64,000 nt of DNA from Phaeobacter inhibens DSM 16374 (lineage in GTDB: Bacteria > Pseudomonadota > Alphaproteobacteria > Rhodobacterales > Rhodobacteraceae), in NCBI RefSeq assembly GCF_000473105.1, contig NZ_KI421498.1, positions 744,001 to 808,000 of the forward strand. Direction: 5' to 3'. Each line of letters starts with the position of its first letter. Positions within the stretch are counted from its first letter, which is position 1. The position numbers and the translations under genes are program-made. The notes under the pieces are model-generated. The model had not been told where the DNA came from, did no database searches, and saw nothing but the letters and a program-made list of their open reading frames with translations. This document shows positions 1 through 64,000 of this stretch, one piece after another.

Positions 1-1
1 C

Positions 2-1195
2 AAGGGTGCCGGCATGATGGAAATGGCCGGTCTCGCCCAAAAGGGCGGCGCCGTGCATATCCACTGCCGGATCGCCAACAAGCCCGAGGACATCAGTGCC
101 ATCCGTGTCGCCACTGGCGAAGCGCATGCGCTGATTGGCGGCGATCTGGTGGTCTCGGCCGGGGCGAAAACCATCGGGTTGATGAAAACCGGCAAGACCG
201 GTGCGGTGGTGAACAGCCATGAAATCATCACTGGTGATTTCACCCGCGATACGAATTTCCAACTGCCTACTGACCGCCTTCAGGTCGCACTGGAGGCCCG
301 GCTGCGGGATCGTCTGGATCTGTTTGATGCCTCCGATCTGGCGCGGGCCAGCATGGGCGACTCGATCTTTTCCAACATGATGATCTTTGGCGCAGCCTGG
401 CAGCGTGGTTTGTTGCCGATCAGCCTGGAGGCCATTCAGGAGGCGATCACGCTCAATGGGGCTGCTGTTGAACGCAATTTACGCGCCTTTGATATCGGTC
501 GCTGGGCGGTGCTATATCCGCAGGAGGTGCAGAAACTGATCGCGCCCAATGTGGTGGAGCTGCCGAAATCGCTTGAGGAGCAGATTGCCTTCCGCAGTGC
601 GCAGCTGGTGGACTACCAAGGCCCGCGTCTGGCCAAACGCTATGGCAAGATGCTGGACGGCATTTCTGACAAGGCACTGAAGGAAGCGGTGGCCAAGGGC
701 TATCACAAGCTGCTGGCCTATAAGGATGAATACGAGGTCGCGCGCCTGTTGCTGTCCAGCCGGGAGAAGGCCGAGGCAGAGTTCGAGGGTGATCTGAAGA
801 TCTCTTATAATCTCGCCCCACCAATGCTGACCGGTAAGGATCCTGACGGGCGGCCAAAGAAGCGGAAATTCGGCCCCGGTCTGGAGCGCGGATTGCGTCT
901 GTTGGCTAAGTTCAAAGGCCTGCGCGGCACGCCGTTGGATGTGTTCGGCTATACCGCCGAGCGCAAGATGGAGCGGGCGTTGATCAGCCAATACGAGGCC
1001 GACATGAAGGCATGGCTGCCCAAGGCATCGCCTGAGATCATGGCGCCGCTGATTGCGCTGGCGGAATTGCCATTGGAGATCCGGGGGTTTGGTCCGGTGA
1101 AACAGGCCAATGAGGCAAAGGCCGCCAAACGCCGCGAGGAGCTGCTGGCCGCATTGCGTCATGGCGGCACCGAATTGAAGACCGCTGCAGAGTAA
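2..1195 (+). CDS. Indolepyruvate ferredoxin oxidoreductase, C-terminal part (cut by window edge)
   Basis: The frame is open from base 2, so this is the 3' end of a longer gene. About 397 residues remain of a protein that in Rhodobacteraceae is a roughly 1,140-residue fusion of the IorA and IorB chains. That enzyme oxidatively decarboxylates aryl pyruvates such as indolepyruvate to the acyl-CoA with ferredoxin as acceptor. The first 130 residues match the gamma/IorB-type domain (AQKGGAVHIHCRI, then GGDLVVSAG). The rest is the family-specific C-terminal extension, with YKDEYEVARL about residue 240. The thiamine and iron-sulfur regions lie outside the window. A strong terminator follows 44 bases after the stop, so this gene ends its transcript. 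Confidence 0.88.
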   Translation, partial: KGAGMMEMAGLAQKGGAVHIHCRIANKPEDISAIRVATGEAHALIGGDLVVSAGAKTIGLMKTGKTGAVVNSHEIITGDFTRDTNFQLPTDRLQVALEARLRDRLDLFDASDLARASMGDSIFSNMMIFGAAWQRGLLPISLEAIQEAITLNGAAVERNLRAFDIGRWAVLYPQEVQKLIAPNVVELPKSLEEQIAFRSAQLVDYQGPRLAKRYGKMLDGISDKALKEAVAKGYHKLLAYKDEYEVARLLLSSREKAEAEFEGDLKISYNLAPPMLTGKDPDGRPKKRKFGPGLERGLRLLAKFKGLRGTPLDVFGYTAERKMERALISQYEADMKAWLPKASPEIMAPLIALAELPLEIRGFGPVKQANEAKAAKRREELLAALRHGGTELKTAAE

Positions 1196-1238
1196 TCGAC
1201 TGCATTGTCCTGGGGCGCAGTTGATTACACACCAAAGA

Positions 1239-1265
1239 ACGCTCCGGTTTACCGGGGCGTTTTTC
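1239..1265 (+). terminator. Rho-independent terminator after the indolepyruvate oxidoreductase gene
   Basis: A 9-bp stem (acgctccgg with ccggggcgt, one G-U pair) around a TTTA loop runs directly into TTTTTCT. The 160 bases from here to the next gene contain no convincing ORF. They hold only a short GC hairpin (ggcagc-gag-gctgcc) near 1375. Confidence 0.85.
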
Positions 1266-1427
1266 TGCTTGGTCCATCGCGTAGGACCCAAAAGACACAG
1301 GATGGCGGGTGGGCTGTCGTGTGCCTGTTACCTCGGTTGTGCAAACTAGGATACCGGCTCTATAGCCGGAGGAGGCAGCGAGGCTGCCCCTACGTCAGAC
1401 CGCGACTGAGATCACGAGGCCCATCCC

Positions 1428-2378
1428 ATGTTTCCCACCCGCAGCACGCCCGGTAACATGAACAGTTCTCCTAGGGAAAACGGATCACGACGTGAGGCGA
1501 TGCGCAGCGCGCGTGATCTCTCTTATGCGCATTCCGCCCAGACCCGGCCCGGACGCGCAATGATCCGGGTGATGGAGAACGCAACCGGGCGTTTGCAGCT
1601 GATCAAACGCGCCGAAGGGTATGAGGCAGATGTCGCCGCCGGGCAAAGCTTCTGGAGCGTGATGCGCGACCGCTATGGTCTTCAGCTGGAGGTGGTGGGC
1701 GGCGCGCTTGCCAATATCCCCCAAGATCAGCCTGTGGTGGTGATCGCCAATCACCCTTACGGCATTCTCGACGGGTTGATGCTAGGGCATATCCTGTCAG
1801 AGGCGCGCGGTGATTTCCGTATTCTGGCCCATCAGGTGTTTCGCAAGGCTGATGATCTTTCCCGCGTCATCCTGCCGATTGATTTTGCCGAAACCAAAGC
1901 GGCGCTGAAAACTAATCTTGAGACGCGCAAGACCGCATTGGAGTATCTGGGGCAGGGCGGTGCAATCGGTATCTTTCCGGGGGGCACCGTGTCGACCGCC
2001 GCGCGGCCTTTTCTGCGGCCAAGGATGCCGCCGATGGACCCGATGTGGCGCGGCTTTACAGCGCGGATGATTGCCAAATCCCGTGCGGTTGTGGTGCCGA
2101 TCTACTTTGACGGGCATACCTCCCGGCTGTTCCAGATGGCCAGTCATTTGCACCCGACGTTGCGTATGGGCCTGTTAATCAAGGAGTTTCGCAAACGCGT
2201 TGATACGCCGGTGCGCGTCTCCATCGGTGCGCCGATCCTGCGCGATGTGCTGGACCCGCTGGCAGGTGACGCAAAAGCAATGATGGATTTCCTGCGCAAA
2301 GCCACGTATGAGCTGTCTCCGACGCCACTCAAATCCTATGACTACGGGTATGAGTTCGAGGAGAAACACCGCGCCTGA
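1428..2378 (+). CDS. Lysophospholipid acyltransferase-like protein (PlsC superfamily)
   Basis: A 316-residue protein with the acyltransferase signature [10 protein letters not shown], in which His109 and Asp115 are separated by five residues instead of the commoner four. The glycerol-phosphate binding block follows as [10 protein letters not shown] (181-190). Family knowledge predicts acyl transfer to a lysophospholipid or related acceptor at the inner membrane. No clear transmembrane helix is visible. The start at 1428 is preferred because GAGG lies 11 bases upstream; an ATG at 1458 would lose only ten residues and cannot be excluded. murI starts 20 bases after the stop, suggesting one transcript. 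The acceptor lipid is not deducible; ornithine-lipid synthesis is one possibility. Confidence 0.75.
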
Positions 2379-2398
2379 GCGCACAGCGAGAGAGACAG

Positions 2399-3208
2399 AT
2401 GGCTGTAGGTATCTTTGATTCCGGCCTTGGCGGGCTGACCGTGCTGAATGCCGTGCAAGAGCGGCTCCCGGATGTGGACTTCCTCTACTACGGAGACAAC
2501 GCGCATGCACCCTATGGTGTACGCGATGCCGAAGATATTTATCAACTGACCAAGGCGGCGGTTGAGGACATGTGGTCCAAGGGCTGCAATCTTGTGGTCC
2601 TGGCCTGCAATACCGCTTCTGCTGCCGCACTGCGCCGCATGCAAGAGGACGGTCTGCCCGAGGGTAAGCGGGTGCTGGGCGTCTTTGTGCCGCTGATTGA
2701 GGCGCTGACCGAACGCCAATGGGGCGACAATTCCCCGCCGCGCGAGGTGGCTGTCAAACATGTGGCCCTGTTCGCGACACCCGCCACGGTGTCCAGCCGG
2801 GCGTTCCAACGCGAACTGGCGTTCCGCGCCATTGGTGTAGACGTCGAGGCGCAGGCCTGTGGGGGTGTTGTGGATGCCATCGAAGACGGGGACATGATCC
2901 TCGCCGAGGCGCTGGTGCGCAGCCATGTGGATGCGTTGAAACGCAAGATGCCGGAGCCGCAGGCCGCGATCCTTGGCTGTACCCATTATCCGCTGATGGA
3001 AGAGATCTTTCAGGCCGCACTGGGCGCTGATGTGCAGGTGTTTAGTCAGGGCAGATTGGTCGCCGATAGTCTGGCCGATTACCTTGAGCGTCACCCGCAG
3101 ATGATGGGGCAGGGGCAGGGTGGGTTCTACACCACCGGCGTACCGGCCCGTGTCAGCGACCGCGCCACGCAGTTCTTGCGACGAGAGATGATCTTTCAGG
3201 CGGCCTGA
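2399..3208 (+). CDS. murI: Glutamate racemase
   Basis: Interconverts L- and D-glutamate in the cytoplasm, supplying D-Glu for peptidoglycan. The 269-residue protein carries the complete family signature. It starts with GIFDSGLGG (Asp7-Ser8), has the first catalytic cysteine in ACNTASA (Cys70) and the second in LGCTHYPL (Cys194, with His196). Length is normal for MurI. It follows the acyltransferase gene by 20 bases with a GAGAGA ribosome-binding sequence. The 131 bases between murI and argC hold a 14-bp perfect palindrome (3227-3240) of unknown meaning. Confidence 0.95.
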
Positions 3209-3339
3209 CCGATATTGGTGCAGCAGCTTCACGCGTGAAGTTTGATCTGCGACAATTCCTCCAGTGCCGTTATCAGCTATTGCTGCCGCGTCCCTGATGC
3301 GGTGTCTCGGTTCTACCCCAGTCACGAAAGAGGTCCCTG

Positions 3340-4368
3340 ATGACCCATAAAGTAGCTATTCTTGGCGCCTCCGGTTACACCGGCGCTGAACTGGTGCGGT
3401 TGATTTCCCAGCACCCCACGATTGAGATCGCGGCACTGTCCGCAGAACGTAAGGCCGGTATGACCATGGCCCAGGTGTTCCCGCACCTGCGCCATCTGGA
3501 GCTGCCGGTGCTGTGCAAGATTGGTGAGATTGATTTCACCGGTATCGACCTGTGTTTCTGTGCCCTGCCGCATAAGACCAGCCAGGAGGTCATCGCGGCG
3601 TTGCCGCAGGATCTGAAGATCGTCGATCTGTCTGCGGACTTCCGGCTGCGTGATCCGGATGAGTATGAAAAATGGTATGGCAACCCACATGCGGCCCTCG
3701 CCCAGCAGAAAGAGGCGGTCTATGGCCTTAGCGAGTTTTACCGCGAGGAAATCAAATCCGCGCGTCTGGTGGCGGGCACTGGCTGCAACGCCGCCACGGG
3801 CCAGTTTGCCCTGCGTCCGCTGATCGCATCCGGGGTGATTGATCTTGATGAGATTATTCTGGATCTTAAATGCGCGGTCTCCGGCGCGGGTCGCAGTCTC
3901 AAGGAAAACCTGCTGCACGCGGAGCTGAGCGAGGGCTATCACGGCTATGCCGTTGGCGGCACCCATCGGCATCTGGGGGAATTCGATCAGGAATTCAGCA
4001 AGATTGCCGGTCGCCCGGTCAAGGTACAGTTTACCCCGCATCTGGTGCCTGCCAATCGCGGGATTCTTGCCACCGTCTATGTGAAAGGCGATGCGCAAAC
4101 GATCCATCAGACCCTTGCGACGGCCTATGCGGATGAGCCGTTCATCGAGCTGCTGCCGTTTGGCGAGGCGCCCTCAACCCGGCATATCCGCGGCTCGAAC
4201 TTCTGCCACATTGGGGTAGCGGCGGACCGGATCGAAGGCCGTACCATCGTCATCGCTGCATTGGATAACCTGACAAAAGGTAGCAGCGGTCAGGCCTTGC
4301 AGAATGCCAACCTGATGTTAGGTGAGGAGGAGACAACCGGGCTGATGATGGCGCCGCTGTTCCCCTAA
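3340..4368 (+). CDS. argC: N-acetyl-gamma-glutamyl-phosphate reductase
   Basis: Third step of arginine synthesis: NADPH-dependent reduction of N-acetylglutamyl phosphate to the semialdehyde. The 342-residue protein has the Rossmann start [13 protein letters not shown] (9-21) and the catalytic cysteine in GTGCNAATG (Cys149). Both match the type 1 (about 340-residue) ArgC family. The ATG at 3340 is preceded by AGAGG at proper distance. ccmE begins 53 bases downstream on the same strand. Confidence 0.96.
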
Positions 4369-4421
4369 CGACCCAAAGGTCTGGCGCAACATGCGCCGGA
4401 CCCACACCTAAAGAGGCCGCG

Positions 4422-4865
4422 ATGAAGTCACTGAAAAAACAGCGCCGCATCCAGATCATCGCACTCACCACTGTGGCATTGGTGGTGGCCACGGCGCTGA
4501 TCGGCTATGCCATGCGGGACGGCATCAATTTCTTCCGCTCGCCCAGCCAGGTGATGGAACAGCCGCCAGAGGCCAGTGAGGTGTTTCGTATCGGCGGTCT
4601 GGTGGAGGAAGGCAGCATCATGCGCGGACAGGGGGAAACCGTCCGCTTTGTTGTGACAGATGGCGGGGCGTCGGTCCCGGTGGCTTACACTGGGGTTCTG
4701 CCCGATCTCTTTTCTGAAAACCAGGGTATGGTCGGGACCGGTCGATACATTAACGGCACCTTTGAAGCCTCTGAAATTCTTGCCAAACATGATGAAACAT
4801 ACATGCCGAAAGAGGTTATGGACGCGCTGAAAGAGCAGGGCGTTTATCAGGAACCCGATACCTAA
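4422..4865 (+). CDS. ccmE: Cytochrome c maturation haem chaperone CcmE
   Basis: CcmE binds haem covalently in the periplasm and hands it from CcmC/D to the CcmF/H ligase. The 147-residue protein has a single N-terminal membrane anchor (about residues 11-30) after a basic start. Its haem-binding motif is LAKHDETYMP, with the covalent ligand His123 and the axial Tyr127. Length and order match the family. ccmA, B, C, D and G are not in the window. ccmF and ccmH lie downstream, but two lysis genes intervene. Confidence 0.95.
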   Translation: MKSLKKQRRIQIIALTTVALVVATALIGYAMRDGINFFRSPSQVMEQPPEASEVFRIGGLVEEGSIMRGQGETVRFVVTDGGASVPVAYTGVLPDLFSENQGMVGTGRYINGTFEASEILAKHDETYMPKEVMDALKEQGVYQEPDT

Positions 4866-4882
4866 ATTTCGCCCCTGTTACA

Positions 4883-4909
4883 GGGCGCACCCTGAGGGGT
4901 GTTGCGCCC
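4883..4909 (+). other. Hairpin between ccmE and the lysis cassette
   Basis: A 7-bp stem (gggcgca with tgcgccc) that can extend inward by ccc/ggg, 18 bases after the ccmE stop. There is no T-run, so it may be only a weak or Rho-assisted stop. Its place suggests partial transcriptional separation of ccmE from the endolysin gene. Confidence 0.4.
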
Positions 4910-4987
4910 TCAGCGTGCGCTCAGGTCCGGGTGCGCTCATTCTTTGTTGTCATGCTGATGTCCCGAACCAACCAAAGGGACAGACAC

Positions 4988-5599
4988 ATGCAAGACATCA
5001 AAGCCATTGCTCACGAAATCGTCGCCCGCGAAGGTGGCTATGTTGATGACCCGGATGATCCGGGCGGGGCGACGAACCACGGGGTGACGCTTGGCACCTT
5101 GCAACGGTTTGATATGGACCTGACTGGTGACGGGCGCATCGACAGGGCAGATGTGGCAGCGGTCAGCGTGGACCAAGCGGCTGAGCTTTATATCCGGCAC
5201 TACTTCAATACCCCCCGGATCGCCGCATTGCCAGAGGTCCTGCACCCGTCGGTCTTCGATATGTATGTCAACGCCGGCGCCAATGCGGTGCGGATCCTGC
5301 AACGGCTGTTGGTGCAGATGGGATATCAGGTTGCTGTAGATGGTCGGATCGGTCCGCAAACGGCGGGCGCGGCCCGTAAGGCGGCCAAGATCGGGCGGGT
5401 TGCGCTGCGCGATGCCTATGGCGTGGCCCGGCGCAACTATTACTTCCGCATCGCAGATCGCCGTCGCGCCAGCCGCAAATACGCCCGCACCCGCAAAGGC
5501 GGCAAGGGGGGCTGGATCCTGCGGGCCGAGAGCTTCGTCTCGCCGCAGTACCATCTGAGTGAGGCTGAGTTTCAGGCGCGGGTGGCGGCATGGGGTTGA
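4988..5599 (+). CDS. GH108 N-acetylmuramidase (endolysin, gene-transfer-agent type)
   Basis: A 203-residue peptidoglycan muramidase of the GH108/ZliS family, the type called holin-associated N-acetylmuramidase. The active-site block is VAREGGY with catalytic Glu15, followed by DDPGGATNHGVTLGTL. The C-terminal peptidoglycan-binding half contains VDGRIGPQTAGAA. No signal peptide is present, so export would need the partner holin. The start at 4988 is chosen because AAAGGGA sits just upstream; an in-frame ATG at 4931 lacks this. The gene overlaps the holin gene by 10 bases. In Rhodobacter capsulatus an unlinked endolysin/holin pair releases the gene transfer agent by lysis. Equivalence here is inferred. 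Confidence 0.85.
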   Translation: MQDIKAIAHEIVAREGGYVDDPDDPGGATNHGVTLGTLQRFDMDLTGDGRIDRADVAAVSVDQAAELYIRHYFNTPRIAALPEVLHPSVFDMYVNAGANAVRILQRLLVQMGYQVAVDGRIGPQTAGAARKAAKIGRVALRDAYGVARRNYYFRIADRRRASRKYARTRKGGKGGWILRAESFVSPQYHLSEAEFQARVAAWG

Positions 5600-6201
5600 T
5601 CGCAGATGTGCTGCGCGGGCTGTTCGGGCGGGAGCGCAATGTGGTTGCCGAGACGCTGGAGGTATTTCGCGAAAACGCGGAAGCCGGCGCGATACGGGAT
5701 CACACCAGCCGGGCGGACGCGTTGGCGCAGTTTACAGCAGAATTCGCCCGTAGTCAGACAGGGCTCGGCCCCGTCAGCCGGTTTGATCGCTGGATGGATG
5801 GGGTGAACCGCCTGCCACGGCCCTTGCTGGCGCTGTCAACGCTGGCGCTTCTGGGCTCGGCGATGGTGGACCCCTTGTGGTTTGCCGCCCGGATGCAGGG
5901 GTTGGCATTGGTGCCAGAGCCGTTGTGGTGGTTGCTGGGGGTCATTGTCTCGTTTTACTTTGGCGCGCGCCAGCAGTTGAAAAGTCAGGGGTTCCAACGC
6001 GAGATTGCCGCCAGCCTGGCCCAGGCCCCCGCTGTGGCGGCGAATGTCTCCCGGATCAATGATTTGCGCGCGGCTGGACCTGATGCGCCTGTGATAGCCG
6101 CCCCTTCCGAAGGAGATAATGTTCAGGATGTAACCATCGATAACAACATGGAAAATCCAGCACTGGAAGAATGGCTGGAACTATCCAAGGCGGGCAAGTG
6201 A
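5590..6201 (+). CDS. Holin (3TM holin family), gene-transfer-agent lysis partner
   Basis: A 203-residue protein whose middle carries two clear hydrophobic segments (about 78-100 and 109-125, the latter PLWWLLGVIVSFYFGARQ). Hydrophilic tails lie on both sides, as in the Holin_3TMs family. The ATG lies inside the end of the endolysin gene (10-base overlap), so the two are translationally coupled. A holin opens the inner membrane so that the signal-less muramidase can reach the wall. No other phage genes (capsid, tail, terminase, integrase) lie nearby, which argues against a prophage remnant and for a maintained gene-transfer-agent lysis unit. Confidence 0.8.
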   Translation: MGLIADVLRGLFGRERNVVAETLEVFRENAEAGAIRDHTSRADALAQFTAEFARSQTGLGPVSRFDRWMDGVNRLPRPLLALSTLALLGSAMVDPLWFAARMQGLALVPEPLWWLLGVIVSFYFGARQQLKSQGFQREIAASLAQAPAVAANVSRINDLRAAGPDAPVIAAPSEGDNVQDVTIDNNMENPALEEWLELSKAGK

Positions 6202-6307
6202 ACGGCTTGCACCGGCCGCTTTCAGGCGCGCGTGGGCGGGGACACTGCGGCGTGAAGACGCGCCGATTGCGATTGGCGGCCTTGTCGGATCGGCCTATAG
6301 ATAGGCT

Positions 6308-8272
6308 ATGATTACAGAACTCGGTCACTTCGCCCTCATCCTCGCATTTGTGATTGCCATCGTGCAGATGGTGGTGCCGCTGGTCGGCGCCCATTTCCGC
6401 TGGCCCGGCTGGATGTCAGTTGCGGAACCTGCGGCACAGGCGCAGTTCTTCTTTACCGGCTTCGCCTTCATGGCGTTGATGTGGGCGTTCATCACCTCCG
6501 ACTTCTCGCTGCGGCTGGTCGCGCTCAACAGTCATTCTGCCAAGCCGATGCTTTACAAAATCTCAGGCACGTGGGGCAATCACGAAGGCTCGATGCTGCT
6601 CTGGGTGCTGATTGTCAGCCTGTTCGGGGCGGTTGCATCGGTGTTTGGCAACGGCTTGCCGCCGACGCTAAAGGCACGGGTGCTGGCAGTGCAGGCCTCT
6701 ATCGGGGTCGCGTTCTTTGCCTTCATCCTGTTTACCTCCAACCCGTTTCTGCGCCTTGCGGTGCCGCCGTTTGACGGGCAGGGGCTGAACCCACTGTTGC
6801 AGGATCCGGGCCTCGCGTTTCATCCGCCATTTCTCTACCTCGGCTATGTCGGCCTCAGCATGGCGTTTTCCTTTGCCGTTGCTGCGCTGATTGAGGGCCG
6901 TGTGGATGCTGCCTGGGGGCGCTGGGTGCGGCCCTGGACGCTGGCGGCCTGGATCTTCCTCACCATTGGTATCGCGCTGGGGTCGTGGTGGGCCTATTAC
7001 GAGCTAGGCTGGGGCGGGTTCTGGTTCTGGGATCCGGTTGAAAACGCCTCCTTCATGCCGTGGTTGCTGGCGGCGGCACTGCTGCATTCCGCCATCGTCG
7101 TGGAAAAACGCGAAGCGTTGAAAAGCTGGACCATCCTGCTGGCGATCCTTGCCTTTGGCTTCTCCCTGATCGGCACATTTATCGTGCGCTCCGGGCTGTT
7201 GACCTCGGTTCATGCCTTTGCCAGTGACCCGGAACGCGGGGTGTTTATCCTGTATATTCTGGCGTTTTTCACCGGTGGCGCGCTGCTGTTGTTTGCGCTG
7301 CGCGCACAGGCGATGCAGGCCAAGGGTGTCTTTGGTCTGGTGAGCCGCGAAACCGCGCTGGTGGCTAATAACATCCTCTTGGCGGTGAGCTGCTTCGTCG
7401 TCTTCTTTGGCACGCTGTGGCCGGTGGTGGCTGAAATGGCCTTTGACCGCAAGCTGAGTGTGGGGCCGCCGTTCTTCAACGCGGCCTTCACTCCCTTCAT
7501 GGTGGTGCTGGGTGCGATCCTGCCGGTGGGCGCGATGCTGCCGTGGAAACGCGGCCTACTGGGACGCACGGCCTGGCGGCTGCGCTTTGTCTTTGCCTTG
7601 GCTGTTGCTCTTGGCGTGCTGGCCTGGGCGATGCAGACCGGCCGGTCTGGGCTGGGGCCGATTGGGCTGTTTATTGGCGTCTGGGTGGTTGTCGGGGCTT
7701 TTGCCGACCTCTGGCTGCGGGGCAGCGCGACCGGGCGCTGGCAGCGTCTGCTGCGCCTGCCGCGCGCCGACTGGGGCAAGGCGCTGGCCCACGCGGGGCT
7801 GGGGGTCACGATCTTTGCCATTGCCGGGCTGACCGCCTGGCAGGACGAAGACATTCGTGTCGCCGAGGTCAACCGCCCCTTCAACGTCGGCGCCTATACG
7901 CTGGAATTGCAGAATGTGCGCCGGGTTCAGGGACCCAACTACCTCAGCACGATGGCGGATATTGAGGTGACCCGGGCCGGGCGTTTCGTAGCGCTGTTGA
8001 ACCCGGAAAAGCGGGACTACCCGGTTTCGCGCATGCCCACCACCGAGGCGGCGATCGATTACCGGTTCCTGCGGGATCTCTATGTGGTGATCGGCGACCA
8101 GCAGGCCAATGGCGGCTGGACGGTGCGGACCTACATCAAACCGCTGGCCAATTGGATCTGGGGCGGTTGTCTGTTGATGGCGCTAGGAGGGTTGCTGAGC
8201 CTGACGGATCGGCGGTTCCGTGTTGCAGCTGGGGCACGTCGCACCCCGCATGAAGGAGTGCCTGCGGAATGA
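6308..8272 (+). CDS. ccmF: Cytochrome c haem lyase subunit CcmF
   Basis: A 654-residue polytopic membrane protein that with CcmH ligates haem to apocytochrome c at the periplasmic face. It shows the WWD haem-handling signature WGGFWFWDPVENASF at about 236-250 and many transmembrane helices. A periplasmic C-terminal domain precedes a last helix (LANWIWGGCLLMALGG). Length is normal. The upstream Shine-Dalgarno sequence is weak. The stop overlaps the ccmH start by four bases (ATGA), so translation is coupled. The 106-base gap from the holin gene shows no clear terminator, leaving read-through from the lysis genes possible. Confidence 0.95.
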   Translation: MITELGHFALILAFVIAIVQMVVPLVGAHFRWPGWMSVAEPAAQAQFFFTGFAFMALMWAFITSDFSLRLVALNSHSAKPMLYKISGTWGNHEGSMLLWVLIVSLFGAVASVFGNGLPPTLKARVLAVQASIGVAFFAFILFTSNPFLRLAVPPFDGQGLNPLLQDPGLAFHPPFLYLGYVGLSMAFSFAVAALIEGRVDAAWGRWVRPWTLAAWIFLTIGIALGSWWAYYELGWGGFWFWDPVENASFMPWLLAAALLHSAIVVEKREALKSWTILLAILAFGFSLIGTFIVRSGLLTSVHAFASDPERGVFILYILAFFTGGALLLFALRAQAMQAKGVFGLVSRETALVANNILLAVSCFVVFFGTLWPVVAEMAFDRKLSVGPPFFNAAFTPFMVVLGAILPVGAMLPWKRGLLGRTAWRLRFVFALAVALGVLAWAMQTGRSGLGPIGLFIGVWVVVGAFADLWLRGSATGRWQRLLRLPRADWGKALAHAGLGVTIFAIAGLTAWQDEDIRVAEVNRPFNVGAYTLELQNVRRVQGPNYLSTMADIEVTRAGRFVALLNPEKRDYPVSRMPTTEAAIDYRFLRDLYVVIGDQQANGGWTVRTYIKPLANWIWGGCLLMALGGLLSLTDRRFRVAAGARRTPHEGVPAE

Positions 8273-8763
8273 GACGTCTGTTTCTTGCCCGGCTGTTGCT
8301 GTCGTTGACGCTGCTGGCTCCGATGGTTGTCGTCGGGACCCCGGCGCTGGCGGTTGAACCTGACGAAATTCTTGACGATCCGGTTCTGGAAGGCCGCGCG
8401 CGCGATCTGTCCAAAGATCTGCGCTGTCTGGTGTGCCGCAATGAGAATATCGACGAAAGCAACGCCGACCTGGCCCGTGATCTGCGCCTTCTTGTGCGCG
8501 AGCGTCTGGTTGCCGGTGACAGCAATGATGAGGCGATGGATTTCATCGTGGAGCGCTATGGCGAATATGTGCTGCTCAGCCCTCGGGCAAGTGGTGCCAA
8601 CTGGCTGCTTTACGCGGCTGGCCCGCTGATGCTGGTTCTGGCGCTGATACTGGCCGGGGGCTATATCCGCACCCGCAGCCGCACCCCGAGCGCGGAGGAT
8701 CCCGGTGCCGAGGGGCTCAGCGCGCAGGAGCGGGCGCAATTGGATCGCATCCTGAAAGACTGA
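8269..8763 (+). CDS. ccmH: Cytochrome c maturation thiol protein CcmH
   Basis: Keeps or makes the apocytochrome CXXCH cysteines reduced for haem ligation. The 164-residue protein has a signal peptide (cleavage near PALAVE, about residue 28) and the redox motif LRCLVCRN (Cys53 and Cys56). One C-terminal transmembrane helix (about 110-133) is followed by a charged tail. This is the short CcmH/CycL form without a fused TPR domain; ccmI is not visible nearby. It overlaps ccmF by four bases. Confidence 0.94.
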   Translation: MRRLFLARLLLSLTLLAPMVVVGTPALAVEPDEILDDPVLEGRARDLSKDLRCLVCRNENIDESNADLARDLRLLVRERLVAGDSNDEAMDFIVERYGEYVLLSPRASGANWLLYAAGPLMLVLALILAGGYIRTRSRTPSAEDPGAEGLSAQERAQLDRILKD

Positions 8764-8950
8764 CCGCACAGATGTCAGCATATTCCGATGTAGCGGGCCT
8801 CGGATCAGGTGGGCTACAACCCCTCCGGCATACAGCGACAGGGGCGCACCGTCTGGGTGGTTTTGCAGCCCGGGGTTACGCGGCGTTTGCCTTTTCCTGC
8901 GGGCTTGCATAGGCAAGTCTGCGAAAAACCTTTAACCACGAGGCCCTTTG

Positions 8951-9727
8951 ATGGATTACCAGGAAATTCTGTTCTCGCTGGAAGACGGCTTGGCCGTTGT
9001 GACGCTGAACCGCCCCGCCAAGATGAACGCATTGACCGGTCTGACGCGGGCGGAAATCACCCATGCGATGCAGCGCGCCGGCAAAGAGGCCCGTGCCGTG
9101 GTTCTGACGGGGTCCGGCGTGTCATTCTGCTCAGGTCAGGATCTGTCCGATGCGGCAAGCCAGGGCAAGCTGGATCTGGAGCGCACGCTGCGGGATGAAT
9201 ACACCCCGATGCTGGAGGCGATCTACAACTGCCCGGTACCGACCATTGCCGCCGTAAACGGCCCGGCTGCGGGCGCGGGCGCCAATCTGGCGCTGGCCGC
9301 AGATGTGGTGATTGCAACGGAGAGCGCCTATTTCATGCAGGCCTTTGCCCGTATTGGCCTGATGCCGGACGCCGGGGGGACCTGGTTCATGCCGCGTCAG
9401 ATGGGCATGGCAAAGGCGATGGGGGCCGCGCTGTTTGCAGACAAGATTTCCGCCAAACAGGCGAGCGACTGGGGCATGATCTGGGAGGCCATTCCCGACG
9501 CCGAGTTCGACGCCCATTGGCGCGCACGCGCGGCCTATCTGGCGTCCGGTCCGACCCGTGCCTTTGGCGCGATCAAGACGGCCATCCGCGATGGCTATGG
9601 CAACAGCCTGCCGGAGCAGCTGTCCGAAGAGGCACATCTGCAAGGCCAGTGCGGCAAAACCCGCGATTTCATGGAAGGGGTCACAGCCTTCATGGAAAAA
9701 CGCCCGGCGAAGTTTGAGGGCCGCTGA
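8951..9727 (+). CDS. Enoyl-CoA hydratase/isomerase, PaaG-like
   Basis: A 258-residue crotonase-fold enzyme. The oxyanion-hole segments are GVSFCSGQDLSD (about 55-66) and AAVNGPAAGAGANLALAADV (about 100-119). GLMPDAGGTW resembles PaaG (ring 1,2-epoxyphenylacetyl-CoA isomerase). Since no paa genes are present, a general fatty-acid or aromatic acyl-CoA role cannot be separated. The ATG at 8951 is preferred over a TTG one codon earlier because GAGG lies 7 bases before it. The 187 bases upstream show no feature. A bidirectional terminator follows. Confidence 0.85.
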   Translation: MDYQEILFSLEDGLAVVTLNRPAKMNALTGLTRAEITHAMQRAGKEARAVVLTGSGVSFCSGQDLSDAASQGKLDLERTLRDEYTPMLEAIYNCPVPTIAAVNGPAAGAGANLALAADVVIATESAYFMQAFARIGLMPDAGGTWFMPRQMGMAKAMGAALFADKISAKQASDWGMIWEAIPDAEFDAHWRARAAYLASGPTRAFGAIKTAIRDGYGNSLPEQLSEEAHLQGQCGKTRDFMEGVTAFMEKRPAKFEGR

Positions 9728-9770
9728 GCCGCCGCGATCTGCGTCTGACTATTGAACAGTGCAAATATAA

Positions 9771-9810
9771 AAACCCGCCCCTCCGCTATGCGGTCGGGCG
9801 GGTTTCTTTT
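9771..9810. terminator. Bidirectional terminator between convergent genes
   Basis: A perfect 10-bp stem (aaacccgccc with gggcgggttt) encloses a smaller ccgc-tat-gcgg hairpin. It is followed by TTTCTTTT on the plus strand and by TTTTTATATTT on the minus strand, so it can end both the crotonase and the RTX transcripts. Confidence 0.88.
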
Positions 9811-9879
9811 TGCGGCATTCATGCGGGCTATACCGGGGCGGGCCAGATCAATTGATCCCACCCCCAGCGGAGTTATCTA

Positions 9880-10776
9880 TCAGCCGCTGCGGGCAACCAG
9901 AGCGACATGCTCTGCCAGGTTAAAGGTGGTACCGGCGTTGATCAGGCGTACCACTTCCTCGCCATTGGCGACCAAGAAGGCATCGGTGCCGCCATCATCG
10001 TTAGCGCGGGTGACCACGTCCAGATCCGGCTCGTCTTCGTTTTCGTCGTAGTAGTAGACCACCCGGTCATCATCCGCCGTGAAATCGGTGACGGTCGCCT
10101 GTTCATCATCGGTCAGCCAGGCTCCGGTTTCGAAGCTGTCGTTGCCGCTGCCACCGGTCACCGTATCGTTGAGACCAAAGAGCACGGAGTCGTCCCCAGC
10201 ACCGGCGTTGATGGTATCGCCTGCAGCGTCCTGATCGGCCGTGTAGTCAAAGTTCAGCAGGGCGTTGACCTCGGCTGCGGAGGTCGGCGTCTCACGGCCC
10301 TGAACGATGTCTTCATAGGCGCCTTCGTCCAGAATGCCTGCGGCGATGATCAGGTCATTGCCCTGACCGCCGACCAGATGATCTGCGCCGCGGGTGTCGA
10401 TCAGGGTGTCATCCCCAGCGTTACCGCGCATGAAGTCATCGCCATTGCCGCCGACCATCGTATCGTCGCCGTCTCCGCCAAAGACGTTGTCATCTGCCGA
10501 GCCACCGTCCAGCCGGTCGTCGCCTGCGCCGCCTTCGATCGTATCGGGACCGCCGCGTGCGTCGATATTGTCGTCACCAGCGCCGCCAAGCAGGTTTTCA
10601 CTGCCGGTTGTGCCAAACAGCAGGTCGGCGCCGTCGGTGCCCTCGACAACGGTTTCGGTGTTGTCTTCGTTACCGCTTTCGTTGGCGCCGGAGTCTGTGC
10701 TGTCGGAATCGTCGGAATCATTGATGATCACGCCAGCCAGCAGGCCAACCCCAAGCAATGTCATGAGCATAAGCAC
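9880..10776 (-). CDS. RTX-type calcium-binding repeat protein, N-terminally anchored
   Basis: A 298-residue acidic protein. Residues 1-18 are hydrophobic (signal or membrane anchor), then comes a Ser/Asp/Glu-rich linker to about residue 45. About nine tandem GGxGxDxxx nonapeptides (for example GGAGDDRLD and GGDGDDTMV) follow over about 50-135, with further copies near 190-220. Such repeats fold into a calcium-loaded beta-roll outside the cytoplasm. No enzymatic domain is recognised. The GTG start is chosen because GGGAG lies 7 bases before it; an ATG two codons later is possible. Unlike classic RTX exoproteins, it has an N-terminal hydrophobic segment and no type I secretion genes beside it. 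Function unknown. Confidence 0.78.
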   Translation of the reverse strand: MLMLMTLLGVGLLAGVIINDSDDSDSTDSGANESGNEDNTETVVEGTDGADLLFGTTGSENLLGGAGDDNIDARGGPDTIEGGAGDDRLDGGSADDNVFGGDGDDTMVGGNGDDFMRGNAGDDTLIDTRGADHLVGGQGNDLIIAAGILDEGAYEDIVQGRETPTSAAEVNALLNFDYTADQDAAGDTINAGAGDDSVLFGLNDTVTGGSGNDSFETGAWLTDDEQATVTDFTADDDRVVYYYDENEDEPDLDVVTRANDDGGTDAFLVANGEEVVRLINAGTTFNLAEHVALVARSG

Positions 10777-11033
10777 GGTGCGTCTCCCGTTAAGGTTTAA
10801 TTAGCAATTGACGACATGCCTATGCAGGAGGTCGAATTTCGTCAATCGAAACCCGCTCTAATTGAGTAAAATGCGATGAAAGGGGTTAACCAGGTTTCCG
10901 GATTGGAAACATCAGCTGGCTATCCTTTTGATTGTCGCACTCACCGAAAGACGTAGGTCTGCAATCGAAAGGTGTATTTCTCGATTTGGGGACGGCAGGT
11001 CCGTCGTGCCTTCATCGTGTCGGCTGAGACCAT
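10777..11033. other. Intergenic region upstream of the RTX gene
   Basis: About 260 bases between the RTX start and the gltA terminator, AT-richer than the genes. No ORF with a credible ribosome-binding site was seen. A short hairpin (gtttcc-ggatt-ggaaac, about 10890-10906) is the only structure. It presumably contains the RTX promoter. Confidence 0.5.
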
Positions 11034-11065
11034 GAAAAAACCCTGCCTCCGGGAAGGCAGGGTTT
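11034..11065 (-). terminator. Rho-independent terminator of gltA
   Basis: A perfect 10-bp stem (aaaccctgcc with ggcagggttt, 8-base loop) followed on the minus strand by a T-run, 42 bases beyond the gltA stop. Confidence 0.9.
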
Positions 11066-11106
11066 ACAGTTTTCCGTCACCGATGATGCGGCGAAGTAGC
11101 CTGTGA

Positions 11107-12402
11107 TCAGCGGCTTTCGATATCGATGTAGTCGCGGGCAGTTTCGCCGAGGTAGAGCTGACGCGGGCGACCGATTTTGTTCTGTGGATCCGCGATCATT
11201 TCTTTCCACTGCGAGATCCAGCCGACGGTGCGCGACAGCGCAAAGATCGGTGTGAACATCGAAGTCGGGAAGCCCATCGCCTCAAGGATGATGCCGGAAT
11301 AGAAATCCACGTTCGGGAACAGTTTCTTCTCGATGAAATACTCATCGTTGAGCGCAGTGCGCTCCAGTTCCTTGGCGACCTGCAGGAGGGGGTTGTTTTC
11401 AACACCCAAGAGTTCCAGCACTTCGTCGGCGGATTGTTTCAGCACCTTGGCGCGGGGATCGGTGTTCTTGTAGACCCGGTGGCCAAAGCCCATCAGGCGG
11501 AACGGATCGTTCTTGTCCTTGGCGCGCTCGATGAACTCAGGGATACGGTCAACCGAGCCGATTTCCTTCAGCATCTCCAGGCAGGCCTGGTTGGCGCCGC
11601 CGTGGGCCGGACCCCAGAGGCAGGCGATGCCGGCCGCGATACAGGCAAACGGGTTGGCACCGGAAGAGGACGCCAGACGCACGGTCGAGGTCGAGGCGTT
11701 TTGCTCATGATCGGCATGCAGGATGAAGATGCGGTCCATCGCACGGGCGAGGATCGGATCGACATGGTATTCTTCTGCCGGAACAGAGAAGCACATGTGC
11801 AGGAAGTTTGCCGCGTAATCGAGATCGTTGCGCGGATACACGAAGGGCTGGCCGATCGAATACTTATAAGCCATCGCAGCAATGGTGGGCAGTTTTGCGA
11901 TCAAACGGATCGCGGCCACTTCGCGCTGCCAGGGGTCATTGATGTCGGTGGAATCGTGGTAGAAGGCCGACATTGCACCAACAACACCCACCAGGGTTGC
12001 CATCGGATGCGCGTCGCGGCGGAAGCCACGGAAGAAGTTGTGCATCTGTTCATGCACCATGGTGTGACGGGTCACACGGGTCTCGAAATCCTCCAGCTGG
12101 GCTGCGGTCGGCAGCTCACCATAGAGCAGCAGGTAGCAGACTTCGAGGTGGTGCGATTTGGATGCCAGCTGGTCAATCGGGTAGCCGCGGTGCAGCAGTT
12201 CGCCCTTGCCACCATCGATATAGGTGATGGTGCTGTCGCAGCTCGCGGTGGAGGTGAAGCCGGGATCATAGGTAAACACACCGGCCTGGCCGTAGAGCTT
12301 GCGGATATCCAGAACATCGGGCCCGGTCGTCGGCGAGAAAATGGGAAGCTCGTAAGTTTCGCCATTCAGGCTGAGCTGGGCGGTCTTCTTTGTATCGGTC
12401 AT
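11107..12402 (-). CDS. gltA: Citrate synthase
   Basis: Condenses oxaloacetate and acetyl-CoA as entry to the citric acid cycle. The 431-residue protein is the hexameric type II form with the N-terminal beta domain. Catalytic signatures are [27 protein letters not shown] and [22 protein letters not shown] precedes the ATG. A strong terminator follows. gltX lies 126 bases upstream in the same direction. Confidence 0.97.
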
Positions 12403-12528
12403 AGATGTCCCTTCCTGATACAGGCACGAAAGCGGGGGAGGCCCCCGCCTTGTGCAGGCAGCACCTGCACGGCAATCGCGCAGGTGAGGTCATAGCGGTA
12501 CCGACTTACCCAGCAGTTAACGACAGGG

Positions 12529-13929
12529 TTAGCCAGCAACGTCGGAGAGTCGGGCCAGTGTTTCGTCCCGGCCCAGAATCAGCATCATGTCGAAAACTGA
12601 AGGGGTTACCGCACGACCAGCCAGCGCCGCCCGCAAGGGGCCCGCCAGTTTGCCGAACTTGGTATCCTGTGCTTCTGCGAATGCGTTCAGAAGCGCCTCC
12701 AGATCGTCTCGGGACCAGCTAGCATTTTGCAGCTGCGGCGTCAATTCACTCAGTATACCGTCGGATACAGATGCAAGGGCTTTTGCGGCCTTCTGATCTG
12801 GCTCAATCGGTCGTGAAACCAGAATAAAATGAGCTTTTTCAAGCAGCTCAGGGAATGTCTTGGCGCGATCCTTGAGGCAATACATCGCACGTTCAAGATC
12901 GTTTGACTGAACGTCATTTAACTGTGGCTTGCCAGCCGCAGCCAAATAGGCCTGCAGCTCATTCCGCAGCGCAGCATCATCGCTGATGGCGATATGCTGG
13001 CCGCAGAGGTTTTCCAGCTTCTTGGTGTCAAACCGTGCGGGGCTTTTGCCGATGCCGTCGAGATCAAACCAGTCACGCGCCTGCGCATCGGTGAAAAACT
13101 CATCATCGCCATGGCTCCAGCCCAGACGGGCCAGGTAGTTGCGCATCCCGGCAGCAGGATAGCCCATCGCCTGATACTCCTGCGCGCCCAAGGCGCCATG
13201 GCGTTTCGAGAGTTTCTTGCCGTCCGCTCCGTGGATCAGCGGGATGTGGGCCCAGACCGGCACATCCCAGCCCATCGCCTCATAGATCATCATCTGACGC
13301 GCAGCGTTGTTGAGGTGATCATCACCCCGAATGACATGGGTGACGCCCATATCGTGATCATCCACGACAACTGCCAGCATATAGACAGGCGTCCCGTCTG
13401 AGCGCAGCAGGACCATATCATCGAGCTGCGCGTTCTTGATCGTGACATCGCCCTGAACCTCATCGCGGATCACGGTGGTGCCGTCCTGCGGGGCCTTGAT
13501 GCGGATCACATAAGGTGCATCGGGATGGCTGCTGTCATCGGCATCGCGCCAGGGGGAGCGGTAGAGGGTCGATTTCCCCTCGGCCTTTGCCTGATCACGG
13601 AAGGTCGCGATTTCTTCCTGTGTGGCAAAGCACTTGTAGGCCTTGCCAGCCTCAAGCAGTTCACGGGCAACGGCTGCGTGACGTTCGGCGCCTTCGAACT
13701 GGCTGACCACCTCACCATCGTGATCCAGGCCGAGCCAGGCCATGCCCTGCAGGATCGCGGCCGTCGCCTCCGGGTTGGAGCGCTCGCGGTCGGTGTCTTC
13801 GATCCGCAACAGGAATTTGCCGCCACGGCCACGGGCATAGAGCCAGTTGAACAGTGCGGTGCGCGCACCACCGATATGCAGATAGCCGGTGGGCGAGGGG
13901 GCGAAACGGGTGACGACCGGTTTGGACAT
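12529..13929 (-). CDS. gltX: Glutamyl-tRNA synthetase
   Basis: Charges tRNA-Glu (and, in many alphaproteobacteria, one of two paralogues mischarges tRNA-Gln). The 466-residue class I synthetase has the HIGH-equivalent HIGG in [19 protein letters not shown] and the KMSKS-equivalent in [10 protein letters not shown]. Length is normal. It is transcribed divergently from comEC, with 79 bases between starts. Whether this is the discriminating or the Gln-charging paralogue cannot be told from sequence alone. Confidence 0.96.
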
Positions 13930-14008
13930 GGGGGTGATTTACCTTTTGGAAACCATGGAAGGGCTAGTTTTGTCGCCTGTCTACCGAGCCAGAAGGCAAG
14001 GAGCAAGC

Positions 14009-16078
14009 ATGCGCGCCCTGGGCGTCCTTGATGGTCTGTTGCAATCCCAGCGCGGGGATCTCTTTCCCTGGGTGCCGGTCTTGTTCGGAATTGGCATCGG
14101 GCTGTTTTTCTCACTTAAGTTTGAGCCGGAACCGGCGCATTATCTTTGGGGCGCTGGGATTGCCTGCGTCGCGCTGGCACTGGTGTGGCGCGGCGACCGG
14201 CAGGATACAGTGGTCTTTCTGGGCTGGACGGTGCTGCTGATTGCCCTCGGGTTTGCAGCCGCCGGGATGCGCGCACATGCGGTTGGCGCGCCGGTGCTTC
14301 AGCACCGCAGCTATGGCGCGGTGGAAGGGCGGGTGATTGCCATCGACCGCTCTGCCCGTGACCGGCTGCGGATCACGCTGGATCAGCTCTTTCTTGACCG
14401 CATTGCGCCTGATCAGAGCCCGGCGCGGGTGCGGCTGTCGCTGCCGGAGGGGGCACGGATTCCGCGCATTGGCGACCGGGTGATGACCACGGCCCATCTG
14501 ATGCCACCGCAGGGTCCAGTTGAACCTCATGGGTTTGATTTCCGGCGACATGCCTGGTTTCAACAGCTCGGCGCGGTGGGGTACACCCGTGTGCCCGTAC
14601 TGATCATCAACCGCAGCCCGCGTGATCTGCCGGTTGAGCAATTGCGCCAGCGGCTCTCCACCGGTATCCGTTCGCAAATGCCGGTGGCGACGGGCGGCTT
14701 TGCGTCGGCCATTACCACGGGGGATCGTTCTGCGATCCCCCAGGTGGCGCTGGAGGCTTTGCGTGCCAGTAACCTCGCGCATTTGCTGGCAATTTCCGGG
14801 CTGCATATGGGGCTTCTGGCAGGCGTTGTCTTTGGCGGGTTGCGGCTGTTATTGGCGCTTGCGCCGGCCGTGGCGCAGCGTGTCGACACCAAGAAACTGG
14901 CGGCGGTTGGAGCTTTGCTTGCAGCCAGCGCTTATCTGGTGCTGTCCGGGATGCAGGTTGCCAGCACACGCGCGTATATCATGGTGGCGATGATGCTGGG
15001 GGCAGTGCTGCTGGATCGGCGGGCGTTGTCCCTGCGCGCGGTGGCTTTGGCTGCCATCGTGATCCTGGTCTTGCGCCCGGAAAGCCTGCTCAGCCCGGGT
15101 TTTCAGATGAGTTTTGCCGCCACCACCGCCTTGATCGTGGTTTTTGGCGGCCTGCGAGACCGGCTGACCCCAACCGGCCCGCGCTGGCTGCGGATGGCGG
15201 CGGGTGTTGTGCTGTCCTCGCTGATAGCGGGAGTAGCGACCGCGCCGTTTGGGGCGGCGCATTTCAATATGATCTCGCATTACGGATTGCTGGCCAATGT
15301 CCTGGCTGTGCCTGTAATGGGCGCGCTGGTGGTGCCAGCTGCGGTTCTGTCGCTTTGTCTGGCACCTGTGGGGGCGTCATGGGTTGGTCTTGCACTGATG
15401 GATCTGGGGATCGGCTGGATCCTGTTTGTTGCCAATTGGGTCGCCGCTCTCGATGGGGCACAAGGGGCGGTGCCGATGCCGCCTGCGCTGGTCTTGCCGC
15501 TGGTGGCTTTAGGGGGGCTGCTGCTTGGCCTTTGGCGGGGGCGGTTGCGACTTCTTGGTGTGCCGGTGCTATTGGGGGCCGCGCTGATATGGCATGGCAG
15601 CCCGCGCCCCGACGTACTGGTCGCGCCAAATGGCGGCATCGTCGGGGTCCTGAGGGCGGAGGGACGGGCATTGTCGCGTGCCAAGGGCCATGGGTATGCG
15701 GCGGAGCGTTGGGCGGAGAATGACGGGAGTTTACGGACGCAGGCAGAGGGCGCGCAGCTATGGCCGCTGGTTGCAGGTCCGGAGGCGCCCGGTAAATCGG
15801 TTACGGCATATCTGGCTGCGACGGATCAGAGGCTGATCCATGTGATCGGCAAGGCAGCGGCCGAGGCACTGACCGTATGTGCAGCCGATGAGGTAGTCAT
15901 CAGCGCCAAGTCAGTGGCGCCGGTCGGGGACTGCCTGGTGTTTGATGCAGACGCGCTGCATCGTCTGGGGAGCGTGCAGATGGATGCGGCGGGGCGCTGG
16001 ACTTCGGTGCGGGATGTGGTTGGGGCGCGGCTGTGGAGCCACGGTCCGGTGCGGTCACGATTGGAACAATGGCAATAG
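14009..16078 (+). CDS. comEC: ComEC/Rec2 DNA uptake channel
   Basis: A 689-residue polytopic inner-membrane protein that passes single-stranded DNA into the cytoplasm during transformation or gene-transfer-agent uptake. It has an N-terminal DUF4131 part and a competence-domain core beginning LLAISGLHMGLLAGVVFGG (about residue 255). Many further helices follow. The C-terminal 160 residues are soluble, but the HxHxDH metal site of the metallo-beta-lactamase domain found in many ComEC proteins is absent. The start at 14009 is supported by AAGGAG 6 bases upstream; an upstream in-frame ATG lies inside gltX. In R. capsulatus comEC is needed by recipients of gene transfer agent DNA. Confidence 0.92.
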   Translation: MRALGVLDGLLQSQRGDLFPWVPVLFGIGIGLFFSLKFEPEPAHYLWGAGIACVALALVWRGDRQDTVVFLGWTVLLIALGFAAAGMRAHAVGAPVLQHRSYGAVEGRVIAIDRSARDRLRITLDQLFLDRIAPDQSPARVRLSLPEGARIPRIGDRVMTTAHLMPPQGPVEPHGFDFRRHAWFQQLGAVGYTRVPVLIINRSPRDLPVEQLRQRLSTGIRSQMPVATGGFASAITTGDRSAIPQVALEALRASNLAHLLAISGLHMGLLAGVVFGGLRLLLALAPAVAQRVDTKKLAAVGALLAASAYLVLSGMQVASTRAYIMVAMMLGAVLLDRRALSLRAVALAAIVILVLRPESLLSPGFQMSFAATTALIVVFGGLRDRLTPTGPRWLRMAAGVVLSSLIAGVATAPFGAAHFNMISHYGLLANVLAVPVMGALVVPAAVLSLCLAPVGASWVGLALMDLGIGWILFVANWVAALDGAQGAVPMPPALVLPLVALGGLLLGLWRGRLRLLGVPVLLGAALIWHGSPRPDVLVAPNGGIVGVLRAEGRALSRAKGHGYAAERWAENDGSLRTQAEGAQLWPLVAGPEAPGKSVTAYLAATDQRLIHVIGKAAAEALTVCAADEVVISAKSVAPVGDCLVFDADALHRLGSVQMDAAGRWTSVRDVVGARLWSHGPVRSRLEQWQ

Positions 16079-16394
16079 TCCAACGACGATCAAGGCCAGC
16101 GATGATCGGAGGGAGCCCCATCTTCGCTTTGGCTCATCCAACCTTAAGGTGCTGATGCGCTATCTGCATGGAGGTTACGTCGGGCTGCGTCTGGCCGATG
16201 TATGATCGCGCAGCACCGAGTTGGCACAGCGATACTGTCCGAACATCATCAAGAGCTAAGCCGAAACACAGGCTGCGTATCGGTCGATTTTTGTCGCTTT
16301 GCCCGTATTGTCTTGCCCGTGCCAGATTGTCCCTATCGAAGCGCATGGGCTGATCCATGCGCTTGTCCTTGGATATTTTCGCCCGCGACGCTGG
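16079..16394. other. Convergent intergenic region between comEC and lexA
   Basis: 316 bases with no credible ORF. A perfect 10-bp inverted repeat (aagcgcatgg and ccatgcgctt, 16339-16364, 6-base loop) lies 31 bases beyond the lexA stop. It lacks a T-run on either strand and may be a Rho-assisted or weak terminator. Confidence 0.5.
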
Positions 16395-17078
16395 TCAGTA
16401 GGTGCGGATGAGGCCGACGAGGCGGCCCTGTACCTTTACCTGATCCTGCGGGTAGCGGCGGGTTTCATAGGCAGGGTTGGCGGCCTCCAGCGCGATGGTG
16501 CTGCCCTTACGATAGATGCGTTTCAGTGTGGCTTCCTGCCCCTCGACCAGGGCAACCACCACGTCGCCGTTGTCTGCCACAGCTGTTTCCCGGATCACGA
16601 CGATATCGCCGTCGTTGATCCCGGCCTCAATCATGGAGTCTCCGCGCACCTCCAATGCGAAATGTTGCCCCTGGGCGGAGAGCATGGAGGCGGGCACTGC
16701 GACCTGATGGGATACCTGATTGATGGCCTCAATCGGGACACCGGCAGCGATGCGTCCCATGACCGGCAGTTCCATCGCGGCGATCATGGCGGGCGCCGAC
16801 ACCTGATTGGCGGGGCCCGGGGCAGCAGGTGCCGCCTCAGCCGCTTGCGCGGTGTTTCCGAGGCTGTCCGGCAGGCGAATAATCTCAATCGCGCGGGCCC
16901 TGTGGGCAAGACGGCGAATGAATCCCCGCTCCTCCAGCGCGGTGATCAGCCGGTGGATGCCGGATTTTGAGCGCAAATCCAGAGCCACCTTCATCTCGTC
17001 GAAGCTGGGGGGGACACCATCCTGCTGCAGGCGTGTGTTGATGAAATCCAGCAAATCCAATTGCTTCTTCGTCAGCAT
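16395..17078 (-). CDS. lexA: SOS repressor LexA
   Basis: A 227-residue repressor that undergoes RecA-stimulated self-cleavage. It has an N-terminal winged helix-turn-helix, a long Ala/Pro linker (about 75-100), the cleavage site Ala112-Gly113 in RIAAGVPIE, and the catalytic pair Ser148 (RGDSMIEAG) and Lys186 (ATLKRIY). A GTTC-N7-GTTC box 34 bases upstream indicates autoregulation. It lies 139 bases downstream of moeA in the same direction. In R. capsulatus LexA also influences gene transfer agent production, so its presence near comEC and the lysis cassette is suggestive. Confidence 0.96.
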
Positions 17079-17111
17079 GACATCCCTCTCAACCGCTCAA
17101 TGTTTCTCTTT

Positions 17112-17126
17112 GTTCTACGCATGTTC
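17112..17126. promoter_or_regulatory. LexA (SOS) box upstream of lexA
   Basis: The sequence gttctacgcatgttc is an exact match to the alphaproteobacterial LexA consensus GTTC-N7-GTTC, a direct repeat and not the enterobacterial palindrome. It lies 34-48 bases before the lexA start codon, in the promoter position for autorepression. Confidence 0.9.
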
Positions 17127-17217
17127 TCGTTTTGTGTCAACGGTGCCTGGCGTAAAACCTTTCATATTCAGCGGAATTGACGGTGAATTGTTGGCAAAGT
17201 GAAAGCGGAGTATGGTG

Positions 17218-18390
17218 TCAGATAACAATGTAGGAGAGTGGCTCACCCTTACTCCGAGAGGGATCATGCGGGGGTCGGATGGCGAGAGCATTGGCCTCTG
17301 ACAAAAGTGTCAGCCGCGCGCTGTCTTGATCGTCGAAGACATGCAGATCGCCACCGCTCAACCTGGCGCGCATATAGTGCGTCCGCGGTCCGTTTGCAGG
17401 CAGCTCATGAGCCAAATTCGCCGTCGCTGGCTGGTGATCCATAGCGGGCAACCCCTGCATCACACGCAGCATGGGCAACAGGAAGACATGCCCGCAAACC
17501 ATTGCCGAAACAGGGTTTCCCGGCAATCCGACCATCGCGGAACGGCCCAGGGTTCCGGCCATCAGCGGTTTCCCCGGGCGCATGGCCACCTTGTAGAAGG
17601 CGCGGGACATCCCGAGCCCTTCGGTCACTCCGGCAACCAGATCGTGATCCCCAACCGAGGCACCGCCAATGGTGACGATCAGGTCAGCGTTCTGCGCCAG
17701 GTCCAGTGCCATGCGCAGGCTGCTTTCGGTGTCGCGGGCAATGGGCAGAATCCGGGACTCGGCGCCTGCAGCGGCCAGCATTGCGTCCAGCCCGAAGGTA
17801 TTGGATGCGATGATCTGATCCGGGCCGGGGCTTTCGCCGGGCATAACCAGCTCATCCCCGGTGGAGATCAGCGCCACCGTTGGTTTCCGGCGCACGGGTA
17901 CCTCGGCGATATTCATCGCCGCAAGCAGGGCAATGTCTGCCGGCGTCAGGACACGCGGCGCATCAACGGTGGTGCCAATCTGGAAATCACCGCCTTTTGC
18001 GCGAATATTATGGCCGGGTCCGGGATGATCTGTGATAGTCAGCAGAGATCCGGTAACGCTGGTATCTTCCTGAATAACAACGAAATCAGCGCCATCAGGC
18101 ACTGGCGCTCCGGTGAAGATCCGCACCGCCTGACCGGGTCCGACACGCCCCTGAAAGCCATGGCCGGCAGCGCTTTCTCCGATAACTTTGAACATTGCAT
18201 CCCGCTCTACCTCTGCCGCTTTCATTGCGTAGCCGTCCATGGCGGAGGCGGCAAAGGGGGGCTGGTCGCGGTTGGCAGACACCGGCTCCGCAAGCACGCG
18301 ACCGGCAGCGGCGCGCAGGGGAACAGTCTCCACTTCAAGCGGTGCCACCAGATCAAGCAGCGTGTTCAATGCGTCGGAAACTGAGATCAT
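17218..18390 (-). CDS. moeA: Molybdopterin molybdenumtransferase MoeA
   Basis: Inserts molybdate into adenylylated molybdopterin, the last step of molybdenum cofactor synthesis. The 390-residue protein shows ANRDQPPFAASAMDGYA (about 39-55), the domain III motif STGDELV, and IVTIGGASVGDHD and GLPGNPVSA. Its ATG directly follows the moaC stop with no gap. It is the last gene of the trpG-trpD-ung-trpC-moaC-moeA chain before lexA. Confidence 0.95.
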   Translation of the reverse strand: MISVSDALNTLLDLVAPLEVETVPLRAAAGRVLAEPVSANRDQPPFAASAMDGYAMKAAEVERDAMFKVIGESAAGHGFQGRVGPGQAVRIFTGAPVPDGADFVVIQEDTSVTGSLLTITDHPGPGHNIRAKGGDFQIGTTVDAPRVLTPADIALLAAMNIAEVPVRRKPTVALISTGDELVMPGESPGPDQIIASNTFGLDAMLAAAGAESRILPIARDTESSLRMALDLAQNADLIVTIGGASVGDHDLVAGVTEGLGMSRAFYKVAMRPGKPLMAGTLGRSAMVGLPGNPVSAMVCGHVFLLPMLRVMQGLPAMDHQPATANLAHELPANGPRTHYMRARLSGGDLHVFDDQDSARLTLLSEANALAIRPPHDPSRSKGEPLSYIVI

Positions 18391-18864
18391 TTAGGCCTCG
18401 TATCGTCCTGATTTTCCGCCATCTTTCAATGTTACACGGATGCCACCGATTTCCATCGCCTTGTCGACGGCCTTGGCCATGTCATAGACCGTAAGCGCGG
18501 CAGTGGAGACAGCGGTCAGCGCCTCCATTTCGACCCCGGTCTGGCCGGTGGTTTTCACGGTGGCCGCGACGCGCACGCCGGGCAGGTCGGGGTCAAGGGT
18601 CAGATCCACGGCGACCTTAGTCACGGGGAGCGGATGGCAGAGTGGGATCAGATCCGGTGTCTTCTTGGTGCCCATGATCCCTGCGAGCCGTGCCACCGAC
18701 AGGACATCGCCCTTCTTTGCGCGACCTTCTGCAATGATATCAAAGGTTTCGCGCGCCATGGTGATGTGGCCTTCGGCGGTGGCGATCCGCGAGGTCACTG
18801 CCTTGTCCGAGACATCGACCATATGGGCGTCGCCGCTGCTGTTGAAGTGGGTAAGTGGCATCAC
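18391..18864 (-). CDS. moaC: Cyclic pyranopterin monophosphate synthase MoaC
   Basis: Converts 3',8-cyclo-GTP to cyclic pyranopterin monophosphate in molybdenum cofactor synthesis. The 157-residue protein has the family signature [17 protein letters not shown] and [19 protein letters not shown]. It overlaps trpC by four bases (ATGA) and abuts moeA, so translation is coupled on both sides. moaA, moaB, moaD and moaE are not in this window. Confidence 0.96.
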
Positions 18865-19691
18865 ATTGCCCCCGGCATCAGCGGGTTAGCAAGAATATCA
18901 CGGGTCGCGGCGGCGACGTCATCCTGGCGCATCAGGCTTTCACCGATGAGGAAACTACGCGCGCCATAGCGGGCCATGTCGGAGAGATCCTGTGGTGTGG
19001 AAAGCGCGCTTTCGCAGACGATGGTCCGGTCGGCAGGAACCAGACGGGACAGGGTGCGGGTGGTGTCCAATGTGGTCTCAAAGGTCTTGAGATTGCGATT
19101 GTTGATGCCAAGAAGGGGCGATTTCAGCTTGCAGGCGCGATGCAGCTCTTCCTCGTCATGGACCTCCAGCAGCACGTCCATATTCCAATCAGCGGCGGCG
19201 GCTTCCAGCTCAGCCGCCTGTGTGTCGGAAACGGAGGCAAGAATGATCAGGATGCAATCGGCACCAAGCGCGCGCGCCTCGGCGACCTGATAGGGATCAT
19301 ACATGAAATCCTTGCGCAGGGCCGGGAGGGCACAGGCCTCGCATGCCTCCGTCAGAAAGGATTTCGCGCCCTGAAAACTGGGGGTATCGGTCAGCACGGA
19401 AAGGCAGGTTGCACCACCGGCCTCATAGGCCCGGGCGAGGTCTGCGGGGTGAAAATCTTCCCGGATCAACCCTTTGGAAGGGCTGGCTTTCTTGATTTCG
19501 GCAATCAGTCCGTAGCCATCGCGGCTGGCCTGCATCAGCGCCTTGGCAAAGCCACGCACCGGGCTGGCATCACGGGCTTCGGCCTCAACCGCTTCGAGGG
19601 GTTTGGCTGCCTTGTCGGCGGCGATCTCTTCCAGCTTGTAGGCCTTGATCTTGTCCAGCACTGTTTCAGTCATCTTGACGCCTCCCGTCAC
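18861..19691 (-). CDS. trpC: Indole-3-glycerol phosphate synthase
   Basis: Closes the indole ring in tryptophan synthesis. The 276-residue TIM-barrel protein is the stand-alone bacterial TrpC, not fused to TrpF. It has [17 protein letters not shown] with the catalytic lysines, then [20 protein letters not shown], and the phosphate-binding end IVCESALST. It overlaps ung upstream and moaC downstream by four bases each. trpF, trpB and trpA are elsewhere. Confidence 0.96.
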
Positions 19692-20341
19692 GCGTTCCAG
19701 TCAATTGTTGGCTGACCCTGCTCAGCAAGCCAGCGGTTCACCGTCGAAAAGGGGCGCGAGCCAAAAAAGCCGCGACGCGCAGACAGTGGTGAGGGGTGCG
19801 CGGTCCTCAGGATAAGGTGATCACCCGGTTGGATATATTTTTCAAGCCCTTGGGCCTGTTTCCCCCAGAGAATATAGGCCGTCGGGCGCTGACTGGTCAG
19901 GCTGAGGACCTCATGCGCCAGCTGCTGCCAGCCAAGGTTTTTGTGGCCGTTGGCATCACCTGCGGGAACTGACAACACGGTGTTGAGCAGCAGAACCCCC
20001 TGACGCGCCCAGCCGCGCAGGTCGCCTGTTTTGCGTTCGACACCAAGATCATCGTGCAACTCTTTGAAGATATTGTTCAAAGAGCGCGGCAGCGGGCGCA
20101 CATCAGGCGCCACTGAAAACGCCAGGCCATGGGCATGACCCGGTGTTGGATAGGGGTCCTGACCCAGAATAACCACGCGGGTTGCCTCTGATGGGGTCAG
20201 AGAGAGTGCAGCAAGGCGCTGATCCGCTGGCGGAAGAATGTCGCGCGGATCCTCGGCCACGGCCTCAGCAATGGCCGGGTAGCGTTCTGCGAAAAACGGC
20301 AGCTTGGACCAGCCGCCAAGATCCGACAGGTCCGGGGTCAT
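19688..20341 (-). CDS. ung: Uracil-DNA glycosylase (family 1)
   Basis: Removes uracil from DNA to start base-excision repair. The 217-residue protein has the catalytic water-activating motif [17 protein letters not shown] and the minor-groove loop [14 protein letters not shown] of family 1 UNG. It sits between trpD and trpC with four-base overlaps at both ends, so a DNA repair enzyme is translationally coupled to tryptophan synthesis genes. Length is normal. Confidence 0.95.
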
Positions 20342-21366
20342 GTGGCGGCGGCAGCCGTGGTGATGCGGGCGAGCGCTTCGATCTTCTCGCGTGCCGCACC
20401 GCTATCGATGCTCGCGCGGGCCATCTCTGCGCCGGTTTTCAAATCGCTTGCAGCCCCTGCCACCACCAGCGCCGCGGCAGAATTCAACAGCACAGCATCG
20501 CGGTAGGCTGATGCCTCGCCCGACAACAGTGCCGCAAAGGCCTTTGCGTTTTCTTCCGGGGTGCCGCCGACGATCGCCTCAAACGGATGCACGGGCAAGC
20601 CTGCGTCTTCGGGGTGGATTTCCATCTCAGTGACACTGCCACCTGGGTTCAGCGCGGCGACCCAGCTGACGCCGGTGATGGTCAGCTCATCCGTGCCGTC
20701 AGAGCCATGGACCAGCCAGGCCTGCTCTGACCCCAGCTGGCCAAGGGTTTCAGCCATCGGCCGGATCAAATCACGGCTAAACGCGCCGGTGAGTTGTCGT
20801 TTGACGCCGGCAGGGTTGGTGAGCGGGCCGAGGATGTTGAAGATCGTGCGCGTGCCGAGTTCCTGCCGGGTGGGCATCACATGGGCAATGGCGGGGTGGT
20901 GCATCGGCGCCATCATGAAGCAGATACCTGCCTCGCGCAGGGCCTGTTCGGCCACTTTCGGACCGACCATGACATTGATCCCCATCTGACCCAAGGCATC
21001 GGCTGCGCCGGATTTCGACGACAGGTTGCGGTTGCCGTGTTTTGCAACAACGGTTCCGGCCCCGGCCACGACAAAGGCGGTTGCGGTGGAGATGTTCAGC
21101 GTGCCCTTGCCGTCACCGCCGGTGCCGACAATGTCCATCGCGCCCGCAGGCGCTACAACGGGGTTGCATTTGGCGCGCATCACGGCCGCCGCCGCCGCGT
21201 ATTCATCTACGGTTTCGCCGCGGGTACGCAGCGCCATAAGTAGGCCACCCATCTGGCTCGGCGTGGCGTTGCCTTCAAACAGCTGGGTGAAGGCGGCCTC
21301 TGCTTCCTCCCGGCTAAGGGCGCGCTCCGCAGCGGCATCGATCAGCGGCTTCATTGCATTGCTCAT
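20338..21366 (-). CDS. trpD: Anthranilate phosphoribosyltransferase
   Basis: Transfers phosphoribose from PRPP to anthranilate. The 342-residue protein has the diagnostic [18 protein letters not shown] and [19 protein letters not shown]. It overlaps trpG by four bases upstream and ung by four bases downstream. TrpD and TrpG are separate proteins here, unlike the enterobacterial fusion. Confidence 0.97.
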
Positions 21367-21944
21367 GCGGGCACCTTCATCACGTTGAGGAAGTTCTTCA
21401 GCAGCGCGTGGCCGTGTTCGGAGGCGATGGATTCCGGGTGAAACTGCACGCCGTGGATCGGAAGCGTCTTGTGCTGAAGACCCATAATGGTGCCGTCTTC
21501 CAGCTCGGCAGTGATCTGAAGACTGTCAGGCAGGCTGTCGCGGTCCACAATCAATGAGTGATAGCGTGTCGCCTCAAACGGTGAGGGCAACCCGGCGAAA
21601 AGACCTGTGTCGGTGTGATGCATGGTGCCCATCTTCCCGTGGACGATATCCTTGCAGCGCACAACATTGCCGCCAAAGGCCTGACCGATGGTCTGATGAC
21701 CGAGGCAGACACCAAGCAGCGGGGTCTGGGTCTCAGCCGCAGCCTCGGTCAGGGCGAGGCAAATACCGGCCTGATCCGGATCGCAGGGACCGGGCGACAA
21801 CAGAATGCCGGCCGGGTTCATTGCCATGGCCTCCTGCACATTCAGCGCGTCATTGCGGTGGACCTGAACGTCAGCGCCCAGTTCCCCCAGATAATGCACG
21901 AGGTTGTAGGTAAAGGAGTCGTAGTTGTCGATCAGCAGCAGCAT
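21363..21944 (-). CDS. trpG: Anthranilate synthase component II (glutamine amidotransferase)
   Basis: Supplies ammonia from glutamine to TrpE. The 193-residue class I amidotransferase begins [20 protein letters not shown]. It has the nucleophile elbow [17 protein letters not shown] and the His-Glu pair in [14 protein letters not shown]. The start at 21944 is chosen by alignment with the family; the frame runs 21 codons further upstream, but those residues are not TrpG-like. The Shine-Dalgarno sequence is weak. trpE is 2 kb away, beyond an oppositely oriented deacetylase gene. Confidence 0.95.
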
Positions 21945-22142
21945 AGTCGCGGGCTCGTTTAAGGGCTGGCGGGCCGGGGCCGCGCCGCAGTATAGTGGTC
22001 GCAACATACATGTTCAGGGTTGCGCGGCAGCGTCAAGAGCACATCACCAACAGCAGGCGGGCCAAGCGTGCGCGACAGCTTTGGTGTGGCCTGGCCAACA
22101 GAATGCGACCGGTTCCAGAAGGCAACGAGAGGCAGGACAGAG

Positions 22143-23816
22143 ATGCGAGGGTTTCTTGGAGGCGTGAGTTTCGGGGCCTTGGTGGCCGCAGGCGGCGCCG
22201 TGGTGTGGTCGCTGTCGGTGCCCTTGCCCAAATCGGTTGAGGTCAGCGTGGCCGAACCTGCTCGCAGTGAAGTGCAGGCCCCGGCGGCGGACACTCCGGT
22301 TGAAAGCGCTGGAAGCGATCCCGACCTGGTCGAAACCCCGCCAGCGGCGCTGGATCCGCAGGTGGTCGGTGATGATCTGGCCGCGCTTGCGGATGCCGAT
22401 ACCGATCCCGCCAGCCGCCCCGACGTTGGCACCGAGCTGGGCAGCGGGGATCGCGCCGCGCCCGGTGGCGTCGGCGCACCGGCAATTGATGTGGCGCGGG
22501 ATGCACCTGTCACCCCGGTTGAGGCACTGCCGGCACCCAATGCCCCCAGTCAGGAGCAGCGTCTTGTAGTGGTGTCCGAACCGGCTCAGCCACCTGTGCC
22601 GCAGACTACGAACGAAGCGCCGTCCCGACTGACGACAGCGCCGGATCAACCCTCTTCCGATCAGCCGGCGCAGGACCAGTCCACGCCGTCGGCCGAGGTT
22701 GATGGTGGCGGTGATGAGGCCTCCGCAACCGCCAGCCTTCCGGTGCCGGATGTGGCAACCGGTGGTCCGGCACTCAGCGGGGCAGAGGCCGGGGGGGATC
22801 AAGGACCAGCGTTGGGTGCGGTACCCGGCCCGACGGCGATTCCTGTGGTGCCGGGACTGGGACAGGCCGGCCCGACGGAGGTGGGCACGCAGCCTGCCAC
22901 AAATTCCAGACAGGTTGACGGGGCTCAACCCGAGACGACAGGCGAAGATGCAAGCGAAGACGCTGGGGCGCGGCGGATTGCGGATCTGCCAACAACCAAG
23001 CCCACGACAGAGCCGGACAGCGCAGTGGATGAAGCCGAGAGCCGCCCACGGATTGGGACCCCGGTCCGCCCGCTGACGGAGCGGGATCAGGCCAATGCAC
23101 CGGCGGTCGGCAGTCAGACCAATGCGCAGGCGGATGGGGTGCCGTTTGAACGCAACGCCGAAGCCTTCACACCGGAGGCAGACCGCGCCCTGATGTCGAT
23201 TGTTCTCATCGATGATGCCGATGCGATAGGCGCTGAGGCCTTGCAGGATTTCCCCTATCCGCTGAGCTTTGCGCTGGATCCAAGGGACCCGGAGGCGGCC
23301 GCGAAGATGGCACGCCACCGCGCTGCCGGGTTTGAGGTGATGCTGATCGCCGATCTGCCCCGCGATGCCGCTCCGCGGGATGCTGAGACGGCGTTGCAGG
23401 TCTGGCTGGAAAGTTTGCCAGAGGCCGTCGCGGTGTTGGAAGGCGTGAATACCGGGTTTCAGGGCAACCGCCCACTGGCCGATCAGATGGCCACGGCGCT
23501 TGGCGCGATGGGCTACGGGATGGTGACGCAGGATGCCGGGCTCAATACCGTGCAGAAACTGGCCCTGCGCGAAGGCGTGCCCGCCGGGGTGGTGTTCCGC
23601 GATTTTGACGGCGCCGGGCAGGATCCCCGCGCGATCCGGCGCTTTCTGGATCAGGCTGCGTTTCGCGCCGGGCAGGAGGGCGCGGTGATCATGCTGGGCC
23701 GGGTTCAGCCGGATACGATTTCAGCGCTGTTGATCTGGGGCCTTCAGGATCGTGCCAACAGGGTGGCGCTTGCGCCGGTGTCGGCCTCTCTGCGTGCGAA
23801 GTTGCAGGCGGAATAA
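22143..23816 (+). CDS. yibQ: Divergent polysaccharide deacetylase (YibQ family) with long disordered linker
   Basis: A 557-residue protein with a short N-terminal hydrophobic anchor (about 4-25: FLGGVSFGALVAAGGAVVW). A low-complexity segment of about 315 residues rich in Ala, Pro, Asp, Gln and Thr follows. The C-terminal 210 residues are the divergent polysaccharide deacetylase (DUF610) domain, starting MSIVLIDDADAIG. The domain probably works in the periplasm on a glycan; the substrate is unknown. The start at 22143 places the anchor at the N-terminus. The gene is convergent with trpE and divergent from trpG. A trpE-yibQ-trpGDC neighbourhood is known in R. sphaeroides. E. coli YibQ is about 320 residues, so the linker accounts for the extra length. 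Confidence 0.82.
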   Translation: MRGFLGGVSFGALVAAGGAVVWSLSVPLPKSVEVSVAEPARSEVQAPAADTPVESAGSDPDLVETPPAALDPQVVGDDLAALADADTDPASRPDVGTELGSGDRAAPGGVGAPAIDVARDAPVTPVEALPAPNAPSQEQRLVVVSEPAQPPVPQTTNEAPSRLTTAPDQPSSDQPAQDQSTPSAEVDGGGDEASATASLPVPDVATGGPALSGAEAGGDQGPALGAVPGPTAIPVVPGLGQAGPTEVGTQPATNSRQVDGAQPETTGEDASEDAGARRIADLPTTKPTTEPDSAVDEAESRPRIGTPVRPLTERDQANAPAVGSQTNAQADGVPFERNAEAFTPEADRALMSIVLIDDADAIGAEALQDFPYPLSFALDPRDPEAAAKMARHRAAGFEVMLIADLPRDAAPRDAETALQVWLESLPEAVAVLEGVNTGFQGNRPLADQMATALGAMGYGMVTQDAGLNTVQKLALREGVPAGVVFRDFDGAGQDPRAIRRFLDQAAFRAGQEGAVIMLGRVQPDTISALLIWGLQDRANRVALAPVSASLRAKLQAE

Positions 23817-23857
23817 TCGGGACGGTCAATTGGGACAGGCGACTGACACTTATAATC

Positions 23858-23889
23858 AAAAGCGCCGCTCCGATTGGAGCGGCGCTTTT
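23858..23889. terminator. Bidirectional terminator between yibQ and trpE
   Basis: A perfect 14-bp stem (aaaagcgccgctcc with ggagcggcgctttt) around a GATT loop, with T residues at the end on both strands. It separates the convergent yibQ and trpE transcripts. Confidence 0.93.
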
Positions 23890-23964
23890 GGTGCCTTCGG
23901 CGAGAGTATTTTAGGAAAGATGACAGGCGGGCGCTGATGACAGGACGCCTGTCGGGGCCTTGAC

Positions 23965-25476
23965 CTAGCTGTTGCCGTTGCCGGTGAATCGGGCGGCATC
24001 CGCAGCCGCGCGGCGGATGGCGTTGGATTTATGAACCGTTTCCATATATTCCGCCTCCGGGTCACTGTCATAGACAACGCCGCCGCCGGCCTGGATATAG
24101 AGGTTCTGGTCCTTGACGATGGCTGTGCGCAGCGCGATGCACATGTCCATGTCGCCGCCTGCCGAGAAATAGCCGACGCCGCCGCCGTAGACGCCGCGTT
24201 TTTCCGGCTCCAGCTCATCAATGATTTCCATCGCCCGAACCTTGGGGGCGCCGGAGACGGTGCCTGCGGGCATACCGGCAAAGAAGGCGTCCAGCGCGTC
24301 CTTGTCCTCTGCCAGCTCACCCACAACGTTGGAGACGATGTGCATCACGTGGCTGTAACGCTCGATGATGAATTTCTCGGTTGGGCGCACGGTGCCGATT
24401 TTGGCGACCCGTCCGGTGTCGTTGCGGCCCAGATCCAGCAGCATCAGATGCTCGGCCAGTTCTTTCTTGTCGGCGAGCAGATCCAGTTCCAGCGCCTTGT
24501 CTTCCTCGGGCGTGGCGCCACGTGGGCGGGTGCCTGCAATAGGCCGAATGGTGACCTCCTGCCCGAAGACACGGACGAGGATTTCCGGAGAAGCCCCCAC
24601 CACCTGAAAGCCGCCGAAGTTGAAGTAAAACATGAAGGGCGAGGGGTTGGTGCGGCGCAGGGAGCGATAAAGCGCGAAGGGGGGCTGGCGAAATTCCTGG
24701 GTCCAGCGCTGTGCAGGCACCACCTGAAAGATGTCGCCCGCGCGGATGTAGTCCTTGGCCGTCTCCACCGCGGCCATATAGCCGTCCTTGGTGAAATTGC
24801 TCACAGGCGGCGCTACCTCATCGGCATCGCCGAGATCGCGGCTTTCGGCGGGCATGGCGCGTTCCAGATCGCGGACCGCGTCCATCACCCGCTCAGCGGC
24901 CTGGGCGTAAGCCGCCTTGGCCGACTGGCCGTCGCTGGCCCAGGCGGGGGAGACCACGGTCACCTCACCCTTAACCCCGTCGAGCACCGCGATAACAGAG
25001 GGGCGCAGCATCAGCGCGTCAGGCAGGCCAAGAGGATCGGGGTTCACGTCCGGCAGATGTTCGACCAGCCGGATCATGTCATAGCCGAGGTAGCCAAACA
25101 GGCCGGCTGCGGCCTGCGGCAGATCATCCGGCAGGTCTATTTTGCTTTCGGCGATGAGGTCACGCAGGCAGTCCAGCGGGTTGCCGTCCAGCGGTTCAAA
25201 GGCATCAGCGTCAAAGCGGGCAGACCGGTTGAGCGCGGCGCGCTCCCCGTGGCAGCGCCAGACCAGATCCGGTTTCATGCCGATGATGGAATAGCGTCCG
25301 CGCACCTCACCGCCAGTGACGGATTCCAGCATGAAGGCGTCCTTCTGGGCACCTGTCAGCTTCAGCATCAGCGACACCGGCGTGTCGAGATCGGCGGCAA
25401 GCCGGGTGTAGACAACCTGGTTGTCACCGGCCTCATAGGCCTTGGCGAAGGTGTCGAAATCGGGGGTCAGGGCCAT
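23965..25476 (-). CDS. trpE: Anthranilate synthase component I
   Basis: Makes anthranilate from chorismate using ammonia from TrpG. The 503-residue protein has the chorismate-binding C-terminal domain with PSPFMFYFNFGGFQVVGASPE's core, RPIAGTRPRGAT, and AGTVSGAPKVRAMEII near the end. The N-terminal tryptophan-feedback segment contains LMLKLTGAQKDAFMLESV. It starts 15 bases after the PpiD-like gene, so the two are probably co-transcribed. No leader peptide or attenuator was seen between them. Confidence 0.97.
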   Translation of the reverse strand: MALTPDFDTFAKAYEAGDNQVVYTRLAADLDTPVSLMLKLTGAQKDAFMLESVTGGEVRGRYSIIGMKPDLVWRCHGERAALNRSARFDADAFEPLDGNPLDCLRDLIAESKIDLPDDLPQAAAGLFGYLGYDMIRLVEHLPDVNPDPLGLPDALMLRPSVIAVLDGVKGEVTVVSPAWASDGQSAKAAYAQAAERVMDAVRDLERAMPAESRDLGDADEVAPPVSNFTKDGYMAAVETAKDYIRAGDIFQVVPAQRWTQEFRQPPFALYRSLRRTNPSPFMFYFNFGGFQVVGASPEILVRVFGQEVTIRPIAGTRPRGATPEEDKALELDLLADKKELAEHLMLLDLGRNDTGRVAKIGTVRPTEKFIIERYSHVMHIVSNVVGELAEDKDALDAFFAGMPAGTVSGAPKVRAMEIIDELEPEKRGVYGGGVGYFSAGGDMDMCIALRTAIVKDQNLYIQAGGGVVYDSDPEAEYMETVHKSNAIRRAAADAARFTGNGNS

Positions 25477-25491
25477 CTGGATCTGCCTTGG

Positions 25492-27333
25492 TTACTGGAA
25501 GTTGGCCTGCACGGCGTTGAGCGCCTGCGGGTCGATGCGCGGCGCGGCGCGTGTCTGGGAATCCTGTACGAAGGCTTCGAACAGGGCCTGTGCCAGCGCC
25601 TGATCAAGCTGGGTGCCCATTGCCTCGGCCAGCGCTGTCATCTCCGGCGTGTCGGCCACCGGCAGGGTTTCAGCGAGGCGCACCACAACAGTGGCAGTGT
25701 CATCGCTGACCACGGCGACGTCGCCCTCTGCCAGATCAAAAACACGGGCCATCAACGGCTGCGGGGCGGCGTCAATATAGGCAGCGCGGGTCAGGCCGGT
25801 TTCGGACGTCAACTCAATACCCTCGGGGAGGTCTTCGGCGTTTCGCAGCATGCCGGCAAGACGCTCGGCCTCGGCTTCCAGCGCATCCTGCAGCCGTTTG
25901 CTCTGCCAGGCAGCGCGCAGTTTGTCCTGCGCATCTGCGAAGGGTTCGGGGCGCGGTTCCAGTTCCTCATCAAGGCGGATTGCAAACAGGCTGCCATCTT
26001 CAAGGAAGGCCACTTCGGGAAAGTCTTCGGCGGTGACCGCGGAGGCGGCCTGGCGGAACCCGTCATAGGCGGCGATGCCATCGGTGCTGCCGTTGTGCCA
26101 GTCGATTTTGCCGAGTTCCATGCCGGGTTCGTCAATCAGCTCTTCCAGCGTGGCGCCACCGGCCAGCATGTCGTTGATCTCCTCAGAGCGGGTTTCAATC
26201 AGGCGACGGGCACGGTCGGTGGCCAGTTCGGCGCGCAGCTCATCCTTGACATCCTCAAGGCTGGTCACGCGCGCTTCAAGACGGCCATTGATGCGGAACA
26301 GGGCCGGGCCCAGATCGCTGTCGAGCGGGCCCACGACATCACCGACCTGCGCGGCAAAGACGTCCTGACCGGCACTGGCAAGGTCGCCCATGGTCACATC
26401 GCCCAGATCCACGTCCTGCAGGCTGAGGCCACGATCCGCGACCAGCGCGTCAAAGGTGGTGCCGTTGATGTCGAGCTGTGCCTTGGCGCTGTCGGCGGCG
26501 TCCCGGTTGGCAAAGACCAGACGTTCCACCAGACGGCGCTCCGGCACCTGATATTCGGCGCTGCGATCGTTGAACAGCTGTTCCAATGCTGCCGCGTCGA
26601 TCTCGATCTCATCCACCAGCGCGTCGGGGCGCAGGGCGGCATAGGTGATGACCTTGGTGCGGGGCAGGGTGAACTGGTCGATATTGGCGTCATAGAAGGC
26701 TCGCAGCTCGTCTTCGCTCGGCTCGACCGCAGTGAGGGCAATGCTGTCTTCGCTTACGGTCAGCCAGTCGAAGCTGCGGCGCGCGCCGACATAGCTGGTC
26801 AACGTGTCGCGCAGCGTGTCGGGCATTTCGGTGCCGGCCATGATGGCGCCCTGCACTAGGGTACGGGCGGATTCGCGGCGCAGGTCGGCTTCAAACGCGG
26901 CCTCGGTCAGGCCGATATTATCGAGCGCATATTGATAGGTGTCGCGGTTGAAGGCGCCGGTGCCATCCTGAAAGGCCGGGATCCGGCTGATTTCGTCAAA
27001 CAGGTTTTGATCACCAATCGACAGGCCAAGATCGCTGCTTTCCTGATCAAGAGCGGCAATGGCAATCAAGCGACCCAACACCACGCGGTCAAGGCCGAGC
27101 GCGGTCATCTGGGCGATGGGGACGCGTTGGCCCGTCTGGGCCTCAAGTGCGCGCTGCTCGCGCTGCAATTCGCGGGCGTAGTCATCGACCGAGACCTCCT
27201 GATCGCCAACCACTGCGACGGAGGACACAGAGCCTGTGAAGTTCACTGCGCCAAACCCGGCGAGACCGATAATCAGCATCCCCATCAGGATCCAGACAAA
27301 TGTATTTGATAGTTTTTTCATGCCTGCAGCCAT
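25492..27333 (-). CDS. PpiD-like periplasmic folding chaperone (SurA_N/parvulin)
   Basis: A 613-residue membrane-anchored protein of the PpiD class. It has one N-terminal helix (about 10-32: TFVWILMGMLIIGLAGFGAV), a SurA_N-like domain, and a degenerate parvulin-type domain (about 230-360, containing FALFRING-like PALFRINGRLEARV). A long acidic helical C-terminal part follows. It probably helps newly exported proteins fold at the periplasmic side of the translocon. The start at 27333 is chosen because the anchor then begins the protein and GAGG lies just upstream; the frame stays open 32 codons further without a better site. trpE follows after 15 bases. Confidence 0.85.
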   Translation of the reverse strand: MAAGMKKLSNTFVWILMGMLIIGLAGFGAVNFTGSVSSVAVVGDQEVSVDDYARELQREQRALEAQTGQRVPIAQMTALGLDRVVLGRLIAIAALDQESSDLGLSIGDQNLFDEISRIPAFQDGTGAFNRDTYQYALDNIGLTEAAFEADLRRESARTLVQGAIMAGTEMPDTLRDTLTSYVGARRSFDWLTVSEDSIALTAVEPSEDELRAFYDANIDQFTLPRTKVITYAALRPDALVDEIEIDAAALEQLFNDRSAEYQVPERRLVERLVFANRDAADSAKAQLDINGTTFDALVADRGLSLQDVDLGDVTMGDLASAGQDVFAAQVGDVVGPLDSDLGPALFRINGRLEARVTSLEDVKDELRAELATDRARRLIETRSEEINDMLAGGATLEELIDEPGMELGKIDWHNGSTDGIAAYDGFRQAASAVTAEDFPEVAFLEDGSLFAIRLDEELEPRPEPFADAQDKLRAAWQSKRLQDALEAEAERLAGMLRNAEDLPEGIELTSETGLTRAAYIDAAPQPLMARVFDLAEGDVAVVSDDTATVVVRLAETLPVADTPEMTALAEAMGTQLDQALAQALFEAFVQDSQTRAAPRIDPQALNAVQANFQ

Positions 27334-27480
27334 GATGTCCTCGTATTGCCGGTCGCCGGACTGCGCCGCGGCAGCCGGGAATGCTGAAATGTCGAGGCTC
27401 TGAATACGCTGCCACCTTGAAAGGGGCAAGGGACGACTGATCAGCGTCAGTGTTCAGAGCGGGTGAGTGGGATGGATGGG

Positions 27481-28671
27481 TCAGGCTGTCCAGTTTGTCA
27501 GCCGTTCAAAAAGCGTGCGGATGCCATGTGAATCGACATTGGCAAAGGCAATGCGGAACTGTCGCGCGCCGGTGGGGTCGCCATCCGGAGTGAACATGCT
27601 GCCGGGCAGCATCAGGATGCCAGCCTCCTTCACCAGACGTCTGGCCAGTTCGTCCGATGATGCCGCAAAGGGATGGGCGACATAGGCAAAATAGGCGCCA
27701 CATCCGAGGAGCTGCCAGCCTTGCGCGGCAAGCGGGGCAAACCCCGTCTCAATCGCGGCGCGGCGGTTGAGCAGTTCCTGCCGTTCGCCGGCAAGCCAGT
27801 CATCGAGGTTTTCCAGCCCCCAGAGCGCCCCGGTCTGCCCGAGTTGGGCCGGACATATGGTGACAGTATCGAGGAATTTTTCCATCTCCAGCAGCTGGTC
27901 CGGGTGGGCGGCAATCGCGCCGAGCCGATGGCCGGTCAGCCGATAGGCTTTGGAGAAAGAATAGAGATGGATCAGCGTCTCCGACCAGTTCGGATCCTGA
28001 AACAGCGTATGGGGCGGCCCGTTGCGGCTGTCAAAGTCGCGGTAGGTTTCATCCACGATCAGCGCAAGACCATGGGCACGGGCAAGATCATAGAACCGCT
28101 GCACCAGACCGTCCGGATACTTCACCCCGCAGGGGTTGTTTGGGGTCACCAGAACGATCGCGCGTGTCCGGTCGGTGATCAGCTTTGCGGCGGCATCCGG
28201 GCATGGCAGCATGGCTGCGCCGACCGGCAGCGGGCAGGTGTCCACCCCCTGCATGTCGAGCCACATTTTATGGTTGAAATACCAGGGCGTTGGCAGGATC
28301 ACCTGATCGCCCTCACCACAAAGCGCCGCGATGGTCGCGGCAAAGGCCTGATTGCAGCCAGAGGTGATGGCCACTTCCGCCGCAGAAAGATCGCCCGCGT
28401 AGTGACGGTTCATCTTGTCGGCGAGGGCTGCGCGCAGCTCATCCCGCCCGAGCACCGCGCCATAGAGATGGCTGCTGTCGTCAGTCAGGGCCGCCTCTGC
28501 AATGGCGCGGCGCAGCCCCTCCGGGGGAGGATCAGCTGGTGCGGCCTGACTGAGGTTCAGCAGTGGCAGATCCGCCGGCAGCGTCAGCCCCTGAAGCCAG
28601 CGTCGGGATTCGACAATCGGCGAGACAAAGGTGTCACGGGTGCGGGCGCTCGGAAATGAAGCCTGTGGCAT
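27481..28671 (-). CDS. Class I/II pyridoxal-phosphate aminotransferase
   Basis: A 396-residue fold-type I aminotransferase. It has ITSGCNQAFAATIAALC (PLP phosphate region), VTPNNPCGVKYP, IVDETYRDF with the ring-stacking aspartate, and the Schiff-base lysine in YSFSKAYRLTGHRLG. The C-terminal arginine lies in GARQFRIAFANV. It is similar in layout to aspartate/aromatic aminotransferases, but the substrate cannot be read from the sequence. It stands 148 bases from the PpiD-like gene start in the same direction. Confidence 0.82.
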   Translation of the reverse strand: MPQASFPSARTRDTFVSPIVESRRWLQGLTLPADLPLLNLSQAAPADPPPEGLRRAIAEAALTDDSSHLYGAVLGRDELRAALADKMNRHYAGDLSAAEVAITSGCNQAFAATIAALCGEGDQVILPTPWYFNHKMWLDMQGVDTCPLPVGAAMLPCPDAAAKLITDRTRAIVLVTPNNPCGVKYPDGLVQRFYDLARAHGLALIVDETYRDFDSRNGPPHTLFQDPNWSETLIHLYSFSKAYRLTGHRLGAIAAHPDQLLEMEKFLDTVTICPAQLGQTGALWGLENLDDWLAGERQELLNRRAAIETGFAPLAAQGWQLLGCGAYFAYVAHPFAASSDELARRLVKEAGILMLPGSMFTPDGDPTGARQFRIAFANVDSHGIRTLFERLTNWTA

Positions 28672-28823
28672 GGGTGGTCCTGTTCTGCGTCAGCGCAAGG
28701 GCCGGAACGGCGGCGCCTGTTCGGGCCACTCCGCCGCAAGTTCACAGGTTTTGCAAGGGGTTTTGGTCTTCGTCAGTCAAGCCGTCACGCGATTGGACAC
28801 CCTGCATTTGGGCGCAAATGAAT

Positions 28824-28847
28824 AAGACGCCCCCGAAGGCGCGTCTT
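28824..28847 (-). terminator. Terminator downstream of gpt
   Basis: A 7-bp stem (aagacgc with gcgtctt) enclosing a gcc-ttcg-ggg hairpin, followed on the minus strand by ATTCATTT. It lies 30 bases beyond the gpt stop. The T-run is interrupted, so strength is uncertain. Confidence 0.65.
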
Positions 28848-28876
28848 ACTAGATGAATTGCTTGGATCCGCAAAGA

Positions 28877-29380
28877 TCAGTCGGTCCCGCGATAGGGTTC
28901 GACATATTGCAGCGCCATATCCCAAGGGAAGAAAATCCAGGTGTCCTGGCTCACCTCGGTGATGAAGGTGTCGACCATCGGGCGGCCTTTGGGCTTGGCG
29001 TAGACGGTGGCGAAATGTGCCTTGGGGTACATCTGGCGCACCAGCTCCAGCGTTTTGCCGCTGTCGACCAGATCGTCGATGATCAGCACGCCTTCACCGT
29101 CGCCCATCAGCTCTGCGTCGGGGGCTTTCAGTACTTCGGCCTGTCCCTGATCCTGGTGGTGGTAGGATTTCACGCCGATGGTATCGACAATGCGGATATC
29201 CAGCTCGCGGCTGACGATCATCGCGGGGGCCATGCCGCCACGGGTGATAGCCACTACGGCGCGCCAGGCGCCATTATCGGGCCCTTGCCCGTCGAGACGC
29301 CAGGCAAGTGCGCGGCTGTCACGGTGCAGCTGGTCCCAGGAAATATGAAAGCCTTTTTCATGAGGCAGACGATCGGTCAT
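28877..29380 (-). CDS. gpt: Xanthine-guanine phosphoribosyltransferase
   Basis: Salvages guanine and xanthine to GMP and XMP with PRPP. The 167-residue protein has the PRPP-binding signature [17 protein letters not shown] and the flanking [14 protein letters not shown]. The C-terminal [10 protein letters not shown] is typical of Gpt. AGGAG lies upstream of the ATG. It is followed by its own terminator and preceded by the LysE-type gene. Confidence 0.93.
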
Positions 29381-29430
29381 ATTATTGATGCTCCTGTTAG
29401 GGTCTGGCGTCCGGGATCGCGCATCTGCCC

Positions 29431-30045
29431 TCAGAGGGCGGCGATCTTGACGCCGAGGGCGGCCAGCAGACCACCAAAGACCCGGTCGATCACATGTTTC
29501 AGATTGATATACCCGCGGCGCGTTTTCTCAAAGGAGAAGATACGGGCCACGAGGGTGTTCCAAGTGACTTCACCCAGAAAGATGCAGGTGAGCAGGGCGG
29601 TAAGGGCCAGGTTGCTGCTACCTTCGGGTACGGTACCGACAAAAACGGCGCCGAAAAAGGCGGCCGGTTTGGGGTTGGCCAGCTGGGTGAAGATCCCAAG
29701 ACGGAAGGCCGCAAAAGCAGTCTGCGGCAATTGTGCGTCACTGTCCTGCGACATCGGTTCGCTGGCATGACGCCACATGTTCCAGGCCATGTAGATCAGG
29801 AACATGGCGCCGCCGATTTTCAGCAGGGTCAGCAGAAAGGGGGCATAGTCAAACAGCAGGTTCAGCCCAAAGAGCGCGGCGGAGGCCCAGAATACTGCCC
29901 CCGCGCCGATACCAATCGCCAGGGCCAGTCCGCTCCGCCAGCCATGGGCCAGGCCGACGCGCGCGGCCATGAGGACAGCAGGGCCGGGGCTGATGGCGGC
30001 CATCAGACAAAGCAGGACGGAAGCGGTAAAGGCGGCGAGTGTCAT
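29431..30045 (-). CDS. LysE/RhtB family exporter
   Basis: A 204-residue protein with about six transmembrane helices and the family signature [21 protein letters not shown] near the N-terminus. Family members export amino acids or related small molecules (lysine, homoserine, threonine). The substrate is not deducible. It lies 50 bases upstream of gpt in the same direction. Confidence 0.85.
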
Positions 30046-30068
30046 GATGCGGTCCCTGTCATTGGAAG

Positions 30069-30091
30069 AGGCGCGCGTGGGCCGCGCGCCT
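30069..30091 (-). terminator. GC-rich hairpin between fabI and the LysE-type gene
   Basis: A perfect 9-bp GC stem (aggcgcgcg with cgcgcgcct, 5-base loop) 53 bases beyond the fabI stop. There is no T-run, so Rho-independent function is uncertain. Confidence 0.45.
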
Positions 30092-30143
30092 GCTGTGTCT
30101 TGCTCTGTGGTGCAGATGCGCGCAGCATCTGCTGGACCCGTGT

Positions 30144-30962
30144 TTATTTGCGTCCGGTTGCCGCGTCGATGTCGGGGGCGTCAACCGCCTTCATCCCGAC
30201 GACGTGATAGCCGGCATCGACGTGCAGGTTCTCGCCGGTCACACCGGAGGAGAGATCCGACAGCAGATAAAGCGCGGATTTGCCCACGTCATCAATGGTC
30301 ACGTTGCGGCGCAGCGGCGAATTATATTCGTTCCATTTCATGATGTAGCGGAAATCGCCGATACCGGAGGCCGCCAGTGTCTTGATCGGGCCAGCCGAGA
30401 TCGCATTGACGCGGATGCCGTCCTTGCCCAAATCTTCGGCCAGGTATTTGACGGATGCTTCCAGCGCGGCCTTGGCAACACCCATGACATTGTAATGTGG
30501 CATCACCTGTTCCGCGCCATAGTAGGTTAGTGTCACGGCGCTGCCACCGTCGGACATCATCTTTTCGGCGCGCTGCATCACCGAGGTGAAGGAGTAGACC
30601 GAGATATCCATGGTCATCTGGAAATTGCCGCGCGTGGTGTCGACATAGCGACCGCGCAGTTCGTTCTTGTCGGAAAAGCCGATGGCGTGCACCAGAAAGT
30701 CCAGTTTGCCCCATTTCTCTTCCAGCGCGGCAAACAGCGCATCGACGGAGCCCTCATCGGCCACATCGCAGGGCAGGACGATATCGCTGCCCAATTGCGC
30801 CGCCAGCGGGTCGACGCGTTTTTTCAGAGCATCGCCCTGGTAGGAAAACGCAAGCTCAGCGCCGGCGTCGGCGCAGGCTTTGGCAATGCCCCACGCGATG
30901 GATTTGTCATTGGCAAGGCCCATGATGAGGCCACGTTTGCCGGCCATCAGTTGACTAGACAT
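30144..30962 (-). CDS. fabI: NADH-dependent enoyl-ACP reductase FabI
   Basis: Reduces trans-2-enoyl-ACP in the last step of each fatty-acid elongation round; it is the triclosan target class. The 272-residue SDR-type protein has [28 protein letters not shown] and [13 protein letters not shown]. The active-site pair with six residues between is in YNVMGVAK, followed by [17 protein letters not shown]. The gene diverges from pdxH. The 167-base divergent region contains a 12-bp palindrome (gtcccgcgggac, 31008-31019) of unknown meaning. Confidence 0.96.
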
Positions 30963-31129
30963 GCAGGTTCTCCGCCTGTGATCTTCGATTTAGACGACGT
31001 TTAGTCTGTCCCGCGGGACGCTTCAAGGGCGCTGTCTCTTGTCGTGGGCCCGTTGTCGACCTAGGTTGCCTTCAGCAACGCGCATTCACGCGCCAGCCAA
31101 CCCAGACAAAACAGACTATGAGGTGCGCC

Positions 31130-31735
31130 ATGTCCGATCGCAGCGGTATCTTTGCGGGAGAGGATCCCTTTGCCATTGCTCGCAGTTGGCTGAGTGAGGC
31201 CGAGGAGAGCGAGATCAACGATCCCAACGCGATTGCGTTGTCCACGGTGGATGCAGATGGTCTGCCGAATTGCCGGATGGTCCTGCTGAAGGAGATCGAG
31301 GACGCGGCCTTTGTCTTTTATACTAACTACGAGAGCGCCAAGGCGCAGGAGTTGGACGGGGCAGGCAAGGCCGCCTTTGTCATGCATTGGAAATCACTGC
31401 GTCGTCAGGTGCGGGCACGCGGCATCATCACCCGCGAGAACGGACCGCAGGCGGATGAATACTACAAATCCCGTTCACTCAAGAGCCGCTTGGGGGCCTG
31501 GGCCTCGGCGCAGTCGCGGCCGCTGTCCAGCCGTGGCGCCCTGATGGCAGAAGTGGCAAAAGTGACTGCAACCAAGGGGTCAAACCCGGATCGCCCGCCA
31601 TTTTGGGGCGGTTACCGGCTGACGCCGCTGGAGATTGAATTCTGGGCTGATGGGGCTTTCCGCCTTCATGACCGTTTTGTCTGGCGGCGCGAAACCCCCG
31701 AAGCGCTTTGGACCGTGGACCGGCTGTGCCCCTAG
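31130..31735 (+). CDS. pdxH: Pyridoxamine 5'-phosphate oxidase
   Basis: FMN-dependent oxidation of pyridoxine or pyridoxamine phosphate to PLP. The 201-residue protein has the FMN-contact segments [18 protein letters not shown] and [14 protein letters not shown]. The C-terminal [15 protein letters not shown] and FVWRRE complete the family pattern. The ATG at 31130 is preferred over one at 31118 because GAGG lies 6 bases before it. The window contains several PLP enzymes but no sign that they are linked to this gene. Confidence 0.95.
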
Positions 31736-31853
31736 GTTACGCGCGGAAAATAGCAGAATTGTGATATTGATGGGTGTTTTTAGCTTGAACTTAGTTCCGA
31801 GAATAGAGCATCACCTACGGGTTAAAAACTGAAGAATACGGTGGACTACGGCA

Positions 31854-32390
31854 GTGGCAGAAGACTTGAGCAGTTTGCAGCAAATACGCGGGCTGGTGAA
31901 ATGGTTCGATCCGACCAAAGGGTTCGGATTTGTCGTCTCTGACGAGGGCGGACCGGATATCCTGCTGCATGTGAACGTGCTGCGCAACTTCGGCCAGAGT
32001 TCCATCGCGGATGGGGCCGAGGTCGAGTTGGTGACGCATCGCACAGAACGCGGTGTTCAGGCGGTGGAAGTCCTGTCGATCACACCTCCGGCGCGCGACG
32101 ACAGTCCGGTGCTGAGCGATTTTGCCGAGATGGATTCGGATGTTCTTTACTCTGAGCCACTGGTGCCCGCGCGGGTGAAGTGGTTTGACAAGGGCAAGGG
32201 CTTTGGCTTTGCCAATGTGTTTGGTCGCGATGAAGACGTGTTCCTGCATGTCGAGGTTCTGCGTCAGTCTGGCCTGTCGGAGCTGCAGCCGGGGGAGGCC
32301 CTGGGGATGCGGGTCATCGACGGCAAGCGCGGCCGTATGGCGGTTGAGGTGCTTGCCTGGGAAGCCGCCCTGCTGGAAAAACAGGACTAA
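31854..32390 (+). CDS. Tandem cold-shock domain protein
   Basis: A 178-residue protein with two complete cold-shock domains. The first (about 12-78) contains VKWFDPTKGFGFV and DILLHVNVL; the second (about 105-172) contains VKWFDKGKGFGFAN and DVFLHVEVL. A 25-residue acidic linker joins them. Each has the RNP1-like KGFGF and RNP2-like motifs, so single-stranded nucleic acid binding is expected. Most bacterial Csp proteins are about 70 residues with one domain; a double-domain form is common in alphaproteobacteria. The start is GTG with a purine-rich stretch upstream. The DUF192 gene starts 5 bases after the stop, so they are likely co-transcribed. Confidence 0.88.
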   Translation: MAEDLSSLQQIRGLVKWFDPTKGFGFVVSDEGGPDILLHVNVLRNFGQSSIADGAEVELVTHRTERGVQAVEVLSITPPARDDSPVLSDFAEMDSDVLYSEPLVPARVKWFDKGKGFGFANVFGRDEDVFLHVEVLRQSGLSELQPGEALGMRVIDGKRGRMAVEVLAWEAALLEKQD

Positions 32391-32394
32391 GAAG

Positions 32395-32937
32395 ATGCAG
32401 CCCCTCTGGATCCGAATGTCAGGCTCGATCATGCGCCGATTGACAGCAGGAGCCAGAGCCAGCGCAGTTTGTATCCTGTCTGTTGCCGCCGTTGTGGCAG
32501 CAGAGCACGCGGCAGCCCAAAGCGGGCCGGACGCCTGCCAGCCTGATCAGGTCGCCCTGCGTGGGCCCTGGGGGCAGACACAGTTTACCGTGGAAATCGC
32601 TGATACTGTTGAAGAACGTGCCGCGGGGCTGATGCATCGGCCGCATATGGCGCGGGGCGCTGGCATGCTGTTTGTCTACGAGATGCCGCAGCGCGCCAGT
32701 TTCTGGATGAAGAACACGCTGATCCCGCTGGATATGCTGTTTGTCGATGTTACCGGAACGGTTCGACACATCCACCACCGGGCAATCCCCGGCGATTTGA
32801 CACCGATTCCCGGTGGCGACAACGTCTTTGCGGTGCTGGAAATCAATGGTGGTCTGGCAGCACGCTACGGGATTTCCGTCGGTACGGAGCTGCGCCACAA
32901 AGTTTTTTCAAAGACAGGCGCAATTTGGCCCTGTTAG
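32395..32937 (+). CDS. DUF192 family periplasmic protein
   Basis: A 180-residue protein with an N-terminal signal peptide (basic MRRLTAGAR, then a hydrophobic run, likely cleavage after AAAQ). The rest is one DUF192 domain with RAAGLMHRPHMARGAGMLFVY, ASFWMKNTLIPLDMLFVD and the closing LEINGGLAARYGI. The biochemical role of the family is not established. The ATG at 32395 lies five bases after the cold-shock gene; ATGs at 32416 and 32431 would keep the signal peptide and are possible. A tRNA-Pro gene follows 43 bases after the stop. Confidence 0.82.
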   Translation: MQPLWIRMSGSIMRRLTAGARASAVCILSVAAVVAAEHAAAQSGPDACQPDQVALRGPWGQTQFTVEIADTVEERAAGLMHRPHMARGAGMLFVYEMPQRASFWMKNTLIPLDMLFVDVTGTVRHIHHRAIPGDLTPIPGGDNVFAVLEINGGLAARYGISVGTELRHKVFSKTGAIWPC

Positions 32938-32980
32938 GGCTTTTCAAATCAGATTGGCAACGCTAGGAAGGCGCACGGTC

Positions 32981-33057
32981 CGGGGCGTGGCGCAGTCTGG
33001 TAGCGCACCTGTTTTGGGTACAGGGGGTCGTGAGTTCGAATCTCGCCGCCCCGACCA
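32981..33057 (+). tRNA. tRNA-Pro (anticodon UGG)
   Basis: 77 bases including encoded CCA. The acceptor stem cggggcg pairs with cgccccg. The anticodon stem cctgt/acagg frames the loop tttgggt with anticodon TGG, and the T-loop is ttcgaat. All arms are intact. A terminator follows 26 bases downstream. Confidence 0.97.
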
Positions 33058-33082
33058 TTTCATCCTTCGGGATGCAACGTAG

Positions 33083-33116
33083 ACGCCGACTTGCCTGTTT
33101 CAGGCAGTCGGCGTTT
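33083..33116 (+). terminator. Terminator downstream of tRNA-Pro
   Basis: Two stacked stems, acgccgac with gtcggcgt and tgcctg with caggca, around a TTT loop with one bulged T, then TTT. It ends the tRNA-Pro transcript. Confidence 0.82.
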
Positions 33117-33680
33117 CGCGTATCTGAGATACTCCAATGTCTAACACCGAATGATCGAGAAGGTAACCTCATATGCGGCAGAGGTCCGTTGCGCCAAACC
33201 TGCGCACTATCGGTGAATGGGGGCGGAAGGATCCGGCCCAGCCTGTGCCGGGCGGAGATTCGAAGTGGTTTCCAAATCGTCACCAAAATCACCTTAAAGG
33301 CGGCCCTGTTAAGAAGTGATTAACCAACTGTTGCGCTTTGGCGTCGAATTGGTTTTGCGCTTCGTGTGCACATAGAAAAAAATCTCCACGACACACGCTT
33401 AACTTTTTCGACGGGCATTTCACTTTTTCAACCCTCGGTCAGGTTGTGTCCTGCTGATACGACCCGATGTTATCATCTGGATCCTTCTCGCAAGACGCGG
33501 GGCAAGCCCCTCTCTTCAAGGGGATTTCTCGCCTCATGACTTTGGTCGCGCGTGGACCGGCAGAGGTGTTGTGATCAACTTTGAATCGCAGCTTCGTGAT
33601 TGCCCTCAGACCATCAAGCTATCGTCAATGAAAAAGTTGGTTACGAAACCCTAAAAATGGCGTTGACCAGCTATGCCTGA
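33117..33680 (+). other. Long non-coding region upstream of nrdJ
   Basis: About 560 bases with no ORF that has both a ribosome-binding site and coding character, and lower GC than its surroundings. Two mutually exclusive hairpins share one strand: gggg-caag-cccc (33499-33510) and cccct-agggg (33507-33523). It could hold an unannotated small RNA or a long leader. No B12-riboswitch core was recognised. Confidence 0.45.
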
Positions 33681-33727
33681 ATACGTCAAATTGTGTACGT
33701 CGGATGATGCAGCACAAAATATGGTGG
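33681..33727. promoter_or_regulatory. Candidate tandem NrdR boxes upstream of nrdJ
   Basis: Two 16-base elements at 33681-33696 and 33712-33727 match 11 and 12 of 16 positions of the published NrdR box consensus (acaCwAtATaTwGtgt). Their centres are 31 bases apart, the face-of-helix spacing usual for tandem NrdR boxes. They lie about 183-229 bases before the nrdJ start. NrdR is an ATP/dATP-sensing repressor of ribonucleotide reductase genes. nrdR itself is not in the window. Confidence 0.6.
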
Positions 33728-33909
33728 ATTTCACCCCGCGCTGCACCAAACGGAGCAAAGCATCAAGCGCTAGCTGAAATGGGGTTTCGGCCCTGACTCG
33801 CATCTTCTATGAGGTGCGTAACAGGATGTTTTGTCGTGAACGACAACAAGGAATGCGCCGGAAAAGGCGTGATTTGTGACAGTGGGACTGCAGAAAAGAG
33901 GCAGATGGC

Positions 33910-36900
33910 ATGAAGATTGAGCGGAAATTCACAAAATCTGGGCAGGACGCATATGCCGATCTGGAGTTCGTTCCTGCAACGTCGGAAATCCGCAATCCGG
34001 ACGGTACCATCGTGTTCCGCCTTGAGGGCGTCGAGGTTCCGGCGGGCTGGAGCCAGGTTGCCAGCGACGTCATCGCGCAGAAATATTTCCGTAAAGCGGG
34101 TGTGCCCAGCAAACTGAAAAAGCTCCGTGAAAAGGGCGTTCCTGAATTCCTCTGGCGCTCTGCTCCGGCGGGTGATGATGTGGAGTTTGGCGGGGAGATT
34201 TCCTCCAAGCAGGTGTTTGATCGCCTGGCTGGTGCCTGGTGCTACTGGGGCTGGAAAGGGGGCTATTTCTCCACCGAAGAGGATGCGCGCGCCTATTTTG
34301 ACGAAATGCGCTACATGCTGGCGACCCAGCGCGCCGCACCCAACAGCCCGCAATGGTTCAACACCGGTCTGCACTGGGCCTATGGTATCGATGGTCCGGC
34401 ACAGGGGCATCACTATGTCGACTACAAAACCGGCAAGCTGACCAAATCCGACAGCGCCTATGAACACCCCCAGCCCCATGCCTGCTTTATCCAATCGGTT
34501 TCCGACGATCTGGTGCAGGACGGCGGCATCATGGACCTTTGGGTGCGGGAAGCGCGTCTGTTCAAATATGGCTCCGGCACCGGCACCAATTTCAGCCATC
34601 TGCGCGGCGAAGGGGAGCCCCTGTCCGGCGGCGGCAAATCCTCTGGTCTGATGGGTTTTCTCAAAATTGGCGACCGTGCGGCAGGTGCCATCAAATCCGG
34701 CGGCACCACGCGTCGCGCCGCCAAGATGGTGATCGTGGATGCGGATCACCCCGATATCGAACAGTTCATCGACTGGAAAGTGATCGAGGAGCAGAAGGTC
34801 GCCTCTATCGTTGCCGGCTCCAAGATGCATGAGAAAATGCTGAACGGATTGTTTGAGGCCATTCGCAGCTGGGACGGGGCCGAGGCCGACGCCTATAATC
34901 CGACTGTGAACGACGGGCTCAAGCAGGCCATTCGCGAGGCGAAAAAGGTTGCGATCCCGGAGACATATGTCAAACGCGTGCTGGACTACGCCAAACAGGG
35001 TCATACCTCGATTGAGTTTCCGACCTATGACACCGATTGGGACAGCGACGCCTATAGCTCGGTCTCCGGTCAGAACTCCAACAACTCCATCCGGGTCACC
35101 AACGCCTTCCTGCATGCGGTGAAGAAAGACGCCGACTGGCAGCTGATCAATCGCGTCGATGGCAAGGTTGCCAAGACGGTGAAGGCCCGCGATCTGTGGG
35201 AAAAGGTGGGGCATGCGGCCTGGGCCTGCGCCGATCCAGGCATCCAGTTCCACGACACAGTGAACGAGTGGCACACATGTCCCTCCGATGGCGAAATTCG
35301 CGGCTCAAACCCTTGTTCGGAATATATGTTCCTGGACGATACCGCCTGTAATCTTGCGTCGCTGAACCTGCTGACATTCCTCAAAGACGGGGTGTTCCAG
35401 GCCGAGGATTACATGCACGCCTGCCGTCTGTGGACGGTGACACTGGAAATCTCGGTGATGATGGCGCAGTTCCCGTCCAAGGAAATTGCGCAGCGCTCCT
35501 ATGACTTCCGCACGCTGGGCCTTGGCTATGCGAATATCGGCGGCCTGCTGATGAACATGGGCTTTGGCTATGACAGTGCCGAGGGGCGTGCGCTTTGTGG
35601 TGCGCTGACGGCGATCATGACCGGTGTGTCTTATGCGACCTCGGCGGAGATGGCGTCTGAACTGGGGCCGTTTGCCCGTCATGAGCAGAACGCCAGCGAT
35701 ATGCTGCGGGTGATCCGCAACCATCGGGCGGCTGCACATGGATCGGTTGACGGTTACGAAGGCTTGGCCGTGAAGCCTGTACCGCTCGACAGTGCGAATT
35801 GCCCGGACCCGCGTCTGGCAGAACTGGCGATGAGCAGCTGGGATGAGGCGCTGGAGCTGGGCGAACGCCACGGGTTCCGTAATGCGCAGGCTACCGTGGT
35901 TGCACCAACCGGCACCATTGGTCTGGTAATGGATTGTGACACCACCGGGATTGAGCCGGATTTCGCACTGGTGAAGTTCAAAAAGCTCGCAGGTGGCGGC
36001 TATTTCAAGATCATCAACCGCTCGGTGCCTGCAGCGCTGGACGGGCTCGGCTATTCCCCGGCCCAGATCGAGGAGATCGTCTCCTATGCGGTGGGTCACG
36101 GCACGATCGGCAACGCGCCGGGCATCAACCACACCTCGCTTGCAGGCCATGGATTTGGCCCGGCGGAGCTGGCGAAGGTCGATGCCGCACTGGAAAGCGC
36201 CTTTGACATCCGCTTTGTCTTCAACCAGTGGACTTTGGGTGAGGATTTCTGCACCGGCGTTCTGGGCATCCCGGCGACCAAGCTGAACGACCCGACCTTT
36301 GACCTCTTGCGTCATCTTGGCTTTGGCAAGGCAGATATTGAGGCCGCAAATGACCATGTCTGTGGCTCGATGACTCTGGAGGGCGCACCGCATCTGAAGG
36401 AAGAACACTATCATATCTTTGATTGTGCCAATCCTTGCGGCAAGAAAGGCAAGCGTTATCTTGGGGTTGAGAGCCATATCCTGATGATGGCCGCGGCACA
36501 GAGCTTTATCTCCGGCGCGATCTCCAAGACCATCAACATGCCCAATGACGCCACCATTGAGGATTGTCAGAAGGCTTATGAACTCAGCTGGTCACTGGGG
36601 GTGAAGGCCAATGCTCTGTACCGCGATGGCTCCAAGCTGAGCCAGCCCTTGGCAGCTGCGCTGGTTGAGGATGATGATGAAGCCGCCGAGGTATTGGAAA
36701 GCGGATCGCAGCAGGAAAAAGCCGTGACCCTCGCCGAGAAAATCGTCGAAAAGGTCGTCATCAAGGAAATCATCAAATCGCATCGCACCAAGATGCCTCA
36801 GCGCCGCAAGGGGTATACCCAAAAGGCGGTTGTCGGAGGCCACAAGGTCTATCTGCGGACCGGGGAATATGAAGACGGCAACCTTGGCGAGATCTTCATC

Positions 36901-37554
36901 GACATGCACAAGGAAGGTGCTGGCTTCCGGGCGATGATGAACAACTTTGCCATCGCGGTGTCAGTTGGCCTGCAATACGGTGTCCCGCTGGAGGAGTTCG
37001 TGGATGCCTTCACCTTCACCAAATTCGAGCCTGCGGGCATGGTGCAGGGCAATGACAGCATCAAGAATGCGACCTCTATTCTGGACTATGTGTTCCGCGA
37101 ACTGGCGGTCAGCTATCTGGACCGCACCGATCTGGCGCATGTCAAACCCGAAGGGGCCAGCTTTGATGATCTGGGCCGGGGTGAGGAAGAAGGCGTCTCC
37201 AACGTCTCCGAACTCAGTGAGACCGCCGCCACCCGGTCGCTGGAAGTGCTGAAACAGATTTCTTCGACCGGGTATCTGCGCAAGCGTCTGCCGCAGGAGT
37301 TGGTGGTTCTTCAGGGCGGGCAGACGGAAATGCTGGCGGATGGTGCCGATCCTGTCTCCGCCTTGCAATCGCTGGTTCCTGAGACCTCAACCGCGGCAGC
37401 ACCGGCGGTGTCCGGCGGCATGGATGCCCGCACCAAGGCCAAGATGCAGGGCTATGAGGGCGAGGCCTGTGGCGATTGCGGCAACTACACGCTGGTGCGC
37501 AATGGCACCTGCATGAAATGCAACACCTGCGGCGGTACCTCCGGCTGTAGCTGA
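33910..37554 (+). CDS. nrdJ: Adenosylcobalamin-dependent class II ribonucleotide reductase
   Basis: Reduces ribonucleotides to deoxyribonucleotides using a B12-derived radical, with or without oxygen. The 1,214-residue protein has the substrate-site segments [10 protein letters not shown] and PHACFIQSV. It also has the N-C-E active-site block [20 protein letters not shown] and the phosphate-binding [19 protein letters not shown]. The C-terminal zinc-ribbon-like tail contains [18 protein letters not shown], and a cysteine lies next to last in the protein, which probably re-reduces the active site. AAGAGG precedes the ATG. Two candidate NrdR boxes lie upstream and a strong terminator downstream, so it is a single-gene transcript. 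Confidence 0.96.
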
Positions 37555-37639
37555 GGAGGGCAGGCAACGGAATGATGATCGTCGCGGCACGAGGCGTGTC
37601 GCGGCGGTCCGGAACCCGGGATGGGTGCGCTCATCCCGA

Positions 37640-37696
37640 CACGGATCAGGACACAGGCAACGACCTCGGGCGGTAATAAGAACCACCTGATCCGTG
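37640..37696. repeat. Inverted repeat between nrdJ and its terminator
   Basis: Perfect 11-base arms cacggatcagg (37640-37650) and cctgatccgtg (37686-37696), separated by 35 bases, lie just before the terminator. A 34-codon ORF (37572-37676) with only a distant GGAGG overlaps the left arm. Function unknown; a 3'UTR structure is one possibility. Confidence 0.5.
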
Positions 37697-37705
37697 CACC
37701 TGGAG

Positions 37706-37731
37706 GGGAGGCCGCTGTGCCTCCCTTTTTT
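37706..37731 (+). terminator. Rho-independent terminator of nrdJ
   Basis: A 7-bp stem (gggaggc with gcctccc) around CGCTGT followed by six T residues, about 150 bases after the nrdJ stop. Confidence 0.9.
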
Positions 37732-37767
37732 CTTGCCAGACGACAGGTTGGCTGCGCCTTGGAAAGG

Positions 37768-38937
37768 TTAGATACGCCTTAGAACGTCTGAGAAAATAAC
37801 GATAAAAACTGCAAGTGCAGCAAGGATCAGGAAGGCTGCAGGCAGCGATATCAGCTCAGCAGTGACACCAATCATCGGCGGACCGATCAGGATGCCGCCG
37901 TAGCCAAATGTTGCAACGCTGGCAATGGCGGCGCCAGCGGGCAGATCCGGATCGCTGGCCGCGCGGCTGAAGGCCAGCGGCATGACCAGCGCATAGCCGA
38001 TCCCCATCAGGGCGAAGCCGGTCATCGCCGCGCCGTAGCTGCCCCAGCCGACCGCAATCAGCGCGCCAAGACTGGCACTTGTTCCGGCAAGACGGCCTGC
38101 TGTCACGGGGCCAATGCGCGCGACGACAAGGTCGCCAATCAGCCGCATCGCCACCATCGCAATGGAGAAAACCGCAAAACCAAGTGCGGCATCAGCCTCG
38201 CTTGCGCCGGTGGTCAGCACCAGGAAAATCGCACTCCAGTCGGCCATGGCGCCCTCGCCAACTGCGCCGCAGAAGGCGACGAACCCGACCGCCAGCAACG
38301 CGCCGCGTGGCAGCAGGGCCGGTTTCGCAGCGCCGCTTTCCGGGGCGGGGCACGCGACCCAGGGGATCTGCGCCATATAAAGCGTGAGCAACGCAGAAAC
38401 ACAGCCAGCCACCAGAAAATGCGCGGGGATCTGCGCGTCGATGGATGCCGCTGAATACCCGGAGAGCGCCCCGAGACCGGCGCCAAGGCTGAACATCGCG
38501 TGAAAAGACGACATCATTGGCCGCGCCGCGCGGGCCTCGACCTCGCTGGCCCAGGCATTCATGGCCACATCCATGCTGCCATGGGCGGCACCAAAGACGA
38601 ATAACGCTGCCGCCAGCAGCGGCAGGTTTGGCGCCAACGCCAGCAACACCAGGCCCAGCACATATGCCAGCGCCACCCGGCGTGTGACATGGGCCGCGCC
38701 GATCCGATCAGCCGCGCGTCCGGCAAGCGGAAACGACAGGATCGCACCGGCCGCCATCAGCAGCAAAAGCAGTCCAAGCCCGCCGGGAGACAACTCGTGG
38801 ATCTCAGATACCGCAGGGATGCGCGAGGCCCAGATGCCGAAGAGCGCGCCGTTTAGCACAAACATCGCCGACACCGCACGCCAAGGGCTGCGCAGCTGAC
38901 GCGGTCGGCGGGAATGATCAGACTGGGCTTCGGACAC
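37768..38937 (-). CDS. Major facilitator superfamily transporter
   Basis: A 389-residue protein with about 12 transmembrane helices. The cytoplasmic loop between helices 2 and 3 has the MFS-A-like GRAADRIGAAHVTRR, and the layout is like the YbjJ group (NGALFGIWASRIPAVSE in helix 1). The substrate is unknown; drug or sugar export are both seen in such proteins. It diverges from the Amt-GGDEF-EAL gene, with 236 bases between starts. Confidence 0.85.
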   Translation of the reverse strand: MSEAQSDHSRRPRQLRSPWRAVSAMFVLNGALFGIWASRIPAVSEIHELSPGGLGLLLLLMAAGAILSFPLAGRAADRIGAAHVTRRVALAYVLGLVLLALAPNLPLLAAALFVFGAAHGSMDVAMNAWASEVEARAARPMMSSFHAMFSLGAGLGALSGYSAASIDAQIPAHFLVAGCVSALLTLYMAQIPWVACPAPESGAAKPALLPRGALLAVGFVAFCGAVGEGAMADWSAIFLVLTTGASEADAALGFAVFSIAMVAMRLIGDLVVARIGPVTAGRLAGTSASLGALIAVGWGSYGAAMTGFALMGIGYALVMPLAFSRAASDPDLPAGAAIASVATFGYGGILIGPPMIGVTAELISLPAAFLILAALAVFIVIFSDVLRRI

Positions 38938-39173
38938 GCGGGATCCTTCGGGAGTAAATCACTATCGGAGATTTCGCGGCAGGTTGCTCGGAAATCGGAG
39001 CAGACGCAAGCGGCCGCGCCATGGTTAATGATTGCGGGAAAATTAGCTCAAAACCCGAGGGGTATTTCACGCACGCTTTGTGGTGGGGCAACGGTTTCTT
39101 GGGATCGAATTGCTACCTTTAGGAGAATTTTGCCGCAACCATTCTGGTGATGGCGATATCCGGAGGGGCTCTG

Positions 39174-42017
39174 ATGGCCGAATTTGACACCGCCTGGACG
39201 GTCATTATGGCGCTCTTGGTGCTGATCCTGCAATGTGGGTTCCTGTGCTTGGAATCCGGCACCGTACGTGAGAAGAACGCCGCCAATGTCGCGCTGAAAA
39301 ACATCGCCGATATCTGCCTCGTTGGGACCGTGTTCTGGATCGCCGGATTTGGCCTTATGTTTGGCAGCAGCCTGGGCGGGCTGGTTGGTGTTGATGGCTT
39401 TTTTCCGAACCTGTCCAATGTGGTAACGGGAACCGCGGGACGTGTGCCGGATCACGCTCATGTCGGCGATGCTGACCACAGCGGCGGGCTGGAGGCGCAT
39501 GTCTCCGCAATGTTCCTGTTTCAGACGGCCTTTGCCGCGACGGCGGCGACGATCGTCTCCGGTGCCGTGGCGGAACGGGAGCGGTTTCTGGGCTACATCG
39601 CCACCTCGCTGACCCTCGCAGGGTTGGTTTACCCGCTGGTCGGGCACTGGGTGTGGAACCCGGCGGGATGGCTGCGTCAGATCGGCTTCATAGATTTTGC
39701 GGGGGCGACGGTGGTGCATAGCGTTGGCGGGTGGACCGCATTGATTGCAGTGCTGTTTCTGGGTCCCCGGCTTGGTCGCTATGGGCACAAGAACCGGTTT
39801 TTCGAAGAAAACTCCGTTTCGCTGATGGCGCTGGGGGGCATGCTGCTGTGGATTGGCTGGGGCGCGTTTAATGGCGGTTCCGCGATGGTGTTCAACGCGG
39901 ATGTGGCGCCGATTGTGGCGCGGACCATGCTGTCCGCAGCCGGGGCCGGGGTGACCTGTATCGTGGTGGGGCTGCTAGTGAACGGCCACATCCGGGCAGA
40001 GCTGTTGATCAACGGCATTTTGGGGGGGCTGGTGGCCGGGACCGCTGCGATCCATCTGGTGACCGGACCGGTGGCATTCCTGATCGGTGTTGCAGGGGCG
40101 TTGACCGTGATGTTTGTCCGCGACGTATTGGACGCGCTTAAAATCGACGATGTCGTTGGTGCTGTTCCGGTTCACCTGGCAGCGGGAATTGTCGGGACGC
40201 TGGCAGTGGCGGTTGCGGTCCCCTATGAGGCGCTTCCGGCGGGCAGTCGTCTTGGTCAGCTCGGCATTCAACTCCTTGGTGTTGGTGCGGTCGGGGCATG
40301 GGTATTGGCCACAATGGCGCCGCTTCTTTGGATGTTGAACCACCGCGGTTTGTTGCGCGCCAAGCCACGGGACGAGGTGCGCGGGCTGAACCTTGCGGAA
40401 AACAACCAGCGCAACGCGCTTCTGGACTTGCTGGAGGATATGAAACGGCATCAAAGATCAGGCCGGTTCAGCCAGCGCGTGCGGGTAGAGCCATCCACCC
40501 GGCTTGGTGCCCTGGCGTATCGCTATAACCGCGTGCTGGATCGCGTTGAGACGGAAATCGCTCAGCGGATTGACGCCCTGCGCCGCGAACGGGATATGCG
40601 CGCCATTGCAGAAGACGCGTTCGATGCCATGTGTGAGGCCCAGAAGGAGAGCGCCTGGGCTGCACGCCATGACAAACTGACCGGGATCGGCAACCGGAAA
40701 TACCTTGAAGATTTCCTCGCCGCCCCGGTTCAGGTGCCGGGGGAGGTGACGCTCGTGATTGCGCTGGACCTGGACCGGTTCAAGGAGATCAATGACACCT
40801 ACGGCCACGCGGCGGGGGATGCGGTGCTTCAGGTTGTGGCCCGACGGTTGTCAGGCCGGATGCAGGACGGGCGGGATTTTGCCTTTCGCATCGGGGGAGA
40901 TGAATTCACAGCCTTTGTTCAGGTCTCGGACGGGGGGGCGGAGGCGGAGGAGCTGTGCCAGGACCTTGCCTTTACCCTTCTGGAGCCTTTTTATTATCAG
41001 GAGGTGCGTCTGGGGTTCGGGGTGTCGGTCGGGTTTGCCGTCATGGACCCGGGGGAGCCCTTGAAATCCACGCTGCGGCGCGCAGATCTGGCGTTATATG
41101 AGGCAAAGTCATCAGGATCAGATCATGTTGTGGCCTATAGCGATGCAATCGGGCAGGCCCACAGCGATAAGATGAACCTGATCCGCGATTTCCGAGAGGC
41201 TTTGGAGCGCAACGAGATCACGGCACTGTTTCAGCCGCAGATCGAAGCAAAAACCGGGCGCCTCATTGGGTGCGAGGTGCTGGCACGCTGGCAGCACCCG
41301 CATCGTGGTCTGCTGACGCCGGATCTGTTCCTACCCATCGCCGAGGAGATGAACTGCAGCGCAGATCTGGATCTGGCGGTCCTTGATCTGGCCTTGCAGG
41401 GCTACTGGGAGCTGCATCGTCAGGGCATTGAATTGCCGGGTATTTCGGTCAATGTCTCCGCTGCCCGTCTGGCTGATCCGCAACTGGTCGCGGAATTGCA
41501 CAGCCGCGATGACATTCCGAGGGGTGCGCTGACCTTTGAACTGCTGGAAACTGTGTTTCTGGATTCGATCAGCGATGATTACGCGCAGAAGATCGCCATG
41601 CTTAAGGATCTGGGCATCAGCATTGAGATCGATGATTTTGGGACCGGTCATGCCAGTATTGCCGGCGTTTTGGCCTTGCAGCCCGATCGGCTCAAGATCG
41701 ACAGGGTTTTTGCCAGTGAAATTGATCGCAAACCAGCGCGTCAGGACTTGATGCGCGGGCTGATAGAAATGGCAGCCAGTGTCGGTGCCGAGACCGTGGT
41801 TGAGGGCGTTGAGACATGGGAGGAGGCCCGGGTGCTCACCACCTTGGGTGCAGATGTACTGCAGGGCTACGTGATTGGCCGACCGATGGCGTTCGAGGAT
41901 TTGCTGCGCTGGCACAGCGCACGTGAGGGACAGGCTGAGACCGCTGCCGTTCACGATGGGCAGCCCGATGGGAGGCAGGATCAAGGGCAGGATAGGTCCT
42001 TGCGCAGCGCAGGATAG
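39174..42017 (+). CDS. Ammonium transporter fused to GGDEF and EAL domains
   Basis: A 947-residue fusion. Residues 1-400 form an Amt/Rh channel with about 11 helices and both pore histidines of the twin-His site (His182 in VVHSVGG, His334 in PVHLAAGIVG), so the pore looks intact. A helical linker (about 405-490) leads to a diguanylate cyclase domain with intact GGDEF (574-578) but no RxxD inhibitory site. The EAL domain shows EVL for EAL (701-703), with DDFGTG and VEGVET kept, so phosphodiesterase activity is plausible. The protein probably senses or carries ammonium and adjusts cyclic-di-GMP. GGAGGGG precedes the chosen ATG; an ATG nine codons earlier lacks this. No glnK gene is adjacent. 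Confidence 0.92.
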   Translation: MAEFDTAWTVIMALLVLILQCGFLCLESGTVREKNAANVALKNIADICLVGTVFWIAGFGLMFGSSLGGLVGVDGFFPNLSNVVTGTAGRVPDHAHVGDADHSGGLEAHVSAMFLFQTAFAATAATIVSGAVAERERFLGYIATSLTLAGLVYPLVGHWVWNPAGWLRQIGFIDFAGATVVHSVGGWTALIAVLFLGPRLGRYGHKNRFFEENSVSLMALGGMLLWIGWGAFNGGSAMVFNADVAPIVARTMLSAAGAGVTCIVVGLLVNGHIRAELLINGILGGLVAGTAAIHLVTGPVAFLIGVAGALTVMFVRDVLDALKIDDVVGAVPVHLAAGIVGTLAVAVAVPYEALPAGSRLGQLGIQLLGVGAVGAWVLATMAPLLWMLNHRGLLRAKPRDEVRGLNLAENNQRNALLDLLEDMKRHQRSGRFSQRVRVEPSTRLGALAYRYNRVLDRVETEIAQRIDALRRERDMRAIAEDAFDAMCEAQKESAWAARHDKLTGIGNRKYLEDFLAAPVQVPGEVTLVIALDLDRFKEINDTYGHAAGDAVLQVVARRLSGRMQDGRDFAFRIGGDEFTAFVQVSDGGAEAEELCQDLAFTLLEPFYYQEVRLGFGVSVGFAVMDPGEPLKSTLRRADLALYEAKSSGSDHVVAYSDAIGQAHSDKMNLIRDFREALERNEITALFQPQIEAKTGRLIGCEVLARWQHPHRGLLTPDLFLPIAEEMNCSADLDLAVLDLALQGYWELHRQGIELPGISVNVSAARLADPQLVAELHSRDDIPRGALTFELLETVFLDSISDDYAQKIAMLKDLGISIEIDDFGTGHASIAGVLALQPDRLKIDRVFASEIDRKPARQDLMRGLIEMAASVGAETVVEGVETWEEARVLTTLGADVLQGYVIGRPMAFEDLLRWHSAREGQAETAAVHDGQPDGRQDQGQDRSLRSAG

Positions 42018-42286
42018 GCTCGGCCCTGTATCCTGCGCTGGTGTCGCTGACCGCCGCAGATGCTCCCGCCGAAACATGAGACCCTGCACAAAGGTCTGCG
42101 CGTATCCACAGGTTTCTACCGGTTCCAGAACGGGCGAATAATCCGGGCGCGGCTGCGGGTTACCTATGTCGAATCGCGCTGTCTGCCGCCTTCATCGGTT
42201 GCCTTGAAGGCGTAGGTGATACCGCATGTCACACAATGGTTTTCGAGTTTGGATGGTTTTAACATACTGATAACTATGTAAAATAT
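42018..42286. other. Intergenic region after the Amt fusion
   Basis: About 270 bases without a credible gene, becoming AT-rich towards 42250-42290, where the promoter of the GntR operon probably lies. One isolated TATCCACA (near 42104) resembles a DnaA box but stands alone. Confidence 0.45.
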
Positions 42287-42321
42287 ATTGTCCTACAATA
42301 ACATTGATAATGTCGGACAAT
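42287..42321. promoter_or_regulatory. Tandem GntR/FadR-type operators upstream of the regulator gene
   Basis: attgtcctacaat (42287-42299) is a perfect 5-bp inverted repeat that fits the FadR-subfamily pattern TnGTnnnACnA exactly. aatgtcggacaat (42309-42321) fits it at all but one position. The centres are 22 bases apart, two helical turns. They lie 60-94 bases before the GntR gene, suggesting autoregulation of the operon. Confidence 0.65.
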
Positions 42322-42380
42322 ACTGACATGCTTTTCTGAGACGGGGTTCGGCACAACGCCGACCCAAAGAGAGGCAGAGC

Positions 42381-43127
42381 ATGGCAGCGCGTGATCCGAA
42401 ACAATTCAGCCACAGCATGGCACCGCTCCCGGCGCGCAGCAGCAGCCGTGATGTTCTGGAAGCTCTGACGCATATGATTGAGGTGGACGGGCTTGGCATC
42501 GGTGATCGACTGCCGCCGGAGGTCGATATCGCCCGCCAGCTTGGAATTGGTCGTGCCAAAGTACGTGAAGCGCTGACCGCCTGGCAGAACATGGGCATTG
42601 TGACCCGAAACAAGAAGGCAGGCACGCGGCTCGCGACCGAGGTGGTTTCCAACGCCATTCACCTGCCCGTAACGGTCAAGCTGGAGGCCGAGAGCCTGCT
42701 GCGCACCCACGCCGTGCGTCGCCCGCTTGAGATCGAAACCGTGCGCTTGGCGACGCGCAATATCACGCCCCATAGTAGCCGTATCATCATGGGTCGCGTG
42801 GGTGAGTTGATCGCGATCCACAGTGCCGGGCAGGACTGGCGCGCGGCGGACTATCACTTTCATGAAGCCTTGCAGGAGGCCTGCGGCAATCCGCTGTTCG
42901 GTCAGCTGATCCAGCAGATCCAACATGGCTTCAACGAGGTCTATGAGGCGCCGTTCGGCAAGCCGCATCTGGGCGAGGCGTCGATCCCGCTTCACCTGCC
43001 GCTCGCCGAAGCTGTGGTGGCCGGTGATGAGAACATGGCGGTGGAGGTCATGGAGCGCATTCTGGATATGGTCGAGGCGGAGATCCGCGAGTCGATGCAG
43101 TCGATGATGGAGGGACGCAATGACTGA
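42381..43127 (+). CDS. GntR family (FadR subfamily) transcriptional regulator
   Basis: A 248-residue regulator with an N-terminal winged helix-turn-helix (GDRLPPEVDIARQLGIGRAK, about 38-57). A C-terminal all-helical FCD domain follows (about 95-235), with the ligand/metal histidine region AADYHFHEALQEACGNPLF. It probably represses its own operon and releases on binding a small organic acid or sugar derivative. Two matching operators lie just upstream. Its stop overlaps the next gene by eight bases, tying it to the PLP enzyme. Confidence 0.9.
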   Translation: MAARDPKQFSHSMAPLPARSSSRDVLEALTHMIEVDGLGIGDRLPPEVDIARQLGIGRAKVREALTAWQNMGIVTRNKKAGTRLATEVVSNAIHLPVTVKLEAESLLRTHAVRRPLEIETVRLATRNITPHSSRIIMGRVGELIAIHSAGQDWRAADYHFHEALQEACGNPLFGQLIQQIQHGFNEVYEAPFGKPHLGEASIPLHLPLAEAVVAGDENMAVEVMERILDMVEAEIRESMQSMMEGRND

Positions 43128-44271
43128 GGGGCTGGATCTGGCGACATTGATGGCGGCGGTGATGGAGGACGGCAGCGGCGCGATCACACCGCCGATTGTG
43201 CAGACGTCGCTGTTCAGCTTTGACAGCTATGAGGCGTTTGAGGACCGAATGGCCGGGCGCAGTAACGCAGCGATCTACACCCGCGTGCAGAACCCGACGG
43301 TTGCTGCATTTGAATCACTGATGGCCAAGGCAGAGCAGGGCGAGGCGGCCGTTGGTTTTGCCTCCGGCATGGCGGCGATTTCGTCGACGCTTCTGGCCTT
43401 TGTCAAACCGGGGGATCGGATCGCCTGCGTCGAGCATGTCTACCCCGATAGCTACCGGTTCATGGAACGGATGCTGCGGCCATTTGGGGTGGAGATCGAC
43501 TATTACGCGCCGCATCAGCTGGAAGATGAGCCGGAGCTGCTGAACGGGGTTCGGCTGGCTTATCTTGAAAGCCCCAGCTCGGTCGTGTTTCAGCCGCTGA
43601 ACCTCAAGAAGGTGACGGCCCATGCCAAACGGCACGGCGTTCTGACGATGATCGATAACTCCTGGGCCAGCCCGGTGTTTCAGAAACCTCTGACACAGGG
43701 TGTTGATATCGTTCTGCATTCTGCGTCCAAATACATCTCCGGCCATTCCGATACAGTGGCGGGCGTGGTGGTTGCGGCGCAGCAGTATATTGACCGCATC
43801 CGCGATCTGACATTGCCACTACTGGGCGCCAAGTTGGCGCCGTTTGAGGCGTTTCTACTGACACGAGGCCTGCGGACCCTCTCTGCGCGGATGCGCCAGC
43901 ATCAGGCCACGGCGACGCTGTTTATTGACCGCCTGTCAGCACTGCCACAGGTGCGCCGGGTGCATTCTCCCGGACCGAACGAGGTGCCGGGGCTGACCGG
44001 ACGCTCCGGGCTGATGGCGGTCGAGTTTGACGACAGCGTGGATATTCCTGCGTTTTCTAATGCGCTTAGCCATTTTCGGTTGGGCGTTAGCTGGGGCGGA
44101 TTTGAGAGCCTGATCCTGCCAGCCCGTGTCGGGCTTGCACAGATTGGCGAGGAAAATTCGATGCAGCGTTTTGGCGTTTCGCCGAACCTCGTTCGGCTGA
44201 ACCTCGGGCTGGAGGAGGCCGAGGACCTGTGGGCGGATATCACATCTGCCCTCGCGACCAGCACGGTCTGA
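43120..44271 (+). CDS. Cys/Met-metabolism PLP enzyme (cystathionine beta-lyase-like)
   Basis: A 383-residue fold-type I PLP enzyme of the Cys/Met metabolism family. It has YTRVQNPTVAAFE, GFASGMAAISSTLLA, and IDNSWASPVFQKPL, whose Trp after Asn-Ser recalls cystathionine beta-lyase. The Schiff-base lysine is Lys204 in HSASKYISGHSD. Family members cleave or form C-S bonds at the beta or gamma carbon. Here it is embedded between a regulator and a sugar-type ABC transporter, so a role in methionine synthesis is less likely than catabolism of an imported thio-compound. That is inference; standard MetC activity remains possible. Confidence 0.83.
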   Translation: MTEGLDLATLMAAVMEDGSGAITPPIVQTSLFSFDSYEAFEDRMAGRSNAAIYTRVQNPTVAAFESLMAKAEQGEAAVGFASGMAAISSTLLAFVKPGDRIACVEHVYPDSYRFMERMLRPFGVEIDYYAPHQLEDEPELLNGVRLAYLESPSSVVFQPLNLKKVTAHAKRHGVLTMIDNSWASPVFQKPLTQGVDIVLHSASKYISGHSDTVAGVVVAAQQYIDRIRDLTLPLLGAKLAPFEAFLLTRGLRTLSARMRQHQATATLFIDRLSALPQVRRVHSPGPNEVPGLTGRSGLMAVEFDDSVDIPAFSNALSHFRLGVSWGGFESLILPARVGLAQIGEENSMQRFGVSPNLVRLNLGLEEAEDLWADITSALATSTV

Positions 44272-44312
44272 CAGGGCCGTGTGCACCGTCACACGACAAG
44301 GGGAAGGACAAG

Positions 44313-45569
44313 ATGAAAAAATTTCTGACAGGGATCACCACCGCAGCCATGCTGATGGGAAGCGCGGCCTATGCGGAGACAACGCTGAAGCTGGTCGAAG
44401 TGATCACCAGCCCGGAACGCACCAAGGTTTTGCAAGGCATAGTCGACGGCTATGAGGCCGCGAACCCGGATGTGACGGTTGAGATTATCAGCCTGCCGTG
44501 GGGACAGGCGTTTGAGAAGCTGGCCACGATGGTCGCCGGTGGCGATATTCCGGATGTTGTCGAAATGCCGGATACTTGGCAGGCGCTTTATGCGGGCTCC
44601 GGCCAGCTGGCCAGTCTGACTGATCACGTTGCCGACTGGGAGCATGGCGCAACACTGACAGACAAGACGATCGCCATGGGCAGTCAGGCCGGGGATCTCT
44701 ATATGATCCCTTACGGGTTCTATCTTCGGGCGATGTTCTACAACAAGGCACTGCTGGCCGAAGCCGGGGTTGAGCCGCCGGAAACCATGGCAGACTTTAT
44801 GGCCGCGTCGGCAGCGGTGTCCGAACTGGATGGCAAATCAGGCTACTGCCTGCGGGGCGGTCCCGGTGGCACCAATGGCTGGGTGATGATGGCGGCCGCG
44901 ATGAACGGCACCAATGACTTCTTCACCGAGGATGGCAAGAGCCGGATGAATGAGCCCGGATCGGTTGAGGGGATCCAGTTCATGCTTGATCTCTACCAGA
45001 AAGGTTACGCGCCGAAGGATGCGGTTAGCTGGGGCTTCAATGAGATCGTGGCCGGGTTTTATTCCGGCACCTGTGCGTTTCTTGATCAGGACCCGGATGC
45101 GCTGATTGCGATTTCAGAACGCATGCCAGCCGAGGATTTTGCGGTTATCCCGATGCCTGTCGGACCTTCCGGCAAGGCGTTTCCGACCATCGGTTTTGCC
45201 GGTTGGTCGATCTTCAAGGCGACCGAGCATGAGGACAAAGCCTTTGATCTTGTGGCCGCACTGTCCGCACCGGAGGCCAATGGCACTTGGGCCAAGCGCG
45301 TCGGTGTGATCCCGGTCCACAAAGGTGCGGACCAGGATCCCTATTTCCAGACGGAGCAATTTGAAGGCTGGTTCAAGGAGCTGAATGGCGCACAGTATGA
45401 GCCGACAACCATGCCGACCTATCTGGAGAAATGGGGGTATTTTGCCAGCACTGTGGTTCTGGAAACCAGTCAGGAAGCACTGCTGGGACAGCGCAGCGCG
45501 CAGGATCTGGCGGATGAATGGGCAGAATTCCTGACCGATGAACACGCCAAATGGCAGGCAAAGCAGTGA
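44313..45569 (+). CDS. ABC transporter substrate-binding protein (sugar, family 1)
   Basis: A 418-residue periplasmic binding protein with a Sec signal peptide (MKKFLTGITTAAMLMGSAAYA, cleavage after residue 21). It has the family 1 extracellular solute-binding layout seen in maltose, glucoside and glycerol-phosphate systems (GGDIPDVVEMPD, then YGFYLRAMFYNKALLAEAG). The start at 44313 follows GGGGAAGG. It overlaps the first permease gene by 19 bases. The ligand is unknown, but the CUT1 class carries di- or oligosaccharides, glycosides or polyols. Confidence 0.9.
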   Translation: MKKFLTGITTAAMLMGSAAYAETTLKLVEVITSPERTKVLQGIVDGYEAANPDVTVEIISLPWGQAFEKLATMVAGGDIPDVVEMPDTWQALYAGSGQLASLTDHVADWEHGATLTDKTIAMGSQAGDLYMIPYGFYLRAMFYNKALLAEAGVEPPETMADFMAASAAVSELDGKSGYCLRGGPGGTNGWVMMAAAMNGTNDFFTEDGKSRMNEPGSVEGIQFMLDLYQKGYAPKDAVSWGFNEIVAGFYSGTCAFLDQDPDALIAISERMPAEDFAVIPMPVGPSGKAFPTIGFAGWSIFKATEHEDKAFDLVAALSAPEANGTWAKRVGVIPVHKGADQDPYFQTEQFEGWFKELNGAQYEPTTMPTYLEKWGYFASTVVLETSQEALLGQRSAQDLADEWAEFLTDEHAKWQAKQ

Positions 45570-46501
45570 TTGCGCGCGCAAAAACAACCGTCGTGTCCGG
45601 GGGAACCGGGGCACGACGCTCGCTCTACTGGCAGTATATGGTGGAGCCGTTTCTTTACCTGTCGCCGATGATCCTGTTGATCGGCAGCGTTATGTTGATC
45701 CCGTTGATTGTTGGAATTTCGTATTCCTTTCAGTCGATTGAGCTGCTCAACCCCTTTGCTACCGGTTGGGTCGGCTTTGAAAACTATGAAAAGCTGTGGA
45801 GCGATCGCAAATTCTGGATCGCGCTGGAGAACACCTTCTTCTGGACCTTCTGGTCGATCTTCTTTCAGTTCTTCCTCGGGCTTGGTCTGGCGATGCTGCT
45901 GAATACGCAGTTCTTCGGCAAGAAGCTGTTTCAGGCGCTGGTGTTCCTGCCCTGGGCGGTGCCCACCTTCCTGTCGGCGTTGACCTGGGCCTGGCTGTTT
46001 AACCCGGTGATCGGACCGATCCCGCATTGGCTCGCGGCCCTTGGGGTGTTGTCTGAGCCCTATAATATTCTGGGCGATCCTGATCTGGCGATTTGGGGAC
46101 CGATCACCGCCAATATCTGGTTCGGGGTGCCGTTCTTTGCGATCACGCTGCTGGCCGCACTGCAATCTATTCCGGGGGAGCTGTATGAAGCGGCAGAGAT
46201 CGATGGCGCAACACCCTGGCAGAGTTTTACCAAGATCACGCTGCCGTTTCTGGCGCCGATGATTGCCATCACAGTGATGCTGCGGACGATCTGGATCGCC
46301 AATTTCGCGGATCTGATCTTCGTGATGACCGGGGGTGGTCCGGCCAATTCGACGCAGATCCTGTCCACCTATATTTTCACCACTGCGTTCCGCAAATTGG
46401 ACTTTGGCTATGCCTCGACCATTGCGGTGGCGCTGTTGATTATCCTGTTGGCCTATGCTGTCATCCTGCTTTGGATGCGCAAGCGGCTGGTCAAGATCTG
46501 A
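45551..46501 (+). CDS. ABC sugar transporter permease 1 (MalF-like)
   Basis: A 316-residue permease with about six helices and the cytoplasmic EAA loop (ELYEAAEIDGATPWQSFTKI) that contacts the ATPase. It is the MalF/UgpA type partner of a CUT1 system. The ATG lies within the end of the binding-protein gene and has no strong Shine-Dalgarno sequence, pointing to coupled translation. Confidence 0.9.
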   Translation: MAGKAVIARAKTTVVSGGTGARRSLYWQYMVEPFLYLSPMILLIGSVMLIPLIVGISYSFQSIELLNPFATGWVGFENYEKLWSDRKFWIALENTFFWTFWSIFFQFFLGLGLAMLLNTQFFGKKLFQALVFLPWAVPTFLSALTWAWLFNPVIGPIPHWLAALGVLSEPYNILGDPDLAIWGPITANIWFGVPFFAITLLAALQSIPGELYEAAEIDGATPWQSFTKITLPFLAPMIAITVMLRTIWIANFADLIFVMTGGGPANSTQILSTYIFTTAFRKLDFGYASTIAVALLIILLAYAVILLWMRKRLVKI

Positions 46502-46510
46502 GGTTTTCCC

Positions 46511-47362
46511 ATGGGTTCTGTCGCACGCTCAAGCAGCCGTCATCCGGCACTTGCGTTCGGGAAATATGCCGCCATCGCCTTCTATCTGGGCTTTGCGCTG
46601 TTCCCGCTTTACTGGCTGATGAAAATCGCAATCACACCGGATGCGTTGATCTTCTCAGAGGGCACGCGGATGCTGCCGTCCGCCGTAACGTTCGAGAATT
46701 TCGCCACGGTGCTGTTTGAGACCGAGTTCCTTGCCTATTTCCGCAACTCGCTGACAGTATCGCTGGGGACTGCGTTCTTTACCACGCTGATTGCCGCCGG
46801 GGCGGGCTATGCTTTTTCGCGGTTTGTCTTTGCGGGCAAGCGGATCATCATCGCGGTGATGCTGATCACCCAGATGTTTCCGCTGCTGATGATCATTGCA
46901 CCGATCTACAAGATCGTGGCCGACCTCGGGCTGCTGAATTCGCTCACCTCGCTGATCGTGGTTTACACCGCGTTCAACATCCCGTTCGCCACCTTCCTCA
47001 TGCAATCCTTCTTTGACGGGATCCCGAAGGATCTGGAAGAAGCCGCGATGATGGATGGTTGCTCGCGGTTTCAGGCGTTGCGCACGGTTGTGTTTCCGCT
47101 GACGCTGCCGGGGCTGGGGGCCACGCTTGGGTTTGTCTTCACCGCCGCGTGGTCTGAGCTGCTGTTTGCGCTGATGCTGATCTCGAAAAATGACGCGATG
47201 ACTTTCCCGGTCGGGCTGTTGACCTTTGTGTCGAAATTCTCGGTGGACTGGGGACAGATGATGGCGGCTGGCGTGCTGGCGCTGGTGCCGAGCTGCCTGT
47301 TTTTCATTTTCATACAACGCTACCTCGTGCAGGGCCTCACGTCCGGCGCGGTCAAGGGATAG
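46511..47362 (+). CDS. ABC sugar transporter permease 2 (MalG-like)
   Basis: A 283-residue permease with about six helices and the EAA loop DLEEAAMMDGCSRFQALRTV. It is the MalG/UgpE type partner of the preceding permease. GAGG lies 7 bases before the ATG, 9 bases after the previous stop. Confidence 0.9.
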   Translation: MGSVARSSSRHPALAFGKYAAIAFYLGFALFPLYWLMKIAITPDALIFSEGTRMLPSAVTFENFATVLFETEFLAYFRNSLTVSLGTAFFTTLIAAGAGYAFSRFVFAGKRIIIAVMLITQMFPLLMIIAPIYKIVADLGLLNSLTSLIVVYTAFNIPFATFLMQSFFDGIPKDLEEAAMMDGCSRFQALRTVVFPLTLPGLGATLGFVFTAAWSELLFALMLISKNDAMTFPVGLLTFVSKFSVDWGQMMAAGVLALVPSCLFFIFIQRYLVQGLTSGAVKG

Positions 47363-47373
47363 GGGGCCGGATC

Positions 47374-48441
47374 ATGGCACGGATCGAACTCAGAGATGTG
47401 GCGAAACGCTATGGCGCCGTCGAGGTGCTGCGCGATATCAATCTTGATATTCAGGACGGTGAATTCATCGTCCTGGTGGGGCCATCGGGCTGCGGGAAAT
47501 CTACGCTGCTGCGGATGATTGCGGGGCTGGAGCCGATCACCTCCGGTGATTTCGAGATCGACGGGCAGCGTATGAATGACGTCCGCCCGCGTGATCGCGA
47601 TATTGCGATGGTGTTTCAGTCTTATGCGCTCTACCCGCATATGGATGTGGCGCGGAATATGGGTTTCTCCATGGAGATCCGCAAAGATCCCGCAGAGGAG
47701 CGCCGCTCCCGCGTTGCCAGAGCGGCGGAGACACTAGGGCTTTCATCTTTGGTTGATCGCCTGCCCAAGGCATTGTCTGGCGGTCAGCGACAGCGCGTTG
47801 CCATGGGGCGCGCCATTATCCGAGATCCACGCGCGTTCCTGTTTGATGAGCCGCTGTCCAATCTGGACGCTGCATTGCGCGTTGAGATGCGGCTGGAGAT
47901 TGCCCGGCTGCATAAACAACTGGGCGCCACCATGATTTATGTGACCCACGATCAGGTGGAGGCGCTGACCCTCGCCGATCGCATCGTGGTGTTGAACGGC
48001 GGCGATATTCAGCAGGTCGGCTCGCCGCTTGAGCTTTATGAACGCCCCGCCAACAAGTTTGTCGCGCAGTTTATCGGCTCACCCACAATGAATATTCTCC
48101 CGGTGTCCGGTGCGGCCTCTGGCGTGATGGCGACAAATGGGATGATGCTGACGCTGGATCATATGCACGACACGGCTGCAGCGGTTGAGCTGGGCATCCG
48201 GCCTGAACATCTGGATGTGGTCGAGCCGGGCGAGGGGCATCTGATCGCTGTCGCCGATGTGGTGGAGCGCTTGGGCTCTGACACCAATATTTATGCCAAA
48301 GTGGACGGGCTTGGGCCGCTGATGGTCCGTAAGCACGGCAATGTTCCGGTCCGGAGCGGAGAGCGTCTGGGCTTGCGCGTGCAGGCCCAAAATGCGCATA
48401 TTTTCGATGATCGCGGCATTGCCCTCAGGCCTGCAGCCTGA
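47374..48441 (+). CDS. ABC sugar transporter ATP-binding protein (MalK/UgpC-like)
   Basis: A 355-residue ATPase with Walker A GPSGCGKST, signature LSGGQRQRVAMGRAI and Walker B AFLFDEPLSNLD, followed by the switch histidine in YVTHDQ. The C-terminal 120 residues form the MalK-type TOBE regulatory domain (GIRPEHLDVV). It completes a self-contained CUT1 transporter and starts 11 bases after the second permease. Confidence 0.93.
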   Translation: MARIELRDVAKRYGAVEVLRDINLDIQDGEFIVLVGPSGCGKSTLLRMIAGLEPITSGDFEIDGQRMNDVRPRDRDIAMVFQSYALYPHMDVARNMGFSMEIRKDPAEERRSRVARAAETLGLSSLVDRLPKALSGGQRQRVAMGRAIIRDPRAFLFDEPLSNLDAALRVEMRLEIARLHKQLGATMIYVTHDQVEALTLADRIVVLNGGDIQQVGSPLELYERPANKFVAQFIGSPTMNILPVSGAASGVMATNGMMLTLDHMHDTAAAVELGIRPEHLDVVEPGEGHLIAVADVVERLGSDTNIYAKVDGLGPLMVRKHGNVPVRSGERLGLRVQAQNAHIFDDRGIALRPAA

Positions 48442-48483
48442 GCCGTTTCGATCGCGACCCTGGCAGCAAAAGGAGAGCAGCCG

Positions 48484-49737
48484 ATGAGCACCCATTCCGC
48501 AGTCGGAGATCTTTCCGCGCCCGGGGCCTGGTTGGAGGATACGGGCCATCAGGCCTATCTGATTGCAGATGCCAGACGGCAGCTGGATTTCTTCGCAGGC
48601 AGTCTGCGGGCGGAGCCGGGGTTTCACACTCTTGATGCAGCTGGTCGGCCCTTGCCGGATGACAAGCAGGAGCTGCATACCACCACACGGTTGGTCCATT
48701 CCTACGCGTTGGCGCATATCTGCGGTTATGCAGGTGCGGAGCAGATGATCGATCACGGTATGGCCTATCTCAACAGTCACCACCGCGATCAGATTCATGG
48801 CGGATACCTGTGGGCGCTGTCCGGTGATGCCATCGCGGATGATCGCAAGCTGGCCTACGGTCATGTCTTTGTCCTGCTGGCTGCGGCCTCGGCGAAACTG
48901 GCTGGGCATCCCGGTGCCGATGCCTTGCTAAGTGATGTGGCGGAGGTTCTGGATCAGCGGTTCTGGGAGACGGGGCCAAAACGATTTGCCGACGAATGGA
49001 ACCGCGACTGGACACCGTTTTCGACCTATCGCGGGATGAACGCCAATATGCACGGGGTGGAAGCGTTGCTGACGGCATATGAGGCCACCGGTGAGACGGT
49101 GTTTCTGGACCGCGCAGGCCATATCCTCGATTTTTTTGTGGGCGAGGTTGCGTCCGCGGAGGGCTGGCGCCTGCCTGAGCATTATACTGAGACCTGGCAA
49201 ATCGACCGCACCTATGCCGGGGACCCAATGTTCCGGCCTGCTGGGACCACCCCTGGCCACTCCTTTGAACTGGGGCGGTTGATGTTGCAGCACTGGGATC
49301 TGGCAGGGCGACGCGATACGGGCGCTCCGACGCGCGCACGCAGCCTGATTGAACAGGCACTTGCCGATGCCTGGTTAGCTGATGGTGGTTTTGCCTATAC
49401 GCTTGATTTTGAAGGCAAGGTCGCGATGCGTAACCGGTTCTGGTGGCCGGTGACAGAAGCGATTGGTACCGTCGCTACGCTTGTGAAACTGGACGGCAGA
49501 GACGAAGACGAGCAATGGTATCGCCGCCTCTGGGGATTTGCGCAGGCGCATTTCATCGATGAAGACCGCGGCGGCTGGTTTCCTGAAATTGATGGGAACG
49601 GACAGGTGACGCGGACGATCTTTACCGGGAAGCCGGATATCTACCACGCATTACAGGCCTGCCTGCTGCCACTGGGGGCACTGCCGCTGGGCCATGTGGC
49701 GGGGCTGAAGAAATTGCCCGCGCCGCTGTTGTCCTGA
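48484..49737 (+). CDS. AGE-family aldose-ketose isomerase (YihS/mannose isomerase-like)
   Basis: A 417-residue (alpha/alpha)6-barrel enzyme. The motifs MNANMHGVEALL (His190), TTPGHSFELGRLMLQ (His259) and GKPDIYHALQ (His388) align with the catalytic histidines of E. coli YihS, at matching spacing. YihS-type enzymes interconvert aldoses and ketoses such as mannose/fructose or sulfoquinovose/sulfofructose. The genes of the known sulfoquinovose pathways (kinase, aldolase, dehydrogenase, sulfoquinovosidase) are absent here. As last gene of the operon, it probably acts on the imported sugar after release. Overall family is certain, exact substrate is not. Confidence 0.85.
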   Translation: MSTHSAVGDLSAPGAWLEDTGHQAYLIADARRQLDFFAGSLRAEPGFHTLDAAGRPLPDDKQELHTTTRLVHSYALAHICGYAGAEQMIDHGMAYLNSHHRDQIHGGYLWALSGDAIADDRKLAYGHVFVLLAAASAKLAGHPGADALLSDVAEVLDQRFWETGPKRFADEWNRDWTPFSTYRGMNANMHGVEALLTAYEATGETVFLDRAGHILDFFVGEVASAEGWRLPEHYTETWQIDRTYAGDPMFRPAGTTPGHSFELGRLMLQHWDLAGRRDTGAPTRARSLIEQALADAWLADGGFAYTLDFEGKVAMRNRFWWPVTEAIGTVATLVKLDGRDEDEQWYRRLWGFAQAHFIDEDRGGWFPEIDGNGQVTRTIFTGKPDIYHALQACLLPLGALPLGHVAGLKKLPAPLLS

Positions 49738-49838
49738 GCGGGGCCGGAGGCGCCTCAATCGAGTACCCGGCGCGCTTGGCAGAACGCGCTACCCTGCACT
49801 GGTCAATCGCGGCAAAATACGGACGTACAGAGACCAAA

Positions 49839-49868
49839 AAGGGCTTAGCGTATACACGCTAAGCCCTT
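49839..49868 (-). terminator. Terminator downstream of tRNA-Asn
   Basis: A perfect 13-bp stem (aagggcttagcgt with acgctaagccctt, 4-base loop) followed on the minus strand by TTT. It begins 8 bases beyond the CCA end of tRNA-Asn. On the plus strand it may also slow transcription from the sugar operon, but without a T-run. Confidence 0.88.
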
Positions 49869-49876
49869 GAAAACTT

Positions 49877-49951
49877 TGGCTCCGGCGGTAGGGATCGAAC
49901 CTACGACCAATTGATTAACAGTCAACTGCTCTACCGCTGAGCTACGCCGGA
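49877..49951 (-). tRNA. tRNA-Asn (anticodon GUU)
   Basis: 75 bases including encoded CCA. The acceptor stem tccggcg pairs with cgccgga, the anticodon loop ctgttaa gives GTT, and the T-loop is ttcgatc. All four arms are intact. The GLG-repeat/HExxH cluster begins about 450 bases upstream of its 5' end, but no integrase or duplicated tRNA end was found. Confidence 0.97.
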
Positions 49952-50402
49952 ATGTGGGGCTGATATATGGCCTCCGTTCTGGCGCGTCCAGAGAAAAAAT
50001 GCGCTGGTTTCAAATTTTTTCGCTCCGGGGAACAGATCATTGCGCCAATGGTCAGAGACCCAAACTTGCCACGATGCCGCCGGGCAATCCTTGATGGTTT
50101 GACACCTTTCGCCGATCAATGCCGGAGTGCGCTGTCAGCCTACTGCCGACGCTGAAACTATGGTAGGCTCATCCCGAGGTGGGTTTGCGTTTGCAGCGCA
50201 TCCGATGTTCGAAGCGGCGGATACCGTGGTCCATCAGCGCACCTCCAATGAAATGACCGGATTGAAAAACCGCGTCTCCCTTTGCTGAATGGCGGCAAAT
50301 TATGCCGTTGCACTGTTGCTGAGGGCCGTTCCTGAGGATGTCGGGTGATCATTATGGCACAGACATAGCATGCCCAGCGGCGCATGCACGAAGGGGGATG
50401 AC
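49952..50402. other. Intergenic region upstream of the HExxH protein gene
   Basis: About 450 bases with no gene that can be supported. A 62-codon plus-strand ORF (49967-50155) has no ribosome-binding site and no recognisable motif. The tRNA-Asn promoter on the minus strand and the promoter of the downstream gene on the plus strand must both lie here. Confidence 0.45.
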
Positions 50403-53400
50403 ATGGCGAAACTGACACATCCTGGCAAATGGCCGCCCACTGATATTGCTGAGGGCACAACACCGCGGGCCTGGTTGCGATATGAACGGCAATATCCGGG
50501 GTCACGCCGCCCGTCGCGCCTGATATCGCATCCGACAGTGCCTTATGTGGCTGCGGCGCGTGTGGGAGGTACGGATGGTGAGATTGATCTGGCGGCGTTG
50601 AGTGCGGCGGCAGAACATTACCTCAAACAGCTGAAGCAGTATGTTAATGCAACGCCGCCGCCGCTGGGAAAGGCTGACCCGATGCTGGATCTGCTGGCCG
50701 ATGTTGCCGCAAGCGGCAGCCTGCTGCATTGGTGTGATATCTGGCCCAAAATTGATGCCGAGCCAAGCCGTCTTGACGGGCAGATCGCCAGTTGGAACAT
50801 GTCGCGCCATCCAAAGAGTGCGATGCCGGGCACCGTCATTCTGGTGGCGACAGAAGGCATTCCTGACCCCATGCATGGATCCTTTCTAATGCGGTTTCCG
50901 TCCGCCGGATTTCGGGTCCCGGTTGAGGTGCGCGCCACCGCTGATGGCTTTGATCTGGTCATCCGTGGCTTGACTGCGGAGTTTCCCGGCGGGTCCCATC
51001 AAGCGCTGTCATCGCTGCTGGCAGGACGCAGCGATGCTGAAAAACGAATGGTGCTGGGCGGATTGTCGCGCAGCCTCTCCGGCGTTCCCTTGGGGTTCCA
51101 GGCCGGTGTTGCACCGGCAACATTGGTTGCATCCTCCGCGACCGATGCGGAGGATGCGCCCGTCGAGGCTGCGGTCTCATCAGACGACGGCAGCAGCGCG
51201 ACATCGCCACCGCCCTCTGATCCGGCGCCTGTCCCACCGACACCGCAAGCCGGTGCGGAGCCTCCGGCCCGATCCTCGGTCTATCGGATGATCACGATGC
51301 TTGAGGATAACATTGCTAAGCAGGCCGGAGTTGTTCCGAAGTCCCTGTTGCTGCAGGATATTCGGTTTTCGGCGGAGCCTGAGAACGTCACCGACGGGGC
51401 CTGGGATATTACCCTGACCCTGCTGGCGCGTGGGCAGGATACGCCGCGGGGCGAACCGGTGAGTTATCGTCTGACAGTTCGGGTGCGTCTGGCGGAGCCA
51501 GGCGCAAATGAGGTTGAGTTGCTCTCGGTCACGCGGGTACCGCTGGTCAGTCACGCGGTGGCCGGAACGGGGATTCCGCTGCCGCCACCGCTGCCTTTTG
51601 TGCGGGTATTTCCGGTGCCGCCGCCCGATTGGCGGGCCCCGTCGGGGAGAGTTCCGCCGCACCCCGCACCACCGCTTGCATGGCGCCGCCCGACGCGGCC
51701 GGACAGGATTTTGGATCTCTTCCGGGAAGACCGGGCGATTCCGCTGGCTCTTGGCATGAAGATGCAGCAACCGGCCTACGAGGTGCGCAACTGCCCGCGG
51801 TTTGTGCCTGGCGACGGGGAGGGCCGTTTCCCCAAAGCCCTGCCGACCACCGGGTTGTCCGATCTGCCGCCGCGCCGCAATGTATCCAGTGCAATCAGCG
51901 CCTATTGGCACAGCAAAACCTTCTTCGACAATATGCGCGGGCTGGGCCTTGCACCGGAGAGTTACATGGCCACGGCGGAGGGGCCGCTGGCGGTGCACTA
52001 TCGGTCGGGCATCGTGCCAGGGCCGGGCCGGGATGGGCGGACTATAAATGCCCAGGTGCGCTATGAGGTGGCACCGGATGCCACCCTTCAGAGCAAACCC
52101 AGCATCGATATGCATCTGGCGCTGGCCAATCTCAACCGTTGGGCGAGGGTGAAGACAGGAACGCCGGACAGTCGATTGGAGCCGTTGGCTATCGCCAGCT
52201 GCGGGCGTTGGATGTTGCATGAATTCGGGCATTACCTTTTGGCGGCCCGGATTGGGCAACTGGAGTTCGACTTTGCCCATAGTGCAGGGGACTCGCTGGC
52301 GGCAGTGTTCTTTGATCCACTGTCCGATCTGTCCAGCCCGACCTATCCCGGCGATCCGAGGATGCGGGGGTGGACGTTTCCCTTTGTCTTTGCGCCGCGG
52401 CGGCACGACCGGACGCCCGCAATGGGCTGGGGCTGGTACGGATTGCTGAACCGCTCGGTGATTGAGGATCCGCCTGATTCCGGCAGCGAGCATAAGGCCT
52501 ATCTGACCGAGCAGATCCTATCGTCCACCTGCTTCCTGCTTTATCGGTCATTGGGCGGCGATACGCTTGCGGGTGCGGAGGCAGACTGGACACAGCGCAC
52601 CCGGGCCTCCGATATGACGCTATATCTGCTGATGCAGGGCATGGCCGGGCTGGCACAATCGCCGTCGCGCGCTGAAATGCTGGAGGTGGGCATGGAAGAG
52701 GCCGGCTGGAGCGCCCCGGCCTCCGTCCCCTTGCCAAGAGGCGGAGCAGACTGGCAGCCCGCCACCTCTCACAAGGCGACGCGATGGGCCTATGAAACCA
52801 TGGGCATGTTCCCTTCAGATCCGAGTGAGATCATCAGCAAAGCGGGGGCGGCTCCGCTCGTTGACATCTACATTCGCGACCGCCGCCCCAATGTCTTCCC
52901 CACCGGGGACGGGCCGGTGGAGGTCGGACCAGGCAGCTATGTGCCCGTCTCGCTTCATTGGGCCGCGGATGCCAATTGGGTAATGCCCGGGTGGTGGCCG
53001 AGCTGTGGCAACCGGGGGTCCGTCGCCGCCACTAGCGCGCGGCTGCGCGCCTGGGCCGGTTGGGTGCTGAGTGACAAACCGCTTGCTCAGATCATGGAAC
53101 GCAGTGTTGTCTGGCACGGGGACCTTGATATCGGGCCGTTTGACATTGCGCCGGGCGGGGCCGACATAGCGCTGGCGCAGGCTGATCAGCAACAGATCAC
53201 GCAACTGACCACAGCAGCACGCAATGCCGCCCCTGCCGGAACCCAGCTGGTGGCCTTTTATGAACTGAGCCAGGTCAACGACCGCGCCAACACCGACCCG
53301 TCAGCCGGGTTCACAGTCATGATCGGGCCGGGGGCGTCACCCCCGACGACGGTTCAGGCGCTTGTTGATCTGGTTGCCGGTGACAATAATCTGGGCCTGC

Positions 53401-53414
53401 ATATGGAAGGTTAA
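50403..53414 (+). CDS. Large HExxH protein, putative zinc metallopeptidase (gluzincin-like)
   Basis: A 1,003-residue protein of unknown function. It has an N-terminal unknown region (1-250), a Ser/Pro/Ala-rich linker (about 255-290), a beta-rich domain, a second Pro/Arg-rich linker (about 395-440) and a C-terminal half with WMLHEFGHYLL. His606, Glu607 and His610 form an HExxH site; Asp630 lies 20 residues after the second His, the place of the third ligand Glu in M4/M36 gluzincins, with His626 an alternative. The preceding AISAYWHSKTFFDNM also recalls such proteases. There is no signal peptide or membrane helix. AAGGGGG supports the ATG. The gene converges on the GLG-repeat gene with an 18-base gap. 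Confidence 0.55.
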   Translation: MAKLTHPGKWPPTDIAEGTTPRAWLRYERQYPGSRRPSRLISHPTVPYVAAARVGGTDGEIDLAALSAAAEHYLKQLKQYVNATPPPLGKADPMLDLLADVAASGSLLHWCDIWPKIDAEPSRLDGQIASWNMSRHPKSAMPGTVILVATEGIPDPMHGSFLMRFPSAGFRVPVEVRATADGFDLVIRGLTAEFPGGSHQALSSLLAGRSDAEKRMVLGGLSRSLSGVPLGFQAGVAPATLVASSATDAEDAPVEAAVSSDDGSSATSPPPSDPAPVPPTPQAGAEPPARSSVYRMITMLEDNIAKQAGVVPKSLLLQDIRFSAEPENVTDGAWDITLTLLARGQDTPRGEPVSYRLTVRVRLAEPGANEVELLSVTRVPLVSHAVAGTGIPLPPPLPFVRVFPVPPPDWRAPSGRVPPHPAPPLAWRRPTRPDRILDLFREDRAIPLALGMKMQQPAYEVRNCPRFVPGDGEGRFPKALPTTGLSDLPPRRNVSSAISAYWHSKTFFDNMRGLGLAPESYMATAEGPLAVHYRSGIVPGPGRDGRTINAQVRYEVAPDATLQSKPSIDMHLALANLNRWARVKTGTPDSRLEPLAIASCGRWMLHEFGHYLLAARIGQLEFDFAHSAGDSLAAVFFDPLSDLSSPTYPGDPRMRGWTFPFVFAPRRHDRTPAMGWGWYGLLNRSVIEDPPDSGSEHKAYLTEQILSSTCFLLYRSLGGDTLAGAEADWTQRTRASDMTLYLLMQGMAGLAQSPSRAEMLEVGMEEAGWSAPASVPLPRGGADWQPATSHKATRWAYETMGMFPSDPSEIISKAGAAPLVDIYIRDRRPNVFPTGDGPVEVGPGSYVPVSLHWAADANWVMPGWWPSCGNRGSVAATSARLRAWAGWVLSDKPLAQIMERSVVWHGDLDIGPFDIAPGGADIALAQADQQQITQLTTAARNAAPAGTQLVAFYELSQVNDRANTDPSAGFTVMIGPGASPPTTVQALVDLVAGDNNLGLHMEG

Positions 53415-53432
53415 GAGACCCCGGCCAACGTG

Positions 53433-54878
53433 TCATGTGATATCAGCGGAGACCCAGGGTGTCGGCCATTCGGTCTTCGCCTTCTCCAGAATACGGTGCA
53501 GCGTGGGCACCGCGATATGCGCCCATGGGGTGCCGTCGGCCGCCGGGTTCACAGGGGCACTGTCCATCAGGCAATACCAGATCCCTGCCGCGATATGCCG
53601 TCCTGCGGTCGAGTCGGAGGGGTAGTGAACCCCGATCCGTTCGCGGTTCACCGCAATCCGGTTCGCCATGGTCAGCAAAGGCGAGGCGATCACATCGCTG
53701 CCAAGCAGATCGCTATAAGTTGGCTTGCGCAACAAGGTGCCGGCCGGGATTTGAATATCCGTGCCTGAGCCATCGGACTTATACCCTTTCACCACACCAA
53801 AACGCTGCGCCACACCGGGGATTTCCAACAACAGCAGGGACAGGAAATGTGCGAGAAACGCATGCCCGCTGGGAAAGGCGGGATGGGCTGGTGGACCAAA
53901 GGGCACCGTCAGCCCGGGCCGCAGTATCGACGGGCGCACCCGTTTGAAATAGGCCTTGTAGCTCATATAGGCGACATTACCGACCGCCAGTCCAAGATCA
54001 ATAAGCTTGAGCGTGAAAGGATGGTCAAAGCTGTTGGCCCCCAGAAAATGGATCAGATAGGCCGGCAGGCCATCGGCCTGAATATCGCATTCAACCATAT
54101 ATTGCTGACGATCATCCTCCATATACATCTTGAGCACTTCCAGCTCGGCGACAATGATGTCAAAGGCGGCCTCAGCCGCAGTGCGCGATTGTGCAGCGGT
54201 GCCGGTTCTGACGTATTGCCAAAGCAGATCCTTGTCTTCCAGCCAGCGATTGCCGACATGGGCCGGATGCCAGTTGTTAAACTGTGATGCAAATTCCAGC
54301 GCCGCCATGGTGCCGGGTTCGGATCTGTCTGCGGCCCGCAGCCATTCCCCGAGATTGGGGTCAAACGGCAAGCTCCAAAACCGCAGGGCAGGGTCCCAGT
54401 CTTCGGTCGTCCATTCCAGCGCCACGGGATAAGCGGCAGTGTCTGTCGGCAGCTGATAAGGGCTGATGATCATCGACAGAGGGAACGGGTCACCGCCGTT
54501 GTTGTCTGGGCTGAAGTCCAGCGTCCAGGGCAGCAGCCCCAGCTCCTTGGGTGTCGCGTAGTAGCTGCGCAATGTGCCGATCCCAGCGTCAGCCCCATTG
54601 CCGAGCAGATAGCCGTTGTCCTCAAGCCCGAGGCCCAGCCCTGAGCCGAGCCCCAAACCGTTCCCGAGTCCGAGACCGGATCCTAGTCCAAGACCAAGGC
54701 CGGATCCCAAACCCAGGCCAAGCCCCAGGCCCTGACCCGCGCCCAACCCGTTGCCAAGACCGAGTCCATTGCCCAATCCCAAACCGTTTCCAAGACCCAG
54801 ACCATTGCCGAGGCCCAGCCCCAACCCGAGACCCAGACCGTTCGACGCACCTTGTGAACTGCCATGTTCCGCCATCAT
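53433..54878 (-). CDS. PAP2/vanadium haloperoxidase-fold protein with N-terminal Gly-Leu repeat
   Basis: A 481-residue protein. Residues 14-85 are an almost pure GLG/GNG/GSG repeat. Residues about 230-445 carry all three motifs of the acid phosphatase/vanadium haloperoxidase superfamily: Lys308-x6-Arg315-Pro316 (KAYFKRVRP), PSGHA (His339), and Arg412-x5-His418-x3-Asp422 (NRERIGVHYPSD). All residues that bind vanadate or phosphate are kept. The length of the catalytic part and lack of membrane helices favour a soluble haloperoxidase-like enzyme over a lipid phosphatase. No signal peptide is seen. AGGGGGA precedes the ATG pair. It lies 133 bases downstream of the cyclase gene in the same direction. 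Confidence 0.82.
   Translation of the reverse strand: MMAEHGSSQGASNGLGLGLGLGLGNGLGLGNGLGLGNGLGLGNGLGAGQGLGLGLGLGSGLGLGLGSGLGLGNGLGLGSGLGLGLEDNGYLLGNGADAGIGTLRSYYATPKELGLLPWTLDFSPDNNGGDPFPLSMIISPYQLPTDTAAYPVALEWTTEDWDPALRFWSLPFDPNLGEWLRAADRSEPGTMAALEFASQFNNWHPAHVGNRWLEDKDLLWQYVRTGTAAQSRTAAEAAFDIIVAELEVLKMYMEDDRQQYMVECDIQADGLPAYLIHFLGANSFDHPFTLKLIDLGLAVGNVAYMSYKAYFKRVRPSILRPGLTVPFGPPAHPAFPSGHAFLAHFLSLLLLEIPGVAQRFGVVKGYKSDGSGTDIQIPAGTLLRKPTYSDLLGSDVIASPLLTMANRIAVNRERIGVHYPSDSTAGRHIAAGIWYCLMDSAPVNPAADGTPWAHIAVPTLHRILEKAKTEWPTPWVSADIT
54622..54839 (-). repeat. Gly-Leu-Gly coding repeat (72 residues)
   Basis: About 218 bases of degenerate six-base repeat encoding GLGLGN/GLGLGS units. Synonymous codons vary strongly (all four Gly codons; CTG, CTT, CTC and TTG for Leu), so the protein repeat, not the DNA repeat, appears to be what is conserved. 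Confidence 0.9.
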
Positions 54879-55011
54879 AAATCCCCCTTAAATCGTTGAA
54901 TACGAGTTAAAAAACGTCCTACGTGGCTGCTGATATCTGGCCTTTTGCCGGTCTGCCTCTCATTTTATTTTGTTATTGTCGGGTATCCCGATAATGCGCT
55001 GTGGCTGCCGT

Positions 55012-56784
55012 CTACTCGGGCAGTCCCGCGCGTATCAAACCGTCGATCAGACGATCCAGGGCCTCCTTTGATTTCAGCGGATACCAGGTCGCAAATTTCG
55101 AGACCGAGAATCCGGGATCGAGAGCGAGTATTTCCTGCGCTACTTTGTGCGCATTTTCAGCCTGACCGCTGAGGGCAAAAGACGCCGCAAGCAACCGCAG
55201 GCTGGCCATGAAACGGGGCTTGTTGCGGCGGGCGTTTTTCAGAAAACGGATCGCCTCCGGCAGGTTGTCATCGACAAATTCAGCGAGGCCGGCAGCGGTC
55301 AGAAAAAAGAAACTCAGAGGATCGTAAGGCGCCAGCCGCCAGACATTGAGAAGCCTGTCGCGGGCCTCTGCACCGTCGCCGAGGTAGGCATATGTCGTCG
55401 CACTCAGCCCCCAGGCCAGCGGCAGGTTCATATTATGCGCCAGCGCATCCTCAAAGAGTTCCAGCGCGTCTTCCGGGCTGTTTTCATGCAGGCTGAGCAC
55501 ATGCGCGCGCACAGACAGCGTCAGCGCGTCATCCGGGTCCAGTTCCACCGCGCGCCGGGAATGGTTGATCATGGTCAATATGTCGTCACGCGGGTTGTGA
55601 GAATGGCCCTCCGCCAAAAAGAAATTCATACACCAGGCGAGATAAGCATGGGCCTGGGGATATTTTGGGTCAAGTGAGACGGCGCGCTTCAACAGGGCAA
55701 TTGCCTCTTCATAGCTGTGGTCGTCCAGCTGATAGAGCCGGGCGAGGGCGCGCAGCACACATTTGTAAGCATCCAGACTGTCAGTGCTGCGGGCGCTGAT
55801 ATGTTCAGCCTCGGTTGACAGCACCTTAGGTTCCAGCATCGCCAGCACACCGGAGGCGATTTCATCCTGAAAGGCAAACAGCTCCTGCAGATCCCCGCGA
55901 TAGGTCTGAGCCCAGATGGCGCGGTTGCGCAGCACATCCATCAACTCAACAAAAATACGCAGCTGATCCCCGTGTCGGTCGACCGAACCAGTCAGCAGAT
56001 AGGAAACCCCGAGGCCGCGACCGATCTCGGCCGGGTTTTCGTTGCTGCCCCGGAATTTAAGTGTCGAGGTGCGCGCCATGACAAACATCGTGCGGCTGCG
56101 GGACACACCTGAGATGATCTCCTCGGTGATGCCGTCGCCGAAATATTGCTCCTCAGCCTGCGCGCCGCGATCCTGAAACGGCAGAACCGCCAGCGTCGGG
56201 CGGTTTTTCCAATCGGCATGGGGGTGCAGGGGAACGGTGTCACCGCTGCCGTCGCAGACCTGATAGACCTGAACCGGGCGATCAATGTTCTTCAGCAGCG
56301 GCGATCCAAGGTCGTGAAACCGCAGCGACAGTTTTCCGCGAACGATATCGCGGACCATCTTGGTGACCACCACGGTGCCGGGATCGGCCAGTTGATGAAT
56401 GCGTGAGGCGATGACAACGCCATCAGATTGCACAGTGCCCTGATCATCGATCACGTCGTCAATATTGACGCCAATGCGGATCTTCATCGGGTTGGCATCG
56501 TCATTCTGCTGGCCCAGCCGGTCCTGAACCGCCATGGCCCATTGCACCGCATCTGTGGCGCTGGAGAATTCCACCAGCAGCGCATCTCCGGCATCGGACC
56601 GCCGCACGCCGTCGTAACGCTTCAACTCATCCAGCAGCACTGTATCGCGCAGGTGACACCAACGGCGCACCGTATCCGTTGTGCTGATTTCGATATGCCG
56701 CGTGTAATCGGCCACGTCAGCAAAGGCAAACGCCGTGAGCCGCGTAGAGATCTTGGGTAGGATTGTCGAGATGGGCCCCTGCAT
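55012..56784 (-). CDS. Class III nucleotide cyclase domain/TolB-like/TPR protein
   Basis: A 590-residue cytoplasmic protein in three parts. Residues 15-180 form a class III adenylate/guanylate cyclase homology domain with metal aspartate candidates Asp23 (FADVADYTR) and Asp67 (SDAGDALLVEF). Residues about 195-320 form a TolB/FlgO-like domain (PTLAVLPFQD, FGDGITEEII). Residues about 340-580 are TPR-like helices (AVSLDPKYPQAHAYLAW, AVELDPDDALTLSVRAH). Such proteins are common in rhizobia and roseobacters; activity is often unproven. No transmembrane helix is present. It lies upstream of the GLG-repeat gene in the same direction and could share a transcript with it. Confidence 0.83.
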   Translation of the reverse strand: MQGPISTILPKISTRLTAFAFADVADYTRHIEISTTDTVRRWCHLRDTVLLDELKRYDGVRRSDAGDALLVEFSSATDAVQWAMAVQDRLGQQNDDANPMKIRIGVNIDDVIDDQGTVQSDGVVIASRIHQLADPGTVVVTKMVRDIVRGKLSLRFHDLGSPLLKNIDRPVQVYQVCDGSGDTVPLHPHADWKNRPTLAVLPFQDRGAQAEEQYFGDGITEEIISGVSRSRTMFVMARTSTLKFRGSNENPAEIGRGLGVSYLLTGSVDRHGDQLRIFVELMDVLRNRAIWAQTYRGDLQELFAFQDEIASGVLAMLEPKVLSTEAEHISARSTDSLDAYKCVLRALARLYQLDDHSYEEAIALLKRAVSLDPKYPQAHAYLAWCMNFFLAEGHSHNPRDDILTMINHSRRAVELDPDDALTLSVRAHVLSLHENSPEDALELFEDALAHNMNLPLAWGLSATTYAYLGDGAEARDRLLNVWRLAPYDPLSFFFLTAAGLAEFVDDNLPEAIRFLKNARRNKPRFMASLRLLAASFALSGQAENAHKVAQEILALDPGFSVSKFATWYPLKSKEALDRLIDGLIRAGLPE

Positions 56785-56906
56785 GGATGATGTCCTGCCG
56801 CCAATAGGGGGGCAGTATATCGAATAGTATAGAATTATAAAGAATGTAGCGCAGGGGAAGTCGTATCTTCGCCGACTATCCGCAAATCAGCGAACCCGCT
56901 GGGTGA

Positions 56907-57395
56907 TCAGCTTTTGGAGCTCTCAACCTCCGGGTAGACTGCAGTCTTTTTCACGACGCCGTAGACAAAGCTGGTGTCGATGGAACTGATACCGCCAATG
57001 GGATGCAGACGCGCGCGCACGAAGCGTTCGTAATCCTCCAAATCCGCCACCACCACGCGCAGCAGGTAGTCGGCCAGGCCGGTCATCACAAAACAATCCA
57101 GCACCTCCGGTGTGTCGCGGATCTGGCGTTCGAAATTGGCCACCACGCTTTCCGTGTGGTTCTCAAGGCTGACCCGGACAAAGACCGTGACCGGCAGCCC
57201 GTAGACCTTGGCATCGACATCGATACTGTAGCCCTGAATGACATTGGTGTTTTCCAGAATACGCAATCTGCGCAGGCAGGGTGAGGGCGAGAGATTGACC
57301 TCAGCCGCGAGGTCGAGATTCGTCATCCGCCCATTGCGCTGCAGCGCCCGGATTATTCGGCGATCGGTGGCATCCAGTTTGGCTATCTCTGGCAT
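56907..57395 (-). CDS. mdeR: Lrp/AsnC family regulator of methionine catabolism (MdeR-like)
   Basis: A 162-residue regulator with an N-terminal helix-turn-helix (DRRIIRALQRNGRMTNLDLA, then LSPSPCLRRLRIL) and a C-terminal RAM ligand-binding domain (VTGLADYLLRVVV-like TGLADYLLRVVVADLEDYE). It diverges from the methionine gamma-lyase gene with a 94-base intergenic region containing a TTAG-CAA-CTAA inverted repeat. In Pseudomonas putida the same arrangement (mdeR-mdeA-mdeB) is activated by MdeR in response to methionine. Equivalence is inferred from order and family. Confidence 0.87.
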   Translation of the reverse strand: MPEIAKLDATDRRIIRALQRNGRMTNLDLAAEVNLSPSPCLRRLRILENTNVIQGYSIDVDAKVYGLPVTVFVRVSLENHTESVVANFERQIRDTPEVLDCFVMTGLADYLLRVVVADLEDYERFVRARLHPIGGISSIDTSFVYGVVKKTAVYPEVESSKS

Positions 57396-57427
57396 AATAT
57401 GCCAATCCTTTTCCAGTTTGAGGGTAA

Positions 57428-57440
57428 ATTAGCAACTAAT
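57428..57440. promoter_or_regulatory. Candidate Lrp-type operator between mdeR and mdeA
   Basis: The perfect 5-bp inverted repeat attagcaactaat lies 32 bases before the mdeR start and 49 before the mdeA start. It is AT-flanked, as expected for an Lrp/AsnC binding site serving both divergent promoters. Confidence 0.5.
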
Positions 57441-57489
57441 CACCCGCGTGGCCATCCTAAGATGCTGGAAACACAATAGGGTGATTTCC

Positions 57490-58695
57490 ATGACAAAAAC
57501 CGGCTCCAGCTTCTCCACACGCGCAATCCACCATGGCTATGACACGCAGTCGCAGCAGGGATCGCTGAACCCGCCGCTCTATCTGACGTCGACGTTCACC
57601 TTCGATTCCGCCGAGGCCGGTGGCGAGATGTTCACGGGTGAGCGCGAGGGGCATTTCTACAGCCGGATCTCCAACCCGACGCTGGACCATCTGGAGCAGC
57701 GCATTGCCAATCTGGAAGGGGGCGAAGCAGGGCTCGCCACGGCGTCCGGCATGGGTGCGATCACTTCGACGCTGTGGTCGTTCCTTGCGGCGGGTGACGA
57801 GATCATCCTCGACAAGACACTCTATGGCTGCACCTTCTCCTTCATGACCCATGGTCTGCCGCGTTTTGGTGTGAAGGTGCGCCTGGTGGATATGACAGAT
57901 CCGACCAATCTGGCAGAGGCGATCAGCCCCAAGACCAAGCTGGTCTATTTCGAGACGCCGGCGAATCCCAATAATCGCTTGATCGACATTGCTGCGATTT
58001 CCGAGATTGCGCACAAAGCCGGTGCCAAAGTGGTGGTCGACAACACCTTTGCCACGCCGGTCCTCACGCGACCGATCGAACTGGGCGCAGATATCGTGGT
58101 GCATTCGGCAACCAAATTCATCAGTGGTCATGGCGATGTCATCGCGGGGCTGGTGGTGGGCTCCAAGGAGGATATCACCCAGATCCGTCTGGTGGGGCTG
58201 AAGGATATGACTGGTGCGGTCATGTCACCCTTCAGCGCAATGCTACTGATGCGCGGCCTGAAGACGCTGGAACTGCGCATGGAGCGCCATTGCAAATCCG
58301 CACTGAAAGTCGCTGAGGCACTGCAAGCGCATCCTGCGGTGGAGCGGGTCTATTATCCAGGCCTTGATGATTTTGCCCAGAGAGATCTGGCCGGGCGGCA
58401 GATGTCGGGCTTTGGTGGCATGATCCCGTTTGAAGTGGTCGGCGGCAAGGCAGGCGGTATCGCCATGATGAACCGGCTTGAGATGATCCAGCGCGCGGTC
58501 TCGCTAGGTGATGCGGAGACCCTGATCCAACACCCGGCCAGCATGACCCATTCGACCTACACCCCTGAGGAACGCGCCGAACATGGCATCGCTGAGGGTC
58601 TGGTGCGGATGTCGGTAGGGCTTGAAGGTGTCGACGATATCATCGACGATCTGATGCAGGCGCTGTCCTCGCATAACGCCTACGCCGCTGCCTGA
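57490..58695 (+). CDS. mdeA: Methionine gamma-lyase
   Basis: Splits methionine into methanethiol, 2-oxobutyrate and ammonia. The 401-residue PLP enzyme has ATASGMGAITSTLWSF and the active-site cysteine region LYGCTFSFMTHG (Cys114, equivalent to Cys116 of P. putida MGL), which separates it from cystathionine lyases. The Schiff-base lysine is Lys209 in HSATKFISGHGD. The start at 57490 is favoured by family length; an in-frame ATG 14 codons earlier lacks support. The MdeB gene follows, and the Lrp regulator is divergent. Methanethiol release is of ecological interest in marine roseobacters. Confidence 0.92.
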   Translation: MTKTGSSFSTRAIHHGYDTQSQQGSLNPPLYLTSTFTFDSAEAGGEMFTGEREGHFYSRISNPTLDHLEQRIANLEGGEAGLATASGMGAITSTLWSFLAAGDEIILDKTLYGCTFSFMTHGLPRFGVKVRLVDMTDPTNLAEAISPKTKLVYFETPANPNNRLIDIAAISEIAHKAGAKVVVDNTFATPVLTRPIELGADIVVHSATKFISGHGDVIAGLVVGSKEDITQIRLVGLKDMTGAVMSPFSAMLLMRGLKTLELRMERHCKSALKVAEALQAHPAVERVYYPGLDDFAQRDLAGRQMSGFGGMIPFEVVGGKAGGIAMMNRLEMIQRAVSLGDAETLIQHPASMTHSTYTPEERAEHGIAEGLVRMSVGLEGVDDIIDDLMQALSSHNAYAAA

Positions 58696-58709
58696 TCTCG
58701 GCTGTGCCC

Positions 58710-58729
58710 GGCGCCCCCGTTGGGGCGCC
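58710..58729 (+). other. Hairpin between mdeA and mdeB
   Basis: A perfect 8-bp GC stem (ggcgcccc with ggggcgcc, loop CGTT) 14 bases after the mdeA stop, followed by two weaker GC hairpins before 58800. There is only TT after the stem. It may lower expression of mdeB relative to mdeA or protect the upstream message. Confidence 0.55.
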
Positions 58730-58810
58730 TTATGGTAACGGCCGCGCCCTTCGGGCCGCTCTATGTAAAAGGCCCCCTCCGCACTCCGGCGGGAGGGGTA
58801 GCTTCGACTT

Positions 58811-61222
58811 ATGCCAACGAGTTTGACCATGACCCCGACAACCGCCGCGCCGCCACCCTCTCCTGAAATGCTGAAGACGATTGAGCAGCGGTTGCTGTGG
58901 CTGTCACATTGGATGATCCACAACGCCAACCACCTGCGCGCCAAGGAAGATGGCATCAAGATCGGCGGCCATCAGGCCAGCTCTGCCTCCATGGTGTCGA
59001 TCATGACCGCGCTCTATTTCAGCGCGCTGCGGCCCGAGGACCGGGTGGCCGTGAAACCCCATGCCTCGCCGATCTTTCATGCGATCCAATATCTGATGGG
59101 CAATCAGACCCGTGAGAAGATGGAGAATTTCCGTGGTTTTGGCGGGGTGCAGAGCTACCCGAGCCGGACCAAAGATATTGATGACGTGGATTTCTCCACC
59201 GGATCCGTGGGTCTGGGCGTGGCGATCACCTCCTTTGCGTCCATGGTTCAGGACTATATCACCGCGAAATCCTGGGGCGCAGACGCGCCGCAGGGGCGCA
59301 TGGTGGCGCTGGTCGGCGATGCAGAACTGGATGAGGGCAATGTCTATGAATGCCTTCAGGAAGGCTGGAAAAACGATCTGCGCAACACCTGGTGGATCAT
59401 TGATTACAACCGCCAGTCCCTTGACGGGATTGTGCGCGAAGGATTGTTCCAGCGGATTGAGAAGATCTTTGACGCCTTTGGCTGGGATGTGGTGAAGGTA
59501 AAATATGGCGCCCTGCAACGCGCCGCCTTTGAGGAGCCGGGCGGCGACAAGCTGCGTCAGTGGATTGATGATTGCCCCAACCAGACCTATTCGGCGCTGA
59601 CCTTTATGGGCGGGGCTGTCTGGCGTCAGCATCTGATGGAGGATCTGGGCGATCAGGGGGATGTGACTGCACTGATAGAGCGGCGTTCGGATGCGGATCT
59701 GGCAGCCCTGATGGAAAACCTCGGCGGTAATTGCGTGACCACCATGGCCGATACCTTTGCCGCCATCGACCATGATCGTCCGGTTTGTTTCCTGGCCTAT
59801 ACGGTGAAGGGGTGGGGCACGCCCATCGCGGGCCATAAGGACAACCACGGCGGCCTGATGAACAAGACCCAAATGGCCGAATGGCAGCGCTACATGGGTG
59901 TCGCTGAGGGTGAGGAATGGGAGCCGTTCGCAACGGTCGAAAATGTAGCTGCGCTGCAGGGCTTTCTTGATCAGGCCCCGTTTTTTGCCAAGGGAGCGCG
60001 GCGCTATCAGGATGCGCGCTTACCCGTGCCAACGGTGGAGGTGAAGACCGATCGCGAGATGTCGACACAGATGGGATTTGGCAAGATCCTTGATGATCTC
60101 TCCAAAGGTGACAGCGACCTGGCGACACGGATTGTCACCATGTCACCGGATGTGACCGGGACCACCAACCTTGGCCCTTGGGTGAACCGGCGCAAGCTCT
60201 TCGCCCGCACGGCTCAGGCGGATGCTTTCATCGAGCATAAGATCCCGTCGACCGCCAAATGGGAGTTCACACCGGACGGCCAGCACATCGAGCTGGGCAT
60301 CGCTGAGATGAACCTGTTCCTGCTGTTGGGGGCTGCCGGCCTGTCTCAATCGCTGTTTGGCAAGCGGTTGATCCCTATTGGCACCGTCTATGACCCCTTC
60401 GTCGCGCGCGGCCTCGATGCGCTCAATTATGCCTGCTATCAGGATGCCCGTTTTATGATCGTGGGCACACCGTCGGGGGTGACACTCGCGCCTGAGGGTG
60501 GTGCGCATCAATCCATCGGCTCGCCGCTGATCGGGATGAGCCAGGACGGGTTGGCCGCGTTTGAACCTGCTTTCGTCGATGAGCTGGCGGTGATCATGGA
60601 ATGGGCGTTTGATTATCTTCAGCGTGACGGCGAGGGCGACCCGGATGAGCGCACATGGCTGCGCGATGAGACCGGCGGCTCGGTCTATCTCCGGCTGACC
60701 ACCAACCCGATTGAACAGCCGGGCAAACGTGTTGACGATGATTTCCGGCAAGGCGCCATTGATGGCGCTTACTGGCTGAAAAAGCCGGGGCCGAACTGTG
60801 ATGTGGTGATCGCCTATCAGGGGGCTGTTGCGCCGGAAGCCATTAAAGCCGCTGCCGCCATTGGCGAAGGCCGCCGTGACGTGGGCGTGCTGGCGGTCAC
60901 CTCGGCCGACCGGCTAAATGCGGGCTGGACCGCAGCGCAGCGGGCGCGGGCCCGTGGTCTGCCGCAGGCACAAAGCCATATCGAGACGTTGCTGGCCCAG
61001 CTGCCCAGCCATTGCAAGCTGATCACAGTGATTGACGGGCACCCCGCAACCCTGAGCTGGCTGGGGAGCGTTCAGGGGCATCAGTCTATTCCGCTTGGCG
61101 TCGAGCATTTTGGTCAGACCGGTACCATCGGTGATCTCTACCGCCATTTCGGCATCGACGCGCAAGCCATCACCGCGGCTGCAGACGGGTTGACGGCAGG
61201 GCGACGGCTTAAGGTGGTGTAA
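58811..61222 (+). CDS. mdeB: AceE-like homodimeric 2-oxoacid dehydrogenase E1 (MdeB-like)
   Basis: An 803-residue thiamine-diphosphate enzyme of the homodimeric pyruvate dehydrogenase E1 type, often labelled transketolase. The cofactor motif starts VGDAELDEGNVYE and closes near DYNRQSLDG. IKIGGHQASSASMVSIM and PSRTKDIDDVDFSTGSVGLG match the AceE N-terminal half. In P. putida MdeB acts on 2-oxobutyrate, the product of MdeA, giving propionyl units. Position 115 bases after mdeA supports the same job here. No E2 or E3 gene is nearby, so it must borrow them or act alone. The Shine-Dalgarno is distant; an ATG at 58829 is an alternative start. Confidence 0.86.
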   Translation: MPTSLTMTPTTAAPPPSPEMLKTIEQRLLWLSHWMIHNANHLRAKEDGIKIGGHQASSASMVSIMTALYFSALRPEDRVAVKPHASPIFHAIQYLMGNQTREKMENFRGFGGVQSYPSRTKDIDDVDFSTGSVGLGVAITSFASMVQDYITAKSWGADAPQGRMVALVGDAELDEGNVYECLQEGWKNDLRNTWWIIDYNRQSLDGIVREGLFQRIEKIFDAFGWDVVKVKYGALQRAAFEEPGGDKLRQWIDDCPNQTYSALTFMGGAVWRQHLMEDLGDQGDVTALIERRSDADLAALMENLGGNCVTTMADTFAAIDHDRPVCFLAYTVKGWGTPIAGHKDNHGGLMNKTQMAEWQRYMGVAEGEEWEPFATVENVAALQGFLDQAPFFAKGARRYQDARLPVPTVEVKTDREMSTQMGFGKILDDLSKGDSDLATRIVTMSPDVTGTTNLGPWVNRRKLFARTAQADAFIEHKIPSTAKWEFTPDGQHIELGIAEMNLFLLLGAAGLSQSLFGKRLIPIGTVYDPFVARGLDALNYACYQDARFMIVGTPSGVTLAPEGGAHQSIGSPLIGMSQDGLAAFEPAFVDELAVIMEWAFDYLQRDGEGDPDERTWLRDETGGSVYLRLTTNPIEQPGKRVDDDFRQGAIDGAYWLKKPGPNCDVVIAYQGAVAPEAIKAAAAIGEGRRDVGVLAVTSADRLNAGWTAAQRARARGLPQAQSHIETLLAQLPSHCKLITVIDGHPATLSWLGSVQGHQSIPLGVEHFGQTGTIGDLYRHFGIDAQAITAAADGLTAGRRLKVV

Positions 61223-61270
61223 CGTCTGACCTCTCCTGAGGCAGGTCAAAGACTACAGATGTGGAACATG

Positions 61271-61298
61271 AAAAAGGCGCAGTCACCTGCGCCTTTTT
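61271..61298. terminator. Bidirectional terminator between mdeB and the CheB/CheR gene
   Basis: A perfect 12-bp stem (aaaaaggcgcag with ctgcgccttttt, loop TCAC) with a T-run on either strand, between convergent genes. Confidence 0.93.
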
Positions 61299-61327
61299 TG
61301 AAATGTGATTGCCCTATGTGAAGGCGA

Positions 61328-64000
61328 TCAGCTGTCAGTCTCCTGCGCCTCGCGGAAGATCCCGACCAGTCGCGTCACATCACCATTGTCGTCGCGAATA
61401 GCCATCCCCTGGCTCTCCACCTGGATCTCGACGCCATCGGGACGGATCAAACGTTTGATGAAGGAAAAACCGTTACCCGTTTCAATGGCCTCGGAGACGA
61501 TGCGCTGCACATCCTCACGGTCATCGGGGTGGAAGAAGGCAATCGCGCTGTCGATTTCCGGATCATAATCCTCGGGTTTTACGCCATGGATCTCATAGAC
61601 TTTGGGCGACCAATAGGGGGTCTGGCCATCCGCATCGATGGACCAGAAACCGATCCCGACCATGTCCTGAACCAATTCGGCCTGCATCAGCAACTCTTCG
61701 GCCCGTTCGCGTGCCTCCACGGTTTCTGTCACATCGGTGCCAATGGTGAAAACAGTCGGTTCCTCGGTGATGTGATGCGGGAACCGGTGGCGGTCCATGC
61801 TGATCCAGCGGTCGCCCTCACCACCGGGCAAGCTCACCTGCAGCAGTTCATTGTCAAACCCGTCCTTGCTGTCGAGCACCTTTGCATCTTCCCGGAGCGT
61901 CTGCTCATCAGCGCCGGCGTCCGATGCGAGTGCAAAGAGATTCTTTGACAGCGCCTTGTCCCGGCTCAGCCCAAGGAGTTCCGCATAGGCCGAACTGATC
62001 CGCAGGACCTCACCGCTGCGGGTTCGATTGAGCAGCAGCAGATTGGAGTTGTCGAGGATCATCTCCATCTCATGGGCCATGCCGGGGAATTCCGACACCA
62101 CCATGGTCACGCCGAGGATCTGCCCATTGACATCAAAGTAGGGCGAGCAGGTCAGCCGGATGCGGGTGCCCTTGGAGGTGAATTCCTCGGTCACGGTCTG
62201 GCCAAGGCGCAGCGCCTCGCTGCAGATCGGTGCCAGGATCGGAAAACCTTCCGGCAGGGCACATTGGCTGATGTGCGGGCTGGAGATGGGGCGGCGGATA
62301 TTGAACATCCGGGTTGCCGCCAGAGTTGCCTGAGTGATCTGCAAAGCGCTGTCGGCCACAACAATCGCCAGCGGCGTGCTTTCGAGAACGGAGATCAGCT
62401 CGCCGGTACGACCACTCAGCTCGGACGCGGTGACCTGCAGTTCCTCGTTGACGGTAATCAGCTCTTCGTTGGTGGATTGCAGTTCCTCGTTTGAGGTCTC
62501 CAGCTCCTCATTGGTGGCTTGAAGTTCCTCATTGGTGGATTGCAGCTCCTCATTGAGCGACTGCAGTTCCTCGTTCGAGGTCTCCAGCTCTTCAATTGTC
62601 TGCTGCAGAGCTTCGCGGGTTGTCGCGACCTCATTCTCAAGATTGCGGATCCGTTCAAAGGTGGCGTCACCTTCCTCACCAACAATCGGTGTCTCACTCA
62701 TCCGGGAGCGGTCAACCGTGACCGGCGTGAAGACCACAAGCGCCGCGCGTTCGCTGATGTCCTTGGCGATAATCGGGTAGACGTCGAGGCGGATCTCCTC
62801 GTCGTCATTCTCTGCCAGAAGATGGCGCACGCCGCCCTTGTGAGCGCCGTTTTTCAGCGCGATGGTGATCAGGCTGCGCGCCTCTTCACGCAGGGGGCTG
62901 CGCAGCAGATCAAGATGCATCCGCAACGAACTGGTCTCATTGACTTCGATAAACTGACTCACCGAGCCATAGACCCGCGCGATGGAGAAATCCTCGGTGA
63001 CCAGAAGCGAGTTTTTGCCCAGGGACTGTGCCAATGCCTCAAACAGCTGACGGTCGGTGGAGGGCCCCGGCTGTGCAGGCGGTTTGATGGTTGGCCGCTG
63101 CGCCATCATCGGCACCGATGGCATATTATAGGGCTGCTGGGCCTGATGGGCGCGCAGAGATCGCTTACGATAGACATGCGATGCAGAGCGGTCCTGGACG
63201 AACAGTTCATCAGATCCGGCGACGCTCTCGGCGGTGCCGAGGAACAGCAGCCCATGCGGTGACATCGCATAGTGGAACCGCGACATGACTTTCTGCTGCA
63301 GCGGGTTGCCGAAATAAATCAGTAGGTTGCGGCAGCAGATCAGATCTACCTTCTGAAACGGCGGATCCTGGCAGACGTTGTGGTCGGAGAACAGAACCGC
63401 ATTGCGCAGGTTGTCGACCACCCGGACGCCATCGGTCTGGCGGATCAGGTATTTATCCGCAAGTTCAGAGGGGATATCGTTCAGCGCCGCAAGGCTGTAG
63501 ACCCCTTTACGCGCCGTTTTCAACGCATCCTTATCGATATCGGTCGCGAAAATCTGCACCCGTGATTTGAGCTGATTGGTCGGGTTGCCGAGCGCCTCAG
63601 AGACCACCATGGCGATTGAGTAGGCCTCTTCGCCGGTGGCGCAGCCAGCCACCCAGATTCGCAGCGGGCCGGGACCGCGCTCCTTGATCAGTTGGGGCAG
63701 CAGCGCTTTCAACAACTCGAATTCTTCGCGGTCGCGGAAAAACCGCGTGACCGAAATCAGCAAGTCCTTGAACAAGGCATCAACAGCATGAGGGTTGTTG
63801 CGGCAGAACTGGGTGTATTCCTCCTGGGTTTCGATCCCAAGGGCAATCATGCGCCGCTCGATCCGGCGGCTGATGGTTGTCTGTTTGTAGTCGCGGAAAT
63901 CCACGCGGGTGCGCGCCAGAAGAATTTGTAGCAGATCCGACACCGGCGAGTCCCGCAGGCTGTTCTCATGCCGGAAGGAGGTGAAATCACGCGGGGAAGA
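61328..64000 (-). CDS. CheB/CheR-type methyltransferase with coiled coil and PAS domains (cut by window edge)
   Basis: The frame is open to the right edge, so the N-terminus is missing; at least 890 residues are present. In order: a CheR methyltransferase domain (YKQTTISRRIERRM, then WVAGCATGEEAYSIAMV for S-adenosylmethionine, CRNLLIYF), a linker, and a heptad coiled coil of NEELQ-type repeats. At least two or three PAS regions follow, the last with YWSPKVYEIHG and a typical PAC end (LIRPDGVEIQVESQG). This matches the CheB-CheR-PAS fusion family, in which a CheB methylesterase domain comes first; that part would lie outside the window. No kinase domain follows. The GTG at 63943 is internal, not a start. 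Confidence 0.88.
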   Translation of the reverse strand, partial: SSPRDFTSFRHENSLRDSPVSDLLQILLARTRVDFRDYKQTTISRRIERRMIALGIETQEEYTQFCRNNPHAVDALFKDLLISVTRFFRDREEFELLKALLPQLIKERGPGPLRIWVAGCATGEEAYSIAMVVSEALGNPTNQLKSRVQIFATDIDKDALKTARKGVYSLAALNDIPSELADKYLIRQTDGVRVVDNLRNAVLFSDHNVCQDPPFQKVDLICCRNLLIYFGNPLQQKVMSRFHYAMSPHGLLFLGTAESVAGSDELFVQDRSASHVYRKRSLRAHQAQQPYNMPSVPMMAQRPTIKPPAQPGPSTDRQLFEALAQSLGKNSLLVTEDFSIARVYGSVSQFIEVNETSSLRMHLDLLRSPLREEARSLITIALKNGAHKGGVRHLLAENDDEEIRLDVYPIIAKDISERAALVVFTPVTVDRSRMSETPIVGEEGDATFERIRNLENEVATTREALQQTIEELETSNEELQSLNEELQSTNEELQATNEELETSNEELQSTNEELITVNEELQVTASELSGRTGELISVLESTPLAIVVADSALQITQATLAATRMFNIRRPISSPHISQCALPEGFPILAPICSEALRLGQTVTEEFTSKGTRIRLTCSPYFDVNGQILGVTMVVSEFPGMAHEMEMILDNSNLLLLNRTRSGEVLRISSAYAELLGLSRDKALSKNLFALASDAGADEQTLREDAKVLDSKDGFDNELLQVSLPGGEGDRWISMDRHRFPHHITEEPTVFTIGTDVTETVEARERAEELLMQAELVQDMVGIGFWSIDADGQTPYWSPKVYEIHGVKPEDYDPEIDSAIAFFHPDDREDVQRIVSEAIETGNGFSFIKRLIRPDGVEIQVESQGMAIRDDNGDVTRLVGIFREAQETDS
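62432..62600 (-). repeat. 21-base coding repeats of the coiled coil
   Basis: About eight near-copies of a 21-base unit encoding seven residues (variants of TNEELQS/SNEELQS) make a continuous heptad coiled coil between the CheR and PAS parts. This is usual in CheB/CheR-PAS fusions, and copy number may vary between strains. Confidence 0.85.

Follow-up and report, generated by a model that had tools for sequence, protein, structure and literature searches.

Tandem repeats of diverse but mostly exact units on PAP2-superfamily enzymes of a three-gene module found mainly in Alphaproteobacteria

Introduction

An enzyme encoded in the window, i.e., the whole stretch of 64,000 nucleotides from Phaeobacter inhibens DSM 16374 analysed here, carries close to its N-terminus a run of 72 residues in which every second residue is glycine, and this raises the question of what such a repeat could do on an enzyme. 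A first-pass annotation had read the protein as an enzyme of the vanadium haloperoxidase fold with a Gly-Leu repeat that might self-assemble, bind membranes or anchor the enzyme. Relatives and neighbours of the gene are described here, and the real finding is one that this annotation did not contain, namely the three-gene module to which the enzyme belongs and the free choice of the repeated unit.

Results

The window enzyme and its active site

The open reading frame starts with ATG and lies where it had been annotated (Table 1). The repeat at residues 14-85 was confirmed as well, with glycine in 36 of 36 alternate positions and the X positions filled by Leu (26), Asn (5), Ser (3), Ala (1) and Gln (1). 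By eye, the N-terminus (MMAEHGSSQGASNGLG) is without a signal peptide, and no hydrophobic leader was seen ahead of the repeat on the same inspection. The AlphaFold model of the enzyme, computed from a two-row alignment, has a mean pLDDT of 30.4.

Judged by its Pfam score and its active-site residues, the window enzyme belongs to the PAP2 superfamily: PF01569 (PAP2) matches residues 296-438 with 32 bits against a cut-off of 27.2 (NCBIfam gave no match at E 0.1), and the six residues K308, R315, H339, R412, H418 and D422, already listed by the first-pass annotation, are all present and kept in 68 of 68 aligned rows, a set including the repeat-less relatives L156 and L157 and excluding L100 and L113. 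The same K-R, S-x-H and R-H-D set is found in class A non-specific acid phosphatases and vanadium bromoperoxidases (PDB 7f17, PhoN 2akc, 1qi9). The name “vanadium haloperoxidase” holds as a superfamily-level statement only; our profiles score acid phosphatases above vanadium bromoperoxidases (profile A2, from 27 repeat-bearing module enzymes: 3.3e-18 vs. 5.3e-12; profile A1: 4.7e-7 vs. 0.0018); by profile, the closest solved relatives are acid phosphatases. Class A acid phosphatases are exported via an N-terminal signal peptide, which by eye the window enzyme does not have. Likewise by eye, 14 repeat-less bacterial PAP2 relatives mostly start with a hydrophobic, signal-peptide-like segment, whereas the module enzymes lack such a leader and bear the repeat.

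Table 1. Features of the module in the window (positions counted from the first letter of the window)
Feature	Position	Strand	Basis
PAP2-superfamily enzyme with N-terminal tandem repeat, 481 aa	53433..54878	-	ORF, Pfam PAP2, orthologs
Tandem repeat (Gly-X)36, residues 14-85, unit GLGLGN/S	54624..54839	-	Sequence and six genus members
Active-site motif 1, K308 to R315	53934..53957	-	K, R in 68/68 rows
Active-site motif 2, S337-G338-H339	53862..53870	-	H 68/68, S 65/68, G 48/68
Active-site motif 3, R412 to D422 with H418	53613..53645	-	R, H, D in 68/68
Upstream regulator, 590 aa: cyclase-homology (weak, E 0.005), TolB_N-like (weak, E 0.002), TPR	55012..56784	-	Pfam
Convergent partner, 1014 aa, protease slot, putative zincin-type metallopeptidase	50370..53414	+	HExxH motif and slot
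HEFGH-x15-H motif of the partner	52218..52280	+	Homolog alignment

Close relatives and selection on the repeat

A close ortholog was found in six of the seven genomes of the genus (own genome counted), while the seventh, G006, gave a weak match only; the gene matched there is a distant PAP2 member that carries a GGL repeat of its own. Across the six genus members the glycine register is unbroken (225 of 225 alternate positions), and the relatives have not all lost or frameshifted the repeat. Strong matches (E < 1e-90) occur in at least 6 of 394 family genomes, own genome counted, and the four orthologs from outside the genus carry GMGMGN (L009), GLGLG (L010) or GQGQ (L011, L012). Matches through the Gly-Leu repeat alone were excluded (L018, L019, L023, L029); one of them, L018:1555-2607 in G009, is a long open frame of RL/GL dipeptides and by eye no PAP2 gene itself.

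Between genus members, the window array is under purifying selection. For the three pairs of equal repeat length, pN/pS of the repeat (72 codons) was 0.000/0.293 (window-L004), 0.014/0.304 (window-L003) and 0.014/0.378 (L003-L004), and that of the core (150 codons) was 0.010/0.329, 0.019/0.365 and 0.006/0.161, respectively; constraint on the repeat is thus similar to that on the catalytic part. Codon inspection agreed with the earlier remark that the repeat codons are diverse, and the view that selection acts on the protein was borne out by the low pN between genus members and by a codon order less repetitive than random (see below).

A three-gene module

A TPR regulator, the PAP2-superfamily enzyme and a protease-slot gene form a module common to 67 loci (64 in Alphaproteobacteria), located on chromosomes and plasmids, with neighbours found by profiles built for each of them. 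The count leaves out the decayed locus L100 and a second L113 fragment, and the repeat-less relatives L156 and L157 stand outside the 67 and were kept in the tree. An N-terminal tandem repeat is present on every one of the 67 module enzymes counted, and on 67 of 68 if the decayed L100 is added, which rules out a one-off Gly-Leu insertion.

In 66 of 67 loci the enzyme has a regulator homolog within 6 kb, adjoining it on the enzyme's strand in 57 and divergently in 8; at L154 it is found about 1.9 kb off on the enzyme's other side, and L055 lies at a contig edge. The regulator N-termini, where identified, are cyclase-like, BTAD/SARP or winged-helix (winged-helix or BTAD e.g., in L051, L053 and L102). 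A protease-slot gene is likewise present within 6 kb in 66 of 67 loci, with none for L067. According to Pfam for representatives, S8 annotations in nine plasmid records and profiles for the rest, these genes encode subtilases (45), papain-like proteins (8), A4 proteins (5) or the HExxH protein of the window type (8). Among the subtilases, 37 are of one type and 8 of the other, 7 of these 8 lying 1.7 to 2.1 kb off, past the regulator; of six papain-like proteins scanned, one scored above the Pfam cut-off, two just below it and three had no match.

The protease-slot gene of the window, which may actually begin at the ATG at 50403, belongs to the HExxH class. Its residues H617, E618, H621 and H637, the last a further possible ligand, are invariant in 6 of 6 homologs, and all 8 loci of the window clade have a homolog next to the enzyme. 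Neither Pfam nor NCBIfam gave a family match, the PDB gave none below E 1.4, and the AlphaFold model from a two-row alignment reached a pLDDT of 29.1; as no family matches, the putative metallopeptidase assignment follows from motif and slot. Its identity as a mod_HExxH hydroxylase was ruled out (hhalign probability 0.5 percent).

A repeat of the enzyme type was found in none of 142 regulator, protease-slot and heme-peroxidase neighbours, which rules out a repeat shared with a neighbour protein; set against 67 of 67 module enzymes and combined with the purifying selection, this makes the repeat more than chance. PADLOC models matched none of eight module proteins, ruling out a known anti-phage defence system. 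Among the matches listed in a search of the open-access literature (titles and abstract starts, with subscription papers mostly outside it), no description of the module was found, and it is widespread and apparently undescribed. We consider the facts on the module, the repeat and its selection practically certain.

Several further genes were noted nearby. In the window, an Lrp-like regulator is divergent from a Met/Cys gamma-lyase-like PLP enzyme at 56907-58695 (names by eye), a pair also found near the module in L002, L037 and L038. On the module contig of G006, past the subtilase, L036:2-1393 and 2792-4423 encode a caspase-like protein, part of which by eye resembles a peptidoglycan-binding domain and which has a partial homolog in L122, and an unknown protein. 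A heme peroxidase family gene lies beside some modules (L106:6910-8625 in Palleronia, annotated; L059:6563-8482, a homolog; partial in L062, weak in L144 and L149), and L103:6908-9450 on a Rhizobium ruizarguesonis plasmid carries an aKG-HExxH-type peptide beta-hydroxylase and a ThiF-family adenylyltransferase straight after the module. The window also holds a 21/42-bp tandem repeat at 62436-62594, whose minus strand reads as a coiled-coil heptad-like run (ELETSNEELQSLNEELQSTNEEL) within a long ORF, an ordinary repeat of the signalling-helix type.

Distribution

Every distant relative of the enzyme that was followed carries an N-terminal tandem repeat, in various wordings (NAV, NFS, GGLN, DAR, NGGI, NGGL, NGGM, SNA, HGGT, HSGS, HGAT, DAL, TSN, AGN, TGN and DGM, and a short EGGG in L067). 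Profile A2 was used on overlapping samples of class and phylum genomes and matched at least 13 of 385 class genomes at 3e-34 or better and at least 22 of 398 phylum genomes at 1e-31 or better, both counts being lower bounds, as part of the first-look candidates were scored. A plasmid search with the window protein as query found nothing; queries with other members did match, in 106 to 109 records, and the 15 records examined carry modules in Phaeobacter, Rhizobium, Paracoccus, Roseibium, Microvirga, Terrarubrum, Palleronia, Pontibrevibacter and Aliiroseovarius and also in the betaproteobacterium Caballeronia. Two decayed modules were seen on plasmids: L113:4087-5242 (Parasedimentitalea), with the enzyme split over frames and the repeat still there, and L100:4773-5845 (Bosea), with the enzyme broken over two frames and no regulator or repeat seen.

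A second module, whose units are NSF and whose protease is by profile a subtilase, lies on a different contig of the window's own genome. All seven genomes with two modules (G000, G005, G244, G774, G299, G490 and G255) have different units in the two, which says little, as same-unit pairs are rare anyway.

Free wording and exact copies

The units range from GLGLGN, GMGMGN and GQ to NAV, DAR, NFS, NGGM, HGGT, TGN, GGF, NSF, NKNK and AGR. The 67 arrays have 46 rotation-distinct longest perfect units, or 44 with the Gly-X clade reduced to GL, GM and GQ, and periods of 3 (42 arrays), 4 (11), 2 (7), 6 (4), 8 (2) and 5 (1); Cys, Pro and Tyr occur in none of them. The polar or charged units NKNK, NRNR, DAR, AGR and QTQ sit on homologous enzymes in the very place of the window's Gly-Leu repeat, so membrane binding as a general rule is unsupported and a membrane anchor as the general role is ruled out. 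Furthermore, a hydropathy scan of stop-to-stop frames found strongly hydrophobic segments in just 2 of 72 enzymes, 2 of 71 regulators, 1 of 48 subtilases and 1 of 8 HExxH proteins.

Within an array the copies are mostly exact in protein. For 57 of 67 arrays the best-scoring stretch repeats perfectly, and 7 of the 10 imperfect ones belong to the window's own Gly-X clade, in which Gly is fixed and X varies. At the DNA level, no two units are identical in 22 of 67 arrays and at least three quarters are distinct in 45. Adjacent units share identical codons at 461 of 1386 positions, against a simulated mean of 546.5 (sd 14.2; 0 of 2000 simulations as low) when the same codons are dealt in random order; synonymous codons are thus less repetitive than random order, ruling out an artefact of DNA slippage. 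Slippage or duplication does create arrays, since two of the 67 (L032, L067) have units identical in DNA throughout.

At least about 44 units face five protease-slot classes over the same loci. On a quick maximum-likelihood tree, in which 23 of 65 inner branches are open, the minimum number of changes was 48 (unit), 7 (period) and 4 (protease class); the unit is a string and the protease a class, so that these changes are not like for like, and the unit and protease counts lie near their floor (states less one) and say little beyond the number of states. One clade has GGF, GSF and NSF arrays, as if a single residue had been swapped in all copies, and the array of L104 is part NAH and part TAQ, as if caught mid-replacement. 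Arrays therefore seem to originate when a new unit expands, with the protein sequence being kept from then on.

TPR similarity is raised between modules with the same unit (38 of 2016 pairs; residual 0.037 vs. -0.001, with 4 of 2000 permutations as high). The matched mean percentiles of same-unit modules, from which kinship was not removed, were 0.78 for the TPR domain, 0.66 for TolB_N and 0.60 for the protease (0.5 expected; n = 13, pairs not independent). This co-variation is suggestive of a TPR partner of the repeat and is confounded by kinship.

Repeat and regulator go together

As control, 47 loci from two profile searches (class and phylum) were compared, 33 of them repeat-bearing and 14 not; the former comprise nine profile members, one close ortholog and 23 new loci, and the latter are other superfamily members. 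Of the 33 repeat-bearing loci, 32 have the regulator within 1.5 kb, the exception being L136 (the same gene as L154); none of the 14 repeat-less ones does. Eight of eight viral loci have neither repeat nor regulator and one query of phage records returned a single weak record; on these grounds a phage origin was rejected.

Discussion

The repeat of the window thus turns out to be one wording among many on enzymes that share a regulator and a protease-slot gene. Tentatively, and with somewhat less than even confidence, we read it as a homotypic assembly or recognition tag on a regulated cytoplasmic enzyme; of the roles named by the first-pass annotation, self-assembly is the one we favour. An enzyme that lacks an export signal and is encoded with a TPR regulator and a protease-slot gene would carry its N-terminal repeat as a functional tag for which repetition matters and wording is free. 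Identical units on several enzyme chains could align with one another, the alternating Gly-Leu of the window doing so as a silk-like strand pattern; the paired tags would gather the enzyme into a multimer or condensate, and regulator and protease could switch this assembly on or off. The cytoplasmic location, the pairing, the assembly and this division of labour among the three proteins are what we infer from the genes and their arrangement.

Exactness with free wording is what self-pairing predicts: copies must match, and nothing else changes with the unit. With such self-pairing, exactness of the repeat would be enough, whatever its wording, and the unit would be replaceable without change in a partner; exactness could likewise come from a binding partner or from a cleavage product, but this would require a partner that keeps pace with about 44 units. 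In line with self-pairing, none of the 142 neighbours has a matching repeat, and the proteases of same-unit modules exceed matched others in similarity by little. Some observations speak against homotypic pairing. The charged units NKNK, NRNR, AGR and DAR would repel each other in in-register stacks, the Gly-X clade of the window, with 7 of the 10 imperfect arrays, shows the lowest exactness, and modules with the same unit have TPR domains of higher similarity than expected.

Known repeats and tags offer partial parallels. Silk fibroin is built of GAGAGS repeats, and the window repeat shares both its strict Gly alternation and its hexapeptide rhythm (GLGLGN/S); however, only the window clade alternates Gly-X, and most other module enzymes use unrelated tri- or tetrapeptides in this place. 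Bacterial amyloid signalling motifs (BASS) likewise are short sequence tags, here on an enzyme, with possible homotypic assembly, but the module has exact tandem repeats and a matching motif in 0 of 142 neighbours.

A further step, possible but in our view doubtful, is that the repeats serve as a private address code, an exact and freely re-invented barcode that recognises only itself, so that several modules in one cell would assemble separately, as e.g., the GLGLGN and NSF modules of the genome studied here. An array would arise through slippage of a new unit in the DNA; its codons would then drift or be selected apart, blocking further slippage, while the peptide stays fixed.

Alternatively, the repeat could be a multivalent ligand of the regulator's TPR domain, tethering enzyme and regulator when bound, with protease cleavage or the release of unit peptides as the signal; this is the main competing reading, although we regard it as unlikely. 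The constant company of regulator homolog and protease-slot gene (66 of 67 loci each) and the raised TPR identity of same-unit pairs (4 of 2000 permutations as high) are consistent with it, but the TolB_N and protease percentiles are slightly raised too, as kinship would do. The period partly tracks the protease class, with Gly-X (2 or a multiple) in 8 of 8 HExxH, period 4 in 8 of 8 papain and period 3 in 5 of 5 A4 loci; this match is confounded by phylogeny, however, subtilase periods are loose (37-type: 3 in 29, 2 in 5, 4 in 2 and 6 in 1; 8-type: 3 in 7 and 5 in 1), and one protease type stands beside many units. The reading also recalls RRNPP systems, in which peptide-sensing regulators combine HTH and TPR domains and respond to a secreted propeptide. 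The modules share with them the TPR domain, in some cases with a DNA-binding domain, next to a protease gene and a gene that encodes a short peptide in repeated form, but here the peptide is fused to an enzyme with no export signal seen, and the regulator of the window, like others, has a cyclase-like instead of an HTH or other DNA-binding N-terminus.

That the repeat is a multi-copy peptide substrate in the manner of RiPPs, its units being modified and perhaps excised by the protease, strikes us as improbable. If every unit has to yield one and the same product, exact copies would follow, and the modules bear some resemblance to aKG-HExxH peptide-modification/RiPP clusters (TIGR04267, TIGR04510): the cyclase-TPR regulator of the window weakly matches TIGR04510, “putative peptide modification system cyclase,” at 40.5 bits against a cut-off of 400 (not its best match), the Rhizobium module L103 is followed by the peptide beta-hydroxylase (73.5 bits, cut-off 40) and the ThiF-family gene, and L151 has homologs of both. 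Yet such homologs were found in just these two of 67 contexts, the window and all other modules giving none; the two are sister loci whose enzymes are 91% identical, and the window thus lacks the adjacent maturase of a RiPP cluster, as far as homologs of the L103 family, the one sought, are concerned. No cleavage motif common to the units is apparent, and Gly-Leu units offer little to modify.

The reading as a passive linker, solubility tail or by-product of DNA slippage, which the low-complexity composition rich in small residues and the two arrays identical in DNA would suit, is disfavoured and seems to us very improbable, as a passive linker need not be exact whereas the units are exact in protein in 57 of 67 arrays, synonymous codons are less repetitive than random order, pN is 0.000 to 0.014 in genus pairs, and the repeat is absent from 14 of 14 relatives without the regulator nearby.

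If the homotypic tag holds true, the module enzymes would be a natural case in which selection demands an exact tandem repeat and barely minds which peptide is repeated, and their approximately 44 evolved repeat tags would form a library for self-recognition by simple sequences. Moreover, they would offer a clean test of how repeats arise and then freeze at the protein level. For marine and soil bacteria, this would add a new regulated enzyme-protease module.
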